A stretch of 64,000 bases of DNA, taken from Pseudomonadota bacterium. Its GTDB lineage: Bacteria; Pseudomonadota; Alphaproteobacteria; Dongiales; Dongiaceae. The DNA lies in contig JAJYUT010000002.1 of the NCBI GenBank assembly GCA_021792365.1, forward strand, positions 764,313 through 828,312, read 5' to 3'. Shown piece after piece: positions 1 through 64,000 of this stretch (positions within the stretch are counted from its first letter, which is position 1; every line of letters starts with the position of its first letter). The notes below the pieces were generated by a model that was not told where the DNA came from, searched no databases, and worked only from the letters and a program-made list of their open reading frames with translations. The translations under genes and the position numbers were made by a program.

Positions 1-556
1 GATCAGCGCCGAGCTCGCCGATATCAAGAGCAATTCGGCCCGGCGCTTGCGATGCATCACAATGCAGCAGGCCACCATTCTCATGCACAAGGTCGGCGGC
101 TTCGCGCACCGGCTGGATCACGCCGGTCTCGTTGTTCGCCAGCATGATGGAGACAAAAGCCGGCCGTCCCGTTTCGCGCAGTGCAATAGCCAGATCGTCG
201 ACATCGACCTGCCCATTGCGCTGCACGCGCAGGACGCGCGCACCTGCGAGCTGCGCCGGCTTCAGCACTGAATCGTGCTCTATGCCGGAGACGATCAGCG
301 GACGCTCGCCGCGGCCGGCCAAGGCCAGATTGTTGGCCTCGGTCCCGCCCGAGACGAAAATCACATTCTCCGGCGTGGCGCCCGCAAGCCGGGCGACCTG
401 GACACGGGCGCGGTCCACCAGCGCCCGCGCGGCGCGGCCGAAGCGATGGACCGACGATGGATTGCCGGCCATGCGCAAAGCCGCGTCCAGCGCCGCCTGT
501 GCCGCAGCACAGGACAGCGTGGTCGCGTTGGCATCCATGTAGATCGCGTTCGTCAT
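1..556 (-). CDS. Cysteine desulfurase (IscS/NifS type), N-terminal part, cut by window edge
   Basis: PLP enzyme that releases sulfur from cysteine for Fe-S cluster assembly. About 185 residues are visible from the ATG at 556; the gene continues past position 1. The protein begins MTNAIYMDANATT, the usual desulfurase start, followed by the cofactor-binding SGGTEANN at about 69-76, the conserved LANNETGV near 141, and HCDASQ near 166. The PLP-binding lysine and the catalytic cysteine loop lie outside the window, so activity cannot be confirmed. It begins 21 bases after the iscR stop on the same strand, so it is in the cysE-iscR operon. In alphaproteobacteria this position is commonly followed by suf genes, so either an iscS or a sufS-like name is possible; I give no symbol. 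Confidence 0.93.
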   Translation of the reverse strand, partial: MTNAIYMDANATTLSCAAAQAALDAALRMAGNPSSVHRFGRAARALVDRARVQVARLAGATPENVIFVSGGTEANNLALAGRGERPLIVSGIEHDSVLKPAQLAGARVLRVQRNGQVDVDDLAIALRETGRPAFVSIMLANNETGVIQPVREAADLVHENGGLLHCDASQAPGRIALDIGELGAD

Positions 557-577
557 CGCCCTCGGCTCAAATGTGGC

Positions 578-1105
578 TCATTCCGCTGCGACGGTCGTGC
601 GAACCGGCTCGTTGCCGGAGTCGTTGACGGGGGACGGCGGTGCGGCGCCATCGCCCTCCAGCGGCTCGCCGAGCTGCGACTTGCCAAGGACGCGCCGGTT
701 GACGACATCCGCCAGCGAAACCGAGCTCAGGAACAGGTGAATCTGGTGCGTCAGCTCCTCCCACAGATCGTGGGTGAGGCAACGGCTCTTGTCGCTCTGG
801 CAGCCCGATCCCGTATTCGGCTTGCAGCGCGTGGCGCGGATCGGCTCGTCCACTGCCATGATGGCGTCGGAGATCCGCGTATCCTCCGCGCTGCGGGCCA
901 GCAGGTAGCCGCCACCGGGGCCCCGCACGCTCTTCACCAGGCCATTGCGCCGCAGCTTGGCGAACAGCTGCTCCAGGTAAGAGAGCGAGATTTCCTGCCG
1001 CTGCGAAATATCCGCCAGGGCTACCGGGCGGCCATTGCTGTGCGACGCCAGATCAACCAGGGCCATCACCGCATATCGTCCTTTGGTGCTCAATCTCACG
1101 ACCAA
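578..1105 (-). CDS. iscR: Rrf2-family Fe-S cluster regulator IscR
   Basis: Transcription regulator that senses Fe-S status and represses Fe-S assembly genes in its cluster-bound form. The 175 residues open with the Rrf2 winged helix (MVVRLSTKGRYAVMALVDLA, then the SLSYLEQLFAKLRRNGLVKS recognition region and the wing RGPGGGY). Three cysteines, C94, C102 and C109, plus H112 match the cluster ligands of E. coli IscR (three Cys and one His), with slightly longer spacing between the cysteines. The tail after about residue 140 is low-complexity and acidic. It lies 30 bases after cysE and 21 before a desulfurase gene on the same strand. An IscR type 1 box upstream of cysE suggests autoregulation of the whole operon. 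Confidence 0.95.
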   Translation of the reverse strand: MVVRLSTKGRYAVMALVDLASHSNGRPVALADISQRQEISLSYLEQLFAKLRRNGLVKSVRGPGGGYLLARSAEDTRISDAIMAVDEPIRATRCKPNTGSGCQSDKSRCLTHDLWEELTHQIHLFLSSVSLADVVNRRVLGKSQLGEPLEGDGAAPPSPVNDSGNEPVRTTVAAE

Positions 1106-1135
1106 CCTCCATCACATTCCGGCTGAGCCCGGCGC

Positions 1136-1930
1136 CTATTCCGCCGCGAAATCAGACCGTCTCGCTTCATTGCTTTCCGCCCCTAGTCTCGTGTCGGCGC
1201 GGTTGTCGGCGCCGTTATCCGCATTTGGCCGGACCGCCTTGCCGTTCAGCTCGCCCTCCAGGAGAGCGACGCGTCCCTGCAACCGGTTGACCTGATCGAT
1301 GAGGCTCTCGATGGCGCGCGCGACCGGGTCGGGCAGAACCCCGTTCGGCAGGCCATAGGCCGCGAAATCGCCGGCATCGGCTCCGCGCGGCGCGGCGATC
1401 TTGGCCGGAATGCCGACCACCAGAGCGCCCGCGGGTACGTCGCTCACCACCACGGCGTTGGCGCCGACCTTGGCGCCCGCACCTACAGTGATGGCGCCCA
1501 GCACCTGCGCGCCCGCCCCCACGATCACGCGATCGCACAAGGTCGGGTGGCGCTTCGTGTTCTTCTGGGCTGCCGAATTGACCGAGGGCGAAGTCCCGCC
1601 CAGGGTGATGTCCTGATACATGGTGACGTCGTCGCCGATCTCGGCTGTCTCGCCAATCACCACCCCCATGCCGTGATCGATGAACAGCCGGCGGCCAATG
1701 GTCGCGCCCGGGTGGATCTCGATACCCGTGACCCAACGCGCGGCCTGGGAAACGAAGCGCCCCAGGACGCGCCAGCCCCGCAGCCACAGCCAATGGGACA
1801 GGCGGTGGGCCAGGACGGCGTGGAACCCGGGATAGGTCAGCACCACTTCCAGCCGCGAGCGAGCGGCGGGATCGCGGGCGATGATCGAATCGATGTCCTC
1901 AGCGAAATGCTTGAAATTCATGGCGGCCAT
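1136..1930 (-). CDS. cysE: Serine O-acetyltransferase CysE
   Basis: Transfers acetyl from acetyl-CoA to serine, giving O-acetylserine, the first step of cysteine synthesis. The 264 residues have a helical N-terminus and then a left-handed beta-helix of hexapeptide repeats from about residue 70 ([42 protein letters not shown]), the hallmark of the family. The C-terminal tail after about 200 is long, charged and probably disordered. This shorter form is the EpsC/NifP type. It is the first gene of an operon with iscR and a cysteine desulfurase, so cysteine production is placed under the same control as its use as a sulfur donor. The start at 1930 follows the IscR box by 29 bases. Confidence 0.95.
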
Positions 1931-1959
1931 CGTGTTTACTACCGCGCCGCCGCCCTTAA

Positions 1960-1976
1960 TTGACTGGGTTAGTCAA
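1960..1976 (-). promoter_or_regulatory. IscR type 1 operator upstream of cysE-iscR
   Basis: A perfect inverted repeat, TTGACTaacccAGTCAA read on the minus strand, lies between the cysE promoter and its start codon. It matches the core YGACT-N5-AGTCR of the E. coli IscR type 1 consensus. The regulator itself is the second gene of the operon, so negative autoregulation is likely. Confidence 0.75.
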
Positions 1977-2017
1977 CTTTCGCGGCGCAAGTCGCGGTAA
2001 AGAGCGCTCTCGCAGTC

Positions 2018-2046
2018 GATATAGTATGTCCCACTACCTCAGTCAA
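2018..2046 (-). promoter_or_regulatory. Probable sigma-70 promoter of the cysE-iscR operon with a second, imperfect IscR box
   Basis: On the minus strand a -35 TTGACT (2041-2046) is followed after 16-17 bases by CTATAT/TATATC (2018-2024). The -35 is itself the left half of a degenerate IscR-like box (2030-2046, TTGACTgaggtAGTGGG), so a regulator bound here would cover the polymerase site. Transcription would start near 2010, about 80 bases before cysE. Confidence 0.5.
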
Positions 2047-2131
2047 GTTTTTGCCCGGCAAACCACGTTTCGGGCATGTAAAATAACCATGTGCCGCACT
2101 CGGATAAGCGGCCTTTCCGGAGCTCCCCTCC

Positions 2132-2800
2132 ATGCCTGAAGTGATCATGAACGGCCCGGAAGGCCGGCTGGAAGGGCGCTATAACCAGAACGCCGAGCCG
2201 AATTCCCCGATCGCCCTGCTGCTGCACCCCCACCCGCAACATGGCGGGACCATGAACAACAAGGTGGTCTACCAGCTGTACCAGTGCTTCCAGCGGAAGG
2301 GATTTTCGGTCCTGCGCTTCAATTTCCGAGGGGTCGGCCGCTCCCAGGGCAAGTTCGACCGCGGCGAAGGGGAACTGAGCGACGCCGCCGCGGCGCTGGA
2401 CTGGCTGCAGACCTGGAACCCCAACGCGCCGCAATGCTGGATCGCCGGCTTCTCGTTCGGCGCCTGGATCGGCATGCAACTCCTGATGCGCCGGCCGGAG
2501 ATCAGCGGCTTCATCTCGGTTTCGCCGCCCGCCAACATCTATGACTTCAGCTTCCTCGCGCCCTGCCCCTCGTCCGGCCTGGTGGTCCAGGGCGACCAGG
2601 ATACCGTGGTGCCGCAGGATGCCGTCGCCAAGCTGGTGACGAAGCTTAGCCATCAGCGGGGAATCAAGATCACCTATCAGATCATCCCCGGCGCGACGCA
2701 TTTCTACACCGAGCATCTCGACCAGCTCAGCAAGACCGTAGACGACTACCTGACCACGGCCATTCCCGAGACCGCCGCAAAGCTCCGCGCCTCGCGCTAG
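2132..2800 (+). CDS. Alpha/beta hydrolase of the COG2945 type
   Basis: Small cytoplasmic serine hydrolase of 222 residues; substrate unknown. The family signature HPHPQHGGTMNNKVV is at 32-46. The nucleophile elbow GFSFG gives Ser108, an acid is likely at D155 or D157 (VVQGDQDTVVP), and the catalytic histidine is His190 (GATHFY). There is no signal peptide or membrane segment. The ATG at 2132 follows CCGGAGCTCCCC, a reasonable ribosome site. The gene is convergent with the VOC gene that follows; the two stop codons overlap on the palindrome CTAG at 2797-2800. Members of this family are often annotated as putative esterases without known substrates. Confidence 0.9.
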   Translation: MPEVIMNGPEGRLEGRYNQNAEPNSPIALLLHPHPQHGGTMNNKVVYQLYQCFQRKGFSVLRFNFRGVGRSQGKFDRGEGELSDAAAALDWLQTWNPNAPQCWIAGFSFGAWIGMQLLMRRPEISGFISVSPPANIYDFSFLAPCPSSGLVVQGDQDTVVPQDAVAKLVTKLSHQRGIKITYQIIPGATHFYTEHLDQLSKTVDDYLTTAIPETAAKLRASR

Positions 2801-3195
2801 CCGGTTGCCGCCGTAGGCTCGCCACTGCCGTAGGGCCGCGTGATGATCTCCAGCAGATGCCCGTTAGGGTCGTCGAAATAGACGCCGCGCCCGCCGTCGC
2901 CGCGGTTGATCTCCCCGCGCCGCCGCCGACCGGGATCGGCCCAGTATGGCAGGCCACGCGCGCGGATGCGCCCGAAGATCTCGTCGAACTCCGCCTCGCT
3001 CACCAGGAACGCGTAGTGCTGCGAGGCGACCTTGCCATCCGTCTCCAGGACATCGAGCGACGTGTCGCCCACCTGCACCACGGCGAAGGGGCCGAAATGC
3101 GTCGCCGCCGGGAGACCCAGGACTTCCGTTAGGAACCGCGCGGAGGCGTCCCGGTCATGCGCGGCGACGATGGTGTGATTCAGCCGGACGGCCAT
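2797..3195 (-). CDS. VOC-superfamily (glyoxalase/bleomycin-resistance-like) protein
   Basis: A 132-residue protein with the paired beta-alpha-beta-beta-beta modules of the vicinal-oxygen-chelate fold: N-terminal RLNHTIVAAHDRDASARFL and C-terminal GVYFDDPNGHLLEIITRPY. Likely metal ligands are the first-strand histidine (LNHTIV), the mid-protein QHYAF histidine and the C-terminal glutamate (LLEII). The start at 3195 was chosen because AGGAGG lies ten bases upstream and because the family motif begins at once; an upstream in-frame ATG at 3261 adds 22 residues with no family resemblance. Substrate is unknown; lyase, dioxygenase or binding roles are all possible. Confidence 0.88.
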   Translation of the reverse strand: MAVRLNHTIVAAHDRDASARFLTEVLGLPAATHFGPFAVVQVGDTSLDVLETDGKVASQHYAFLVSEAEFDEIFGRIRARGLPYWADPGRRRRGEINRGDGGRGVYFDDPNGHLLEIITRPYGSGEPTAATG

Positions 3196-3268
3196 GAGGC
3201 ATGGTCCTCCTCTGGCAAGCGCTCTCGACTCTATAGCTAGAGCGCACGCTCGTCGTTGCAAGGAGGCG

Positions 3269-4366
3269 CTAGGCCCGGTGCAGCCTGCCGCCCGGCATCG
3301 GCTTCGGCACGCCGGTGGTGCCGGGGAAGCTCAGTGGCAGGCCGCGCAGCGACCGCACCGCCATGAAGGCGAAGGCCTGCGCCTCCAGCGCATCGCCGTT
3401 CCACCCGACCTCGTCGGCCGCGCGCACCGGGCAGCGCAGCAGCGCCCGCAACGCTCGCATGATCGCGGGATTGTGCCGCCCGCCGCCGCAGACCAGCCAC
3501 TCCCGCGGCGCTTCCGGGAACTGGCGCAGGGATTCGGCCACCGACCAGGCGGTAAAGGCGACCAGGGTCGCGGCGCCCTCGGCCGGGCCGAGGCCGCCCA
3601 GCGCCGCATCGGCGAGCGCCTTGAAGTCCTGGCGGTCGAGCGATTTCGGCGCCGGCAGCGCGAAATAGGGATCGGATTTCAGTTTCGCCAGCGCGGCGCT
3701 GGAGGCTTGCCCGCTTGCCGCCAGCGCGCCGCCGACATCGACTGGCTTGCCCGTGTGACGCAGCGCCCAATCGTCCAGCAGCGCATTGGCCGGGCCGGTG
3801 TCGAAGGCCAGCAACGCACCATCCTCGCTGATCCAGGTCACGTTGCCGACGCCGCCGAGATTGAGCACGGCGAGCGGCTTCGGGAAACCCTGCGCGCGCG
3901 CAAGGTGATAGACCGGCGCCAGCGGCGCGCCTTGCCCGCCCGCCTGCACATCGGCGCTGCGGAAGTCGTTCACCACGTCGATGCCAGTGAGCTTGGCCAG
4001 CAAGCCGCCGTCGCCGATCTGCACGGTCTGGCGACGGGCCGGCGCATGGTGGATGGTCTGGCCGTGGAACCCGACGATCGCGATCTCGGACTTTTCTCGC
4101 TTGGCGAGACTCAGAAGCTGCCGCACCGCTTCGGCATGGCGCTCCGTCAACTCGCGCTCGACGGCGGCGACCGGCCCCTTGCCGCCGAAGCAGGACTGCA
4201 CCCGCGCGCGGAATGCGCCATCATAGGGCAGCGTGAGCGTCGGTCCGAAATCGTCGATCGATGAGCCATCGGTATGGATCAGGGCGGCGTCGACGCCGTC
4301 GCACGAGGTGCCGCTCATCATGCCAATTGCCCACACCGCACCCTCTCCTTTTGCCTGCGACTCCAT
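3269..4366 (-). CDS. anmK: Anhydro-N-acetylmuramic acid kinase AnmK
   Basis: Phosphorylates and opens 1,6-anhydro-MurNAc during recycling of peptidoglycan fragments, giving MurNAc-6-phosphate. The N-terminal phosphate loop [13 protein letters not shown] (14-26), the [11 protein letters not shown] stretch near 98-108, [11 protein letters not shown] in the middle and [13 protein letters not shown] in the C-terminal half are all diagnostic. The 365-residue length is normal. The start is uncertain: ATG at 4366, or a GTG at 4336 that follows GGAGAGG and would begin directly with the family's usual [10 protein letters not shown]. It is divergent from tyrS with 87 bases between the ATG codons. Confidence 0.95.
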
Positions 4367-4453
4367 GGAATCCCGCCGGTTTACGCCCTTCCCGCCGATG
4401 TGTTACATCACCGCCCACCGAAAGCAAAGCCGCCGGAAACCCTCATCACAGCC

Positions 4454-5710
4454 ATGTCCACGCCCAAATCCGAATTCCTGAAAGTCATCCTGGAGCGGGG
4501 CTACCTCCATCAATGCACCGACTGGGAAGGCCTCGATGCCTTGATGGCGAAGCAGTCCATCTCGGCCTATATCGGGTTCGACGCGACCGCGGATAGCCTG
4601 CATGTCGGCAGCATGGTGCAGATCATGCTGCTGCGTCGCTTGCAGCAGACCGGCCATCGCCCGATTGCCCTGATGGGCGGCGGGACGACCAAGATCGGCG
4701 ACCCCTCCGGCCGCGACGAGAGCCGCCGGCTGATGACGGCCGACGACATCAACCGCAACCTCGAAAGCATCAAGCAGAGCTTCACGGGATACCTGAAGTT
4801 CGGCAGCGGCAAGACCGACGCGGTCGTCGTCAACAATGCCGATTGGCTGGACAAGCTGAACTACATCGAGTTCCTGCGCGACTACGGCCGGCATTTCTCG
4901 GTCAACCGCATGCTGACATTCGATTCCGTGAAGCTGCGCCTCGACCGCGAGCAGCCCCTCAGCTTCCTCGAGTTCAACTACATGATCCTCCAGGCCTATG
5001 ATTTCCTGGAGCTGGCGCGCCGGCAGGATTGCCGGCTGCAGATGGGCGGCTCCGACCAGTGGGGCAACATCGTCAACGGCACGGAGCTTGGCCGCCGCGT
5101 CGACAATCGCGAATTGTTCGGCCTGACGGCGCCGCTCATCACCACCGCGTCCGGGGCCAAGATGGGCAAGACTGCGGCGGGCGCGGTGTGGCTGAGCCCC
5201 AACCGCCTCAGCCCGTACGATTACTGGCAATACTGGCGCAACGTCGAGGACGCCGATGTCGGCCGCTTCCTGCGGCTGTTCACAGACCTGCCGCTGGACG
5301 AGATCGCGCGGCTCGAGCAGTTGCAGGGCTCGGAGATCAATGACGCCAAGATCATCCTCGCGAACGAGGCGACCACGCTGTGCCACGGCGCCGCCGCCGC
5401 ACGCAATGCGGCCGAGACGGCGCGGCGCACCTTCATCGAGGGTGGCCTCGGACAGGACCTGCCGGTGCTGGAGATCGAGAGTGCCGAGCTCGCGGCCGGC
5501 ATCGCCGCCTATGAGCTACTGCGGCGTGCCGGCCTCGTTGCCAGCAATGGCGAAGCGCGCCGCCTGATCAAGGGCGGCGGGGCACGTCTGAACGATGCGG
5601 TGATCGAGGACGAGAACCGCAAGGTGACGGCGGCCGACCTCGATTCCAGCGGCGTGGTGAAGCTGTCTTTCGGCAAGAAGAAGCACGCGGTCGTCCGCGC
5701 GAAATCGTAA
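4454..5710 (+). CDS. tyrS: Tyrosyl-tRNA synthetase
   Basis: Charges tRNA-Tyr with tyrosine. The 418 residues hold a class I catalytic core with HVGS (50-53, the HIGH motif), GGSDQWGNI (198-206, tyrosine/tRNA pocket) and KMGKT (236-240, the KMSKS loop), and a C-terminal S4 RNA-binding domain from about 350 ([22 protein letters not shown] cut short here). The start at 4454 gives the standard N-terminus MSTPKSEFL; the reading frame is open further upstream but that part overlaps anmK and has no family similarity. A weak promoter, TTTACG then TTACAT with 17 bases between, may lie at 4379-4407. Confidence 0.97.
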
Positions 5711-5714
5711 GCCG

Positions 5715-8700
5715 CTATTTGTGACTGCCGCTCGGGATCTTGGGCGGGGTGTAGGTGCCGTCCCCCTCGTCGATATCCTGGGTGAAGATGTCGCGCAGGA
5801 AGCCGGGCGCGAGCGCCGACCACGGATTCACATCGATCTTCGGCTCCGGCAGATCTCCGCTGATCTTGTAGGTCGCGGAGAACAGGCCCTCGCCTGGTCC
5901 GCCTTGGATGATGTTACCCAGGATCGGGATGTTCCCCAGGATGCTGTTGAGCGCATAGGCCGGCACGATCACGCCTTCCAGGTCGATCTTCTGCCGGTCG
6001 AGATCGATCGTGCCGCTGGAGGTCAGGCCGATGGAAGGTCCCGCGCTGCGGAACCGGCGGACCTCTATCGTGCCCATGGTCTTGGTGAAACGCGCGCTCG
6101 CGCCATCGAAATAGAAACCTTCGCCGGTCAGTACGTCTACCAATCCGGTCAGCGCCGCGACCGACAGGAAGCGCACGAAGAACGGCGTATCGAGCAGCCG
6201 GAACGAGCTTGACTCGAGCCGCCCGCGCAGCGGCCGCCGCGGCTCGTCATCCTTCACCCGGCCGGTGATCTTGAGCGTACCGCCCTTGATGGAATCAAAG
6301 ATGTCGAGCGCGCGCAGCGCGGCGCCGGCATCGGTGGTCTCGGCTGTCAGGCGATGCTCGCCGGGCTCTCCTGGACGATAGCTCAGGGTGAGCGGCGCGC
6401 CGCCCTCCAGGGTCGCCGAGACATCGATCACGTCCCACCACATCGGGTCGTGGTAGAGCTCGACCTTCACATTGTGCAGCAACCGGCCGTCGCCGACTCG
6501 CACGGCGTTCAGGGACGGCGCGAGCAGACGGAACGGCCGCTGCGGCTCGTTCTCCTCGCGCGCGAGAATGTCGTCGTCCTTCACCGGCGCGTCGTTTTCC
6601 ATCCACGGCTCGACATCGACATCCCCGCCGCCGATCCCGATCTCGATCAGCTCGCCCTTGAACGCCACGCCGACATTGCTGAGGTTGTTCCGGCCATATT
6701 TCAGGCTCGGCATCGTCACCATCCTGGGCTTGCCGTCCTTGTCGAAGTCGATTCTGCCGGCGGCCTTGAGATCGCCGGCCGCCACGTCGAACAACGGGAT
6801 GCCCTGGATGCGCTGGTTCCGCATCTCGACCCCGAGCTTGCCGCGACCCGGCACGCCGGCCGCCTTGGACCATTTCGCGAACTCGAAGGCCAGCGCAGAC
6901 TGGGTAAGGTCGAAGGAGGCATCGATGCGGCCGCGGCCGCCGGCATAACTGATATAGGTCAGGTCGGTGAGGCTTGGCCCGTCGAAGAACGGCCGCGTCT
7001 CGTAGCCGAAGGCGGCGCGCTGCTGCGCGTTGACGGTGCCGATGGCGCGGATCTGCTGCTCGAACGGCGCGTCATCGTAGAAGTTCTCGAGCCATTGCAG
7101 ATCGAGCGGGATGCCGCCGAACTTCAGCGGCCCGCTGATGCGCATGCCGTTCTGGGTCAGCGCCAGTTCGAGATTGCCCTCGGTCACGTCCTGCTCGAAC
7201 ATCGCCTGCTTCAGGCCGACATTGCTCATCCCGGCGGTGACCCCGATCTCCACCATGGCGAAGGTGAGTTCCTTCTTGGCCGGGAAATCGAACTGGAGAT
7301 GGGTCGCGACATCGCCGGAAGCGTCCGCCGGTTTCAGGCCGAGCTTGGAGGTGTAGCCGAGGCGCTCGTGATCCAGGAGCGCCAGCGCATCCCGCATCGG
7401 GCTGGCGAGGTCGCCGCCGACCTTGATGAATTGGTCGTCCTGGTCCAGGCCTGTGATCAGCAGGTCGCCCTGTCGGATCTTGATCCTGCCGACCTCGCCT
7501 GCCTCGATCTTCGCCGCGAATTGCGTGGCATCGAAGGTCGCGGTCACCGCGCCATGCTCGATCGGCGGCATCGGGCGCAGGTAATGGACCGTCAGGTCGC
7601 GCGCCTTGAACGTCCCGGCCAGCTCTTCCAGCACGGCCGAGGCCTGGCCCGCGGGAAACCGGATCTTCGTGCGGGCGTCGAGCGCCTCCACGACTCCGCT
7701 GGTGACATTGGGGATCAGCCAGCCGCGCGCACCGGAGGCGGCTGTCTCCGGCCACCAGCCATCCGCCTTCTGCCAGTCGATGCCCGTCCCTTTCAGCGTC
7801 GCAGTTAGAACCGGCGCGCCATCATCCGTCGCGCGTCCGCGCAGGAACCCGTTGCCTTGTCCGCTGAGCACGAAGGTCGGACCATCGAGGTCGATCTCCA
7901 TGCTGTCGAGCGAGATCAGGTCCTGGTCGGGATCGACCTGCCCCTTCGCCGCAAGCGTCTTGACCGGCAGCGGCGCCTTCATGAGGTCAGGCAGGGTGAT
8001 CTCGCCATTGCTGCCGAACATGGCGAATTCCGTGACGCCGACCTCGCCTTCCAGCGAAATGGAAGTCTGCGCCTCGCCCTCCAGGAAGAGTTTGGCGTTG
8101 CCGAGGGCCGCGAGGCCCGTTTCGAGCAGGCCGATCGACGGCGCGGCGAAGCGCTGCAAGCGGGCGTCCACCGCGAACCGGTCCCCGCCCGACGGCAGGA
8201 ACACGCTGCCGCTCAGCCGCGCGGGGTCTCCGAATTGCGGGACGCTGAAGCGGAACGAGCCGGCAAGACCGCGCTCGCCGCGCGCCAGATTGAGATCCAG
8301 GTTCTCCGCCCTCCACACATTGCCGGCATGGCGGTCGTCAATGTTGAGCGCGCCCGAATAGATCGCCGCTTCGGTGAGGTAACCCGTGCGCTTGTCCGGA
8401 TCGGGCGCCGCCAGCAGCTCGCGCAGCAGCGCGCCGATGAGATCGGCCTGCGATGCGCTCACATCGGCACCCGCTTCGGGCGGCGCGTTGGAGATCAGCT
8501 TGTCGCCGAACTGGAAATCGCCGTCCTCGTTGCGGCGGAGCGTGAGCTCGGGCCGGAACAGCTCGATGCGCGAGGGCGCCACCAGCCCCCGGAGCAGCGC
8601 GCCGCCGCTCAGGCCGAAGCCGAGCTCGGGGACCGAGGCCAGATCCCGGCCCGCGGAATCCTGGATCCGGACCCCGACCCCGCGGATATCCACCGTGCGC

Positions 8701-8915
8701 TCCCACCCCGCCCACGCCAGCACTGTATCCTGGATGACGAACTGGAAATCGGCTCCGGGCTGGTTCAGCGCCTCCTCGACATAGGGCTTCAGGAAGCTGA
8801 GATGGATCGGTCCCTCATAGGCCAGCCGGTAGGCGATGAATCCCGCGATCACCGCGATGCCGGCCAGCACGGCGCCGAGCACCTCCAGCGCGATCTTGCT
8901 GACGCGCACGATCAT
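5715..8915 (-). CDS. Large AsmA/YhdP-like envelope protein (DUF3971 type)
   Basis: A 1066-residue protein with one N-terminal membrane segment (about 8-30, LEVLGAVLAGIAVIAGFIAY) followed by a long, beta-rich periplasmic body. The repeated alternation of short beta strands and the C-terminal part (about 880-1030; TIEVRRFRSAGPSIGLTSSG, then DLDRQKIDLEGVIVPAYALN) are typical of the AsmA-like/YhdP group, which in E. coli includes proteins moving phospholipids between the membranes. The start at 8915 puts the membrane anchor at the beginning; an upstream ATG at 9032 would overlap glnE. It ends five bases after tyrS, convergently, and is divergent from glnE. Function here is inferred from the family only. 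Confidence 0.82.
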   Translation of the reverse strand: MIVRVSKIALEVLGAVLAGIAVIAGFIAYRLAYEGPIHLSFLKPYVEEALNQPGADFQFVIQDTVLAWAGWERTVDIRGVGVRIQDSAGRDLASVPELGFGLSGGALLRGLVAPSRIELFRPELTLRRNEDGDFQFGDKLISNAPPEAGADVSASQADLIGALLRELLAAPDPDKRTGYLTEAAIYSGALNIDDRHAGNVWRAENLDLNLARGERGLAGSFRFSVPQFGDPARLSGSVFLPSGGDRFAVDARLQRFAAPSIGLLETGLAALGNAKLFLEGEAQTSISLEGEVGVTEFAMFGSNGEITLPDLMKAPLPVKTLAAKGQVDPDQDLISLDSMEIDLDGPTFVLSGQGNGFLRGRATDDGAPVLTATLKGTGIDWQKADGWWPETAASGARGWLIPNVTSGVVEALDARTKIRFPAGQASAVLEELAGTFKARDLTVHYLRPMPPIEHGAVTATFDATQFAAKIEAGEVGRIKIRQGDLLITGLDQDDQFIKVGGDLASPMRDALALLDHERLGYTSKLGLKPADASGDVATHLQFDFPAKKELTFAMVEIGVTAGMSNVGLKQAMFEQDVTEGNLELALTQNGMRISGPLKFGGIPLDLQWLENFYDDAPFEQQIRAIGTVNAQQRAAFGYETRPFFDGPSLTDLTYISYAGGRGRIDASFDLTQSALAFEFAKWSKAAGVPGRGKLGVEMRNQRIQGIPLFDVAAGDLKAAGRIDFDKDGKPRMVTMPSLKYGRNNLSNVGVAFKGELIEIGIGGGDVDVEPWMENDAPVKDDDILAREENEPQRPFRLLAPSLNAVRVGDGRLLHNVKVELYHDPMWWDVIDVSATLEGGAPLTLSYRPGEPGEHRLTAETTDAGAALRALDIFDSIKGGTLKITGRVKDDEPRRPLRGRLESSSFRLLDTPFFVRFLSVAALTGLVDVLTGEGFYFDGASARFTKTMGTIEVRRFRSAGPSIGLTSSGTIDLDRQKIDLEGVIVPAYALNSILGNIPILGNIIQGGPGEGLFSATYKISGDLPEPKIDVNPWSALAPGFLRDIFTQDIDEGDGTYTPPKIPSGSHK

Positions 8916-8965
8916 CGCGCGCCTCGCGGTCGAGGCCGGGCGCTCGGCTTGACCACCGCCGCCGC

Positions 8966-11947
8966 ATGACGCAGTGTGCGGGCCCGACGAAGCCTGTTCA
9001 TGTTGCGATGCCGCTGGCGATCGATCCCGCAAAGCTGCCGAAGCCCTATGACCTGCGACAGGCGCAGATCGAGCTGGATCGTCTCGCAGCCTTGTGGTGT
9101 CAGACCGACGAAACCGGGCTCCCCGGCGCGGCAGAAAGACAGGCGCTGCTGACTGCGGTGTTTGGCAACAGTCCCTATGTTAGCCACCTGATCGTCAGTG
9201 AAGCGGCCCATTTTTACTCAGTATTAGCCGACGGGCCGGACTCTGTCTTTAACAAATTGTTGAACGATCTCGCGGGTTTGGCACTTGCAGACAGCGACGA
9301 GGCCAGCCTCATGCGCGCGCTGCGCATCGCCAAGCGGCGGGCTCACCTGACCATCGCCATCGCCGACATCGTGGGCACCTGGCGTCTAGAGCGGATCACC
9401 GGAGCGCTCAGCGATTTCGCGGATGCGACAGTCGCGGCAGCAACCGCCTTCCTCCTCCGTCAAGCTCATAACAGCGGAGAGCTCGATCTGCCGCATCCGG
9501 ACAATCCGGTCTTGGCAAGCGGGCTCATCATCCTTGGTCTCGGCAAGCTGGGTGCGCGGGAGCTGAACTATTCCAGCGACATCGACCTCATTGTCCTGTT
9601 CGACCTTGACCGGGTCCACTACCGCGGCAAGCGGACCGCGCGCGAGTGCTTCGTGAGGCTGGCGCGCGGCCTGGTGAAGCTGCTGCAGGATGCGACGCAG
9701 GACGGCTATGTCCTGCGTGTCGATTTGCGGCTGCGGCCCGACCCGGCTTCCACACCGCTCGCCATGTCGACCATTGCCGCGGAGACGTACTACGAGGGCA
9801 TGGGCCAGAATTGGGAGCGCGCCGCCATGATCAAGGCGCGCGTCGTCGCCGGAGACGTGCCAGCTGGCGAGGAATTCCTCGGCAATCTGCGCCCTTTCAT
9901 CTGGCGCAAGCATCTCGACTTCGCCGCCATCCAGGACATCCACTCGATCAAGCGCCAGATTCACGCGGTCAAAGGCCATCGCGAGATCGCGGTAGGCGGC
10001 CACAATATCAAGATCGGCCGCGGCGGCATCCGCGAGATCGAGTTCTTCGCCCAGACCCAGCAACTGATCTGGGGCGGCCGCAACCCGGACCTGCGCCTGC
10101 ACCAGACTTGCATGGCGATCGAGCAACTGGTCGCCTTCGGCCGCACCAGCCGTGCTGCCGCCGACGACCTCATCGCCGCCTATAGCTATCTGCGCCACGT
10201 CGAGCACCGGCTGCAGATGATAGACGATCACCAGACCCAGACCCTGCCGCCGGAAGGGCCGGATCTCGATCGCCTCGCCTTGTTCTGCGGCCACGTCAGC
10301 ACGGCCGAGTTCAGCGAGACGCTGATGCAGCATCTAGGGCAGGTCGAAGACCACTACGCCGACCTGTTCGAGGAGGCGCCCGCGCTCGGCGGCGGGGGCA
10401 ACCTCGTCTTCACCGGGACCGACAACGATCCCGCCACGGTCGCGACCCTGGAGCGCATGGGCTTTCCCAATGGCAGCGCCGTTTCCGCCATGGTGCGCGC
10501 CTGGCATCACGGGCGCTATCGCGCGACCCGCAGCGCACGGGCACGCGAGCTGCTGACCGAGCTGATGCCGCGCCTGCTGGAGGCGCTGTCCCACACCGCC
10601 GATCCCGACACCGCATTCCGCCGCTTCGACAGCTTCATGCGCTCGCTGCCGGCGGGCGTGCAGCTCTTCTCCCTGCTCTATTCCAATCCCGGATTGCTGG
10701 ACCTGATCGCGGATGTGATGGGCAGCGCGCCGCTGCTGGCCGACCATCTGAGCCGCTATCCCATGCTGCTGGACGGCGTGCTGACGGCCGGCTTCTTCGA
10801 AAAGGTGCCTAACCGCCCCGCCATGTCGCGGGACCTGAGCCGGCAGCTCTCTTTCGTCGACGACTTCCAGGACCGCCTCGGCCTGATGTGCCGCTGGACC
10901 AAGGACCGGCAGTTCCAGATCGGCGTGCGCCTGCTCAAGGGCGTCGCGGACGGCAATGTCGCGGCGGGCGAGCTTTCGGACGTCGCCGACGCGGTGATCG
11001 GCGAGTTGTTTCCCGCCGTCGCAACCGAGTTCGAGAGGATGCACGGCAGGCTGCCGGGGCGCGGCCTCTGCGTGGTGGCGCTGGGCAAGCTGGGCAGCCG
11101 CGAGATGACGGTAACCTCCGACATAGACCTCATTTTCGTCTACGACATACCGGACGATGCCGAGGGCTGGGACACGCTGCAATCCGACGGGCGCAAGCCG
11201 CTGGCGCCGATCCAGTACTATGCGCGTCTGTCGCAGCGCCTGATCACCGCCCTCACCGCCATGACTGGCGACGGCAAGCTCTACGACGTCGACATGCGCC
11301 TGCGCCCGTCCGGCAATGCCGGGCCGATCGCCAGCGGCCTGCAGCCGTTGGAACGCTACCAGTTGAACGAGGCCTGGACCTGGGAGCACATGGCCCTGAC
11401 GCGCGCGCGGCCGATCGCGGGCGATCCGAGCCTGATCGGCCATGTCGAGCTCAGCCTGCGGCGCATCCTGACGGCCAAGCGCGACCCGGACAAGCTGCAC
11501 AAGGACGTGCTGGAGATGCGCGAGCGCATGGCGCAGCAGCATCGCGGCGAGTCGATCTGGGACTTCAAGCATCGCCGCGGCGGCCTGATCGACATCGACT
11601 TCATCGCGCAGTACCTGATGCTGCGCCATGCCGCGGACCATCCCGACGTCCTGCGGCGCAACCCGTCGGTCGCGCTGGCACGCCTTGCCGAAGCCGGCCT
11701 GATCGACCGCGCCATGGCCGCACGTCTGATCGATGCCGTCAATCTGTGGCGGCAATTGCAACAGATGACGCGCCTGCTGGTGGGCGAGCAGGTCAATGAA
11801 GCCCAGCTGCGGGCCGCGACCGAGCGCCATCTGGCGAAGGTCGCCGACTGCCCCGATTTCGCGACGCTCAAGGGCCTGATCCAGGACCGGCTCGAGACCG
11901 TGCATGACGACTTTCGGGCAGTGTTCGGATTGACTTCAGAAAAGTAG
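8966..11947 (+). CDS. glnE: Bifunctional glutamine synthetase adenylyltransferase/adenylyl-removing enzyme
   Basis: Adenylylates glutamine synthetase under nitrogen excess and removes the AMP under limitation, in response to PII. The 993 residues contain two nucleotidyltransferase domains, each with the G-K-L-G...D-x-D signature: LGKLGARELNYSSDIDL near 193 and LGKLGSREMTVTSDIDL near 705. The conserved GRGGIREIEF sits near 352 and its C-terminal counterpart RRGGLIDIDF near 870. The start may be the ATG at 8966 or the one at 9008. It overlaps the end of the convergent exporter gene by 12 bases. Together with the amt gene 2.3 kb downstream it is part of nitrogen control. Confidence 0.97.
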   Translation: MTQCAGPTKPVHVAMPLAIDPAKLPKPYDLRQAQIELDRLAALWCQTDETGLPGAAERQALLTAVFGNSPYVSHLIVSEAAHFYSVLADGPDSVFNKLLNDLAGLALADSDEASLMRALRIAKRRAHLTIAIADIVGTWRLERITGALSDFADATVAAATAFLLRQAHNSGELDLPHPDNPVLASGLIILGLGKLGARELNYSSDIDLIVLFDLDRVHYRGKRTARECFVRLARGLVKLLQDATQDGYVLRVDLRLRPDPASTPLAMSTIAAETYYEGMGQNWERAAMIKARVVAGDVPAGEEFLGNLRPFIWRKHLDFAAIQDIHSIKRQIHAVKGHREIAVGGHNIKIGRGGIREIEFFAQTQQLIWGGRNPDLRLHQTCMAIEQLVAFGRTSRAAADDLIAAYSYLRHVEHRLQMIDDHQTQTLPPEGPDLDRLALFCGHVSTAEFSETLMQHLGQVEDHYADLFEEAPALGGGGNLVFTGTDNDPATVATLERMGFPNGSAVSAMVRAWHHGRYRATRSARARELLTELMPRLLEALSHTADPDTAFRRFDSFMRSLPAGVQLFSLLYSNPGLLDLIADVMGSAPLLADHLSRYPMLLDGVLTAGFFEKVPNRPAMSRDLSRQLSFVDDFQDRLGLMCRWTKDRQFQIGVRLLKGVADGNVAAGELSDVADAVIGELFPAVATEFERMHGRLPGRGLCVVALGKLGSREMTVTSDIDLIFVYDIPDDAEGWDTLQSDGRKPLAPIQYYARLSQRLITALTAMTGDGKLYDVDMRLRPSGNAGPIASGLQPLERYQLNEAWTWEHMALTRARPIAGDPSLIGHVELSLRRILTAKRDPDKLHKDVLEMRERMAQQHRGESIWDFKHRRGGLIDIDFIAQYLMLRHAADHPDVLRRNPSVALARLAEAGLIDRAMAARLIDAVNLWRQLQQMTRLLVGEQVNEAQLRAATERHLAKVADCPDFATLKGLIQDRLETVHDDFRAVFGLTSEK

Positions 11948-12538
11948 CGCGACGCCGACCGAGGCGATCAGCAGCACTGCGAAAACAATGTTGATGATCC
12001 GGTTGCTGCGCGGATCCTTGAACATGCGCGTGAGCGCCGCGCCCGTCGCCAGCCAGGCGATGTTGACCGCCGCGATGACGGCCGTGAGGACGGCGATCTT
12101 CACTGCGGCATCCAGTTCGAGCCGGTCTTCGATGAGCACGAAGCTGGAGAACAGGGCCGCCATCGCGGCATAGCCCTTGGGATTGACCAGCGACAGCAAG
12201 ATGCCGGCGCCGAAGGAAGGCCGGCGCCCCTCTCCCCCGCCCTCTGTCAGCGGCGCCGCCGCGGCGATCCGGAATGCGAGCCAGGCGAAATAGGCGCTCG
12301 ACAGCCCGATCACGACCGGCGTCGCCCCGGGCAGCGCCAGCACGAGCCCGACAAGCCCCGATGCCGTGACCGCCATCACCGCGATCATGCCGAGATTGAT
12401 GCCCGCCATGTAGCCGATGCCGCGCCTCGCGCCGAAGGCCGCGCCGGTGGCGGCAAGGCTCAGCGTCGCCGGGCCGGGGCTGCCGGCCAGCGCCAGTCCC
12501 GCCGCAATGAAACCGAGCAGCCCTTCCATTCCACACAC
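11936..12538 (-). CDS. LysE/RhtB-family amino acid exporter
   Basis: Inner-membrane protein of 200 residues with about six membrane segments. The N-terminal SPGPATLSLAATGAAFGARRG is the family signature (PGP motif followed by a glycine-rich loop), and the internal LSLVNPKGYAAM is the second conserved NPK motif. Family members export lysine, threonine, homoserine or other small metabolites; the substrate cannot be told here. The gene is convergent with glnE, overlapping it by 12 bases, and divergent from bcp. Confidence 0.9.
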   Translation of the reverse strand: MCGMEGLLGFIAAGLALAGSPGPATLSLAATGAAFGARRGIGYMAGINLGMIAVMAVTASGLVGLVLALPGATPVVIGLSSAYFAWLAFRIAAAAPLTEGGGEGRRPSFGAGILLSLVNPKGYAAMAALFSSFVLIEDRLELDAAVKIAVLTAVIAAVNIAWLATGAALTRMFKDPRSNRIINIVFAVLLIASVGVALLF

Positions 12539-12644
12539 CTGTCAGCCGATGGCAGCGGGTATGTCACCCTGGACGGCTCGCCGCGTCTTGAACGTTCGTG
12601 CGGCGGGTGGCATCGTCTGCGCAATTTTGGGAAGGGAGCACGCA

Positions 12645-13118
12645 ATGGCATTGAAGGTGGGCGACAAGGCACCGGCATTCTCGATGAAAACCGATGGCGG
12701 GGGCAAGGTTTCGCTGTCTCAGCTCAAGGGACAGAACGTGGTGCTGTATTTCTACCCCAAGGATGATACATCGGGCTGCACAGCCGAGGCCTGCGGCTTC
12801 CGGGATACCATGCCGAAATTCGGCAAAATCGACGCCACGATCATCGGCGTCTCGCGCGACAGCGTGGAGAGCCACGACAAGTTCAAGCAAAAGCACAAGC
12901 TGAATTTCACGCTCGCATCCGACGAGACCGGTAGGGTGACGGAAGATTACGGCGTGTGGGTCGAGAAAAGCATGTATGGCCGCAAATACATGGGGATCGA
13001 GCGCGCGACCTTCCTGGTCGACGGCAACGGGATCATCCGCGGCGTCTGGCGCAAGGTGAAGGTGCCGGGCCATGTCGACGAGGTGCTCAAGGAAGTCAAG
13101 AATCTGGCGGAGGCCTGA
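12645..13118 (+). CDS. bcp: Thioredoxin-dependent peroxiredoxin (BCP/PrxQ)
   Basis: Reduces hydrogen peroxide and organic hydroperoxides using thioredoxin. The 157 residues have a thioredoxin fold with the BCP signature FYPKDDTSGCTAEACGFRD. Cys45 is the peroxidatic residue and Cys50 the resolving one, four residues between them as in typical PrxQ. The ATG at 12645 follows GGGAAGGGAGCA; an in-frame upstream extension to 12417 overlaps the divergent exporter and lacks family similarity. The DUF455 gene begins nine bases after the stop codon, so the two form an operon. Confidence 0.95.
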   Translation: MALKVGDKAPAFSMKTDGGGKVSLSQLKGQNVVLYFYPKDDTSGCTAEACGFRDTMPKFGKIDATIIGVSRDSVESHDKFKQKHKLNFTLASDETGRVTEDYGVWVEKSMYGRKYMGIERATFLVDGNGIIRGVWRKVKVPGHVDEVLKEVKNLAEA

Positions 13119-13126
13119 GCGGAGAC

Positions 13127-13921
13127 ATGATCGATCTGGCGCAAGGCGCGTGCGATATCCTCCGGGCCGCCGATCCGGCGGACAAGGTGACGCGCGCCCT
13201 TGCGCTGGCAGCGGATTGGAACGCGGGGCATGCCGCCTTCCAGTCGCCCGGCGATCCGCCGGCACGGCCGGCTCGGCCCGAGCGACCGCACCTGCTACCA
13301 GCGCGCGCCATGCCAAAACGCAAGGCCGGCGGCAGCATCGAGAAGCGCATCGCGCTGCTGCATGCATTGGCGCATATCGAACTCAACGCCATTGACCTCG
13401 CCTGGGACATCGTCGCGCGCTTCGGCACGGCCGGGACGCCGCGCGATTTCTTCGGCGACTGGGTCAAGGTCGGCCAGGAAGAGGCGATCCACTTCTCGCT
13501 CCTGCAGGCGCGCCTGGTCGAGCTCGGCGCGCAATATGGCGATTTGCCGGCCCATGACGGGCTGTGGCAGGCGGCGGAGGAGACCGCGCACGACCTGCTC
13601 GCGCGGCTCGCCATCGTGCCTCTGGTGCTGGAAGCGCGCGGCCTCGACGTGACGCCGGCAACCATCATCGATTTCAACCGCGCCGGCGATGAGCGGAGCG
13701 CCGCCATCCTCGAGCGCATCTATCGCGATGAGATCGGCCACGTCGCCGCCGGCACACGATGGTTCCGCCATTTCGCGGAGGCCGCCGACCTCGACTCGAA
13801 GCAGGCGTGGCAGGACCGCGTCCGCCGCCACTTCAAAGGCACGCTGAAGCCACCCTTCAATGACGCGGCGCGCAGCGAGGCCGGGTTCGATCCGGAGTTC
13901 TATCGGCCGCTCTCCGCCTAG
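13127..13921 (+). CDS. DUF455 family ferritin-like protein
   Basis: A 264-residue, mostly helical cytoplasmic protein of the ferritin-like superfamily. Probable di-iron ligands appear in order as ALAHIELNAIDLAWD, GQEEAIHFSLLQ, LEARGLD and YRDEIGHVAAGTRW: glutamates paired with E-x-x-H type motifs on four helices, as in MiaE-like and rubrerythrin-like proteins. Function is not established. A proline-rich stretch (PPARPARPERP, about 45-55) separates the first helix from the bundle. It begins nine bases after bcp, which suggests a role linked to oxidative stress or iron; that link is inference from position. Confidence 0.88.
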   Translation: MIDLAQGACDILRAADPADKVTRALALAADWNAGHAAFQSPGDPPARPARPERPHLLPARAMPKRKAGGSIEKRIALLHALAHIELNAIDLAWDIVARFGTAGTPRDFFGDWVKVGQEEAIHFSLLQARLVELGAQYGDLPAHDGLWQAAEETAHDLLARLAIVPLVLEARGLDVTPATIIDFNRAGDERSAAILERIYRDEIGHVAAGTRWFRHFAEAADLDSKQAWQDRVRRHFKGTLKPPFNDAARSEAGFDPEFYRPLSA

Positions 13922-13938
13922 ACTCGCGCGGCTCGGCC

Positions 13939-14139
13939 CTACGTCCCCAGCCTGACGATGATGTTGCCCGTGGACCTGAGCACGTTCGCTTGCCCGTCCA
14001 ATGTGGCTCCGGCAACGGCGCCATTCTCGGAATCCGGTGTCTTGGCCACCCCGGAAAGCGCGTGCCCGGCGCCGCCGGAGCGCACGGAGACGCGCTTCAT
14101 GAGCGAGTCCTGCCGCGTGCTTGTATCCCCCTGCTGCAT
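13939..14139 (-). CDS. Small 66-residue protein, unknown function
   Basis: I do not recognise this protein. The reading frame starts at the ATG at 14139, with AGGAGG eight bases upstream, and gives a polar, glycine- and serine-rich 66-residue product beginning MQQGDTSTRQD and ending IIVRLGT. There is no membrane segment, signal peptide or cysteine. The sound ribosome site is the main reason to accept it. It lies downstream of amt on the same strand behind a strong hairpin at 14169-14200, and converges with the DUF455 gene. It could be a real small gene or a chance frame. Confidence 0.5.
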   Translation of the reverse strand: MQQGDTSTRQDSLMKRVSVRSGGAGHALSGVAKTPDSENGAVAGATLDGQANVLRSTGNIIVRLGT

Positions 14140-14168
14140 GTGATGGCCCTCCTGATCTTGAAATTGGG

Positions 14169-14200
14169 CAGGGCGCCCCGGCCGAGGCCGGAGCGCCCTG
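14169..14200 (-). terminator. GC-rich hairpin after amt
   Basis: CAGGGCGCtCCGGCC and GGCCgGgGCGCCCTG pair almost perfectly over 14-15 bases around a CGA/TCG loop, 45 bases after the amt stop codon. There is no run of T after it on the minus strand, so it may act as a weak or factor-assisted terminator, or protect the 3' end of the amt transcript. It also precedes the 66-residue gene, which would make it a leader element of that gene. Confidence 0.5.
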
Positions 14201-14244
14201 TGGAGCAATGGTAAGCCGTCCGCCCCTACCGCAGCGATGTCAAT

Positions 14245-15552
14245 CTATTGGACAGCCTCACCATGCAACGCGAGATCCAGCCCATCGCGCTCGACGTCTT
14301 CCGAGACACGCAGGCCGACGATGAGGTCGACGACCTTGAGGATAATCGCCGTGCCGATTCCCACAAAGACGATAGTCGTCACCACGCCCAGGATCTGGGT
14401 CATGATCTGGCCGGCATTGCCGTCGATCAGGCCGACCGGGTCGGCGGCGCCGGTCACGGCCATGGTCGCGAACACGCCGGTCAGGATCGCGCCGATCGTG
14501 CCGCCGACGCCATGGACGCCGAATACGTCGAGCGCGTCGTCATAGCCGAGGGCGTTCTTGATGGCGGTCGAGGCGAGGAAGCAGCCGACACCCGCGACCG
14601 CGCCGATGACCAGGGCGCCGATCGGATCGACGAAGCCACAGGCTGGCGTGATACCCACAAGACCGGCGATCGCGCCCGACACGATGCCGAGGATCGAAGG
14701 CTGGCCCTTCGCGCCCCACTCGCAGAACATCCAGGCCAATGCGGCAGCGGCCGCCGCGATCTGCGTCACCACCATCGCCATGCCAGCACCCGGCCCGGCG
14801 GAGAGCGCGGAGCCAGCGTTGAACCCGAACCAGCCCACCCATAGCATGGAGCCGCCGATCACCGTGTAGACGAGGTTGTGCGGCACGAACGGAACCTTCC
14901 GGTAGCCGGTTCGCTTGCCAATCATGAGGGCCGCGACAAGGCCGCTGACGCCGCTGCTGATATGCACGACGGTTCCGCCGGCGAAATCGAGCACGCCCCA
15001 GCCGAACATCAGGCCGCCGCCCTGCCACACCATGTGGCACAAAGGCGCGTAGATGAGGATCGACCACGCGCCGACAAAGATCAGCATGGCGCTGAACTTC
15101 ATGCGGTCGGCGAAGGCGCCGGTGATCAGCGCCGGCGTGATGATCGCGAAGGTCATCTGGAAAATCATGAAAACCGATTCGGGGATCGTGCCGGAGATCG
15201 ACCCCACCGCTAGGTTCTTCAGGAAGATGTTGCTGAGCCCGCCGAAGTAAGCGGTGCCATCGGAAAAGGCGATGCTGTAGCCCACCACCATCCACAAAAT
15301 GGTGACGAGACAGCAAATGGCGAAGGACTGCATGACGATGGCCAGCACGTTCATCTTGCGGACCATGCCGCCATAGAACAGTGCAAGGCCGGGAATGGTC
15401 ATCAGAAGCACCAGCGCGGTCGCCGTGAGCATCCACGCGGTGTTCCCGGTATCGATGGTCGGGTCCTGCGCGAATGCCGGTTGAGCCAACAGGGTTCCAG
15501 CCAGCGCGGCGATGATTCCTGTCAATCCTCGACGCAAACCCACACGAAGCAT
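14245..15552 (-). CDS. amt: Ammonium transporter Amt
   Basis: Imports ammonium when nitrogen is scarce. The 435-residue product from the ATG at 15552 starts with a cleavable signal peptide (LLAQPAFAQ) and then about eleven membrane segments. Family landmarks are LFYGGMVRKMN, the DFAGGTVVHISSG stretch with the first pore histidine, and DVFGVHGVGG with the second. The start at 15552 follows AGGGGGCAGGA; an in-frame GTG-type start at 15612 lies inside the promoter and is rejected. A sigma-54 promoter sits just upstream. Unusually, no glnK/glnB gene adjoins it. Confidence 0.96.
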   Translation of the reverse strand: MLRVGLRRGLTGIIAALAGTLLAQPAFAQDPTIDTGNTAWMLTATALVLLMTIPGLALFYGGMVRKMNVLAIVMQSFAICCLVTILWMVVGYSIAFSDGTAYFGGLSNIFLKNLAVGSISGTIPESVFMIFQMTFAIITPALITGAFADRMKFSAMLIFVGAWSILIYAPLCHMVWQGGGLMFGWGVLDFAGGTVVHISSGVSGLVAALMIGKRTGYRKVPFVPHNLVYTVIGGSMLWVGWFGFNAGSALSAGPGAGMAMVVTQIAAAAAALAWMFCEWGAKGQPSILGIVSGAIAGLVGITPACGFVDPIGALVIGAVAGVGCFLASTAIKNALGYDDALDVFGVHGVGGTIGAILTGVFATMAVTGAADPVGLIDGNAGQIMTQILGVVTTIVFVGIGTAIILKVVDLIVGLRVSEDVERDGLDLALHGEAVQ

Positions 15553-15595
15553 TCCTGCCCCCTCTTGCAAAAGTATGACAATCCCGATGCTGCAC

Positions 15596-15611
15596 TGCAT
15601 CGGGCGTGCCA
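15596..15611 (-). promoter_or_regulatory. Sigma-54 (RpoN) promoter of amt
   Basis: Minus-strand TGGCACGCCCGATGCA fits the -24/-12 consensus TGGCACGNNNNTTGCW with one mismatch, with GG and GC at correct spacing. The predicted start is about 33 bases before the amt ATG. The -12 half lies inside a palindrome, CCCGATGC-N6-GCATCGGG (15583-15604). NtrC control is expected for amt, but I see no clear NtrC site in the 100 bases upstream. Confidence 0.8.
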
Positions 15612-15719
15612 ACTGCGGAATGACGGGGAATCCTGCGGAAATCGCTCTCGCGCAGCGGCCGCGCGCTCAATCGATGGGCAGCTTCGTCGGATGCGCTTAT
15701 TTCTTGGGCAGGCTATGCA

Positions 15720-16836
15720 TCACGCGGTCTGCTCGCCGCCATGCACTTTGGCAGCCAGGGAGGCGCTCAGGAAGCGGTCGATGTCGCCATCCAGCACCCC
15801 GTGGGTGTCGCTGGTTTCGACCTCGGTCCTGAGATCCTTCACCATCTGATACGGCTGCAGGACATAAGAGCGGATCTGGTGACCCCAACCGATATCGCTC
15901 TTCAGCGCTTCCTGAGCGGCGGCAACTTCCTCGCGCTTCCTGAGCTCGGCCTCATAGAGGCGCGCTTTCAGCATATCCATCGCCATGGCGCGGTTGCGGT
16001 GCTGCGAGCGATCGGCCTGGCAGGCGACCACGATACCGCTCGGGATATGTGTGATGCGGATGGCGGAATCGGTCTTGTTGATGTGCTGGCCGCCCGCGCC
16101 CGAGGCGCGGAATGTGTCGATCTTTAGGTCCTTGTCCAGCACCTCGATCGCGATGTTGTCGTCGATCACGGGATAGACCCAGACCGAGGAGAAGCTGGTG
16201 TGGCGCCGGGCGTTGGAATCGTACGGCGAGATGCGGACCAGGCGGTGCACGCCTGACTCGGATTTCAGCCAGCCATAGGCGTTCGAACCCTTGATCTCGA
16301 TGGTCGCGGATTTGAGGCCGGCTTCCTCGCCCGGACTTTCCTCCAGCCACTCCACCTTGTAGCCGTGCTGCTCGGCCCAGCGCGTATACATGCGCAGCAG
16401 CATCTCGGCCCAGTCCTGGGCTTCTGTGCCGCCGGCGCCGGCATGGACCTCGAGGTAGCAATCATTCTGGTCCGCTTCTCCGGACAGCAGGGATTCGAGC
16501 TCGCGCTTCGCCGCCTCGTCGCGGAGAACCGTGAGCTGGGCCTGCGCTTCGTCGACCGATTTCGTGTCGCCCTCCGCCTCGCCCAGCTCGGCAAGGGTGA
16601 GCGCGTCGTCAAGCTCGCGCTCCATGGTGCGGTAGGACTCGATGGCGCCGGCGAGATGCGTGCGTTCCCGCATCGTCTTCTGGGCCTTCTCGGGCTTTTC
16701 CCAGAGCTGCGGGTCTTCGGCCAATGCGTTCAGTTCGTCGAGGCGACGCAGCGCATTGTCCCAGTCAAAGATGCCTCCTCAGCAGGGCCAGGGAAGAGCG
16801 GATCTCCCCCGCCAATGCTTCAATCTCCGCACGCAT
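15720..16836 (-). CDS. prfB: Peptide chain release factor 2, with programmed +1 frameshift
   Basis: Recognises UGA and UAA and triggers peptide release. The gene is in two frames: 23 codons from the ATG at 16836 end at an in-frame TGA (16765-16767), and a +1 shift at CTT-TGA-C gives a 371-residue protein. The decoding motif SPYDSNARR is replaced in part by the family's SPF-like region [12 protein letters not shown], and the GGQ loop is [15 protein letters not shown]. The total of 1117 bases equals 3n+1, as the shift requires. Annotation pipelines that begin at the TTG at 16724 lose about 37 residues. It is 107 bases upstream of the amt promoter region and downstream of PBP1A. Confidence 0.96.
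16764..16779 (-). promoter_or_regulatory. prfB programmed +1 frameshift signal
   Basis: Read on the minus strand: AGGAGG CAT CTT TGA C. The internal Shine-Dalgarno (16774-16779), three bases before CTT, and the slippery CTT-TGA-C are the same arrangement as in E. coli prfB, where slow termination at UGA by scarce RF2 promotes the shift and so autoregulates RF2. Confidence 0.95.
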
Positions 16837-16889
16837 GGTCTTGCCTCGTCGTTCAGCTCATTCGTTAACGGGCGGCGAAGATGGCCAAT

Positions 16890-16918
16890 CGGCGCGGCGC
16901 GGTCAAGCCGCCGCGCCG
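16890..16918 (-). terminator. Hairpin between PBP1A and prfB
   Basis: CGGCGCGG pairs with CCGCGCCG around a centre containing CGG-TCAAG-CCG, 14 bases after the PBP1A stop. No T-run follows, so it is a possible rather than a firm terminator. Confidence 0.35.
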
Positions 16919-16931
16919 ACGGGAGCCCGGC

Positions 16932-19583
16932 TTAGTAGATGCCGCCGCTGCTATCGATCGTCGGCGCCGACGGGGCGGGCTGGACCGGCGGCGGGTTGGC
17001 GCCGACGGACGGAGCCTGGAGGGGCGGCTGGATCGGCTGGTCCTGCTCGTTCGGCGTGATGCCGGGCGGCAGGAGGTTGGGCTGATCGTCGATCGGCATT
17101 CCGGGTGTCGGCAGCGGGGAGCCGGTCGAATTGATGATCGTCGTGCCGCCCTGGTCGCCCCCCTGATCGCCGTCGCTGCCGAGCGGAATGATCGAGCCGT
17201 AGCCCGCGTCCTGGCCGTAGCTGGCGACCCCTTGGATGACATTCTGGCGTCCGGTCGGCTCGGTGCCCGGCTTGAAGGCTTCCAGGATGACCTTGCCCGC
17301 GCCGGGGAACGCACGCTCGCCGCTCTGATAGTCGACGCGCACCAGCCGGATGCCGGGCGGCACGCGGAATGGCGTCGCAGGCTTGTCCTTCAAGGCCTCG
17401 ATCATGAAGTCGCGGAAGATCGGCGCCGAATAGCGGCCGCCGGTCGCCTTCTCGCCCAGCGAGCGCGGCTGGTCGAAGCCGAGATAAACGCCCGCCACCA
17501 GATCGGGCGAGAAGCCCATGAACCAGACGTCGCGGCCCTCATTGGTGGTGCCGGTCTTGCCGGCCAGCGGCTTGCCGACCGCCTTCACGACCGTGCCGGT
17601 GCCACGCTGCACCACGCCTTCCAGCATGGAAACCATTTGATAAGCGGTGGCGGGATCGAGCACCTGCTCGCGCGTATCAGGAATCGCGGGGGGAGGCTCG
17701 CCATTGTAGCTCGCCACCTGGCAGCCGTCGCAGGACCGCTGGTCGTGGCGATAGATGGTCCAGCCGTTGTTGTCCTGCACGCGGTCGATGAAGGTCGGCA
17801 CGATTTTCTTGCCGCCATTGACGATCTCGGCGTAGGAGCCGGCAAGGCGCAGCACCGTGGTCTCGCCCGCGCCCAGCGACATGGCGAGGGTCTGTTGCAT
17901 GTTGTCGATCGCGCCGAGCCGTGCGGCCATCTCCGCCACCCGCGCCATGCCGATGGTCTGCGCCATGCGGATGGTCATCAGGTTGCGCGAGTTCTCCAAG
18001 CCCCTGCGCATGGTCGCGGCACCGAGGAAGTCCTGCGCGTAGTTCTCTGGCCGCCACAGCGGCAGGCCGGGCCCCTGATCGATGACGATCGGCGCGTCGA
18101 GAATCATGGTGGACGGCGTGAAGCCGGCTTCCAGCGCCGCCAGATAGACGATCGGCTTGAACGAGGATCCGGGCTGGCGCTTGGCCTGGGTGGCCCGGTT
18201 GAACTCCGACTGCTGATAGGACCAGCCGCCGCTCATCGCCAGCACGCGCCCCGTATGCGGGTCCATTGCGACCAGCGCGCCGCTGATCTCCGGCACCTGG
18301 CGTAGCGCGTAGCGGCCCTCGATGACCTTGCCTTCCTCCACCAGCGGCTCCACCGCGATGATGTCGCCGACCTGCAGGACGTCTGTCGCTGCATTCACGG
18401 GAGGCCCGCGGCCTTCCGCCGTGCGGCGCCGCGCCCAAGCGAGGTCGCCGGCCCTGATCTCGCCAGTGGCCCCGTCCTGGAAGCCGATGGTGGCAGCGGC
18501 CTCGGTCGCCTCGGTCACGATCGCCGGCCGCCAAGTGTACAGCCACGGCATCGGCGGCAGGCTCTCCAGCGTCTTCTGCCAGTCCTCCACGCTGTCGACA
18601 TGCTGCAGCGGACCGCGGTAGCCCTGCGTCTTGTCGTAGGCCACCAGGTGCTGGCGCAGCACGCGATCGGCGGTCTCCTGCAGCCGCGGGTCGATGGTCG
18701 CGCGGATTGCGAGGCCCTTCTTGTAGATGCCGTCTTCACCGAAGCGCTGCACGATCTCGCGCCGCACCTCCTCGGCGAAGTAGTCGGCGACCACATGCTC
18801 GGTCTCGGCGCGCCGGCGCTGCTTCAGCGCCTCGGCCTTGGCGGCTTCCGCCTCCTCGGCCGTGATGTGGCCGTCTTCCCGCATGCGGTCGATCACCCAG
18901 TTGCGCCGGTCGATCGCGGCCTGATGGTGGCGCAGGATGTTGTAGTTGTTCGGCGCCTTGGGCAGCGCGGCCAGATAGGCCGCTTCGCCGATCGTCAGCT
19001 CGTCCAGGGACTTGCTGAAGTAGTTGAGCGCGGCCGTCGCGACGCCGTAGTTGCCGGAACCGAGATAGATCTGGTTCAGGTAGAGCTCGAGGATGCGGTC
19101 CTTGGTGAAGGCCTTCTCGATCCTGAGCGCCAGGATCATCTCGCGGATCTTGCGCTTGTAGGACAGCTCGTTCGACAGCAGGAAGTTCTTGGTGACCTGC
19201 TGCGTGATGGTGGACGCGCCGACCGGACGGCGATCGCCGTAGTTCTTGATGTTGGTCAACACCGCATTGATGACGCCCGGCAGATCGACGCCCGGATGGG
19301 TGTAGAAGGTCTTGTCCTCCGCCGCCAGGAACGCGTTGATCACGCGCTTGGGCATTGCGCTGATCGGCACGAAAACGCGGTTCTCGGTGGCGTATTCGGC
19401 GAGCAGCCTGCCATCGCCCGCGTAGATGCGGGACACCACGGGCGGATCATAGCTGGCGAGCTGGTAGTAGTCCGGCAGGTCCTGCGAGAAATGCTCGTAG
19501 ACCACCCACACCGCGATGGCCCCCACGGCAATCACGAACAGCAGGGTGCCGAGCAGGAAGGAGAGGATTCTGGTCAGTCGCAT
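16932..19583 (-). CDS. mrcA: Penicillin-binding protein 1A (bifunctional peptidoglycan synthase)
   Basis: Polymerises glycan strands and cross-links peptides in the periplasm. The 883 residues comprise an N-terminal membrane anchor (8-30), a GT51 glycosyltransferase with the catalytic glutamate in AAEDKTFYTHPGVD (about 90) and the KRKIREMILALRIE stretch, and a transpeptidase with SSFK (about 474), SRN (about 532) and KTGTT (about 676). The OB-like insert between the two lies around 320-440. The last 90 residues are Pro/Gln/Gly-rich and probably disordered. The amidase gene lies upstream on the same strand, so wall synthesis and hydrolysis genes are neighbours. Confidence 0.97.
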   Translation of the reverse strand: MRLTRILSFLLGTLLFVIAVGAIAVWVVYEHFSQDLPDYYQLASYDPPVVSRIYAGDGRLLAEYATENRVFVPISAMPKRVINAFLAAEDKTFYTHPGVDLPGVINAVLTNIKNYGDRRPVGASTITQQVTKNFLLSNELSYKRKIREMILALRIEKAFTKDRILELYLNQIYLGSGNYGVATAALNYFSKSLDELTIGEAAYLAALPKAPNNYNILRHHQAAIDRRNWVIDRMREDGHITAEEAEAAKAEALKQRRRAETEHVVADYFAEEVRREIVQRFGEDGIYKKGLAIRATIDPRLQETADRVLRQHLVAYDKTQGYRGPLQHVDSVEDWQKTLESLPPMPWLYTWRPAIVTEATEAAATIGFQDGATGEIRAGDLAWARRRTAEGRGPPVNAATDVLQVGDIIAVEPLVEEGKVIEGRYALRQVPEISGALVAMDPHTGRVLAMSGGWSYQQSEFNRATQAKRQPGSSFKPIVYLAALEAGFTPSTMILDAPIVIDQGPGLPLWRPENYAQDFLGAATMRRGLENSRNLMTIRMAQTIGMARVAEMAARLGAIDNMQQTLAMSLGAGETTVLRLAGSYAEIVNGGKKIVPTFIDRVQDNNGWTIYRHDQRSCDGCQVASYNGEPPPAIPDTREQVLDPATAYQMVSMLEGVVQRGTGTVVKAVGKPLAGKTGTTNEGRDVWFMGFSPDLVAGVYLGFDQPRSLGEKATGGRYSAPIFRDFMIEALKDKPATPFRVPPGIRLVRVDYQSGERAFPGAGKVILEAFKPGTEPTGRQNVIQGVASYGQDAGYGSIIPLGSDGDQGGDQGGTTIINSTGSPLPTPGMPIDDQPNLLPPGITPNEQDQPIQPPLQAPSVGANPPPVQPAPSAPTIDSSGGIY

Positions 19584-19719
19584 GATCGGGCCAGCCCGGG
19601 CCCCCTATCGTTCAAAGTGTCGCAGTGGACTCAACCGGGTGGGGCCCCTTGCCCGAGCCCTTCTCATGCGTCCGCCTTAGTCCAAGGCATGATCCCAGAT
19701 CAAGGTTAAATTATGGCTA

Positions 19720-19733
19720 CACAAGCACTTGTG
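19720..19733. promoter_or_regulatory. Palindrome in the PBP1A upstream region
   Basis: CACAAGcaCTTGTG is a perfect 6-base inverted repeat 137 bases before the PBP1A start, beside CATAAT (minus strand), a possible -10 element. It could be an operator; no regulator is identifiable. Confidence 0.3.
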
Positions 19734-19796
19734 ACATAGTCGCCAGGGGACCACATCCCCCGCTCACAACAATCCGGGTCGACCCCGCGTTGCGGC

Positions 19797-21065
19797 TCAA
19801 CTGCGCCGCACCAGCTCCTGCCAGGAGAAATAATTCTCGATGGCCCGCCGGACCGCCTTCGCCAGTTTCTTCTGGTGGCCGGCGCTGCTCAGCAAGGCTT
19901 CGTCCTTGCTGCTGGAAATGTAGCCCATTTCGACCAGCACCGAAGGCACGTCGGGCGCCTTCAGCACCGCGAACCCGGCGAAACGATGGGTATTGCCGAG
20001 CAGAAGCGTCTGGTCCTTGAGCTCGCGCACCAGCAGGCTGGCGAACCGCGTCGACATGTTCTTGGTGTCGCGCTGCGCCAGGTCGATCAGAATGTTGCTG
20101 ACCACATTGCTCTGCTTGCTGAGGTCGACGCCCGCGATGACGTCCGACTTGTTCTCCTTCGCCGCCAGCGCCGCGGATTCCGCGTCCGAGGCCTTCTCCG
20201 ACAGGGTGTAGACGGAGGCGCCGCGCGTCAGCGGGTTGTTGTGGGAATCCGCATGCAGCGAAATGAACAACTCGGCGCCCTTCTCGCGGGCCAGCCCGAA
20301 CCGCTCGCGCAGCGGAATGTAGACGTCGCGGCTGCGCGTCAGCAGCACGCGGAATTTGCCGGTATCCTCCAGCTCCTGCTTCAGGATCTTGGCCACCGAC
20401 AGGGTCAGGTCCTTCTCAGTGAGGCTGGAGCCGATCGCGCCGGGATCGATGCCGCCATGGCCCGGATCGATGACGATGAGGGGCTTCTCGCGCTTGGGCT
20501 CCTCCATGATCGGCTGCTTCGCCGCGCTTCCGCCCAGGGCACCTGCGCCGGCACCGCTGCCCGCGCCGCTCGAGGTCTTGGCCACCGGCTTGGTGGCCGG
20601 CGCGATTGCCGCGACTGCGCTGTAGCCCACCGTCGCGGTCTTGAGCTGGGCGCGGAATTGGCTGTCGGGGATCGGCCGCAGGTCGACCAGCAGCCGCAGG
20701 GGCTCGCCATTGGCCGGCGGCACGAACTCGGCACGCGCCACCTCCGACGGCTCCATTAAATCCAGGACGACTCGGGAGGTGCCCGCCTTGTACAGGCCGT
20801 AGCGCATGCCGGCGACCAAGCCCTGGCCGCGCAGCTTGGTCCCGCTCGGCACCTTCCAGTCGACCTCGCTCATATCGATGACGACTCGATAGGGGTCAGC
20901 CAGCGTGAAGACCTGGAAATCGCTGCGCTGGGTCAGGCTGATGACGACCCGGGTCGCGCCGGGCTCAACGCCCAGGCGCGCGTCGGTAATGGCCGGTTTG
21001 GCAACTGCTTGCGCAGCTCCCCCCAGCAACAGCAGCAGGCCAAGAATCCAGCCAATTGCGCGCAT
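19797..21065 (-). CDS. N-acetylmuramoyl-L-alanine amidase (AmiC type)
   Basis: Zinc amidase that cuts the bond between MurNAc and the stem peptide, usually for daughter-cell separation. The 422 residues have a signal peptide (1-22, ending AQAVAKP), an AMIN domain (about 25-130) that targets the enzyme in the envelope, a Ser/Gly/Ala-rich linker (about 150-185), and an Amidase_3 domain (195-415). Zinc and catalytic residues are visible in IDPGHGGIDPGA (about 198), FISLHADSHNN and VLVEMGYISS. The domain has a long insert (SEKASDAESAALAAKENKS) typical of regulated AmiA/B/C enzymes that need an EnvC-like activator. It has its own promoter, divergent from rne. Confidence 0.95.
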   Translation of the reverse strand: MRAIGWILGLLLLLGGAAQAVAKPAITDARLGVEPGATRVVISLTQRSDFQVFTLADPYRVVIDMSEVDWKVPSGTKLRGQGLVAGMRYGLYKAGTSRVVLDLMEPSEVARAEFVPPANGEPLRLLVDLRPIPDSQFRAQLKTATVGYSAVAAIAPATKPVAKTSSGAGSGAGAGALGGSAAKQPIMEEPKREKPLIVIDPGHGGIDPGAIGSSLTEKDLTLSVAKILKQELEDTGKFRVLLTRSRDVYIPLRERFGLAREKGAELFISLHADSHNNPLTRGASVYTLSEKASDAESAALAAKENKSDVIAGVDLSKQSNVVSNILIDLAQRDTKNMSTRFASLLVRELKDQTLLLGNTHRFAGFAVLKAPDVPSVLVEMGYISSSKDEALLSSAGHQKKLAKAVRRAIENYFSWQELVRRS

Positions 21066-21093
21066 TTAGAACCGACTCCGGTGAATCAACCGC

Positions 21094-21123
21094 AATATAT
21101 ATTCGTAACACACTGCGAATCAA
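21094..21123 (-). promoter_or_regulatory. Probable sigma-70 promoter of the amidase gene
   Basis: Minus-strand TTGATT (21118-21123), 18 bases, TATATT (21094-21099). Transcription would begin about 20 bases before the amidase ATG at 21065. Confidence 0.5.
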
Positions 21124-21173
21124 CACTTTTCCGGAACGACTCGCGACTACCCCCTGGTTCCGCTGATTGGCGT

Positions 21174-21202
21174 TGTCACGTCGGCGCGCGCCGCTTATGC
21201 TG
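21174..21202 (+). promoter_or_regulatory. Probable sigma-70 promoter of rne
   Basis: TTGTCA (21174-21179), a 17-base spacer, TATGCT (21197-21202). The start would be near 21209, leaving about 320 bases of leader before the RNase E ATG. Confidence 0.5.
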
Positions 21203-21208
21203 CGGCCG

Positions 21209-21532
21209 ACCCGGCTGGGAGTCGCTTTGCGGTCATTAAGCTGTTCTTAGGCTTAAGGAAAGGTAAAGCCGAAGGCGCTTGGATCGCCGGGTTGTTGGGT
21301 TTCGGTTCCCGTCACTTTTCGATGGCGCTCTGCAAGGAGCGGGCATCGGACACGATGGGCCGGAACGTTGGGTGCCCTGTCATCGCACTTTCATCGAGAG
21401 ATAAAGGCGCCGACCGGAGTGCCCGTTAGCCACAGGTAGTCATGTCGTACACCTGGAATTCAACCGCGAGTTTCGCGCCGCCGTCCGCACACAATGCGGG
21501 CGACGTTTGGCGCGTTGAGGAGTCTACCCAAA
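21209..21532 (+). promoter_or_regulatory. Long 5' leader of the RNase E mRNA
   Basis: About 320 bases without a credible gene between the candidate promoter and the rne ATG. It contains short T- and A-rich segments (CATTAAGCTGTTCTTAGG near 21235) and a small hairpin CGCGA-gtt-TCGCG at 21465-21477, just upstream of the start region. In E. coli and other bacteria RNase E trims its own long leader to autoregulate; a similar role here is inference, since I see no match to a named rne leader motif. Confidence 0.4.
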
Positions 21533-24500
21533 ATGGCAAAGGTCATGTTGATCGACGCCACCCACCCGGAAGAAACCCGGGTCGCGGTGGTGGACGGAAA
21601 GAAGCTGGAAGAATTTGATGTTGAGGTCGCCAGCCGTCGCCCGCTGAAAGGCAATATCTATCTCGCCAAGGTAACACGCGTCGAACCCTCGCTGCAGGCC
21701 GCATTCGTCGAGTACGGGGGCAATCGCCACGGTTTCCTGGCCTTCAGCGAAATCCATCCCGACTATTACCGCATCCCGGTCGCGGACCGCGAAAAGCTGC
21801 TGCGCGAGGTTGCCGACGAAGAGGACGAGCTCGGCGAGGACGAATCCGCCCAACAGTTCGACGAGCAGCCGGACGAGCAGCCGGACTCGGCCATGAGTGC
21901 CGCCGAGAGCGGCGGCACCAGCGCAGCGTCCGTCGAGGAAGCGTCGTCCGCTTTCGGCGCGGCGGTGGTGCATGCGGAGGATGGCGGCTCGGCTGACAAC
22001 GTCTGGCAGCACGCCAGCGAAGCCAGGCCGACGTCGATCGCCCAAGGCGAAGAGACACAGCCCGATGCCGGCGCGGCGGTTGCGTCCGTCGAAGCGCCGG
22101 CGAGTGCCGGCGACGAGGAGCCCGCCCCGCAAGCGCGCGGGTCCGAGGAACTGGTTTCGCCCTGGGAGCAGCCCGAGCCGAGCACAGGCAGCGCCGCGCT
22201 GGAGACGCCGCGTTTCGAGTTGCGCAGCGCGCCGGTGGACGAGATGCCTACCGCGGCGCCCTCCGATCTGCCGAGCAGCGTCGAGTCCGCGCAGCCGGCG
22301 GAGGAGCATCCAACCAGAAGCGCGCCGGATGTACGGCCGGCCGAGACGCCGGCGGAGAACGGCAATGGCTATGGCGACCTGCCCGCACCAGTCGAAGCGG
22401 AACTGGTCGAAGTGCAGACCGCGCCCGAGGTAGTCGACGTGATCGGCGGCGAGGAACCGGCGCCACAGGACGATCCGGACGTCGATGAGGAGCGGGCGCG
22501 CCGCCGCCGCCAGCGCAACCTGCGTCGCTACAAGATCCAGGAAGTCATCAAGCGCCGGCAGATCCTGCTGGTCCAGGTGACCAAGGAGGAGCGCGGCAAC
22601 AAGGGCGCCGCGCTCACCACCTATCTGTCGCTTGCCGGCCGTTATTGCGTGCTGATGCCGAATACCGACCGGGGCGGCGGCATTTCCCGCCGCATCACCA
22701 GCGTCAATGACCGCAAGCGCCTGAAGTCGATCGTGGACGATCTGGATGCGCCGGAAGGCATGGCGGTGATCGTGCGCACCGCCGGCATGGAACGCAGCAA
22801 GCCGGAGATCAAGCGCGATTTCGAGTATCTGCTGCGGCTGTGGGACGAGATCCGCGAGGTGACGCTGAAATCGACCGCGCCCGCGCTGATCTACGAAGAA
22901 GCCAGCCTGATCAAGCGCTCGATCCGCGATCTCTACACGCGCGACATCGGCGACATCATCGTCGCGGGCGACGAGGCCTACCGCTCGGCGCGCAACTTCA
23001 TGCGCACCTTGACGCCGAGTCACACGCGCCGCGTCCAGTCCTATCTTGATCACTCGCAGCCCTTGTTCCAGCGCTACCAGATCGAGAGCCAGATTGCCGC
23101 GATCCATGAGCCGGTGGTGCACCTGAAGTCCGGCGGCTACATCGTGCTGAACCAGACCGAGGCGCTGGTCGCGATCGACGTCAATTCCGGCCGCGCGACC
23201 CGCGAGCGGAACATCGAAGAAACCGCCCTGCGCACCAATATCGAGGCGGCGGAGGAGGTCGCCCGCCAATTGCGGCTGCGCGACCTTGCGGGCCTCATCG
23301 TCATCGACTTCATCGACATGGAGGAGAACCGCAACAACGCCCAGGTCGAGCGGCGCATCAAGGAGGCGCTGAAGAACGACCGCGCGCGCATCCAGATCGG
23401 ACGGATCTCCAGCTTCGGCCTGCTCGAGATGTCGCGGCAGCGGCTGCATCCGAGCCTGGTGGAAGCGAGCACCGAGGCCTGCGCCCATTGCCACGGCACC
23501 GGCCGCGTCCGCTCGGTGGAATCGACGGCGCTGCACGTACTGCGCATGGCGGAGGAGGAGATCGCGCGCAGCTTCAGCCCCGGGGTCACGATCTTCGTGC
23601 CGACCGCGGTCGCGCTGTTCATGCTCAACCACAAGCGCCGCGCCATCGAGGACATCGAGCAGCGCCGCGGCGTGCGCGTCTATCTGCAATCCGATGACGA
23701 GTTGACGCCGCCGGAATACCGGCTGGATCGCATCAAGCAGCTCAATCCGGGCGAGGAGGTCCAGCCGCGCGCGCCGCAGGCTGCGCCGGTCATCGAGGAA
23801 GAGCCGGACGATCTCCTGCCTGAGGAGATGGAAGAGGTGGTCGAGCCCGAAGCGGCGGACAGTGCCGAGGAGCAGGCCCCGGCTGCCGCGGGCGAGCGCG
23901 AACGCGGCGGCCGCCGTCGCCGGCGGCGGCGCGGTCGCGGCGGCAAGTTCCGCGCCGACGAGTTCACAGAGAGCGATCCCAGCGAAGATGCGCAGCCGCC
24001 TGCGCCGGGCGCGCAGCCGCAGGCTCCGGCCGTCGTGGCCTTGGCCGATGAGGCGGAGGACGAGCACGACGACGACGAGGACGAGGACGAAAGCGAGGGT
24101 GCGCAGGCCGGCGGCGAAGGCGAAGAGCATGCCGCGGACGGCGACCAGCCGCGCCGCCGGCGCCGGCGCGGCCGCCGCGGCGGACGGCGCCGGTCGCGGC
24201 GTCCGGACCGCGAGCAGACGGGCGAGGCCCAGCCGCTTGCCGCAGAAGGTGCCGATCACCCGGTTCCCGGGCTTGGCGAACAGCCGGAGTTGCCTGAGTT
24301 GCCCGAGCAATGGGCCCAGCGCGTGGCGCCCCTAGCCAGCGAAGCAGGCGAGCCCGCGCGTGCGCCGCGCGACGAAGGCAATGGCGAAGCCAAAGCGGAA
24401 GAGCCGCAGGCGCGCAAGCGGCAGCGCCGCCCGCGCCGCCGTGAACAGGAAGCGGCGCCGCCCGAGGAACCCATCGCGGCTTCGGCTGACAGCCCGGATG

Positions 24501-24631
24501 AACCGGCCGCGCCGGCCCAGACCGACGCAGTGCCGCCGGCCGTGGAGATCATCGAGGTCGGCGCTGAGCAAGCAGCCGCCAGCGAGGAAGGCCAGCGCAA
24601 GCGCGGGTGGTGGCGGCGCCTGATCGAGTAG
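21533..24631 (+). CDS. rne: Ribonuclease E
   Basis: Endoribonuclease that starts mRNA decay and processes rRNA and tRNA. From the ATG at 21533 (MAKVMLIDATHPEETR, the standard alphaproteobacterial start) it is 1032 residues. The S1 domain is split by a roughly 230-residue acidic insert (about 90-325) and resumes with KEERGNKGAALTTYLSLAG. The catalytic VAIDVNSGR and LIVIDFIDME carry the magnesium aspartates, and CAHCHGTG (near 650) is the Zn-link of the tetramer. After about 740 the chain is disordered, with Arg-rich RNA-binding blocks (RRRRRRGRGG and similar) and acidic runs. The final KRGWWRRLIE matches the GWW tail known to bind PNPase in Caulobacter. Confidence 0.97.
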   Translation: MAKVMLIDATHPEETRVAVVDGKKLEEFDVEVASRRPLKGNIYLAKVTRVEPSLQAAFVEYGGNRHGFLAFSEIHPDYYRIPVADREKLLREVADEEDELGEDESAQQFDEQPDEQPDSAMSAAESGGTSAASVEEASSAFGAAVVHAEDGGSADNVWQHASEARPTSIAQGEETQPDAGAAVASVEAPASAGDEEPAPQARGSEELVSPWEQPEPSTGSAALETPRFELRSAPVDEMPTAAPSDLPSSVESAQPAEEHPTRSAPDVRPAETPAENGNGYGDLPAPVEAELVEVQTAPEVVDVIGGEEPAPQDDPDVDEERARRRRQRNLRRYKIQEVIKRRQILLVQVTKEERGNKGAALTTYLSLAGRYCVLMPNTDRGGGISRRITSVNDRKRLKSIVDDLDAPEGMAVIVRTAGMERSKPEIKRDFEYLLRLWDEIREVTLKSTAPALIYEEASLIKRSIRDLYTRDIGDIIVAGDEAYRSARNFMRTLTPSHTRRVQSYLDHSQPLFQRYQIESQIAAIHEPVVHLKSGGYIVLNQTEALVAIDVNSGRATRERNIEETALRTNIEAAEEVARQLRLRDLAGLIVIDFIDMEENRNNAQVERRIKEALKNDRARIQIGRISSFGLLEMSRQRLHPSLVEASTEACAHCHGTGRVRSVESTALHVLRMAEEEIARSFSPGVTIFVPTAVALFMLNHKRRAIEDIEQRRGVRVYLQSDDELTPPEYRLDRIKQLNPGEEVQPRAPQAAPVIEEEPDDLLPEEMEEVVEPEAADSAEEQAPAAAGERERGGRRRRRRRGRGGKFRADEFTESDPSEDAQPPAPGAQPQAPAVVALADEAEDEHDDDEDEDESEGAQAGGEGEEHAADGDQPRRRRRRGRRGGRRRSRRPDREQTGEAQPLAAEGADHPVPGLGEQPELPELPEQWAQRVAPLASEAGEPARAPRDEGNGEAKAEEPQARKRQRRPRRREQEAAPPEEPIAASADSPDEPAAPAQTDAVPPAVEIIEVGAEQAAASEEGQRKRGWWRRLIE

Positions 24632-24676
24632 CGGTTCGTCGCTCATGCGGTTACGCAGCGCGTCGGAGGGCTCGCT

Positions 24677-24721
24677 GCGAATTCCCTCCCCGATACTGGG
24701 GATACGGGGGAGGGAATTCGC
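24677..24721. repeat. Perfect 15-base inverted repeat between rne and alkA
   Basis: GCGAATTCCCTCCCC (24677-24691) and its exact complement GGGGAGGGAATTCGC (24707-24721) flank a 15-base loop. It begins 46 bases after the rne stop and could stop transcription or protect the 3' end, but lacks a T-run. It resembles a dispersed palindromic (REP-like) unit. Confidence 0.6.
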
Positions 24722-24783
24722 GGGCGGCCATTCATGTCCGAAAACCGCGAGCGCCGGCCGGGTGATGGTGGCATCATCTGGGC

Positions 24784-26289
24784 ATGAAGCAGCTTGATCT
24801 CGCCGGCCTCGACCCGCAGGCCTGCCATCGTGCGCTGAAGACGCGCGACGCGCGGTTCGATGGGCGCTTGTTCGTTGGCATCACCTCGACCGGCATCTAT
24901 TGCCGTCCGATCTGCCCTGCCCGCTCCGCCAAGTTCGAGAACTGCCGCTTTTTCCCGACTGCGGCTGCGGCGCAAGAAGCGGGCTTCCGCCCATGCCTGC
25001 GCTGCCGGCCGGAAACGGCGCCGGACCTCGGCTCCTGGCGCGGGACGTCGAACACGGTGTCGCGCGGTCTTGCGCTGATCGCCGAAGGCGCGCTCGACGG
25101 GGAGGATGCCAATGTCGATGCCCTGGCCGAACGGCTTGGCGTCGGCGGGCGGCAGCTGCGCCGATTGTTCAAGCAGCATCTCGGCGCTTCGCCGATCGCC
25201 GTCGCGCAGACGCGGCGCGTGCTCTTCGCCAAGCAGCTCATCCACGAGACGCGCCTGCCGATGGCGGAGATCGCCATGGCCGCCGGCTTCGGCAGCATCC
25301 GGCGCTTCAATGAGACCTTTCAGCAGCTCTATCGCCGGCCGCCAAGCGCCTTGCGCCGCAAGACCGTCGCAGCGCTGCCTGAAGGCTCCCTGGCCGAGAT
25401 CGGCGTCACGGTGCGCCTCTCCTACCGGCCGCCCTATGACTGGGCCGCGATGCTGGCCTTCCTCAGAGCGCGGGCGATTGAGGGCGTCGAGTGGATCGAG
25501 GGGGAGGTCTATTGCCGCACCGTTCTGCAGGACGGCCTGACCGGAACCGTCGCGGTTTCCCATCTGCCTGGCCAAGCGAGCCTCAGCGCCACCATCCGCT
25601 TTCCATCGGTCCGCGCCCTGCCCGCGATCGTGGGCCGCATCCGCCGCGTGTTCGATCTCGGCGCCGATGTCGCGGCGATCGGCGCGCATCTGGCGCAGGA
25701 CCCGTTGCTGGCGCCGCTGATCGCCGAGCGGCCCGGGTTGCGCGCGCCGGGCGGGTGGGATGGCTTTGAGCTTGCCGTGCGCGCCGTGCTCGGCCAGCAG
25801 ATCACGGTGGAAGCGGCCCGCAGACTCGCCTCGCGCCTGACGCAGATCTGCGGCACCACGTTTGCGCCGGGGCAGGGCAGCCGGCCGGCGCTGCGCCTCG
25901 CGTTCCCGCTTCCGGCGCAGGTGGCGAATGCCGACCTCTCCACGCTCGGCATGCCGGTGGCCCGCAAGGCGGCGCTGCTGGCGCTCGCCGAAGCGGCGCT
26001 GCGGGATCCGTCCCTGTTCCACCCGCGGGGAACGGTGGAGGAAACCGTGGCGCGGCTGCGCGCCATCCGCGGCATCGGCGAATGGACGGCGCAATACATC
26101 GCCTTGCGCGCGGTGCGCGAGACCGACGCCTTTCCGGCCAGCGATATCGGACTCCTGCGCGGCGCGGCGATCCGCGTCGGCGCGCGGCCGAGCCCGGCCG
26201 TGCTGCAGGACCGCGCCGAGACCTGGCGGCCGTGGCGCGCCTATGCCGCGCAGCATCTGTGGGCAGCCGATGCCGCGGCGCAGGGCTGA
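24784..26289 (+). CDS. alkA: Ada-type regulator fused to AlkA DNA-3-methyladenine glycosylase
   Basis: Alkylation-repair protein of 501 residues with three parts. The N-terminal Ada zinc domain (about 10-80) has C40, C44, C71 and C74; Cys40 in TSTGIYCRPICPARS corresponds to the methyl-phosphotriester acceptor of Ada. An AraC-type helix-turn-helix follows (about 95-190). The C-terminal part (about 200-495) is an AlkA_N domain plus a helix-hairpin-helix glycosylase with RGIGEWTAQYIALRAV and the catalytic aspartate in FPASDIGLLRG (about 454). It may sense methylation damage, activate its own operon and excise damaged bases. Ogt begins within its last 20 bases. Confidence 0.93.
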   Translation: MKQLDLAGLDPQACHRALKTRDARFDGRLFVGITSTGIYCRPICPARSAKFENCRFFPTAAAAQEAGFRPCLRCRPETAPDLGSWRGTSNTVSRGLALIAEGALDGEDANVDALAERLGVGGRQLRRLFKQHLGASPIAVAQTRRVLFAKQLIHETRLPMAEIAMAAGFGSIRRFNETFQQLYRRPPSALRRKTVAALPEGSLAEIGVTVRLSYRPPYDWAAMLAFLRARAIEGVEWIEGEVYCRTVLQDGLTGTVAVSHLPGQASLSATIRFPSVRALPAIVGRIRRVFDLGADVAAIGAHLAQDPLLAPLIAERPGLRAPGGWDGFELAVRAVLGQQITVEAARRLASRLTQICGTTFAPGQGSRPALRLAFPLPAQVANADLSTLGMPVARKAALLALAEAALRDPSLFHPRGTVEETVARLRAIRGIGEWTAQYIALRAVRETDAFPASDIGLLRGAAIRVGARPSPAVLQDRAETWRPWRAYAAQHLWAADAAAQG

Positions 26290-26809
26290 GCCCCTCCTCC
26301 TGCTTATCGACCGCATCGAAACGCCGATCGGCGCGCTCGACATCGTGGCCGACGAGGACGACGCCCTGCGCGCCGTGGAATGGACCGACCACGCGGAACG
26401 GATGTATGACGCTCTGCGCCTGCAGTACGGCCGGGAGGGCTATGTCCTGAACCGCGCACGCGACCAGGCGGGCCTCAGCGCCGCGTTGCGCGCCTATTTC
26501 GAAGGTGATGTGACAGCGATCGACCGCCTGAAGGTCGCGACCGGCGGGACCGAGTTCCAGAAATCGGTGTGGCGGGCGCTGCGGACGATTCCGTGCGGCG
26601 AGACTATCTCCTATGCAATACTGGCCGAGCGCGTCGGGCGGCCGAAGGCGGTGCGCGCGGTCGGCCACGCCAATGGCGACAACCCGATCAGCGTGGTGGT
26701 GCCGTGTCATCGCGTGATCGGAACGAACGGCTCGCTGACCGGTTATGGCGGCGGCATCGAGCGCAAGCGCTGGCTGCTGGCGCATGAGCGCGCGGGGAGA
26801 TCCGCCTGA
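26270..26809 (+). CDS. ogt: Methylated-DNA-protein-cysteine methyltransferase
   Basis: Suicide enzyme that removes methyl from O6-methylguanine in DNA. The 179-residue protein starts at the ATG at 26270, in another frame inside the end of alkA (20-base overlap), so translation is probably coupled. The active site is VVPCHRVIG with acceptor Cys146; the preceding SYAILAERVGRPKAVRAVG is the DNA-binding helix-turn-helix with the arginine finger region, and GSLTGYGGGIERKRWLL follows. With the Ada-AlkA gene it separates, over two genes, the functions that E. coli Ada and AlkA share. Confidence 0.94.
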   Translation: MPRRRAEPLLLLIDRIETPIGALDIVADEDDALRAVEWTDHAERMYDALRLQYGREGYVLNRARDQAGLSAALRAYFEGDVTAIDRLKVATGGTEFQKSVWRALRTIPCGETISYAILAERVGRPKAVRAVGHANGDNPISVVVPCHRVIGTNGSLTGYGGGIERKRWLLAHERAGRSA

Positions 26810-27657
26810 TGGAGCCGCTGATGAATGCGAAGCCTGGGGTGAATGCGAAGCCTGGGACCGCCGCTGTCTTTCACCAGCTGCACGAGGGTCCGCAGCCGCT
26901 GCTGCTGCCCAATGCGTGGGACGCCGGCAGCGCGCGTCTGATGGAGAGCCTCGGGGCCAAGGCGGTGGCGACGACCAGCGCCGGTGTCGCCTGGACCCAC
27001 GGCTATCCGGACGGCAATGCCCTGCCGGTGCGGCTGCTGGTGGCGACGGTCGCGACCATCGCGCGCGCGATCCGCGTGCCGCTCACCGTCGACATCGAAG
27101 CGGGCTATGCCGACGATCCGCCGGCAGTCGAGGAAACGGTCGCGAAAGTGGTCGAGGCCGGAGCAGTCGGCATCAACATCGAGGATGGCGCCAGCACGCC
27201 GGACCTGCTGTGCGTCAAGATTGAACGCGCGAGGCGCGCCGGCGACCACTTCGACGTTGATCTGTTCGTGAATGCGCGCACCGATGTCTATCTGCGCGGC
27301 CTGGTGCCCGAAAGCGAGCGGGTGGCGGAGACGCTGGCGCGCGCCAGGCTCTACCGCAACGCCGGCGCCAGCGGGCTGTTCGTGCCCGGTCTGCGCGCGC
27401 CCGAGGAGATTCGCGCCATAGTGGCCGGCGCCGGGCTGCCGCTCAACGTAATGGCCTGGCCCGGCTTGCCGGCCGCAGCCGAGCTGGCGCAGCTCGGCGT
27501 GCGCCGTCTCAGCGCGGGCTCGGGCATCTCCCAGGCGCTCTGGGGCAAGGCGGCCGCGCTGGCCGGGGATTTCCTGAAGACGGGCAAATCGGACCCGCTC
27601 GGCGAAGGCGCAATGGGCTACGCCGACATCAACGCGCTGTTCGGGCAGCGATCATAA
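26809..27657 (+). CDS. Isocitrate lyase/PEP mutase superfamily protein
   Basis: A TIM-barrel enzyme of 282 residues, close to the short PEP-mutase/oxaloacetate-decarboxylase-like group. Landmarks: LLLPNAWDAGSARL, TTSAGVAWTHGYPDG, the metal-binding VDIEAGYADDP, INIEDGA and FVNARTDVYLRG. The isocitrate lyase signature KKCGH is absent, so it is not a true isocitrate lyase. The reaction is unknown. Its ATG overlaps the ogt stop by one base (TGATG), so it belongs to the repair operon, an unexpected partner. The N-terminus carries an 18-base tandem duplication encoding NAKPGV-NAKPG. Confidence 0.88.
   Translation: MEPLMNAKPGVNAKPGTAAVFHQLHEGPQPLLLPNAWDAGSARLMESLGAKAVATTSAGVAWTHGYPDGNALPVRLLVATVATIARAIRVPLTVDIEAGYADDPPAVEETVAKVVEAGAVGINIEDGASTPDLLCVKIERARRAGDHFDVDLFVNARTDVYLRGLVPESERVAETLARARLYRNAGASGLFVPGLRAPEEIRAIVAGAGLPLNVMAWPGLPAAAELAQLGVRRLSAGSGISQALWGKAAALAGDFLKTGKSDPLGEGAMGYADINALFGQRS
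26822..26857 (+). repeat. 18-base tandem duplication in the PEP-mutase-like gene
   Basis: TGAATGCGAAGCCTGGGG is repeated directly, with the last base changed in the second copy. It adds six residues at the N-terminus; an ATG in the first copy could serve as an alternative start. Confidence 0.85.
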
Positions 27658-27756
27658 CGCATTACTGTCTCGCGGCCGCTTCTTCATGTCAGGCGAGGCA
27701 GGTAGTCACCGAACGCGGAAGCGCTCAATTAGCGCCTTCGCGCTCGGGGATTTCCT

Positions 27757-30429
<2,673 letters not shown>

Positions 30430-30652
30430 AAAAACGGGTCCAATCACGCAAAAACAGGCCGTAAACCGGGATTCCCGGCCGGCGGCGCCATGGGGCTAAT
30501 ATTTAGTGTTTCCGGCTTGGCGGCAAGGGCGGAAGCCCTGCCGGATCCCAGCCTGTGCGGGGGCACCTATGCGTCCGGCGCGGCCCAGCGGGCCGGGCCT
30601 TGGCAGCCCAAAAGGTGCGGGCGCACCGACGGGGAACCGGCGCGCCCGGAGA

Positions 30653-30677
30653 GGAGAGCTCGGGGGGTGAGCTCTCC
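30653..30677 (-). terminator. Hairpin after recA
   Basis: GGAGAGCTC and GAGCTCTCC pair perfectly around a 7-base loop, 24 bases after the recA stop. No T-run follows on the minus strand. A second short hairpin, GGTGC-gggc-GCACC, lies at 30613-30626. The rest of the 270-base gap to alaS shows nothing else I can name. Confidence 0.5.
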
Positions 30678-30701
30678 GGGGTTGGATCTAGGGTTGGGAG
30701 A

Positions 30702-31775
<1,074 letters not shown>

Positions 31776-31872
31776 TGCTGTCTCCCCACTTAGATCATAA
31801 CGAGAGGACTGCCAAATCTTCCGCAGCCGGCCGTCCTTGGCATTGGTGCGTGGGGCCAAAGATACATGTTTT

Positions 31873-31908
31873 GTTCTCGTTGTAAAGGAAATAGATCAGA
31901 ACGAGAAC
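31873..31908. promoter_or_regulatory. GTTCTCGTT/AACGAGAAC inverted repeat in the recA upstream region
   Basis: Perfect 9-base arms (31873-31881 and 31900-31908) with 18 bases between, 98 bases before the recA ATG. The halves contain GTTC/GAAC, the building blocks of the alphaproteobacterial LexA box (GTTC-N7-GTTC). A minus-strand GTTCTGATCTATTTC inside it fits that box with one mismatch. LexA binding is inference. Confidence 0.45.
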
Positions 31909-31938
31909 ATCCGTTAATGTCGGTTACAAATCAATATC

Positions 31939-34314
31939 TTAATTGGCGGCGCGCTTGCGCTCGCCATGCGGCTCGAGCACTTCCTTCACCTTGGCGGCAA
32001 GTTGCTTCAAGGTAAAGGGCTTCAAGAGGAAGTTCACCTCCTCGCCGGCATCGATTCGGCGGCGGAAGGCATCCTCCGCATAGCCCGAGATGAAGATGAC
32101 GGGCAGATCGGCGCGCCGAGACCGCACCTCCTTCACCATCGTCGGGCCATCGACGCGCGGCATCACCACGTCGCTGATGATGAGGTCGATCTCGTTGAGA
32201 TGCTCGCCGACAATCTCAAGCGCCGCCTCGCCCGAGCGCGCCTCCAGCACTTGATAGCCCTTGTTGCGCAAGGCGCGGGCGCTGAACAGGCGCACCGCAT
32301 CTTCGTCCTCCACCAGCAGGATGGTGCCGATCCCGGTCAGGTCGCGTGCCGCTTCCTCCTTGCCGTCCACGCGCTGAACGCTGCCGGCCTCCGCCTGATG
32401 CTCCGGCAGGTAGATGCGGAAGGTCGCGCCCTCACCGACCGCGCTGTCGACGAAGACGTAGCCGCCGGTCTGGCGCACGATGCCGTAGACGGTGGAGAGG
32501 CCGAGGCCCGTGCCGGAGCCGACCGACTTGGTGGAGAAGAACGGCTCGAAGATGCGGTCCATGATCTCAGGAGGAATGCCCGTGCCGGTATCCGCGATCT
32601 CGATCATCACATAGCGGCCGGGGGGCATGACCTCGGCGCCGCGCTGGAGCGGCTCCCGGGTGACGACGTTCTCGGTGCGGATGCGCAAGTGCCCGCCATT
32701 GGACATGGCGTCGCGCGCATTGACCGCAAGGTTGATGATGACCTGCTCGAGCTGGCCCTGGTCGACGCGCACCGGCGACAGGTCGCGGCCATGCACCATG
32801 GCCAGCTCGATGTTCTCGCCGATCAGGCGGCGCAGCAGGTGCGAGACCTCCGCCAGCACGTCCGTCACCTGCAGCACGCGCGGCTGCAGCGTCTGCTGGC
32901 GCGAGAAGGCGAGCAACTGGCGCACCAAATTGGCGGCGCGGTTGGCGTTCTGCTTGATCTGCATGATATCGGCAAAGGACTGGTCGCCGGCGCGATGGCG
33001 CAGCAGCAAGAGATCGCAGAAGCCGATCATCGCCGTCAGCAGGTTGTTGAAATCGTGCGCGATGCCGCCGGCCAGCAGGCCGACCGCCTGCATCTTCTGC
33101 GATTGCGCGAACTGCGCCTCCAGGCGCTTTTGCTCGGTCGTGTCGATCAGGTGCAGGATGAAGCCGACCGTCTGCCCCTTGTCCTCGCGGCGCGAGGCAT
33201 AGACGATCACGCTGGCCTGCCGCTTGCCTTTCAGGCGCACGGTGATCGGGGGGACGCCGCGGCCAAGCTCCGCGACGCGACGCAGGTGCTCCTCCGCCTG
33301 CGGCAGATCCTCGCCGGCGATCAGCACGCCGAGGCCCGCGCCGACCGGCACCATTTCGCCGAACAGGTTGGTGAAAGCCGAGTTCAACTGCTCGACCTTG
33401 CGATCGGCGTCGAGCAGCAGGATGCCGGTCGGCGCCTCCTCGAAGAAGCGCTGGAAATACTGCTCCGAGGCCTGCAGCGCCCGCTCGAACTCGCGCTCGC
33501 GCGTCAGGTCGTGGACGATGGAGCGGGTGCGGATGCCCGCCTTGCCGCCCGGATCGACACCCTGCACGTTGACCACGTCCTGCCGAACATAGACCAGCAG
33601 CTTGCGCCCATTGGGCCCCAGCAGGATCACCTCGCCATTGCGTGCCGAGGGATCGGAGAACGGTGAGAAGGACGGGATCGAGTCCGGCGGCCGTGGATAA
33701 ACCAGATCGTGCAAGCGCAGCTGCTGCTGCGCCTCCACCTCGACGTCGAGGCCGAGCCAGTGCGCCAGCGTCGAGTTGACGAACAGGAATCGCCCGGCCT
33801 CATCGACAGAATAGAACCCGACCGGCGCGTTCTCGATCAGGTCGGCGAACTTCTCGTGGTCGGAGCGGATGTATTCCTCGATCTCGCGCTGGGTGGTGAT
33901 GACCTCGACACCCCAGGACACGTGATCGCCGAACCGGGTCAGGCGGTTGGCGAACACCGCCAGGATCTCGCGCTTTCCTTCGGCGTTGAGGATCGCGACG
34001 TCGCCATGGCCCTCGCCCCTTTCCGCCAGCGCATGCTCGATCCGCTCGATCGAGGCGCGGGCGCCGGCGTCGAAAGCCCGCCGCTCCAGGATGACGTTGA
34101 GCGGCAGGCGCTCCTCGCCGAACAGGCGGCGGAAGGCGCTGTTGTCGAACTTGACCGTGCCCATGCGGTCGACGACCTGGCGGCCCTGGTGAGTCGCGTT
34201 GAGGCTGGCCTCCAGCAGGTCGGCGATATAGCGGCGACGCCACGCGATCAGGGCCAGCGCAAGAGCCAGCACGGCGATCGCGATCATCACGCCGAATTCC
34301 CAAGACCAGGTCAT
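31939..34314 (-). CDS. cckA: Hybrid sensor histidine kinase CckA
   Basis: Cell-cycle kinase that starts the phosphorelay through ChpT to CtrA and CpdR. The 791 residues have an N-terminal membrane segment (about 7-27), PAS-type domains (about 40-380), a HisKA domain with the H-box [11 protein letters not shown] (His near 420), an HATPase ([13 protein letters not shown]-like N box written here [13 protein letters not shown] boxes ADTGTGIP and [11 protein letters not shown]), and a receiver with the phosphoacceptor in [13 protein letters not shown] (Asp near 715). It follows flhB on the same strand with 125 bases between, the same order as in Caulobacter. CtrA boxes elsewhere in this window are its likely downstream targets. 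Confidence 0.95.
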
Positions 34315-34439
34315 GCCCTGGCGTCCCTCGTCCGCGCCGCGCGCCGGGCAGCGCCGGCTCCGCTCGTGCGGTGCATAATTGTGGCCCCTATCCCCAGCGC
34401 CCGCATCATAGCCGAAAGTCGCCGCGTCGGGGCAAGGCC

Positions 34440-35510
34440 CTATAGCCGGCGCCGCTTCAGCTTGAAGATATAGCTGATCACCTCCGCGACCGCCTTGTAG
34501 AACTCCGGCGTCACCTCCTGATCGACCTCCACCGCCGCGTACAGGCCGCGCGCCAAGGGCGGGTTCTCGAGCACCGGGATGCCGTGCTCCTTGGCGATCT
34601 CCCGGATCTTCTGCGCCACCTTGTCCACGCCCTTTGCCGTCATCTTCGGCGCCGACATGGTATCGGGGTCGTATTTCAGCGCCACGGCATAATGCGTTGG
34701 ATTTGTGACAACCACATCGGATTGCGGCACCTGGGCCATCATGCGGCGGCGCGTGCGCTCCATGCGCAACTGCCGCAGACGCCCCTTGACCAGGGGGTCG
34801 CCCTCTGTCTCCTTGAACTCGTCCTTGATCTCCTGGCGCGACATGCGCATCTCGCGCAGATGCTGCATGCGCTGGTAGATGACGTCGAGCGTGGCGATGG
34901 CCGCGACGATCACCACCACGCCGATCAGCAGCTTGGCGAGCAGCGCCTTGATCTCGCCCAACAGCTGGATCATCTCCATGCCGATCAGCTTGTTGAGCTG
35001 CGCCACCTCAGGCACGATCAGAAACAAGGCGATTGCGGCCACCACTCCGATCTTCAGCAGGCCGCGCACGAACTCCGCCAGGGAGCGCGCAGAGAACAGC
35101 CGCTTGAGGCCGGCAAGCGGCGAGATCTTGTTCAGCTTGGGCGTGATGCTCTCGGCGGAGAAGATCAGGCCGAACTGCAGATAGCCGGCGCCGATCGCCG
35201 CTGCGAAGGCGAGCACCAGCGGAATAATGCCGGCGAGCAGCAGGACGCCGAGGAGCTTCCAGCCGATGCTGACCAGGTGCCCGAAATCCGCGGGGATCAA
35301 GTCCGGCGACTCGATGAAGGGCATGGAGGCCTTGTAGAGCGCGCCGGCCGCGGTCCCGCCGAACAGCAGCACCGAGATGGTGAACACGGTCAGCATCAGG
35401 AAGTTGTTGACTTCCCGGGAGTTGGCGACCTGGCCGCGGTTACGCGCGTCGTCAAGCCGCCGGTTGGTCGGGTCTTCGGTTTTCTGGGAGTCGTCCTGCT
35501 CCTCGGCCAT
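34440..35510 (-). CDS. flhB: Flagellar export apparatus switch protein FlhB
   Basis: Inner-membrane gate component that switches export from rod/hook to filament substrates. The 356 residues have four membrane segments in the first 210, a charged linker, and a cytoplasmic domain with the self-cleaving NPTH (near 266, in VVVTNPTHYAVALKYD). The end, SYIFKLKRRRL, is typical. It begins 8 bases after the fliR stop and is the last flagellar gene of the flgB operon. A separate protein resembling only its C-terminal domain is encoded at 37960-38337. Confidence 0.97.
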   Translation of the reverse strand: MAEEQDDSQKTEDPTNRRLDDARNRGQVANSREVNNFLMLTVFTISVLLFGGTAAGALYKASMPFIESPDLIPADFGHLVSIGWKLLGVLLLAGIIPLVLAFAAAIGAGYLQFGLIFSAESITPKLNKISPLAGLKRLFSARSLAEFVRGLLKIGVVAAIALFLIVPEVAQLNKLIGMEMIQLLGEIKALLAKLLIGVVVIVAAIATLDVIYQRMQHLREMRMSRQEIKDEFKETEGDPLVKGRLRQLRMERTRRRMMAQVPQSDVVVTNPTHYAVALKYDPDTMSAPKMTAKGVDKVAQKIREIAKEHGIPVLENPPLARGLYAAVEVDQEVTPEFYKAVAEVISYIFKLKRRRL

Positions 35511-35518
35511 GGCCCAGC

Positions 35519-36286
35519 TCAGCCGCCGCCGAGGAACAGCGACATCCGTTCCTCGTAGGATGACAGGAAATAGAGCATCATCGCGGTCAGACCAACCGCC
35601 ATCAGCGCGAAGCCGACTAGGATCTGCGCCGGCATCGCGATGAAAAACACCTGCAGGGTCGGCATCAGGCGCGCCAGCAGGCCCAGCGCCACGGCAAACA
35701 CGATGCCATAGACCAGGAACGGCGCCGTCATCGCCATCGCGACCGCGAAGCTGTCCGCGACGATGCGCGCGCCGTGATCCGCGACGTCACCCATCAGCGG
35801 GACCTGGCCGGGCGGAAAGATGGCGTAGGTGTTGACGAGCCCCCGCAACGTCATGTGGTCGAGGCCACTCGCGAAGATCAGCACGATCGTCAAGGCCAGC
35901 AGGAAGTTGCCGGTGACCGCGGCCTGCTGCTGGGTTGTCGGATCAGCGACCAGCGCGCTCGCGATGCCGATCTGCAAGGCGATCACGCTGCCCGCCGTCT
36001 GCACGCCCAGCAGGATCAGGCGCGCGATCATTCCGAAAAAGATGCCGATGCCGATCTCGATGACCAGCAGCGCGGCAAACTCGCCCATGCCTGCCGGCAA
36101 GAGCGGCAGCCGGTCGGAGATCATCGGCATCAGCGCCAGGCTGACCGTCAGCGCGAACACCAGGCGGATGCGGGGAGAGACATAGGCCTCGCCGAAGCCC
36201 GGCAGCAGCATGATCGCGCCGCCGAGCCGAGCGAACACCAGGAAGAACTGGAAAAGATTGATGCTGACCAGCTGCTCCAGGTTCAT
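35519..36286 (-). CDS. fliR: Flagellar biosynthetic protein FliR
   Basis: Membrane component of the flagellar type III export gate, forming a complex with FliP and FliQ. The 255 residues have about six membrane segments; FARLGGAIMLLPGFGEAYVSPRIRL at the start (here FARLGGAIMLLPGFGE) and VFFIAMPAQILVGFALM near the end are family features. Its ATG overlaps the fliQ stop by four bases, and flhB follows after 8 bases, so the three are translated as a unit. Confidence 0.95.
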   Translation of the reverse strand: MNLEQLVSINLFQFFLVFARLGGAIMLLPGFGEAYVSPRIRLVFALTVSLALMPMISDRLPLLPAGMGEFAALLVIEIGIGIFFGMIARLILLGVQTAGSVIALQIGIASALVADPTTQQQAAVTGNFLLALTIVLIFASGLDHMTLRGLVNTYAIFPPGQVPLMGDVADHGARIVADSFAVAMAMTAPFLVYGIVFAVALGLLARLMPTLQVFFIAMPAQILVGFALMAVGLTAMMLYFLSSYEERMSLFLGGG

Positions 36287-36543
36287 CCAACGGCCTGTTG
36301 CATGATCCGCTCGGTGAAATCGCTGAGCGTGTGGAGCATGAAAGGCGCCAGCAGGAGCATCGAGATGAACACCACGATGATCTTCGGCACGAAGGTCAAC
36401 GTGACTTCCTGGATCTGCGTCAGCGCCTGGAACAGGGAGATGACCAGGCCGATCAACAGCGCGATCAGCATGAGCGGCGCGCCGAGCTTCAGCGTGACGA
36501 TGACCGCGTCGCGGCCGATCTCGAGCAGAATCGCCTCATCCAT
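36283..36543 (-). CDS. fliQ: Flagellar biosynthetic protein FliQ
   Basis: Small export-gate protein of 86 residues with two membrane helices separated by the conserved loop SLFQALTQIQEVTLTFVPK. Length and order between fliE and fliR are standard. It overlaps fliR by four bases and follows fliE by 15. Confidence 0.96.
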   Translation of the reverse strand: MDEAILLEIGRDAVIVTLKLGAPLMLIALLIGLVISLFQALTQIQEVTLTFVPKIIVVFISMLLLAPFMLHTLSDFTERIMQQAVG

Positions 36544-36558
36544 GTGACGTTACGCGCG

Positions 36559-36879
36559 TCAGATCGGCATGCGCAGGATTTCTTGATAGGCCGCGACCAC
36601 GCGGTCGCGCACCGCCGTGACGGTCTGCACCGTCACCTCCGCCGCGGTCACCGCATTGACCACCTGCTGGAGGTCGGTCTTGCCTTCCACCGCCTGCAGG
36701 GACGCCGTCTCGGCGCCCCGCGTCGTGTCGACGGCGTTCTGGGCGACCTGCTGCAGCACCTCGGAGAAGCCCGGTCCGGCCTGCTCGCGCGATTCGATGC
36801 CGGGGGCGCCCATCCGATTGAGTGCGGCGTTGTAGGCGGCAACCGCGTTGCCGGCGCCCGCGACGACTCCGTTCGCCAT
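36559..36879 (-). CDS. fliE: Flagellar hook-basal body protein FliE
   Basis: Rod adaptor that joins the MS ring to the proximal rod and is the first exported substrate. The 106 residues are mostly helical; the C-terminal half (LQQVVNAVTAAEVTVQTVTAVRDRV shortened: VVNAVTAAEVTVQTVTAVRD) and the ending YQEILRMPI are diagnostic. It lies 14 bases after flgC and 15 before fliQ in the same operon. Confidence 0.95.
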   Translation of the reverse strand: MANGVVAGAGNAVAAYNAALNRMGAPGIESREQAGPGFSEVLQQVAQNAVDTTRGAETASLQAVEGKTDLQQVVNAVTAAEVTVQTVTAVRDRVVAAYQEILRMPI

Positions 36880-36893
36880 ATCTCAAGTCCCTT

Positions 36894-37301
36894 CTAGCGG
36901 ATCAGATCGATGGTGCGCTGAAGCATCATGCGCGCGACCTCGATGGAGCGCAGGTTGGCTTCGTAGGAACGCTGCGCCTCGCGCATGTCGCTCATCTCGA
37001 TGAGGCTGTTGACGTTGGGCAGCTTGACATAGCCCTTCTCGTCCGCGGCCGGGTTTCCGGGGTCGTATTTCATACGGAAGTCGCTGGGATCGACGCCGAC
37101 CTTGCCGACCTGAACGGTCTCCATCCCAAGCTCGCGGTCGAGCGCGTTCTTGAAGCTGATGGTCTTGCGCCGGTAGGGATCGCCGCCGGGCACCTCCGAC
37201 ACCGAATCCGCGTTGGCGATGTTCTCCGCAACCACGCGCAGACGCTGGCCTTGCGCGCGCATGCCGGCGGCGGAAATCATGAGGCTTTCCATCAGATCCA
37301 T
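36894..37301 (-). CDS. flgC: Flagellar basal-body rod protein FlgC
   Basis: Proximal rod subunit of 135 residues. The N-terminal rod motif is seen as SAAGMRAQGQRLRVVAENIA followed by NAD, and the C-terminal helix as SYEANLRSIEVARMMLQRTI. No signal peptide, as expected for a substrate of the flagellar export system. It lies 36 bases after flgB and 14 before fliE. Confidence 0.97.
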   Translation of the reverse strand: MDLMESLMISAAGMRAQGQRLRVVAENIANADSVSEVPGGDPYRRKTISFKNALDRELGMETVQVGKVGVDPSDFRMKYDPGNPAADEKGYVKLPNVNSLIEMSDMREAQRSYEANLRSIEVARMMLQRTIDLIR

Positions 37302-37337
37302 CTGTCACCTCCTGGCGCAGCGAGCGCGCCGGCCTGT

Positions 37338-37742
37338 CTAGACGCCGCGGCCCAGCGCCATCTTGAGCATGTCGACATGCTTGCGATAAAGATTGGTCAT
37401 GAGCTGATAGGAGTGTTGGGCGTCGGCCAGCTTCACCATCTGCTCCTCCAGCACCACGGAATTCCCGACCGGCGCCGTCTCGTACTGCTTCCTGCTCTTC
37501 TGGTCCTCGATGGACGCGGCGCGCGGCGTCGTCCCGCTCATATGCATGGCATCGGTGCGCATCTGCGCGACCGGCGTGACCTCGGTCAGGTGATCCACGA
37601 ACTTCAGCGCCTTCATGTCGTGCGGGACATAATGCGGCGTGTCGGCGTTGGCGATGTTCTGCGCCAGAACGGCTTGGCGCGCGCTGAGCCAGCCCATCCG
37701 CTCGCTCATGCGCTGGAACAGTTTCAGCTGGAATAGATCCAT
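37338..37742 (-). CDS. flgB: Flagellar basal-body rod protein FlgB
   Basis: Proximal rod subunit of 134 residues from the ATG at 37742 (MDLFQLKLFQRMSERM). The rod signature AVLAQNIANADTPHY lies at about 25-39 and the C-terminal helix is SYQLMTNLYRKHVDMLKMAL. A start at 37814 would add 24 basic residues without family similarity. It is the first gene of flgB-flgC-fliE-fliQ-fliR-flhB, and two CtrA boxes lie 88 and 151 bases upstream. Confidence 0.96.
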   Translation of the reverse strand: MDLFQLKLFQRMSERMGWLSARQAVLAQNIANADTPHYVPHDMKALKFVDHLTEVTPVAQMRTDAMHMSGTTPRAASIEDQKSRKQYETAPVGNSVVLEEQMVKLADAQHSYQLMTNLYRKHVDMLKMALGRGV

Positions 37743-37829
37743 CTGCCCCACGCTTTCATCCTGACGCTGCGGTCGATGCCGCCGAAGCCGGTGGTCCGGC
37801 GCTTTGGGAGGCATCCTGAAGGCAACTCA

Positions 37830-37844
37830 TTAACAGGGGCTTAA
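37830..37844. promoter_or_regulatory. CtrA binding box 1 (flgB side of the divergent flagellar promoter)
   Basis: TTAACAGGGGCTTAA is an exact TTAA-N7-TTAA match. It lies 88 bases before flgB and 116 before the FlhB-C paralogue. Confidence 0.75.
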
Positions 37845-37892
37845 TTCGCTAAAATGCCACGCAATTCGGGGAAATGCCTGGGTTCTGCGCCC

Positions 37893-37907
37893 TTAAGCGT
37901 TCATTAA
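37893..37907. promoter_or_regulatory. CtrA binding box 2 (divergent flagellar promoter)
   Basis: TTAAGCGTTCATTAA is a second exact TTAA-N7-TTAA match, 53 bases before the FlhB-C paralogue start. Two perfect copies 49 bases apart in one AT-poor intergenic region are unlikely by chance. Confidence 0.75.
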
Positions 37908-37959
37908 GCATGATCAGCCAGAGTTTCCCTGGCATTTTCGGAGGCGGAGCATTCCGGCC

Positions 37960-38337
37960 ATGGCCGACCGCAAGGATGAAATCGGCGCCAAATACACGAG
38001 ATGGTCCCGCCCGGACTCAGCCGCCGCGGGCCCGAGGACGCCGATCGCGATCGCGCTGGACGCCAAGGGACGGGATGGGTCCCTGCGTCCCAAGACGCCG
38101 CGGGTGGTCGCGACCGGCCGGGGACCAGTTGCCGAGCAGATCCTGGCCATCGCCTTCGAGAAAGGCGTACCGGTGCGCGAGGATTCCGACCTGGCGCAGA
38201 TCCTGGCCGCGGTGGAGCTGGATGCCGAGATCCCGATCGACGCGCTTGCGGCGGTGGCGGAGATCCTGTCCTACGTCTACCGCGCCAACCGGACATGGGC
38301 CGGAGAGCAGAGCGAAGATGCCGGAGTTGAGCCATGA
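37960..38337 (+). CDS. FlhB C-terminal-domain paralogue (FlhX/YlqH type)
   Basis: Soluble 125-residue protein resembling only the cytoplasmic part of FlhB after its cleavage site: TPIAIALDAKG matches the strand after NPTH, and KGVPVREDSDLAQILAAVELDAEIP matches the FlhB stretch HGIPVLENPPLARGLYAAVEVDQEV (both quoted here only to show the pattern VPVREDSDLAQ against IPVLENPPLAR). The NPTH motif and membrane segments are absent. Such free-standing domains occur in several flagellated bacteria, and one can partly replace the FlhB domain in Helicobacter. It overlaps the next gene by four bases. Confidence 0.85.
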   Translation: MADRKDEIGAKYTRWSRPDSAAAGPRTPIAIALDAKGRDGSLRPKTPRVVATGRGPVAEQILAIAFEKGVPVREDSDLAQILAAVELDAEIPIDALAAVAEILSYVYRANRTWAGEQSEDAGVEP

Positions 38338-38657
38338 AGACAGCGGTTACAAACGACACCACGCTCACGGGATCTGCGCTCGGGCGCAGCATCACGGATC
38401 TGCATCGCGAAATCGTGGCGGCGGTCGACGCCGCCCATGACGGGCAGTTGATCGACCTCGACATCGTCGGGCTGCGCATCACGGTGCTGTGCGATGCCCT
38501 GGCGAGCGCGGGCAAGGATGCGGCGGCCGGCTGGGTGGCGGAACTGCGCGACCTCAGCACGGCGCTCGCGGTCCTTGATACCATCCTGCGCAAGCAGAAC
38601 GTCTCCGTCCAGCTCAACATCGAGCATCTGCGCAAGCATCTCGTGCCCACCGAATAG
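38334..38657 (+). CDS. Unknown 107-residue protein in the fliO-fliP operon
   Basis: I do not recognise this protein. It is soluble, largely helical and polar, with DLHREIVAAVDAAHDGQLID early and a C-terminal helix EHLRKHLVPTE. Its ATG overlaps the stop of the FlhB-C paralogue by four bases and it ends 19 bases before fliO, so it is surely a gene in a flagellar operon. The helical pattern would suit a chaperone or export cofactor; that is a guess from length and position, not from similarity. Confidence 0.75.
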   Translation: MKTAVTNDTTLTGSALGRSITDLHREIVAAVDAAHDGQLIDLDIVGLRITVLCDALASAGKDAAAGWVAELRDLSTALAVLDTILRKQNVSVQLNIEHLRKHLVPTE

Positions 38658-38676
38658 CCTCGGCAGAACACCCGCA

Positions 38677-38976
38677 ATGGATTTCGATCTTTATCTCCGG
38701 TTCGCCCTGGCGCTCATCCTGGTTCTGGGGCTGATCGTCCTGCTCGCCTGGCTGCTGCGCCGCTTCGGCATGGGCGTGAAGATGACCAGGAGCCGCCGGC
38801 TCGGCGTCGTCGAAGCGCACATGCTTGGCCCCCGGCACCGGCTGATGCTGATCCGGCGCGACGACGTGGAGCATCTGGTAATCGTCGGCCCGGCCAGCGA
38901 GACCGTGATCGAAACCGGCATCAAGCATACGGGCAGCTTCGCCAGCGCCCTCGCCGGCGAGGAGCCGAAGCAGTGA
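38677..38976 (+). CDS. fliO: Flagellar biosynthetic protein FliO
   Basis: Assembly factor for the FliP ring. The 99-residue protein has one membrane segment (about 7-30, LALILVLGLIVLLAWLLRRF) and a small cytoplasmic domain beginning RRLGVVEAHMLGPRHRLMLI, with VEHLVIVGP as the conserved strand. The ATG at 38677 was chosen because the membrane segment then begins directly; further upstream the frame overlaps the preceding gene. It immediately precedes fliP. Confidence 0.88.
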   Translation: MDFDLYLRFALALILVLGLIVLLAWLLRRFGMGVKMTRSRRLGVVEAHMLGPRHRLMLIRRDDVEHLVIVGPASETVIETGIKHTGSFASALAGEEPKQ

Positions 38977-39140
38977 CGAGCCGGCACTCCAACCTGGTCC
39001 AAGTAGCGTCCGCCTTCCCCCCTTTCAGGAGAAGGATGTGGGGGTCTAGCGAGCGAAGCGAGGTTAGCCGAAGCTGGATGGTGGCTGGCGCGGCGTCAAC
39101 CAGCCACGCTCGGCGAGCGCCAAACCTTGAAGCCGCAGCA
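38977..39140. repeat. Structured insert between fliO and fliP
   Basis: About 160 bases with features of a dispersed palindromic element: CCTTC...GAAGG and CCCCC...GGGGG arms near 39015-39045, the motif GCGAGCGAAGCGAG at about 39049-39062, and a perfect GTGGCTGG-N11-CCAGCCAC hairpin at 39081-39107. It stays open in the fliP frame but encodes low-complexity residues unlike FliP. Confidence 0.5.
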
Positions 39141-39896
39141 TTGCATGCGACCATACGCAAGCTTTGGCCGTTGCTCGCTCTTGCCCTGCTCTGCCTTGCG
39201 CCCCTTGCCGCCGCGGCGCAAAGCGTCTCGATCGACCTCGGCGACGATGCCGGCGGCGGCAGCAGCACCGGCCGCATCCTGCAGATCATCGCGCTGTTGA
39301 CAGTCCTGTCGCTGGCGCCCGGCATTCTCATCATGGTGACCTCGTTCACCCGGATGGTGGTCGTGCTCTCGCTGCTGCGCGCGGCCTTGGGCGGGCAGCA
39401 GACGCCGCCCAACATGGTGCTGGTCAGCCTGGCGCTGTTCCTGACCGCCTTCGTGATGGCGCCGACCTTCCAGCAGGCCTACCAGGATGGGGTCGCGCCC
39501 CTGATGGCCGAGCAGATCAACGAGCAGGAGGCCTTCAGCCGCACCACCGCGCCGTTCAAGCTGTTCATGCTCTCCCAGGTGCGGGAGAAGGATCTCGGCC
39601 TGTTCATGGACATGGCCGACGCCGAGCCGGCGGCGAGCCCGGAGGAAACTTCGCTGCAGATCCTGATCCCCGCTTTCATGATCAGCGAGTTGCGCCGCGC
39701 CTTCGAAATCGGCTTCCTGCTCTTCGTTCCCTTCCTCATCATCGACATGGTGGTGGCGTCGGTCCTGATGTCCATGGGCATGATGATGCTCCCCCCGGTC
39801 ATGATCGCCCTGCCCTTCAAGCTGGTGTTCTTCGTGCTCGTGGACGGTTGGTACTTGGTGGCGGGAAGCCTGGTGCGCTCGTTCGGCGGCGGGTAG
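39141..39896 (+). CDS. fliP: Flagellar biosynthetic protein FliP
   Basis: Forms the core ring of the flagellar export gate. The mature part is standard: ILQIIALLTVLSLAPGILIM, TSFTRMVVVLSLLR, QTPPNMVLVSLALFLT and the C-terminal GMMMLPPVMIALPFKLVFF. I take the TTG at 39141 because it gives a normal signal peptide (KLWPLLALALLCLAPLAAAA) and a 251-residue protein. The frame is open back to a GTG at 38973 overlapping fliO, and an ATG at 39078 is possible, but the extra residues fall in an apparent inserted repeat. Confidence 0.93.
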   Translation: MHATIRKLWPLLALALLCLAPLAAAAQSVSIDLGDDAGGGSSTGRILQIIALLTVLSLAPGILIMVTSFTRMVVVLSLLRAALGGQQTPPNMVLVSLALFLTAFVMAPTFQQAYQDGVAPLMAEQINEQEAFSRTTAPFKLFMLSQVREKDLGLFMDMADAEPAASPEETSLQILIPAFMISELRRAFEIGFLLFVPFLIIDMVVASVLMSMGMMMLPPVMIALPFKLVFFVLVDGWYLVAGSLVRSFGGG

Positions 39897-39982
39897 TTGC
39901 AACTCTTAGGTTGAGCGGACTGACGGCGCGCCAATATCGGCCGACGGACTATGCTGTTCGCACCAGGCTTAGGACTTTTACG

Positions 39983-40777
39983 TCAAAGCCTCGCAATGCT
40001 GCCATAGAGCTCAGGCCGGCGGTCGCGCAGGTAGGTGTTGGCGCCGCGAGAGGCCGCATATTGAGCGAGGTCGATGTCAGCGAACATCAACGTTTCATTG
40101 CGCTGACCGGCGCGCGCGATGTCACGGCCGTCCGGCCCCACGATGCCGCTGAGGCCGATATAGTCGAAGTCGCGTTCAGTCCCGACGTGGTTGGAATAGG
40201 CCAGGAACACCTGGTTCTCGTAGGCGCGGGCGCGCACGATGGTTGTCGGAATCTCCCAGTAAGGTGGCGTCAGGCAGGTCGGCACCACGATCATATCCGC
40301 GCCTGCCAGCACGATCGCGCGGATGAATTCCGGAAATTCCACGTCGTAACAGATCGCAAGACCGATGGAGAGGCCACCGATCTTTGCCGTCACGACATCC
40401 TTGCCCGGAACGAAGCAGCGTCGCTCCAGGTCGCCGAACAGATGCGCCTTGCGATAATTGGCAGCGATGCGCCCGTCCTTGCCGATGGCGATGGCGGAAT
40501 TGTAGATGCCCTCGCTGGTTTTTTCCGGATAGCCGTAGATGAGCGCGAGGCCGTGACGTCGCGCGATTTCCCGTGCCTGCCGGGACGACGGCCCATCCAT
40601 GGACTCTGCCATCGAGGGTGTGTCATCGCCCATGTTGTAGCCGGTAAGAAACAATTCAGGGGCAATCAGCAGCTCTGCTCTCTCGAGCGCGCAGGCCTCA
40701 GCCAGACGCTCGATCCGCGCCAGGTTCGCTGCACGATCGAGCAGCTTCGCGGATCCTTGATAGACGGCGACGCGCAT
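39983..40777 (-). CDS. Carbon-nitrogen hydrolase (omega-amidase/5-aminopentanamidase-like)
   Basis: Cytoplasmic nitrilase-superfamily amidase of 264 residues. The catalytic triad is E41 (APELFLTGYN), K110 (NYRKAHLFG) and C143 (AICYDVEFPE). The overall pattern, with IYGYPE and YLRDRRPELY near the end, is closest in my memory to Pseudomonas delta-aminovaleramidase DavA and to RamA-type amidases, so a short-chain amide is a likely substrate. It is the last gene of a four-gene operon with an ABC importer, starting 10 bases after the ATPase gene, which suggests the imported compound is its substrate. Confidence 0.9.
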   Translation of the reverse strand: MRVAVYQGSAKLLDRAANLARIERLAEACALERAELLIAPELFLTGYNMGDDTPSMAESMDGPSSRQAREIARRHGLALIYGYPEKTSEGIYNSAIAIGKDGRIAANYRKAHLFGDLERRCFVPGKDVVTAKIGGLSIGLAICYDVEFPEFIRAIVLAGADMIVVPTCLTPPYWEIPTTIVRARAYENQVFLAYSNHVGTERDFDYIGLSGIVGPDGRDIARAGQRNETLMFADIDLAQYAASRGANTYLRDRRPELYGSIARL

Positions 40778-40787
40778 GGTTCACTCC

Positions 40788-41570
40788 CTAGCCTGACAGC
40801 CCGAGGCTCCGCCGCACTTCCTCATGCAAGAGGTCGAGGATCTGCCGCTTGATCGCAAGGAACTCCGGCGCCAGCACGATATCGGGATGACGCGGGCGTG
40901 GCAACGCGATGGGGATGTCGCGCTTGATGCGGCCGGGGCGTGCCGTCATCACGATCACGCGGTCTCCCAGCAGGATCGCCTCGTCGATATCGTGGGTGAC
41001 GAACAGCACGGTCTTGTGCTGCTGTTCCCAGATGTTCAGCAGCAGTTCCTGCATCACATGACGCGTCTGACTGTCCAGCGATCCGAAGGGCTCATCCATC
41101 AGGAGGATCTTGGGATCGTTCGCCATGGAACGCGCCAGGGCGACGCGCTGCTTCATGCCGCCGGACAGTTGCTTGGGATAGGCGTCGGCGAACTCCAACA
41201 GCCCCACATCGCGCAGATAGCGATCGACGATCGGCTGAGCTTGCGCCGCCGGCATCGATTTCCGCTTCAGCCCGAAGGCGACGTTCTCGCGCACGGTCAG
41301 CCAGGGGAACAGCGTGAAGGATTGAAACACCATGCCGCGGTCCGCCCCTGGCCCGTCAACCGGCTTGCCGGCCATTTGGATGGTGCCGGCGGTCGGCTCG
41401 TACAGGCCCGCGATCAAATACAGCAGACTCGACTTGCCGCAGCCGGATGGGCCTACGATCACGGTGAACTCGTTCTCCCTGACGGCGAAGGAAACATCGT
41501 CCACCGCGACGACGGTGCCGCCCTTGGCGCGCGCGAACATAAGACTGAGTTTGGCCGCTTCCAGCAACAT
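40788..41570 (-). CDS. ABC importer ATPase (SsuB/TauB type)
   Basis: Energy-coupling subunit of 260 residues. Walker A GPSGCGKSS (40-48), the signature LSGGMKQRVALARS, Walker B ILLMDEPFGSLD and the switch FVTHDIDEAI are intact. The FQSFTLFPWLTVRENV stretch is typical of the nitrate/sulfonate/taurine group. It lies 19 bases after the permease and 10 before the amidase. Confidence 0.93.
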   Translation of the reverse strand: MLLEAAKLSLMFARAKGGTVVAVDDVSFAVRENEFTVIVGPSGCGKSSLLYLIAGLYEPTAGTIQMAGKPVDGPGADRGMVFQSFTLFPWLTVRENVAFGLKRKSMPAAQAQPIVDRYLRDVGLLEFADAYPKQLSGGMKQRVALARSMANDPKILLMDEPFGSLDSQTRHVMQELLLNIWEQQHKTVLFVTHDIDEAILLGDRVIVMTARPGRIKRDIPIALPRPRHPDIVLAPEFLAIKRQILDLLHEEVRRSLGLSG

Positions 41571-41589
41571 CAGCCGTCTTGCCTTACGT

Positions 41590-42369
41590 TTACTCGGCCC
41601 AGGCCAGCAGGCGCCGACGGATCAGGCGGAAAGCCATGTCCGACAGCATGCCAAGCAGGCCGATAACCAGGATTGCCATGAAGATGATATCGACCCGGAA
41701 GCCGCGCATCGCCTGCAGCGACATGTAGCCGAGACCGCTGTTGGCGGCGACCAGCTCCGCCACCACCAGGTAGGTCCAGGCCCAGCCCATGGTAATGCGC
41801 ATCGCATCGCAGATACCAGGCAAGGCATAGGGCAGCAGCACGCGGAACACCGCGCTCCACCGGCTGGTACCCAAGGTGTAGGACGCGTAGGCCAGATCCT
41901 TGGGCGTCTGCGACACCACGTCCATCACCATGATCACCTGCTGGAAGAAAGTTCCGATGAAGATGACCGCCACTTTCTGCTCGATCCCGATGCCGAGCCA
42001 CAGGATCAGCAGCGGCACCATCGAGGTGACCGGCAGGTAGCGGATGAAGTTGATGGTCGGCTCGAATCCGGCCTGGATCAGGCGGAAGCTGCCCATGAAC
42101 AGGCCGGCCGGGATCGCGAGGATTGCGGACAGGAAGAAGCCGAGCAGCACCACCCGCGAGGAAACCCAGATGCTTTCCAGCAACTGGCCGCTTCCGGTGT
42201 ATTTGATCAGGACAGTGACGACCTTGTGCGGCTCCGGCAGGAAGTCGGTCCGGGCGAGGCCACCATAGGTGACCGCCGACCAGGCCAGAAGAATCGCGCC
42301 GCCAATCACACAGCCGGCAACCAGAGCCGGGAGCCGCTGGATGGGTTCAAGCGGTCTAAGCAAACGCAT
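41590..42369 (-). CDS. ABC importer permease (SsuC/TauC type)
   Basis: Inner-membrane permease of 259 residues with about six membrane segments. The coupling EAA-like loop is YTLGTSRWSAVFRVLLPYAL, and GWAWTYLVVAELVAANSGLG is the conserved stretch of the nitrate/sulfonate/taurine family. It lies between the binding protein (38 bases upstream) and the ATPase (19 bases downstream). Confidence 0.93.
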   Translation of the reverse strand: MRLLRPLEPIQRLPALVAGCVIGGAILLAWSAVTYGGLARTDFLPEPHKVVTVLIKYTGSGQLLESIWVSSRVVLLGFFLSAILAIPAGLFMGSFRLIQAGFEPTINFIRYLPVTSMVPLLILWLGIGIEQKVAVIFIGTFFQQVIMVMDVVSQTPKDLAYASYTLGTSRWSAVFRVLLPYALPGICDAMRITMGWAWTYLVVAELVAANSGLGYMSLQAMRGFRVDIIFMAILVIGLLGMLSDMAFRLIRRRLLAWAE

Positions 42370-42407
42370 CCAGGGCTCCGGCTCCAGGCGTTATGAAGGA
42401 TCGACGC

Positions 42408-43391
42408 TCAGGGCTCGAGATACGCCTCGGTGACGAGATCGGCCGGCTTCGGCATCGTCTGCATGCGGCCAAGTTCGTGCCAAGTGTCGATCGCGAATTG
42501 CACAACTTGATGCAATTCGCCCGGCTTGTCAGCCGTGCCGAAGTAGTTCTTGTTGTACTCCTTGTCGAAGAAGCGAATGCCCTCCAGCGCCGCCGCGAAG
42601 TCCTCCGGATTCTCCAACCAGCCACCGACACCCTTGGCCATGATCTTGTTGGCTTCGTCCGGGTTCGCTTTCTGGTACTCGATGGCCCGGTTCCATGCGC
42701 GGTTGATTGCCTTCAGCTCCTCGGCCCGCTTTTCCGCCGTCTCGCAGGTAACGCCGAGCACGTCGACGATGATGCCGGGCGTCTCGCTGCTGTCGACCAG
42801 CACGTGCACGTCCGGGCTATTGCGTGCGGTGGAGATGTTCGGCTCCCATGTTACCGCCACCGGCACGTGGCCGGCGCGCACGGCGGCCGCTGCGTCGTCC
42901 GGAGTCATATTGACGGATTCGACATCCTTGAAGGACATGCCGGCCTTCTTCAGCAGCACCGAGAACCAGAACTGCGAGACCGACCCTTCGTTGTAGGCGA
43001 CCTTCTGGCCCTTGATGGCCGCGAAGTTGGCGATCGACTTGGAGGCGATGACACCGTCGCCGCCGCGCGATTCATCAAGTGCCAGCGTGTACTGCAAGCA
43101 GTTGTTGTCGTTGAGATAGAGCAGGTATTCGTCGACCGTGCTGACAGCGCTGGTGACCTGGCCCGACATCAGCGAGGTCATCAGCAGCGTGTGGTCCTCG
43201 ATCTTGGTGAGGACGACATCGACGCCTTCCTCCTCGAAGTAGCCGAGGTCGCGCGCAATGTATAACGGACCATAGCCGACCCATGTGGTGTGCACGATCT
43301 CGAACGGCTCGGCCAAGGCGGATTTGCTGAACTGTGCGCCGGTCGCAAGCAACGCGACGCCCATTGCGGCCTTCATGACCTTTGACAACAT
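42408..43391 (-). CDS. ABC importer periplasmic substrate-binding protein (SsuA/NMT1-like)
   Basis: Periplasmic binding protein of 327 residues from the ATG at 43391, which follows GGGAGGGGATCGT. The signal peptide is MLSKVMKAAMGVALLATGAQ and onward to SALA. WVGYGPLYIARDLGYFEEEGV at the start of the mature protein (here WVGYGPLYIARDLGYF) is the hallmark of the SsuA/TauA/NMT1 group. A longer frame to 43481 adds basic residues and is rejected. Ligand unknown; the amidase in the operon points to an amide or amine compound. Confidence 0.93.
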   Translation of the reverse strand: MLSKVMKAAMGVALLATGAQFSKSALAEPFEIVHTTWVGYGPLYIARDLGYFEEEGVDVVLTKIEDHTLLMTSLMSGQVTSAVSTVDEYLLYLNDNNCLQYTLALDESRGGDGVIASKSIANFAAIKGQKVAYNEGSVSQFWFSVLLKKAGMSFKDVESVNMTPDDAAAAVRAGHVPVAVTWEPNISTARNSPDVHVLVDSSETPGIIVDVLGVTCETAEKRAEELKAINRAWNRAIEYQKANPDEANKIMAKGVGGWLENPEDFAAALEGIRFFDKEYNKNYFGTADKPGELHQVVQFAIDTWHELGRMQTMPKPADLVTEAYLEP

Positions 43392-43957
43392 ACGATCCCC
43401 TCCCTGCTTTTCTTTGCCGCGGCGCCGCGCTCGATGTGAACGCCGGCGCCTACACACGTTCGGTGCTGGCGGCCGCCGCATGAAAGTCGGCTGCGCCTTG
43501 GTTCCTATGCCAGCGAAGACCCGTTCCGAGCCTCATCGCGCTTGGTGCCATCGGCCCTACGCAACGATGTCACAGGCCTTAGAATCTTGAAATTCGAATT
43601 ATTCGAACGACAGCGTAGGAAAAGCCGAAGCAAAACCCCGGCTCCAGAGCTGTCGGGTGGGCTCATCTGCTTGCCATGCCGAGGTGACGAGCGCGATGAC
43701 GCCATCCGGGATCAGGCGGCAAGCACTCCGCGAAGCGCTATCCCGTCCGTACGCGGTGACTGACATTATCATCATGCTCGCGTTGCAGAGCTCCAACGCG
43801 ATCTCCGGATTGCCGCAGGCTTTCTGTTCACGTATCGATCGGCGGGTCAGGCCGGGTTCCGTCAGCCGAGCGGAACGCATCGTCACCCGCGCGGTTTTCG
43901 ACCAGAGAGCCGGCGCTGACTTGCGCCGCGCTCATTTTGGCAGGGCGGAGCGGCGCC
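43392..43957. other. 566-base divergent intergenic region
   Basis: Separates the ABC importer operon from the esterase gene. Small open frames on both strands (for example 43599-43886 minus and 43657-43965 plus) lack ribosome sites and recognisable products. The stretch 43580-43620 is AT-richer than its surroundings and may hold a promoter, but I see no clear -35/-10 pair or operator. Confidence 0.5.
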
Positions 43958-45298
43958 ATGGCTGAGCCGAGAATTGCGGAAACCGCGCGCCAGAATACGC
44001 AGATTGCCATCACCAAGGCCGTGCAGCACGCGGCGGAGACGCTGCCGGCGCCCGAGCGCGCGGACGAATTCGGCGCGATGTTCGCGCGCTTCGGCGAGGC
44101 GCGCGTGGTCCTGCTGGGCGAAGCGACCCACGGCACGTCCGAGTTCTACCGGGCGCGCGCGGCCATCACCCGGCAGCTGATCCGGCATCACAACTTCAAC
44201 ATCGTTGCCGTCGAGGCGGACTGGCCTGATGCCGCACGGATCGATCGCTGTGTCCGGCATCATGCTCCGCGCCCAGCGCGCGACCGCGCTTTCGCCCGGT
44301 TCCCCGGCTGGATGTGGCGCAACGTCGAGGTGATGGAGTTCGCCGACTGGCTGCGCGCCCACAATGAGTCGCTTCCGCCCGATCAGCGTGCTTCCTTTCA
44401 TGGGCTGGACGTCTACAGCCTCGGCGCGTCGATCGCGGCGGTGCTCGACTACCTCGAGCGGGTCGATCCGAAGGCTGCCGCGACCGCGCGCAACCGCTAC
44501 GGCTGCTTGACACCCTGGCATGAGGAACCGTCGGGCTACGGCCGCGCGGTCCTGCGCGGCAAGAAGGATCCGTGCGAGGATGGGGTCGTCACACAACTGG
44601 AAGAGCTTCTGGCGAACCGCCTCAACTATCTGCGTGAGGACGGCGAGGCCTTCTTCGACGCGGTGCAGAATGCACGGATCATACGCGCGGCCGAGCAGTA
44701 CTACCGCGTCATGTATCAGGGCTCGCGCGAGTCCTGGAACCTGCGCGACCGGCACATGTTCGACACACTGCAGGCGCTGCTCGCCAGCCGGCCGGATTCC
44801 AAGGCCGTCGTCTGGGCGCACAATTCGCATATCGGCAATGCCGCCGCGACGGCGATGGGCTGGCAGGGCGAGTTCAATATCGGCGAGCTGTGCCGTATCG
44901 CCCATGGCGATGATGCCGTCCTGATCGGCTTCGGGACCGATCGCGGCACGGTCGCGGCCGCCGGCGAATGGAATGGTCCCATGGAGGTGATGACGGTGCG
45001 GCCGGCCCGGCCCGACAGCTACGAATACGCCTTCCGGAAGACCGGCATCGTCCGGTCTCTCGCCTCCTGGCACGGCGGCGGTGCGCGCGGGCTGACGGAT
45101 ACACTTGGTGAGTCCATGCTGGAGCGGGCGATCGGCGTGATCTATCGTCCGGAGAGCGAACTGATGAGCCACTATTTCGAGGCGGTGCTCGCCGAGCAGT
45201 TCGACGCCTATGTGTGGTTCGAGGAGACCAAGGCGGTGACGCCGCTGTCTGCGGGGCGGCGGCAAGGCGTGCCCGAAACCTATCCCTTCGGCCTGTGA
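43958..45298 (+). CDS. Erythromycin esterase-like protein
   Basis: A 446-residue protein of the EreA/EreB/succinoglycan-biosynthesis-like hydrolase family. The two conserved catalytic blocks are LLGEATHGTSEFYRAR (Glu and His) and AVVWAHNSHIGNA (His), with IVAVEADWPD between. Most chromosomal members are not proven to act on macrolides. The start at 43958 (MAEPRIAETARQ) follows GGAGCGGCGCC; an ATG at 43937 adds seven residues. The next gene starts two bases after its stop, so it leads a three-gene unit with a hydrolase and a phosphoribosyltransferase. Confidence 0.92.
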   Translation: MAEPRIAETARQNTQIAITKAVQHAAETLPAPERADEFGAMFARFGEARVVLLGEATHGTSEFYRARAAITRQLIRHHNFNIVAVEADWPDAARIDRCVRHHAPRPARDRAFARFPGWMWRNVEVMEFADWLRAHNESLPPDQRASFHGLDVYSLGASIAAVLDYLERVDPKAAATARNRYGCLTPWHEEPSGYGRAVLRGKKDPCEDGVVTQLEELLANRLNYLREDGEAFFDAVQNARIIRAAEQYYRVMYQGSRESWNLRDRHMFDTLQALLASRPDSKAVVWAHNSHIGNAAATAMGWQGEFNIGELCRIAHGDDAVLIGFGTDRGTVAAAGEWNGPMEVMTVRPARPDSYEYAFRKTGIVRSLASWHGGGARGLTDTLGESMLERAIGVIYRPESELMSHYFEAVLAEQFDAYVWFEETKAVTPLSAGRRQGVPETYPFGL

Positions 45299-45300
45299 GT

Positions 45301-45954
45301 ATGACTTCTGGCACCGAGGTCCGTCCCGTCGAGATCGGTACGCTCAAGCTGCAGGCGCTGCTGGGCGTGCCAGACGACGCCGACAGCCTCGTCATCTTCG
45401 CCCATGGCAGCGGCAGCGGGCGCCTCAGCCCGCGCAACAATCATGTCGCGGCCGCCCTGCGCGACGCAGGTCTCGCAACCCTGTTGCTCGATCTTCTGAC
45501 GCCGGCCGAAGAGCGCGATCGCGCCAATGTCTTCGATATTCCCTTGCTCGCCGCGCGCCTGATTGTGGCGACCGACTGGGCGGCACAGCAGCCCGAGACG
45601 AAAGCGCTGCGGGTCGGCTATTTCGGCGCCAGCACCGGCGGGGGCGCGGCGCTCGTCGCCGCTGCCGACGCGCCGGAGCGGGTTCATGCCGTGGTCTCCC
45701 GCGGCGGGCGGCCGGACCTGGCCAGCGCGGCGCTGCCGCAGGTCCGCGCGCCGACGCTCCTGATCGTTGGCGGCGGCGATGCGCCGGTGATCGAACTCAA
45801 TCAGCGGGCGTTGGCTCGTCTGAAGAGCAAAACCGAGCTGGTGATCGTGCGGGACGCCGGGCATCTGTTCGAGGAGCCAGGCACCATGGACATCGTGGTG
45901 CAGCACGCACAACGCTGGTTCCACGCGCATCTCGGTGCGCGGAGGGCAGCGTGA
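45301..45954 (+). CDS. Dienelactone-hydrolase-like alpha/beta hydrolase
   Basis: Cytoplasmic hydrolase of 217 residues. The oxyanion region is FAHGSGSGRLSPRN, the nucleophile is Ser111 in GASTGGG, the acid D160 (VGGGDAPV) and the histidine His188 (DAGHLFEEPG). It starts two bases after the esterase gene and overlaps the phosphoribosyltransferase start by four bases. In some bacteria a hydrolase of this kind is fused to the phosphoribosyltransferase domain, which supports a shared function, still unknown. Confidence 0.9.
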   Translation: MTSGTEVRPVEIGTLKLQALLGVPDDADSLVIFAHGSGSGRLSPRNNHVAAALRDAGLATLLLDLLTPAEERDRANVFDIPLLAARLIVATDWAAQQPETKALRVGYFGASTGGGAALVAAADAPERVHAVVSRGGRPDLASAALPQVRAPTLLIVGGGDAPVIELNQRALARLKSKTELVIVRDAGHLFEEPGTMDIVVQHAQRWFHAHLGARRAA

Positions 45955-46625
45955 TGATCGGCAGGGCGGAAACATTCCTGGACCGGCGCGATGCCGGATC
46001 GCGCCTGGCCGCTGCGCTGGAGCGGTTCAAGGCGGACAAGCCGGTCATCCTCGCTCTGCCGCGCGGCGGCGTGCCGGTGGCGTTCGAGGTCGCGCGCGCC
46101 CTCGCTGCCGAACTCGACCTCCTGCTGGTGCGCAAGATCGGCGCGCCGGGCCATCAGGAGCTGGCGATCGGCGCGGTCGTCGATGGGAAGAATCCGCAAC
46201 TCGTCCTCAATGACGAGATCATCGCGCGCGCGGTGCCGCCCGCCGGCTACATCGAAGCAGAGCAGGCGCGCCAATTGGCCGAGATCGAGCGCCGTCGCCA
46301 GCTCTATCGCGGCGACGCACCACCGCCCGACACCAGGGGGCGAACCGTAATCGTCGTCGACGACGGCATCGCGACCGGCGCGACCGTGAAGGCAGCGTTG
46401 CGCGGCGTGCGCCAGAATGAGCCGCGGCGCCTGATCCTCGCCGTGCCGGTCGCGCCGCCGGGCACGCTCGAGGAACTGGCGCACAAATGCGACGAGATCG
46501 TCTGCCTGTCGGCGCCGGAACGGTTTCGCGCGGTGGGCAGCCATTATGTCGATTTCGACCAGACCAGCGATGGGGAGGTCGTGAGCCTGCTGGCAGAAGC
46601 GAGAGCCGCGCGGCCAGCCATCTGA
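45951..46625 (+). CDS. Type I phosphoribosyltransferase-like protein
   Basis: A 224-residue protein with the PRPP-binding motif VIVVDDGIATGAT (D137, D138) and an N-terminal ALPRGGVPVAFEVARALAAE, the pattern of the free-standing phosphoribosyltransferases often paired with dienelactone hydrolases. The region 95-125 forms a helical hood. Substrate unknown; a purine or pyrimidine salvage name is not justified. Its ATG overlaps the stop of the hydrolase by four bases. Confidence 0.92.
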   Translation: MMIGRAETFLDRRDAGSRLAAALERFKADKPVILALPRGGVPVAFEVARALAAELDLLLVRKIGAPGHQELAIGAVVDGKNPQLVLNDEIIARAVPPAGYIEAEQARQLAEIERRRQLYRGDAPPPDTRGRTVIVVDDGIATGATVKAALRGVRQNEPRRLILAVPVAPPGTLEELAHKCDEIVCLSAPERFRAVGSHYVDFDQTSDGEVVSLLAEARAARPAI

Positions 46626-46717
46626 TTCCGCCTCGATGGGCTGGAAAATACGCTGGCCGGGTCGGCCGGCCTGCGCTACCTAGTGCCGGCGAACACAGTC
46701 CTCACAAGGTTCACCGC

Positions 46718-47650
46718 ATGCCCAAGCACAAGATTGCGATCATCGGCCTCGGCCAGATTTCGCAGGACCAGCACGTGCCGGTCATCGGCGCGAGCGCGGA
46801 GTTCCAGTTGGCCGCAATCGTCAGCACGCGCGGCGTGGGCCATGGCGATGTGCCGGTCTTCAAGACTCCCGCGGAACTCTATGAGGCGATGCCGGAGATC
46901 GCCGTCGTGGCGGTCAACACGCCGCCGGGCGTTCGCCACGCCATCGCGCACGAGGCATTGGGCGCCGGCAAGGACGTGCTCCTGGAAAAACCGCCGGCGA
47001 CGACCTTGTCCGAGCTGGTCGACCTGGAGAACTTCGCCAGGGCGAAGGACCGCGTGCTGTTCGCCACTTGGCACTCCGTGTTCAATCCGGCGGTCGACGA
47101 GGCGCGCGCGCTGATCGCCAAGTCCGGCCTGCGCAAGCTGCACATCGAGTGGCGCGAGGATGTGAAGAAATGGCACCCCGGCCAGGACTGGGTCTGGGAG
47201 CCGGGCGGCTTCGGCGTGTTCGACCCTGGCATCAACGCGCTTTCGATCCTGACGTCCATCCTGCCCGACGTGCCGTTCGTGAAGGGCGCCGAACTCACCT
47301 ACCCGTCCAACCGCCAGACGCCAATCGGCGCGACGCTCACGATGTCGGACGCCAAGGGCGCCGTGCTGACGGCGGATTTCGACTGGCGCGAAAAGGGCGC
47401 AGAGAAATGGCACATGATGATGGAACTCGCCGACGGCCGGTCCGCGCGCCTGTTCAAGGGCGGCGGCGCCCTCAGCGTGGAGGACACGACCGTCGTCGAG
47501 GCGCCGAGCGAGGAGTATCAGCGCATCTATCGCCACCTGGCCGAGCTGCTCGCAAGCCGCCGCAGCGACGTGGATGCCGCGCCGCTGCGGATCGTGGCCG
47601 ACGCGATGCTGCTGGGTCGGCGCCTGACGACGGATGCGTTTCACTGGTAG
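46718..47650 (+). CDS. Gfo/Idh/MocA-family sugar 1-dehydrogenase (galactose/arabinose type)
   Basis: NAD(P)-dependent oxidoreductase of 310 residues. The Rossmann fold begins IAIIGLGQISQDQHVPVIG; DVLLEKPPATT carries the conserved Lys of the family; the C-terminal half includes WREDVKKWHPGQDWVWEPGG and FDPGINALSIL, which strongly resemble the Azospirillum L-arabinose 1-dehydrogenase and D-galactose 1-dehydrogenases. It probably oxidises an aldose to its lactone. No other sugar-degradation gene lies next to it. The ATG at 46718 gives the normal N-terminus. Confidence 0.9.
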   Translation: MPKHKIAIIGLGQISQDQHVPVIGASAEFQLAAIVSTRGVGHGDVPVFKTPAELYEAMPEIAVVAVNTPPGVRHAIAHEALGAGKDVLLEKPPATTLSELVDLENFARAKDRVLFATWHSVFNPAVDEARALIAKSGLRKLHIEWREDVKKWHPGQDWVWEPGGFGVFDPGINALSILTSILPDVPFVKGAELTYPSNRQTPIGATLTMSDAKGAVLTADFDWREKGAEKWHMMMELADGRSARLFKGGGALSVEDTTVVEAPSEEYQRIYRHLAELLASRRSDVDAAPLRIVADAMLLGRRLTTDAFHW

Positions 47651-47701
47651 AACGCCGCGGGCCCAGCACGGGTCCCTGGTCGATACGCCGCGCGGCCCGC
47701 C

Positions 47702-50700
47702 TCAGCTCCCGCCCTGGCTCTCCTGGTCGCTGAGGCTGGTCTTCTTCAGGCGCTCGCGGTAATCCGCCACGAAGGCATCGATGCGGTCCACGCTGGCCAT
47801 TTCGGCGGACACGGATTCGACCAGGCCGTTATCGGCGGCCGTCAGCATCGCGAAGGCCGTGGCCTGTTCCGTGCCCTCCATGCGCTTGCCGTATTGATTG
47901 GCGAGGGACTTCAGGCCGCGGCGATCGGACGCGAGCGACAAGGCGACGGCGCGATTCAGCAGCAGGGGCGCGACCCGATCCCTGAAATGCTGCTCCTGCC
48001 TGGCCTGGAGCTCCGTTTCCGCTTCGGCGCTGCGCACCGAGGCGGCCGGATCCTTGGTGGGATCCATGACCACCTTGAGGGCCGCGCGCTCATCCGCCAT
48101 CGCCTGCTCCTCGCCGGCGATCAGCTCGCCCAGGGCCGTCGCGGCCGCCGGCCATTCGCGCGTGCGCCACTGCATGTCGGCGCGCAGCCACTTCGCCTCC
48201 AGGCTGTCATCACCCCCGAGAATGCGCAGGCCCCCCAGCGTGTCGCCGGTGTCGAAGGTGGCGCGCGCCTCCAGGCGCCTGCGCTCCGCCGCCATGTCGG
48301 GTGGTATCAGGTCGTCGGTTGCGCTCTCCTTCAGCGCCTTGAGCGCCAGTTCCGGCGTGTGGTCCAGCATCCGGATGGCAGCCAGGCGGGTGCCGGCATG
48401 CACCTTGTCGAGGCCGGACAGCCGCTTCTGCACCAGGGTGTCGAGCAGCACCGCCGCGCGGTCCAGCAGATCCACGTTCACCAGCCGGTTCGCCAGCAGC
48501 GACATCATGCGATCGCCGTCCGCGCCGGCGGGCGTCAGCTCGCGGAACTCGTCATAGAGCGCGATGGCGGTGAGTGGCGGAAGCCGGTCCGCGCCATCCT
48601 CCAGGTAAAGGTCGCGGAACGCCGCCGACATCTGCTCGCCCACCTCCTTCGCTTCCGCCCGATCGGCGAAATTGGCGGCCGCGGCGCGCAACGCGATCAG
48701 GCCCTTGCGCGGCTCGTCTTCCGCCAGATAGAGCGCCCCCAGCTTGCGCAGCAGATTGAACTCGAAATCGCCGCCGCGATTGATGAAGCGCAGGGCCTCG
48801 AACGGCGCGATCGCCTCGGCCGGCGTGATCTCACCGGCCTTCAGGCGTTCATCGACCAGATCGAACTGCGAACGCGCCTTGATGTCATCGACCCGCGAGT
48901 CCGTGAGGCTTGCCCACAGCGCCAGCGCGTCCCCGCGCTCACCCATCCGGAGCATGATCTGCCCGTCGAGATAGGTGAGCCGGTCGCGTGCCCTCCGGTC
49001 CGGCTGGTCAAGGCGTAGCGCATCGGCGAAGCGCCGGGCGGCGATCGGATTGCCGGCTTGGCTCAAGACGGCGCCTGCCGTCAGATAGATCGACTCGCGG
49101 ATCGGCTTGGGATAGTCGGCGATGTCAGGCAGGGGCGCAGCGAGGTGCTTTGCCGCCTCGTCCCATTTCCGCTCTTGCGCGGCCAGCAAGCCCAGGAACA
49201 AGTTGACCTCCGCGACGCCGGCCAGCGACTTTTCGGATAAAGTCGCGCGTGCCTGCTCCGCCTGGCCATCGAGGGCCTGGACGGCGCCGATCAGCAGCGC
49301 CAGCCGCCGTTGCTCGAGCTGGGCGCGGCCCTCGGGACTGATCTCCGACAGAGTGCTCTCCGCCTCCTCGATCAGGCCGTGCGCAAAATAGAACTCGCCC
49401 AGAGCCATGCGCGCTGCCGCCTCCTCCGCCGCATTGGCGCCGGTGATCGCGCTCTGCAGCCCGCGCTGGTCGGCAACGAAGGTTGCCGCACCGCCGCGCC
49501 GCCAGGTCGGCAGGTCGAACAGCCCCGGCACGCTCGGCAGGCCCGTCTCGCCCTGCACTGGTGCCTGGGACGCCGCCTGCGTCGCTGCTTCGGGGTCCGC
49601 CTGCTGCTCCGCCGCAGCGACCTGCTCGCTTTCATCCTGTGCTTCGGCGATCGGCTGCAATTGCCCCTGCGGTCTCGTTGTGACGACGACGCCTTGGGGC
49701 AGCGAATCGACCGTGATGGAATCGCCGACACCGGCGATCACCACGCCCTGATAGCTGGGCAGGAGTTGGAACTCCGGCCAGCCCACCTGCTCGGCAATGC
49801 CGAGCCCGGGCGGCCGGAGCGGCACGATCTGGAGGTTGCCGCCGGCGGGATCGGTCACGCTGGCCACGCGGCCGGCGCCGTTGGTCCGCAGCAGCAGGCT
49901 GGACGCCCCATCGGCCAGGTTCTCCCGAGTCATTACGAGAGTCTCGGCCGGCGCATGCCTCCCGCCGGGCGCGAGGTCGACGATCCACGACTTGCCCGAT
50001 GCGGTCAGGCTGACACCCAGCGGCGCGGCCTCCACGATGCGGAGGATGGTGACGTCGGGCACGTCGAGCTTGCTCGCCTTCCCCAGCTTCGTGACATGGG
50101 CATCGCCGAGCAGGCTGCTGACGTCGTTCGACGGCATGTCGAAAGCGAGCCACAGCGCGCCATTGCGGCGGAAGGCGGCAGCGGCTACCGGCTCGGGCCA
50201 GGCAAACATGATCTTGGCGCCGTTCTCGGCCGGCACCACCCGCACCTGGACATCCACCGGCGCGCGCGGAGGCAATGTCGCCTGCTCGATGGCGGGCATC
50301 GGCGGTGGCTCTTGTTGCGTCGCCTGGTCGGCGCCATCCGGCTGATCCGCCGGTGCGGCTGGCGCTGGTGCGCTCGACGCGGGTGCGGCCGGCGCGGGTG
50401 CAGGTGCGGGCTCCGGCATGGCGGGCAGGCTTTGCAGCGCGAAGACCGCCGCTGGCGCGGGCTCCCCGGGCTGTGCTGGAGACGGCAGCGCCGGGATCTC
50501 CTGCGAAGCTGGTTGTGGCGGAGCCTCCGGGACGGGCGCTTGCGTGGAAACGGGCGCCTGCGTGGAAGCAGTCTGCTCAGGCGGCGGCGCAGGCGCCTCC
50601 GCCATCGTGCCCGATGCCTTCGTGGCTTCCGGCGCGGGTTCCGGCGCGGCCGGAATGGTGGGCGCGGCGTTGCCTCGCTCGGCCTGTGCCGCCTTCGCCG

Positions 50701-51598
50701 GCACGCGCAGATCGGGCGCCGGGCCCGCCGCCTTCGCGGGTCGCATGATGTCGAGCACCACGGTGCGGCCCAGGCGGAAATCGCGCAGGCTCGCCCCCGG
50801 CGCGAGAGTCAGATAGATGCGCGCGATTGCGTCGTTGACCGCCGCGATCTGGGCCAGTTCCTTCGGCAGGTCCCGGCGGACGCGATCGAGATCGATGTCT
50901 GCGGGAGCGGTGAACTCGATTTCGATACGCTCGCTTGCGCGGTTGACGCGGTACCCGATCCGGCTCGGCCAATCGATGGCGAGGCGCATGAAAGTGCCGT
51001 GGTCGCCGTGGCGCGCCACGATCCTCGGCGGCGCGTCGGCGTTCGCCGCCGGTGCGGCGCCCGCCTGGCCCGATCCCGGCTTGATGATCCGCGGCTCGGC
51101 AGGCTTCGGAGCTTCCGCCTTGAGCGCCTCGACCTTGGGCGCATCTGTTTTGGGCGCTTCGCTGACCTGCGTTCCGGCGCCCGTCTCGATCGGCACCGGT
51201 CCGGCCGCCGTCCGTGAGCCGACCGGGCGCAGGTCGATGACGATCTTGCCCTCTTCCGCCCATCGCTGGAGCGTCACCGGTTGCACGAGGTCCAGCTCGA
51301 TGCGCCGCCCGCGCATGGCGGCGGGACCATCGATATAGGTATTCAGGAAGCGCAGGGCGTTCGTGAGATCGACCGAGACCGGCTCGGAGAACGTGATGAT
51401 CAGCTTGTCGTCCCTGATCTCTGCGCCGGTGACGCGGCCTCCGGCGCGATCCAGGACGAACCGGCCGAATTGCTCATGGGTCCAGCCGCGGGCGAAGATC
51501 GTGGAATCGGCGAGCGCGCACAGCGGCAAGGCCGCCAATGAAATGGCCGCACCGACGCCTGCGAAAAGACGGTGCCGAAAGGTCCGGCTCATACGCAC
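47702..51598 (-). CDS. Large secreted TPR protein with AMIN-like domains, in the chemotaxis operon
   Basis: A 1298-residue protein with a signal peptide (cleavage near ALPLCALADS, about 30). Two beta-rich segments (about 35-125 and 195-290) look like AMIN-type envelope-targeting modules, with LDLVQPVTLQRWAEEGKIVI and FRLGRTVVLDI as repeated strand patterns. A Pro/Ala/Gln-rich linker covers about 290-440, a third beta region about 445-620, and a helical-repeat (TPR-like) region about 690-1250 with AARMALGEFYFAHGLIEEAE as the clearest unit. It lies 154 bases after cheZ on the same strand. I do not recognise a named function; a scaffold around the flagellar motor or cell pole is a reasonable guess. 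Confidence 0.82.
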   Translation of the reverse strand: MRMSRTFRHRLFAGVGAAISLAALPLCALADSTIFARGWTHEQFGRFVLDRAGGRVTGAEIRDDKLIITFSEPVSVDLTNALRFLNTYIDGPAAMRGRRIELDLVQPVTLQRWAEEGKIVIDLRPVGSRTAAGPVPIETGAGTQVSEAPKTDAPKVEALKAEAPKPAEPRIIKPGSGQAGAAPAANADAPPRIVARHGDHGTFMRLAIDWPSRIGYRVNRASERIEIEFTAPADIDLDRVRRDLPKELAQIAAVNDAIARIYLTLAPGASLRDFRLGRTVVLDIMRPAKAAGPAPDLRVPAKAAQAERGNAAPTIPAAPEPAPEATKASGTMAEAPAPPPEQTASTQAPVSTQAPVPEAPPQPASQEIPALPSPAQPGEPAPAAVFALQSLPAMPEPAPAPAPAAPASSAPAPAAPADQPDGADQATQQEPPPMPAIEQATLPPRAPVDVQVRVVPAENGAKIMFAWPEPVAAAAFRRNGALWLAFDMPSNDVSSLLGDAHVTKLGKASKLDVPDVTILRIVEAAPLGVSLTASGKSWIVDLAPGGRHAPAETLVMTRENLADGASSLLLRTNGAGRVASVTDPAGGNLQIVPLRPPGLGIAEQVGWPEFQLLPSYQGVVIAGVGDSITVDSLPQGVVVTTRPQGQLQPIAEAQDESEQVAAAEQQADPEAATQAASQAPVQGETGLPSVPGLFDLPTWRRGGAATFVADQRGLQSAITGANAAEEAAARMALGEFYFAHGLIEEAESTLSEISPEGRAQLEQRRLALLIGAVQALDGQAEQARATLSEKSLAGVAEVNLFLGLLAAQERKWDEAAKHLAAPLPDIADYPKPIRESIYLTAGAVLSQAGNPIAARRFADALRLDQPDRRARDRLTYLDGQIMLRMGERGDALALWASLTDSRVDDIKARSQFDLVDERLKAGEITPAEAIAPFEALRFINRGGDFEFNLLRKLGALYLAEDEPRKGLIALRAAAANFADRAEAKEVGEQMSAAFRDLYLEDGADRLPPLTAIALYDEFRELTPAGADGDRMMSLLANRLVNVDLLDRAAVLLDTLVQKRLSGLDKVHAGTRLAAIRMLDHTPELALKALKESATDDLIPPDMAAERRRLEARATFDTGDTLGGLRILGGDDSLEAKWLRADMQWRTREWPAAATALGELIAGEEQAMADERAALKVVMDPTKDPAASVRSAEAETELQARQEQHFRDRVAPLLLNRAVALSLASDRRGLKSLANQYGKRMEGTEQATAFAMLTAADNGLVESVSAEMASVDRIDAFVADYRERLKKTSLSDQESQGGS

Positions 51599-51752
51599 CC
51601 GAATTTGTGGCGGCGCCCATTCCCCAAGAATCGGGCGCCCCTGACCGTGCAGATTACAATATGGCCCGGCGGCTGTCCCAGCCCCTCCGAGCGATCGATA
51701 TCCGACCGAAGGACGGCCACAGCGGCGGCGGGATCGCCGCGCTGAGCAGGCG

Positions 51753-52427
51753 TCAGTCGAAGCTGGCCAGTAGCGCGTCGATGTCGGCCTGCTTGCCGGC
51801 GTCGTCCGGCAGTTGCGGTCCGTTCAGCAGCCGCTCGTCGGAGGATTTCTGCGGCTCCTCCCGCGGCTGGCTCTCGCGATATCTCTGGATCTCGTCGCCG
51901 AACGCCGCGACCAGCTTCTCGACCCGCTCCTCGATGTGCTTCAGCGTCTTCACCACCTTCGTTATGCGCTGGCCGGTGATGTCCTGGAAATTGCAGGATT
52001 CGTACACCTGGGTGACCGCGTTCGTCACCTGCTCGGCCACCTCGGCCGGCATCTTGTCGGTCAGGCTCTCGAGCAGCTCCATGGCCTGCAGGATGCCGTT
52101 GGTCGCCTCCTCGGTCGAGCCGACGATGGCATCCAGCTCGTCCGTCGCCTTCGGCAGATGCTCCGAGGTGATGTCGTCCGGGCGCAAGGCCGCGATCTCG
52201 CGCTTGGCCGACAGGATGTACTTCGCCAGCCCCTCGAGCTCCGCATAGACCTTGAGATTGATTTCGGACAGATCGCCCTCCAGCGAATGCAGCATCTCGC
52301 CCACGACCTCGGCCACGTCCTCCCGGCTGGGGGAGCGGCTCTTCCCCTGGAGCTCGCACAGGCGCGCGTTCAGCTCCGGCGGCATCCCGGGATCACCGGA
52401 CCTCCCAATCTTCGACATCGCTGTCAT
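51753..52427 (-). CDS. cheZ: CheY-phosphate phosphatase CheZ
   Basis: Dephosphorylates CheY-P. The 224 residues form a long helical hairpin; the active site is ESCNFQDITGQRI, where D149 and Q153 correspond to E. coli D143 and Q147. After a charged, Pro-containing linker (about 185-205) the tail KQADIDALLASFD is the CheY-docking helix. Many alphaproteobacteria lack CheZ and use phosphate sinks instead, but it is known in Rhodospirillales. It begins three bases after the cheY stop. Confidence 0.93.
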   Translation of the reverse strand: MTAMSKIGRSGDPGMPPELNARLCELQGKSRSPSREDVAEVVGEMLHSLEGDLSEINLKVYAELEGLAKYILSAKREIAALRPDDITSEHLPKATDELDAIVGSTEEATNGILQAMELLESLTDKMPAEVAEQVTNAVTQVYESCNFQDITGQRITKVVKTLKHIEERVEKLVAAFGDEIQRYRESQPREEPQKSSDERLLNGPQLPDDAGKQADIDALLASFD

Positions 52428-52430
52428 GAC

Positions 52431-52817
52431 CTAGAAGTTGCCGAGGACGGAGGAAAGCTTGGTCTTGAGGGTCGCCGCGTTGAAGGGCTTGACGATGTAG
52501 TTGTTGACGCCGGCCTCCTTGGCAGCAACCACGTTCTCGGTCTTGCTTTCCGCGGTGATCATGATGAAGGGCAGGTTCTTGAGCTTGGAATCGGCGCGCA
52601 CTTCGCGCAGCAACTGGATGCCCGTCATCGGCTCCATGTTCCAGTCGGAGATCACCAGGCCATAGTCCTTGTCGCGCAGCTTCTGCAGCGCCATCGAGCC
52701 GTCGGTGGCCTCGTCGACATTGTTGAAGCCGAGCTGCTTCAACAGGTTGCGGATGATCCGCAACATCGTCTTGTAGTCATCCACGATCAGGATGTTCATA
52801 TTCATGTCGACTGACAT
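52431..52817 (-). CDS. cheY: Chemotaxis response regulator CheY
   Basis: Single-domain receiver of 128 residues that binds FliM to change motor rotation. Acid pocket D13/D14 (ILIVDD), phosphoacceptor D58 (LVISDWNMEPMTG), T88 (FIMITAES) and K110 (NYIVKPF). The ATG at 52817 follows AAAGGAAAGTACC. It forms an operon with cheZ. A perfect CtrA box lies 90 bases upstream, and fliM, its docking partner, is encoded 1.4 kb upstream. Confidence 0.97.
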   Translation of the reverse strand: MSVDMNMNILIVDDYKTMLRIIRNLLKQLGFNNVDEATDGSMALQKLRDKDYGLVISDWNMEPMTGIQLLREVRADSKLKNLPFIMITAESKTENVVAAKEAGVNNYIVKPFNAATLKTKLSSVLGNF

Positions 52818-52906
52818 GGTACTTTCCTTTGTTGTGCCCCGGCCCCGTGATTCCACTCGCTGGAGTATCCGACTTGGCTAGATTCTGAGGATTAGCGGAC
52901 CAACGG

Positions 52907-52921
52907 TTAAACGCGGGTTAA
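52907..52921 (-). promoter_or_regulatory. CtrA binding box upstream of cheY
   Basis: Minus-strand TTAACCCGCGTTTAAC (52906-52921) is an exact match to TTAA-N7-TTAAC. It lies in the 143-base gap between motE and cheY, 90 bases before the cheY ATG, so cheY-cheZ probably has its own cell-cycle-controlled promoter. Confidence 0.75.
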
Positions 52922-52960
52922 GCACGATTTCCTTGTTCTCCTGACCTATTCCGAGCGGGC

Positions 52961-53719
52961 TTATTCCGGAACGGGCAGTTGCCGGCGCTGCGCCAGCTCG
53001 AACGTGATCTCCTTGGCCTTGGTTGGCGTCACCAGCGCCAGGATCGGCGCCGCTTTGCGCTCGTTCATCCGCTCGACTACGTCGAGCAGCACATCCATGT
53101 CCATCTCCTCGAACACCCGCGCGGCCGCCTTCGGCTTCATGTTCTCGTACATCTTGACCAGGCTCGCGAGTTCGGCTTCCTCCTGCTCGCTGCGCGCCTT
53201 GAGCAGGTCCTCGACCATGGCCTGCAGCGCCTTCAGCTCCGCCATCTTCTGTTCCATGCGCTGCTCGGCGGCCGCGATCAGGGCCTCGCGCTCATCCAAC
53301 TGGCGCGCTCGCAGGTCCAGCTCCTCGCGCCGTTTCGCGAGCTGTTGCAGGACATCGACCTCCTCATCCGTATATTCGAACGGATCCTCAACCAGGCCCG
53401 CTTCCTCGTCTATAATCACCGCACCCTCGGGCAGGGCTGCCGTCTCTTCAGGCATCGGTTCTTCCACGCCGATGTCCTGCGCAGCCGGCGGCGTCGTGGC
53501 CGCCTGCTGCTGCGGAGATGAAGCATCCGTCGTGACCGCGGGCTGGGCGGCCGCCTCCGGCTGGCCTTCCGGTTGCGCTTCCGATTGACCTTGAGCGAGC
53601 GATTCGCGGCCGATCGAGACCTCGAACGCGTTCCAGACCGCCCCGACCTTGATGGTCATGGTGCCGGCCAGAGCGAACATCAGGCATGGAAGGAGGCGAA
53701 TGCGCATGGCCAACCTCAT
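52961..53719 (-). CDS. MotE-like flagellar motor chaperone (MgtE N-domain)
   Basis: Exported protein of 252 residues: N-terminal hydrophobic segment (about 5-30), a Gln/Ala/Pro-rich stretch (about 40-80), a long coiled coil (about 120-195) and a C-terminal MgtE-intracellular-N-like domain (YENMKPKAAARVFEEMDMDV, then RKAAPILALVTPTKA). The same layout is found in Sinorhizobium MotE, a periplasmic chaperone for MotC. An alternative start lies at 53707. Its start overlaps the DUF6468 gene by four bases. Confidence 0.85.
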   Translation of the reverse strand: MRLAMRIRLLPCLMFALAGTMTIKVGAVWNAFEVSIGRESLAQGQSEAQPEGQPEAAAQPAVTTDASSPQQQAATTPPAAQDIGVEEPMPEETAALPEGAVIIDEEAGLVEDPFEYTDEEVDVLQQLAKRREELDLRARQLDEREALIAAAEQRMEQKMAELKALQAMVEDLLKARSEQEEAELASLVKMYENMKPKAAARVFEEMDMDVLLDVVERMNERKAAPILALVTPTKAKEITFELAQRRQLPVPE

Positions 53720-54189
53720 CGCAATCCAGAGAGGGCACTGAGGCTTGAGACTTTGCGGGCATCCTCGTCCTCGGCGAACTGAATGACGGGAGCCGCCTGC
53801 ACGGGCGCGGCAGGCGCAGGCCCAGGCGCCGGCGCCGGGCTCATCTGCCGCGATTTGGCGATCACCATCTCCAGGCCGTTGGCGGCGCTCTCCGCGCGTT
53901 CCGTCAGCAGCTTGAGGTCGTCGCCGATCCGTCCGAACTCCGCTGCCATGCCCTGGACGCGGTCCACCCGAGCCTGCAGGTCCTTGCCGGCGAATTCCGC
54001 CGTCGCCTTGAACTGATGCAGGTGGCTCGCGGCCTGGTCGGTCGATTTCGTCAGATCGGCGATCAGCTTCTCGAACTCGCCGCGGCTGTTGCGGATCGCC
54101 GCGATCTGTCGGCTGAAGCGCGCGACATAGAACAGCGTCGCGACCAGCAGGACCGCCAGCACACCGTCAGCAATCAATGACCAGGGCAT
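53716..54189 (-). CDS. DUF6468 flagellar-operon membrane protein
   Basis: A 157-residue protein with one N-terminal membrane segment (about 5-24, LIADGVLAVLLVATLFYVAR), a coiled-coil region (about 25-110, with FEKLIADLTKSTDQAASHL) and a Pro/Ala-rich tail. It matches the DUF6468 pattern, found in alphaproteobacterial flagellar operons, without assigned function. It lies between fliM (21 bases upstream) and motE (four-base overlap). Confidence 0.82.
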   Translation of the reverse strand: MPWSLIADGVLAVLLVATLFYVARFSRQIAAIRNSRGEFEKLIADLTKSTDQAASHLHQFKATAEFAGKDLQARVDRVQGMAAEFGRIGDDLKLLTERAESAANGLEMVIAKSRQMSPAPAPGPAPAAPVQAAPVIQFAEDEDARKVSSLSALSGLR

Positions 54190-54210
54190 CGCGTCAGCTT
54201 TCCCAAACCA

Positions 54211-55296
54211 CTAGAGCTTCATCAGCCGGTCCTGGATCTGGACCGCGATGTGGCCGCCGCGGCGGCCCATGTTGCCGCGGAACAGCTGGACCCCGCCGCA
54301 GCGGAGCTCGACCGGCGAGTTCGGCGTGCATTCGAGCTCCAGTCGCGTTCCCGGCTGCCAGCTCAGCACGTCCCCGAGGGGCACGTTGAATTCGTCGAGC
54401 ACGGCGTCGATTGGAACCTCGGTCTGCCAGAGCTCGCCGGACAGGTGGGTTTCCCAGATCGAGTCGCGGCCGAACTTCTCGCCCATGAACATCTGCAGCA
54501 GCAGCTCACGCACCGGCTCCAGCGTAGCGTAGGGCAGCACCAGCTCGAGCCGGCCGCCGCGATCCTCCATGTCGACGCGCAGGCGCGCGAGCACCGCGGC
54601 ATTGGCCGGCCGCGCGATGGCGGCAAAGCGCGGGTTTGTCTCCAGGCGCTCGAAACGGAAGGTGACCGGCGACAGCGGATCGAAGGTCGATGTGAGGTCG
54701 TTCAGCACCACCCCGATCAGCCGCTCCACCAGGTTGCGCTCGATCGTGGTGTAGGGCCGGCCCTCGATGCGCATCGCGGCGGTACCGCGGCGCCCGCCCA
54801 GCAGCACGTCGACAATCGAATAGGTGAGCGAACTGTCGACCATCAGGAGGCCGAAATTGTCCCATTCCTCCGCCTTGAACACGCCGAGCATGGCAGGCAG
54901 CGGGATGGAGTTGAGGTAATCGCCGAAACGAATGGCCGTGATGCTGTCGAGCGAGACCTCCACGTTGTCGGAGGTGAAGTTGCGCAGCGAGGTGGAGAGC
55001 ATGCGCACCAGGCGGTCGAACACGATCTCCAGCATCGGGAGACGCTCGTACGAGACCAGTGCGCTGTTGATGATCGCTTGGATGCCCGAGGGCTTGTCGT
55101 CATCGCCGCCGCCACCGCCGGCGCCGAGCCCGAGCAGGCTGTCGATCTCGTCCTGGTCGAGGACGCGGTTGGACTTGGGGCCGCTGGCGACCTGTTGCTC
55201 ATCCTGAGCGGCGTCGTCGCCGCCCGCCATGGCTTCCCATTCGGCGGCCGCCGCGCGCTCCTCCTCGCTCATCTCGTCATTATCGTCGGGGACCAT
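54211..55296 (-). CDS. fliM: Flagellar motor switch protein FliM
   Basis: C-ring protein that receives CheY-P and sets rotation direction. The 361 residues have an acidic N-terminus, then the CheY-binding LDQDEIDSLLG (about 46-56), the CheC-like middle domain (about 75-260, with LLMVDSSLTYSIVDVLLGG) and a C-terminal SpoA/FliN-like domain (about 285-355, LGDVLSWQPGTRLELE). It lies 24 bases after fliL. No fliN or fliG is encoded in this window. Confidence 0.97.
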   Translation of the reverse strand: MVPDDNDEMSEEERAAAAEWEAMAGGDDAAQDEQQVASGPKSNRVLDQDEIDSLLGLGAGGGGGDDDKPSGIQAIINSALVSYERLPMLEIVFDRLVRMLSTSLRNFTSDNVEVSLDSITAIRFGDYLNSIPLPAMLGVFKAEEWDNFGLLMVDSSLTYSIVDVLLGGRRGTAAMRIEGRPYTTIERNLVERLIGVVLNDLTSTFDPLSPVTFRFERLETNPRFAAIARPANAAVLARLRVDMEDRGGRLELVLPYATLEPVRELLLQMFMGEKFGRDSIWETHLSGELWQTEVPIDAVLDEFNVPLGDVLSWQPGTRLELECTPNSPVELRCGGVQLFRGNMGRRGGHIAVQIQDRLMKL

Positions 55297-55320
55297 CGGC
55301 TTGCGTTTTCCCTCGTCCGG

Positions 55321-55824
55321 TCACTGAACCTGCACGACCTTGAACAGCACATCCTTTACCTTCGCGGGCGTGGCCGCCTTCTGCGCGCGCAGCAGCAGCT
55401 CCTCCCGGAGGCGCTGCAGGCCATCGGAGCCCTGCAGGTCTTCGACGCGAACGCCGCGCAGATAGATCTGGAACTGATCGACCACCCGCGGCAGCACATT
55501 GGGCAGCGTCGCCGAATCCTCCGGCGTGCCCAGTTCCAGCGCCAGCTTCAGCTTGAGATAAGAGTTGCGCTTGCCCGCGGTCGACAGATTCACGGTCATC
55601 TCTTCCAGGTCGTAATAGATCGGCGGATGGCCCGACGGGTCCGCATCCGCATCCGCATGTGCCTCGCCCGACCCGTGACCCTGGAACAGCAGGAACCATG
55701 CCGCAGTGCCGCCCCCGCCGAACAGCAGCAGCGGGAGGATGATGAACAGCACCAGCTTCTTGCCGCTCATCCGTTTTCTTCGAACCGGTGCCGCCGCCGC
55801 CTCGGCTATCGTTTCTTCTGCCAT
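55321..55824 (-). CDS. fliL: Flagellar basal body-associated protein FliL
   Basis: Inner-membrane protein that surrounds and stabilises the stators. From the ATG at 55824 it has 167 residues: a short cytoplasmic basic part (RRKRMSGKK), one membrane segment (about 23-47), and a periplasmic SPFH/stomatin-like domain with YYDLEEMTVNLS and YLKLKLALELG. A longer upstream frame (to 56025) would run through the promoter region and is rejected. First gene of the fliL-fliM-DUF6468-motE unit. Confidence 0.93.
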   Translation of the reverse strand: MAEETIAEAAAAPVRRKRMSGKKLVLFIILPLLLFGGGGTAAWFLLFQGHGSGEAHADADADPSGHPPIYYDLEEMTVNLSTAGKRNSYLKLKLALELGTPEDSATLPNVLPRVVDQFQIYLRGVRVEDLQGSDGLQRLREELLLRAQKAATPAKVKDVLFKVVQVQ

Positions 55825-55901
55825 CAGTGCCCTCGACGATACGCGTGCGCAGACGACTGGAGCCGCCCTCGTCCCTGTGTGCCAAGGTAGGCGCAGGATG
55901 G

Positions 55902-55916
55902 TTAAGACGCGGTAAA
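55902..55916 (-). promoter_or_regulatory. CtrA-like box upstream of fliL
   Basis: Minus-strand TTTACCGCGTCTTAAC fits TTAA-N7-TTAAC with one mismatch in the first half. It lies 78 bases before the fliL ATG. Confidence 0.45.
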
Positions 55917-56074
55917 ATTGGGGCATATGCCAACGGATAGCTGCCTCGCCCGAAACGGTTTGGCAGGAAGTGCCGCCGACCCGGCAGCATCTGCCGCGAG
56001 CCGGTGGGCGGTGCGCCCCGGACACGCCCCGTCGCGCGGCCGCAATCCCCAGGCAATCCGCGCACTTACCCTGC

Positions 56075-56090
56075 TGGCATGGAAGTTGCG
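56075..56090 (+). promoter_or_regulatory. Sigma-54 promoter of the flgF-flgG-flgA-flgH operon
   Basis: TGGCATGGAAGTTGCG matches the -24/-12 consensus TGGCACGNNNNTTGCW except at two outer positions, with correct GG to GC spacing. The start would be near 56102, about 43 bases before the flgF ATG. Confidence 0.7.
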
Positions 56091-56144
56091 TCGATGGGGT
56101 CGCCGGCGGAAGACCGGCAAATGAACCCGTTATGGGACGCTGTC

Positions 56145-56882
56145 ATGGAAACACCGATCTACATCGCGTTGTCGCGACAAATGGTCCTGCGCCACCAGAT
56201 GGACGTGGTGGCCAATAACATCGCCAACGCCAACACGGCGGGCTTCAAGGCCGAGATGCTCCTGATGTCGGAGGTCGAGATGCCGGCCGACCCGACCACC
56301 GAGCTTTCCTTCGTCCAGGATTTCGCCACCGCCCGCGATTTCTCGCCGGGAACCCTCCGGCCGACCGGCAACGATCTCGACCTTGCCATACAAGGCGACG
56401 GCTTCTTCGCGGTCCAGGCGCCCGAAGGCGTGCGCTATACCAGGGTGGGGCGATTCCAGCTCGACCAGAACGGCACACTGGTGACGACCCAGGGCTTCCC
56501 CGTCCTGGCCGGCGGCGGGACCATCAGCCTCGACCCGGATGATGGGCCCGTGCACGTGGCCGAAGACGGGACGATCTCCACCGATCTCGCCCGGAACGGG
56601 CAGCTGCTGCAGGTCGTCGGCAAGCTCGACGTGGTCGACTTCGCCGATCGCGACGCGCTGACGCCGGCGGCGGACGGCGTGTTCGACCCCGGCGCCCAAA
56701 TTCCCGTCGCCGCCACCGGCAAGGTCGCGCAGCGCATGCTGGAGGACTCGAACGTCAATCCGATCGTCGAGATGACCAACATGATCCAGGTCACGCGCAA
56801 CTATCAGGCCGTGCAGCGCTTCATGGATACCGAGCATGAGCGCCAGCGCCGCGCCATCAGCAGCATCACAGCCTCTAGCTAA
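56145..56882 (+). CDS. flgF: Flagellar basal-body rod protein FlgF
   Basis: Proximal rod subunit of 245 residues. The family N-terminus METPIYIALSRQMVLRHQMD is followed by VVANNIANANTAGFKAE; the core GDGFFAVQAPEGVRYTRVG and the C-terminal MIQVTRNYQAVQRFMD are typical. I chose the ATG at 56145 because it gives the standard METPIY start; an ATG at 56121 adds eight residues and also lies after the predicted sigma-54 start. FlgG begins 17 bases downstream. Confidence 0.95.
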   Translation: METPIYIALSRQMVLRHQMDVVANNIANANTAGFKAEMLLMSEVEMPADPTTELSFVQDFATARDFSPGTLRPTGNDLDLAIQGDGFFAVQAPEGVRYTRVGRFQLDQNGTLVTTQGFPVLAGGGTISLDPDDGPVHVAEDGTISTDLARNGQLLQVVGKLDVVDFADRDALTPAADGVFDPGAQIPVAATGKVAQRMLEDSNVNPIVEMTNMIQVTRNYQAVQRFMDTEHERQRRAISSITASS

Positions 56883-56899
56883 GCGAAGGAGACACCACA

Positions 56900-57685
56900 A
56901 TGCGCTCCCTCACCACCGCCGCCACCGGCATGCTGGCCCAGCAGATGAATGTCGAGGTCATCTCGAACAACATCGCCAACGCCACCACCACCGGCTACAA
57001 ACGCCGCCGCGCCGAATTCGCCGACCTGCTCTATCAGGACATGCGCCGGGTCGGCACGCAATCCTCCGACGCGGGCACCATCGTGCCGGCAGGCGTGCAG
57101 ATCGGCGTCGGCGTCAAGCCGGTCGCCGTCTATCGGGTGCATGAGCAAGGCAACCTGCAGATGACCGACAACCCCTTCGACGTTGCGATCAAGGGGCGCG
57201 GGTTCTTCCAAGTCGATCTGCCTGACGGCACCACCGCTTATACGCGCGATGGCTCGTTCAAGGTGTCCGAGGACGGCACAATCGTGACATCGGACGGCTT
57301 CACGGTCGAGCCGGGCATCACCGTGCCCAACAACACCGTCTCAATCACGATCAATGCCAGCGGCGAGGTCCAGGCGACCATCGCCGGCCAGACGGCGCCT
57401 CAACTGCTTGGGCAGTTCCAACTCGCCAATTTCGTCAACGAGGCGGGCCTGGATGCCATTGGCGACAACCTGCTGACCGAAACCGAGGCCTCCGGCTCCC
57501 CGATCACGGGCGCGCCGGGCTCCACCGGCTTCGGCGCGCTGCAGCAGAACTTCCTCGAGACCTCGAACGTCAACATCGTGTCGCAGATCACCGACCTGAT
57601 CACCGCCCAGCGCACCTATGAGATCAATTCAAAGGTGATCCAGGCGTCGGACGACATGCTGGGGACAGTCTCGCAGATGCGCTAA
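56900..57685 (+). CDS. flgG: Flagellar distal rod protein FlgG
   Basis: Distal rod subunit of 261 residues, exactly the usual length. MRSLTTAATGMLAQQMNVEV and NNIANATTTGYKRRRAEF form the N-terminal rod motif; the FlgG-specific stretch near 45-60 (YQDMRRVGTQSSDAG) is present; the C-terminus is TYEINSKVIQASDDMLGTVS. AGGAG precedes the ATG. Second gene of flgF-flgG-flgA-flgH. Confidence 0.98.
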   Translation: MRSLTTAATGMLAQQMNVEVISNNIANATTTGYKRRRAEFADLLYQDMRRVGTQSSDAGTIVPAGVQIGVGVKPVAVYRVHEQGNLQMTDNPFDVAIKGRGFFQVDLPDGTTAYTRDGSFKVSEDGTIVTSDGFTVEPGITVPNNTVSITINASGEVQATIAGQTAPQLLGQFQLANFVNEAGLDAIGDNLLTETEASGSPITGAPGSTGFGALQQNFLETSNVNIVSQITDLITAQRTYEINSKVIQASDDMLGTVSQMR

Positions 57686-57697
57686 GGAGTGCCCGCC

Positions 57698-58684
57698 ATG
57701 CGCCGTTCCCGCTCGCTTGCGATCGTCCTCCTCGCCGGACTCTGGCTGTGCCAGCCGCTTCAGGCAGCCCTGGCCGAGGAGGCATTGCTCGAACACTCCA
57801 GCGCGCTCACCCTGCGCGAGCGCATCATGGTCGATGGCGATGTGGTGCGGCTCGGCGACCTGTTCGAGGAGCCGCTCAGCGACCGCGACATCGCCATCGC
57901 CCAGTCGCCGAAGGCGGGGCAGACGTTGACCCTCGACGCTCGCTTCCTCCAGCAGGTCGCGCGCGCCTATCGCCTGAACTGGAAGCCGGGCTCGAAATAC
58001 CAGAAGATCGTGATCGGCCGCGCGAGCCAGCGCGTCACCGCGCCGATGGTACGCGATGCGATCGCAACCGCCGTCCAGGAGCGGATCAGCGCGTACAGCA
58101 ATCTCGACGTCGTGCTCGACGGCGGCGATTTGGAACTCGACCTGCCGACCGATGTGGAGAATTCCGTGACGGTCAGTGCGATCAACTTCGATCCCAACTC
58201 GAACCGTTTCGCCGCCATCCTGGTCGCGCCGGCGGACGGCCCGCCGATCATTCAGCGCAACGTGTTCGGCACGGTCTACGAGGTGGCGCAGATCCCGGTG
58301 CCGAAGCGCCTGATCAGCGCGGGCGAGATCATCTCGGCCGGCGACCTGGAGTGGGAGCCTGTGCATCTGCGGCGGCTCTCCGGCACCAGCCTCACCGATG
58401 CCGAGCAGTTGATCGGCCGGGTTGCCAAGCGGCCGCTGAAGGCGGGACAGATCCTGCGCCAGAGCGACGTGGCGGTCTCGCCGGTGATCCGCAAGAACGA
58501 CCTGATCCGTCTCGTGGTCACGACCGGCCAGATGACGCTGACCGTGCAGGGCAAGGCGCTGCAGGATGCGGCGCTCGGGCAGACTGTCCGGGTCATCAAC
58601 GTCAACAGCAACCGCCAGCTCTCCGGCACCGTGATCGACGCCGGGACCGTCGCCATCGGCGTCAACATCGCGGCAATCAATTGA
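57698..58684 (+). CDS. flgA: Flagellar P-ring assembly chaperone FlgA
   Basis: Periplasmic chaperone for the P-ring protein FlgI. From the ATG at 57698 (AAGGAG nine bases upstream) it has 328 residues: a signal peptide (LAIVLLAGLWLCQPLQAALA), an N-terminal beta domain, and a C-terminal SAF domain (about 200-325; VPKRLISAGEIISAGDLEWE, then GQMTLTVQGKALQDAALGQ). Somewhat longer than the E. coli protein because the N-terminal domain is extended, as in other alphaproteobacteria. FlgI itself is not encoded here. Confidence 0.94.
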   Translation: MRRSRSLAIVLLAGLWLCQPLQAALAEEALLEHSSALTLRERIMVDGDVVRLGDLFEEPLSDRDIAIAQSPKAGQTLTLDARFLQQVARAYRLNWKPGSKYQKIVIGRASQRVTAPMVRDAIATAVQERISAYSNLDVVLDGGDLELDLPTDVENSVTVSAINFDPNSNRFAAILVAPADGPPIIQRNVFGTVYEVAQIPVPKRLISAGEIISAGDLEWEPVHLRRLSGTSLTDAEQLIGRVAKRPLKAGQILRQSDVAVSPVIRKNDLIRLVVTTGQMTLTVQGKALQDAALGQTVRVINVNSNRQLSGTVIDAGTVAIGVNIAAIN

Positions 58685-58695
58685 GGAGGACTCGC

Positions 58696-59448
58696 ATGGC
58701 CAGGAATCATCTGCGCCTTGCCGCCACGATCGGCCTCTCGCTGACGGTCATCGGCTGCGGCAACACGCTGGACCGCATCTCGCGCGTGGGCCAGGAGCCG
58801 CCGCTCTCCCCGATCGAGAACCCCCGGGCCTCCGAGCTCTACCAGCCGGTCAGTCTGCCGATGCCGGAGCCGCTGACCGATGCGCGCCAGCCCGCCTCGC
58901 TCTGGCGCCAGGGCTCCCGCGCCTTCTTCAAGGACCAGCGCGCCGGCCGGGTCGGCGACATCCTCACCGTCGTCATCGAGATCGACGACGAGGCGGAGCT
59001 CGACAACTCCACGTCGCGGAGCCGCAGCGCCGGCGAGAGCGCCGGCCTCGACAACCTGCTGGGCTATGAAAGCCGCATCAACAACATCTTCGACGGCGAT
59101 GCCATCCCCACCCAGCTCGTGAATGCCGACAGCGACAGCGAAAGCAACGGCGCCGGTTCCACCGCGCGGGAGGAGGAGATCGACCTGCGCATGGCGGCGG
59201 TCATCACGCAGATCCTGCCCAACGGCAACCTGGTGATCCAGGGCAGCCAGCAGGTGCGCGTGAACTACGAGCTGCGCGACCTGGCGGTCAGAGGCGTCAT
59301 CCGGCCGGAAGACATCACATCGCTGAACGAGGTGCCCTACGACAAGATCGCCGAGGCGCGTATCAGCTACGGCGGCAAGGGCACGCTCAGCGACGTGCAG
59401 CAGCCGCGCTACGGCCAGCAGGTCTTCGACATCCTGTTCCCCTTCTAA
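58696..59448 (+). CDS. flgH: Flagellar L-ring lipoprotein FlgH
   Basis: Outer-membrane ring of the flagellum. The 250-residue protein has a lipoprotein signal with the lipobox Cys at about 21 (LSLTVIGCG). ASLWRQGSRAFFKDQRAGRVG and VGDILTVVIEIDDEAELDN are the family core, and GNLVIQGSQQVRVNYELRDL and the ending FDILFPF are typical. GAGGAGG precedes the ATG. It is the last gene of the operon, followed 46 bases later by a strong intrinsic terminator. Confidence 0.96.
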   Translation: MARNHLRLAATIGLSLTVIGCGNTLDRISRVGQEPPLSPIENPRASELYQPVSLPMPEPLTDARQPASLWRQGSRAFFKDQRAGRVGDILTVVIEIDDEAELDNSTSRSRSAGESAGLDNLLGYESRINNIFDGDAIPTQLVNADSDSESNGAGSTAREEEIDLRMAAVITQILPNGNLVIQGSQQVRVNYELRDLAVRGVIRPEDITSLNEVPYDKIAEARISYGGKGTLSDVQQPRYGQQVFDILFPF

Positions 59449-59493
59449 GCAAGACGCCCGAGAAGCGTCACCGGTTCCTGACGGCAACTAAAG

Positions 59494-59523
59494 CCCCGCT
59501 GCGCAAGCAGCGGGGTATTTTTT
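59494..59523 (+). terminator. Rho-independent terminator after flgH
   Basis: CCCCGCTGC-GCAA-GCAGCGGGG, a perfect 9-base stem with a GNRA-type loop, followed by TATTTTTT. The clearest intrinsic terminator in the window. Confidence 0.93.
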
Positions 59524-59557
59524 GCGTCATGGGGAACGTGCGGAGATACGGAGCCGG

Positions 59558-60757
59558 CTATTTGCGGAACAGGAACTCGCGGCCGATCTTCACGCGCCTC
59601 GCGCCGTCGTATTCGATGATGTCGGCGGTGGCGTAGGTCTCCGTCCAGCGCTGCGGCAGGAACGAGCCGGTGCCGACGACGTCGATCGGCGCGTTGGCCT
59701 CGGCCATTACCTTGCACTTCGCGGGATCGAAGCCAGAGGAGACGACGATCTTCACCTTCTGGAAGCCCTCGCGGTCGAGTGCTTCGCGCAGGTGCCAGAC
59801 CGCGGCGGCGGATACGCCGGCACCGACCAGGTGGCGCAGTTCGGTCTCGTTGCGATAGCCGCGGATGGCGTCCGGCACATTGCGGTCCAGCACGGCATAG
59901 GATGCGGAAGGATCCAGCCCTTCGATGAACCGGCTGCCGGGCGTGTCGAGGCGCACGGAGAGCTTGCCCTGGGACGCGAGATGCGCGAAGCGGCGCGCCA
60001 CCGTCAGCCCGTCCGTGACCTCGCGGCCGAAATAATCGACCAGGACCGTCATCGCCTGGTCGGGGAAGGTCTCGTGGAACATCTCCGCCGCGCGCAGGGT
60101 CGAGCCGGCATAGCCGACCAGCGCGTGGGGCATGGTGCCCATCGCATGATCCTGGCCGAAGTAGTGCGCGGTCGCCTCGGTGGCGTTGCCGATGAAGCCG
60201 ACGGCGTTGACCTTGCGCCGGGCGCGGTCGGAACCGACGCTGGCTGCATAAGCCATGATCTCCGCCATCTCCAGCCCCGCGCAGTGGCGCGCTTCCATGG
60301 CGAGGAACGCGACCCGCGGCAGGTCCGAGCACATTGTGAAGGCGTTGAATGCCGCCACACAGGCCGGCCCAAGCTTCTGCAGCAGGATGGTCTCGAGGTC
60401 GGAGAGATGAATCAGCGAGCCGGTCACGTACATCAGCGGCTCGCCGGCGCCGACCCAGCGGCCCTCAGCGTAGCGCAGGTCGATCTGGAACTCTGTCCCC
60501 CGCTCCGTCGCCATGGCGTTCAGCCAGTCGATCGCGAGGCGCGGCGCGGAGATCACCGGGCGGCGCATGAAGATCGCGTAGGTCACGCGCGCATCGCCGA
60601 ACTTCCGGACCACCGCCTTGGTCTTCAGGAAATACTGATCCGTCCACTGCTCGATCGCCGCGCCGTTCGGCCCGGCCACCGGACCAGGGTGGTGAGCCGG
60701 CGCCTGACCGGCCTCGACCGGCCGCAGATGGTCAGGATGCTTCGGCAATGCGGGCAC
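59558..60757 (-). CDS. pncB: Nicotinate phosphoribosyltransferase
   Basis: Converts nicotinate and PRPP to nicotinate mononucleotide in NAD salvage. The 399 residues include [20 protein letters not shown], the family's substrate region [27 protein letters not shown] and the phosphate-binding [10 protein letters not shown]. It starts with GTG at 60757, inside the last 26 bases of the upstream DAHP synthase gene, so the two are probably translationally coupled. It converges with the flgH terminator. Confidence 0.92.
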
Positions 60758-62114
60758 CTTGTCCGTTGCGCTCCGCTTTCAGCTGCTCGGCGATCAGGAA
60801 GGCAAGCTCCAGAGACTGGCTGGCATTGAGGCGCGGATCGCAATGGGTGTGGTAGCGGTCAGCCAGGCTGTCCTCGGTGACGGCCTTGGCGCCGCCGATG
60901 CACTCGGTCACGTCCTGGCCCGTCATCTCGAAATGCACGCCGCCGGCATGGGTGCCCTCGGCGCGATGCACCGCGAAGAAGCTCTTCACCTCGCTCAGGA
61001 TCCGGTCGAACGGCCGCGTCTTGTAGCCGCTTGTCGACTTGATGGTGTTGCCGTGCATCGGATCGCAGGACCATACCACCTTCGCTCCGTGGCGCTTCAC
61101 CGCGCGCACCAGCGCCGGCAGCTTCGCTTCGACCTTCTCGTGCCCCATGCGGGCGATCAGGGTCAGGCGGCCGGGGATGTTCTGCGGATTCAGCACGTCG
61201 ATGAGGCGCAGCAGGTCGTCCGGCTCCAAGGTCGGGCCGCATTTCAGGCCGATGGGGTTCTGGATGCCCTTCATATATTCGATGTGCGCGCTGTCCAGGT
61301 TGCGCGTGCGGTCGCCGATCCACAGCATGTGGGCGGAGCAGCCGTACCATTTGCCGGTCAGACTGTCGACGCGGGTCAGTGCCTGCTCGTAGTGGAGCAG
61401 CAGCGCCTCATGACTGGTGTAGAACTCGGTCTCGCGGATCTGCGGCACGGTCTCGGAGGTGAGCCCGCAGGCCGCCATGAATTCCAGCGTCTCGCTGAGG
61501 CGCTCCGCCAGTTCCTGGTAGCGGTGGCCGAGCGGGCTGTCCGCAACGAATTCCAGGTTCCAGCGATGCACCTTGTGCAGGTCGGCAAAGCCGCCCTGGG
61601 CGAAGGCGCGCAGCAGGTTCAGCGTCGCCGCCGACTGGTTGTAGCTCTGGACCAGGCGCTCCGGATCGGGCTTGCGCGCCTCGGCATTGAACTCCATGCC
61701 GTTGACGATATCGCCGCGATAGGAGGGAAGCTCGACGCCTCCAATGGTCTCGGTCGGCGCGGAGCGCGGCTTGGCAAACTGGCCGGCGATGCGCCCGACC
61801 TTCACCACCGGCAGGGCGGCGCCGAAGGTCAGCACCACCGCCATCTGCAGCAGGACGCGGAACGTGTCGCGGATATTGTTGGCGGAGAACTCGGCGAAGC
61901 TCTCCGCGCAATCGCCGCCCTGCAGCAGGAAGCCCTTGCCTTCCGCCACGTTGCCCAACGCCTCCTGGAGGCGCCGCGCTTCGCCGGCGAACACCAGCGG
62001 CGGGAAAGCCCGGAGGCGTTCCTCGACCGAGTTGAGCTTCGCCGCATCTGGATATTCCGGCACCTGCGCAACCGGCTTGGCCCGCCAGCTATCCGGCGCC
62101 CATTTCGCGTTCAT
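60732..62114 (-). CDS. 3-deoxy-7-phosphoheptulonate synthase, class II
   Basis: First enzyme of the shikimate pathway (PEP plus erythrose-4-phosphate). From the ATG at 62114 ([19 protein letters not shown]) it has 460 residues. Class II features: [15 protein letters not shown] (metal-binding Cys), [32 protein letters not shown] and [10 protein letters not shown], with [15 protein letters not shown] near the end. An alternative ATG at 62138 adds eight residues. This plant/mycobacterial type is common in alphaproteobacteria. pncB overlaps its end by 26 bases. Confidence 0.96.
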
Positions 62115-62309
62115 GGTCGTCCCTGTCTGCTCGCTCATCCCTCCATGGGAAAGCACCATTTCCCGGAGCTTGTCCAGGCGGCGTTTCCGCATGGCCGGCA
62201 AGCTAACATGGAGGGGCGGCGGCAACAATCCTCAAACATGCCGCAAAATCAACTAAGTAGGCTGGGATTTTCGATGGTAGCGAGAGGGTGCTTTCGATCG
62301 AAAGCTGGC

Positions 62310-62726
62310 CTATTGCGCCAGGGTGAACTCGCGCTTCCAGGCCTCGTTGATGAAGAGCACGACGCAGCCGCCGCTGCGGCCGGCGTAGCCGCGGCAGCGC
62401 TGCTCGGCCAGCTTGGCCGCCAGTTGGCCGGACGGGATCGAGACGACGCCGTCCTGCAGACTATAGTCGTCGCAATTCTTCCACAGCCGGGACTGGCAGA
62501 CGTAATAGGCGGCGGTTTGGCCATCGCGCGAGATCGCGAGGGCGCCAAAGCGGCCGGACACCTTGCTCAGGTATTCGCCGATCACCCTGCTGGCTTCCGG
62601 TCCCACCACGATGCGCTCCTCCGGCTGGATGCCGGTTTCAGCGGCCGGCACGGTGGACGTCCAGGCGCCCAGCGCCAAGCCCGTGACGGCAACCGCCAAC
62701 AGGGCCTTCTTCAATCCCGCGAACAT
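62310..62726 (-). CDS. Small secreted protein with four cysteines, unknown function
   Basis: I do not recognise this family. The 138 residues start with a clear signal peptide (KKALLAVAVTGLALGAWTS, cleavage probably after PAA near 29). The mature part of about 109 residues has four cysteines (C77, C85, C111, C121), an arrangement suited to two disulfides, and ends INEAWKREFTLAQ. GGAGGAGTTTC lies before the ATG. It stands alone, between the DAHP synthase gene (same strand, 583 bases from its start overlapped by no other gene) and the modE-like gene. Confidence 0.8.
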   Translation of the reverse strand: MFAGLKKALLAVAVTGLALGAWTSTVPAAETGIQPEERIVVGPEASRVIGEYLSKVSGRFGALAISRDGQTAAYYVCQSRLWKNCDDYSLQDGVVSIPSGQLAAKLAEQRCRGYAGRSGGCVVLFINEAWKREFTLAQ

Positions 62727-62951
62727 GAAACTCCTCCGAAAGAAGCGCGCAGCGCATCAGTATTTCGGCCCCCGGCCGGAGGAATGCAAGACGCGCGCTG
62801 CCGGGCTGTGATGCCATTCACAGGCCCACGGACGCCGAATTCGCACTGCTGACTGTCATCGAGCACGCGAAGACGGCAGGCCGCCGCTCTCTGGCGCGCA
62901 GCGCGCCGCCGCCGTTTGATCGCCTACCGGCCCGCGCTATGGTGGGGCGGC

Positions 62952-63314
62952 ATGAAACCGAAGCACTCCAATCCCGGCGCGCGGCTGCGGGTCGTTCTGG
63001 GGCCGGGCATCGCCCTGGGTCCCGGCAAGGCCGACCTTCTGGAAGCGATCGCGGCAACGGGCTCGATCTCCGCCGCCGGGCGCAAGCTCAAGATGAGCTA
63101 CCGGCGCGCCTGGCTGCTGGTGGAGGAGTTGAACGGTTCGTTCCAGGGCGCCCTGGTCGCTGCGGACAAGGGCGGCGCCCATGGCGGCGGCGCGCGACTG
63201 ACAGATCTGGGAGCGCGGGTGCTGCGTCATTTCCGTAGCATGGAGCGCAAGGCGCAAAAGGCCATCGCGGCGGACCTCACCGCGCTCACCACCGTCGCCA
63301 GACCGAGGAAGTAG
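62952..63314 (+). CDS. ModE-type molybdenum regulator, DNA-binding domain only
   Basis: A 120-residue winged-helix protein of the ModE N-terminal (LysR-like) type: LGPGKADLLEAIAATGSISA, AGRKLKMSYRRAWLLVEELN and the wing GGGARLTDLGARVLRHF. The molybdate-binding MOP/TOBE repeats of full ModE (about 260 residues) are missing. It converges with modC, leaving nine bases between. It may respond to molybdate indirectly or act as a simple repressor of the mod genes. Confidence 0.88.
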   Translation: MKPKHSNPGARLRVVLGPGIALGPGKADLLEAIAATGSISAAGRKLKMSYRRAWLLVEELNGSFQGALVAADKGGAHGGGARLTDLGARVLRHFRSMERKAQKAIAADLTALTTVARPRK

Positions 63315-63323
63315 CGCCAGCCT

Positions 63324-64000
63324 CTACGTCAGGCTGACGCCCTTGAGCCCATGCGGCGTGCCGATGTCGCTCTTCGCCAACGCGACCGACTTCAGCACGG
63401 CGTGCGCCGCGACACCTGGCTTGAGGCCGAGGGCGGCGACCGAACGCCGGGTGAGCCGCGCAAGCACCAAGTCGCTGCCGGCCTGCAACTGCACCACCGC
63501 GCCGGGCCCCTCGCCTTCCCTTACCTCGGTCACGACGACCGGCAGGATGTTGAGGGCGGAGAGCCCTTCCGGCCGCGCGCGGGCCAGGATCACGTCCTGC
63601 GCGGGAATGCGCAGCCGCAGCGTAGCCCCGATCGCCGCATCGATCCGCGGCAGGAACAATGTGCCGGCGGAAACCGCCAGCTCGGTCAAGCCGTCCGCAT
63701 GCTGCGCCACGATGCGCGCCTCGATGACGGCGCCCGCCTCGCGCGAGCCGACCATCGGCACCGCCTCCGGGTCTGACAGAAGCTCCGCCGCCGGCCCGGC
63801 GCGCAGGACCCGGCCCTCCCGCAGCACGACCATGTGCTGGGCGAGCCGCGCCACCTCCGTGACCGAATGGCTGACATAGAGGATCGGCACGCGCGACTGA
63901 TCGCACAGCCGCTCGAGATAAGGGAGTATCTCCGCCTTGCGCGCCTCGTCCAAGGCGGCGAGCGGCTCGTCCATCAGGAGGAGCTTCGGCGCGGCGAGCA
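63324..64000 (-). CDS. modC: Molybdate ABC importer ATPase ModC, C-terminal part, cut by window edge
   Basis: About 225 C-terminal residues are visible; the 5' end lies beyond 64000. They begin after the signature motif with LLLMDEPLAALDEARKAEIL (Walker B and D-loop) and include the switch ILYVSHSVTEVARLA, then a linker and a C-terminal TOBE/MOP domain (VLARARPEGLSALNILPVVV, then RLTRRSVAALGLKPG) that binds molybdate. The MOP domain after the ATPase and the modE-like neighbour support ModC rather than another importer. modA and modB would be expected beyond the window edge. Confidence 0.93.
   Translation of the reverse strand, partial: LAAPKLLLMDEPLAALDEARKAEILPYLERLCDQSRVPILYVSHSVTEVARLAQHMVVLREGRVLRAGPAAELLSDPEAVPMVGSREAGAVIEARIVAQHADGLTELAVSAGTLFLPRIDAAIGATLRLRIPAQDVILARARPEGLSALNILPVVVTEVREGEGPGAVVQLQAGSDLVLARLTRRSVAALGLKPGVAAHAVLKSVALAKSDIGTPHGLKGVSLT

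Follow-up and report, generated by a model that had tools for sequence, protein, structure and literature searches.

The E-ring of the flagellar motor was reportedly first seen in 1979 in Caulobacter and is said to have been assigned to MotE-type proteins only recently. Deletion of CC_2058 (fssB) in Caulobacter is described as leaving cells that keep their flagella and are non-motile (PMC7885107). According to the account of MotK in PMC10954123, both MotK and MotE are needed for rotation, and each binds the other and MotB2, with MotK-MotB2 binding weaker than MotK-MotE binding; MotE is unstable in the absence of MotK, and MotK-GFP sits at the flagellated pole in a manner dependent on MotA2/MotB2. 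A review and a preprint place MotC, MotK, and CC_2058 with the PflA spokes (PMC13023049, PMC11870540), PflA contacts with FlgY and MotK contacts with MotE are published, and PflA is said to be unconserved in sequence (PMC11870540).

The gene considered here lies in a 64,000-nucleotide stretch of DNA from a member of the Dongiaceae (Alphaproteobacteria), hereafter the window. A preliminary description of this DNA recognized no named counterpart of its product, a view superseded by the published descriptions of FssB/CC_2058, MotK, and PflA. The protein is read here, with a probability of roughly 0.86, as the Dongia-lineage member of the PflA/MotK/FssB group, a periplasmic protein serving the flagellar motor as a radial spoke or bracket. 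It is very probably an extension of a known motor part and not a new kind, with counterparts in Caulobacter and Cereibacter described as necessary for rotation. The proposed kinship to CC_2058, MotK, MotC, and PflA is drawn from architecture, position, and fold.

Gene, domain architecture, and predicted fold

The reading frame has exactly the position and length given in the preliminary description (Table 1), and the plus-strand reading of the same interval is interrupted by stops. A chance reading frame is ruled out because the frame is conserved in many genomes. An ATG at 51592, two codons inside the frame and common to two relatives (L001 and L002), appears likelier than the GTG as the start codon. 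The gene is the last of a single cluster, coming after fliL-fliM-pflI-motE-cheY-cheZ; it follows cheZ, as had been stated, but is not in the midst of fliL, fliM, and motE. Its downstream neighbor is an oxidoreductase gene on the opposite strand, and no motB adjoins it in the window. The element between cheZ and the putative spoke gene, alike in three species, is possibly that gene's own promoter, but is absent from the output of a consensus scan. The DUF6468 gene is termed pflI because it lies between fliL and motE, the place given to pflI in PMC10954123, and the window MotE matches the FlbB collar model NF047368 at 1.2e-8, below the cut-off of that model.

Table 1. Positions of the probable spoke gene, its predicted parts, and neighboring genes in the window.
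Feature	Position	Strand	Basis
Whole gene, probable PflA/MotK/FssB-type periplasmic TPR protein	47702..51598	-	1298 codons from GTG 51598
Predicted signal peptide, residues 1-30, putative cleavage after ALA	51509..51598	-	Sequence, hydropathy scan, homologues
AMIN-type module 1, residues 31-127	51218..51508	-	AF2 pLDDT 82-91 across most; profile similarity to modules 2 and 3
AMIN-type module 2, residues 186-292	50723..51043	-	AF2 pLDDT about 58-75; structural and profile matches
Pro/Ala-rich linker between modules 2 and 3, residues 293-432	50303..50722	-	26% Pro, 29% Ala
AMIN-type module 3, residues 440-552	49943..50281	-	Related to modules 1 and 2 by profile; without confident model
B4 conserved block, residues 553-650	49649..49942	-	D583, P584, G586, G618 invariant
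TPR helical-repeat region, residues 690-1165	48104..49531	-	Pfam TPR in homologues; paired helices in AF2 model (pLDDT about 70-90, core only)
Element between cheZ and the whole gene above, alike in three species	51651..51685	-	Sequence comparison
cheZ	51753..52427	-	Pfam PF04344 7.7e-16
cheY-like response regulator	52431..52856	-	Pfam PF00072 2.1e-29
motE/flgY-type E-ring gene, MgtE_N domain	52961..53719	-	PF03448 3.4e-6, above cut-off
pflI-like DUF6468 gene	53716..54189	-	PF20072 1.6e-10
fliM	54211..55296	-	PF02154 2.7e-64
fliL	55321..56025	-	PF03748 1.4e-18

The signal peptide, AMIN-like modules, Pro/Ala linker, and helical repeats of the preliminary description were all recovered. The signal peptide was called from a hydropathy scan, not a signal-peptide program: a single strongly hydrophobic stretch spans approximately residues 11-30, ending in ALA directly before a D, with a 19-residue mean of 2.14 versus at most 1.34 elsewhere, and the protein is predicted to be Sec-exported and periplasmic. 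Profile comparison relates the three AMIN-type modules to one another, while B4 has no profile match to them. Pfam searches of 14 homologues (E up to 1) found the AMIN-like family PF24837 in six (best 4.2e-6), AMIN PF11741 in four (best 0.0073), and TPR_14 in 10 (best 9.6e-7), whereas the window protein alone yields only TPR_19 and RPN7, each under the cut-off. Neither Pfam nor NCBIfam holds a family of its own for this protein. The disordered linker and the long C-terminal TPR region are both present, as in PflA-type spokes, with module 3 and B4 placed between them.

The top three VIA-align matches of the N-terminal model are roughly tied and comprise PilQ (Z 10.5, 14 A over 162), the AMIN domain of AmiC (module 2, Z 9.8, 3.3 A over 101), and 9leq_A, the head of Campylobacter PflA (module 2, Z 9.4, 2.5 A over 89); the Synechocystis protein 5h3k scores Z 8.4. 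VIA-align itself cautions that a best Z of 7-8 often arises without a true match, and module 1 alone, which is better modelled, aligns best to alpha-crystallin or small heat-shock folds with Z up to 7.6. The predicted fold gives moderate support to an AMIN/PflA-like N-terminus. Residues 430-1298 were modelled from only three sequences, poorly (mean pLDDT 51.8), and that prediction offers nothing usable for module 3 or B4. In Foldseek, both modelled parts retrieve 9hmf_K, a Campylobacter motor-scaffold chain given without a molecule name (E 3.5e-2 and 1.1e-5). The TPR part matches generic TPR folds, and PflA is not among the matches listed, which excludes nothing. A profile search of PDB sequences returned TPR chains and weak PilQ matches (E 0.027) and no PflA, a protein reportedly unconserved in sequence (PMC11870540).

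Gene neighborhoods of homologues

Homologues lie no more than 15 kb from fliM in 73 of 75 same-contig cases, and 72 of these 73 are downstream on the same strand; the count leaves out three of the 108 positive genomes described below (G034, G122, and G176). All 19 near loci contain fliL, fliM, pflI, and motE, versus 10 with cheZ and seven with cheY, which are optional neighbors. These counts and the predicted periplasmic location argue against the chemoreceptor-array role that had also been suggested. Of 46 loci, 18 have a MotB-like gene as the immediate upstream neighbor, with overlapping reading frames in 14, and a plasmid copy from Azospirillum sits immediately before motA-motB. Neighbors did not look flagellar, as judged by eye plus two Pfam checks, in five of 19 loci (L086, L090, L091, L095, and L100), from genomes mostly without a same-contig fliM, and no flagellar neighbor was found at a further locus with fliM far off (L083, genome G142).

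MotE is said to have been proposed originally as a chaperone for MotC, and a comparable part could be imagined for the window protein, namely that of a periplasmic chaperone or activator dedicated to the stator, which would stabilize MotB or MotE in assembly without being structural in the finished motor. The upstream MotB-like genes with their overlapping frames fit such a role, as does the instability of MotE without MotK (PMC10954123), but the size and the AMIN-linker-TPR build are like those of the structural spoke PflA, and MotK-GFP is found at the flagellated pole, where it requires MotA2/MotB2 (PMC10954123). A chaperone is improbable on this balance, although it is the strongest competitor of the radial spoke.

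FimV and HubP carry a LysM domain, a single membrane helix, and then a cytoplasmic acidic/TPR part. A polar hub of this type, placing the flagellum or the chemoreceptor array at the pole, is suggested by the long Pro-rich linker and TPRs, which resemble those of FimV/HubP, and by the adjoining cheY-cheZ in this genome. However, the hydropathy scan found no second strongly hydrophobic segment, LysM is absent from the Pfam matches of the window protein and from the 25 of 27 families listed for its homologues, and many homologues are without adjoining cheY/cheZ yet retain motE and pflI, making a hub very improbable.

Distribution among flagellated Alphaproteobacteria

Within a sample of 190 genomes of the class, the profile matched 108 and FliM was present in 108, with both in 101 and neither in 75. 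Seven FliM-bearing genomes were without a profile match and seven matching genomes were without a FliM match; in five of the latter the profile match is strong and the draft has a stated completeness of 75-97%. The match in G034 is probably a false positive, because only an AMIN stretch matches, as is likewise the case in G285 and G301 of the same family. In a sample of 150 genomes of the phylum, a long match, defined as more than 750 of the 1154 profile positions, occurred in 15, all from the class and all with FliM; it occurred in none of the 90 FliM-matching genomes outside the class and in no class genome without FliM.

Nine flagellar stretches on named plasmids were also scanned, and the profile matched five (L053, L054, L055, L058, and L059), with no match within the bases covered in the other four, from Komagataeibacter (L056), Indioceanicola (L057), Sulfitobacter (L060), and Salipiger (L061). 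In hhalign comparisons, the plasmid copies of Sphingobium (E 9.8e-41) and Erythrobacter (9.2e-39) were strong matches, that of Azospirillum (5e-29) was good, that of Marinovum (2.3e-12 over 429 columns) was moderate, and that of Loktanella (9.9e-7 over 418 columns) was weak. The Loktanella copy is not claimed as a homologue because an unrelated control, the E. coli TPR protein BcsC, reaches 9.2e-5 over 137 columns.

A peptidoglycan-binding envelope protein that regulates cell-wall enzymes and is flagellar by neighborhood only would suit the AMIN modules, also carried by amidases such as AmiC, the copies outside flagellar clusters, and the seven matching genomes without FliM, but close tracking of FliM through the 190 genomes and the phylum sample leave it the least credible alternative of all. 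Homologues track flagella and mostly adjoin fliL/fliM/pflI/motE or directly follow a motB-like gene, and the N-terminal model of the window protein matches PilQ, AmiC, and the PflA head best, consistent with the secreted, motor-organizing scaffold originally proposed. A survey of whether most homologues lie apart from flagellar genes, or belong to non-motile species, did not refute that idea, though some copies lie elsewhere.

Proposed role and comparison with known motor proteins

As a radial spoke, the protein would direct its predicted C-terminal TPR superhelix to the motor axis, where this part would bind MotE, the product of the E-ring gene that lies three genes upstream in this cluster. 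At the other end, the AMIN head and linker would extend outward to the stator ring (MotB, FliL), possibly also touching peptidoglycan, an anchoring suggested by the AMIN fold. Stators would thereby be kept at a fixed radius and activated, and loss of the protein would be expected to leave a filament that is built yet does not rotate. Much more tentatively, and doubtful at present, the three-AMIN head and B4 of most alphaproteobacterial motors might do the jobs divided between PflA and PflB in Campylobacter. A single enlarged spoke, its translation often keeping pace with that of a MotB-like protein, would then tie together E-ring, stator, and peptidoglycan, and B4 would represent a new domain that binds the stator or the wall.

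The radial-spoke assignment would put a very large protein, which has no family of its own in Pfam or NCBIfam, into the motors of most of the sampled Alphaproteobacteria that bear flagella. The sequence profile used here also provides a working means of recognizing proteins of this kind, which are described as difficult to detect by sequence. New leads include the gene-order tie to MotB-like genes and B4 as a domain for mutation. The published accounts of PflA/MotK/FssB-type proteins, in the portions drawn on here, do not describe a repeated AMIN head, B4, or adjacency to motB.

FssB (CC_2058/CCNA_02137) of Caulobacter crescentus is described with a signal peptide, an AMIN-like N-terminus, and a TPR region, and its gene is likewise downstream of motE (CC_2059) (PMC7885107, PMC10954123, PMC13023049), but one AMIN-like module is described (residues 36-132) compared with three in the window protein. 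MotK of the Cereibacter sphaeroides Fla2 system is also periplasmic, with an N-terminal AMIN-like domain, a partly disordered Pro-rich middle, and a TPR-like C-terminal part, and its operon holds fliL, pflI, and motE (PMC10954123). It differs in being roughly half as large (residue numbers up to 652 are mentioned), in having motA between motE and motK, and in that neither a repeated AMIN head nor a B4-like block is reported in the account drawn on here. PflA of Campylobacter jejuni and Helicobacter pylori shares an AMIN-like beta-sandwich head, a flexible linker, and a TPR superhelix, and partners FlgY, a MotE-type ring protein (PMC11870540, PMC12222027), although its beta-sandwich is described as single, with a linker that runs directly into the TPRs and wraps PflB. 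MotC of Sinorhizobium meliloti resembles the spoke group as a periplasmic, TPR-rich protein that is bound by MotE and degraded without it (PMC13023049), but its gene lies downstream of motB, and the motE gene is found at another site, flanked by flgI and flgH (PMC10954123). In Borrelia burgdorferi, FlcA and FlcB are collar parts assembled on FlbB, the spirochaete counterpart of MotE, and FlcB is termed similar to MotE partners (PMC13023049).

Reading frame and cluster position

The TPR gene encodes a large predicted periplasmic protein on the minus strand, in an open reading frame of 1298 codons that begins with GTG and occupies exactly the coordinates of the preliminary description (47702-51598). 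An ATG at 51592 is common to the two named relatives that were found, Dongia deserti (L001, 73% in the best segment) and L002, a MAG labelled Rhodospirillum (65%), and this codon is probably the true start. The gene had been placed in the midst of flagellar genes; instead, it closes the cluster, since the minus-strand order of fliL, fliM, a DUF6468 gene (pflI-like), motE, cheY, cheZ, and the TPR gene is followed by non-flagellar plus-strand genes for an oxidoreductase, a phosphoribosyltransferase, an alpha/beta hydrolase, and an erythromycin-esterase-like protein. The last three are consecutive (43937-46625), in an order apparently kept in D. deserti. Within the cheZ-TPR gene spacer, which is otherwise variable, the stretch 51651-51685 looks alike by eye in three species and may be the promoter of the TPR gene; it is not among the sites listed by a sigma-70 scan.

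Module architecture and predicted structure

Domain anatomy of the window protein
Feature	Residues	Basis or position
Signal peptide		N-terminal, ahead of AMIN-type modules
AMIN-type module 1	31-127	Profile match to module 2
AMIN-type module 2	186-292	Profile match; AmiC and PflA structural alignments
Pro/Ala linker	293-432	
AMIN-type module 3	440-552	Profile match to modules 1 and 2
B4 (conserved block)	553-650	Conserved across 14 aligned homologues
TPR-like region	690-1165	TPR_14 in 10/14 homologues

The ~100-residue modules matched one another with hhalign probabilities of 99.4% (1-2), 96.3% (1-3), and 97.1% (2-3), and B4 had no profile match to them. With E-values up to 1 admitted, the Pfam AMIN-like model hit 6 and the AMIN model 4 of the 14 homologues. 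The full set of three AMIN modules, B4, and three TPR blocks was present in 31 of the 61 homologues examined (one genome entered twice and one reading disrupted), with two AMIN modules in 14, four in 2, TPR blocks alone in 5, and other combinations in 9. The TPR-only proteins include plasmid copies of Sphingobium and Erythrobacter and one protein truncated at a contig end; those at L053:11002-12750, L055:14949-16595, and L080:4996-6963 have ~550-655 amino acids and neither AMIN modules nor B4.

AlphaFold modelling from an input of three sequences predicted beta-sandwiches for modules 1 and 2, with pLDDT of 82-91 across most of module 1 and about 58-75 in module 2; the TPR-like region was middling in its core and poor elsewhere. 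The top VIA-align match of the N-terminal model was PilQ (Z 10.5), but at 14 Å over 162 residues covering both modules, followed by two alignments to module 2, AmiC (Z 9.8, 3.3 Å over 101 residues) and the PflA N-terminal domain (Z 9.4, 2.5 Å over 89 residues). Two further PilQ entries and a Synechocystis protein scored 8.4-8.7, ahead of small heat-shock folds with Z of at most 7.6. Module 1 by itself aligned best to these heat-shock folds, and its designation as AMIN-type therefore depends on its profile match to module 2. The Foldseek search gave modest E-values (best 1.5e-3).

Distribution and gene neighbourhood

A sequence profile of the protein matched 18 of 21 near and wider kin. In a class sample of 190 genomes, the profile and FliM were each detected in 108, with both in 101, either alone in 7 each, and neither in 75 (Fisher 7e-36, ignoring relatedness of genomes). 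These matches were mostly long, with a few short or weak (e.g., G122, G148, and G034). Among the seven matches without FliM, G034 and G176 are weak; G055, G057, G110, G135, and G162 are strong and come from drafts with stated completeness of 75-97%. In a phylum sample of 150 genomes, a match was counted as long if it covered more than 750 of the 1154 profile positions. Fifteen genomes had one, all of them among the 20 class genomes with a FliM hit; the other five had none. Outside the class, 90 genomes had a FliM hit and none of these a long match (two of the sample's 110 FliM hits fall under the Pfam cut-off), and 14 genomes had short stretches only (E 4.7e-6 to 7.3e-4). Three class genomes matched by an AMIN stretch only.

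Among 105 positive genomes with recorded positions, the TPR gene and fliM share a contig in 75, lie on different contigs in 25, and FliM is lacking in 5. All but two of the 75 pairs are within 15 kb (0.8-9.2 kb apart), and 72 of these 73 share a strand with fliM upstream. The neighbours that stay constant belong to the motor rather than to chemotaxis: in 19 of the 73 near loci, which were fetched, fliL, fliM, pflI, and motE occur in 19/19 (motE split in one), versus cheZ in 10 and cheY in 7. For 17 of the 25 genomes with the two genes on separate contigs, and for G144 and G055, the locus was fetched as well, giving a further 19. By profile or Pfam, ten have a flagellar or chemotaxis neighbour, namely motE and cheY (L025), cheZ (L084), fliP (L088, L099), or a MotB-like gene (L087, L089, L092, L096, L097, L098). 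Neighbours did not look flagellar in five (L086, L090, L091, L095, L100), all from genomes with FliM, and four short or unexamined loci (L085, L093, L094, L101) stand outside this tally.

In 18 of 46 loci carrying the TPR gene, a MotB-like gene of the same strand lies no more than 300 bases upstream, and in 14 the frames overlap (start codons set mechanically). The MotB-like profile was seeded by six of these 18 loci; Pfam confirms MotB at L089 and L098, with another L098 frame under the cut-off. This gene order fits a stator partner produced in step. A profile search found no MotB hit in the window and three elsewhere in its genome, two of them adjacent frames (G000:C28:842452-843254; L104, L105) similar to the pair of motB genes found ahead of the TPR gene in several relatives, and the third at G000:C21:290240 (L103). 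In several genomes, a second MotB-resembling membrane protein precedes the motB-like gene (L072:5310-5999, L075:7493-8179, L073:5190-5867, L078:7921-8622). The flagellar cluster of Azospirillum sp. B510 plasmid pAB510e has its own shorter copy of the TPR gene (L058:20282-22618), just upstream of motA-motB.

Comparison with known motor spokes

The preliminary description knew of no named counterpart, yet this kind of protein is already known, and its members have names and phenotypes. The available text of PMC10954123 describes MotK of Cereibacter sphaeroides as a periplasmic protein that combines an AMIN-like head with a TPR-like C-terminal part, is required for flagellar rotation, and binds both MotE and MotB2; CC_2058 is cited there as a distant homologue. 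CC_2058 is FssB, whose deletion leaves non-motile cells with filaments, like deletion of motB (PMC7885107, in part). The portions available of PMC13023049 and PMC11870540 place MotC, MotK, and CC_2058 with PflA, and MotE with the E-ring proteins FlgY and FlbB; PflB is held in position by PflA spokes, which also contribute to the stator scaffold (PMC12222027, in part).

The window protein has those group features that could be tested decisively, and on these features, rather than on sequence kinship to a studied member, we interpret it as a motor spoke of the PflA/MotK/FssB type in alphaproteobacteria. Orientation, contacts, and phenotype are inferred by analogy: the TPR superhelix would touch MotE close to the MS-ring, with the AMIN head and linker extending to the stators and perhaps to peptidoglycan.

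The distribution may already be known, since Alphaproteobacteria were previously searched with CC_2058, MotK, and MotC as queries (preprint PMC11870540, in part). The available portions of the literature on the group did not describe the three-module AMIN head or B4, and adjacency to motB-like genes was found there in one case, that of MotC in Sinorhizobium, which is encoded after motB.
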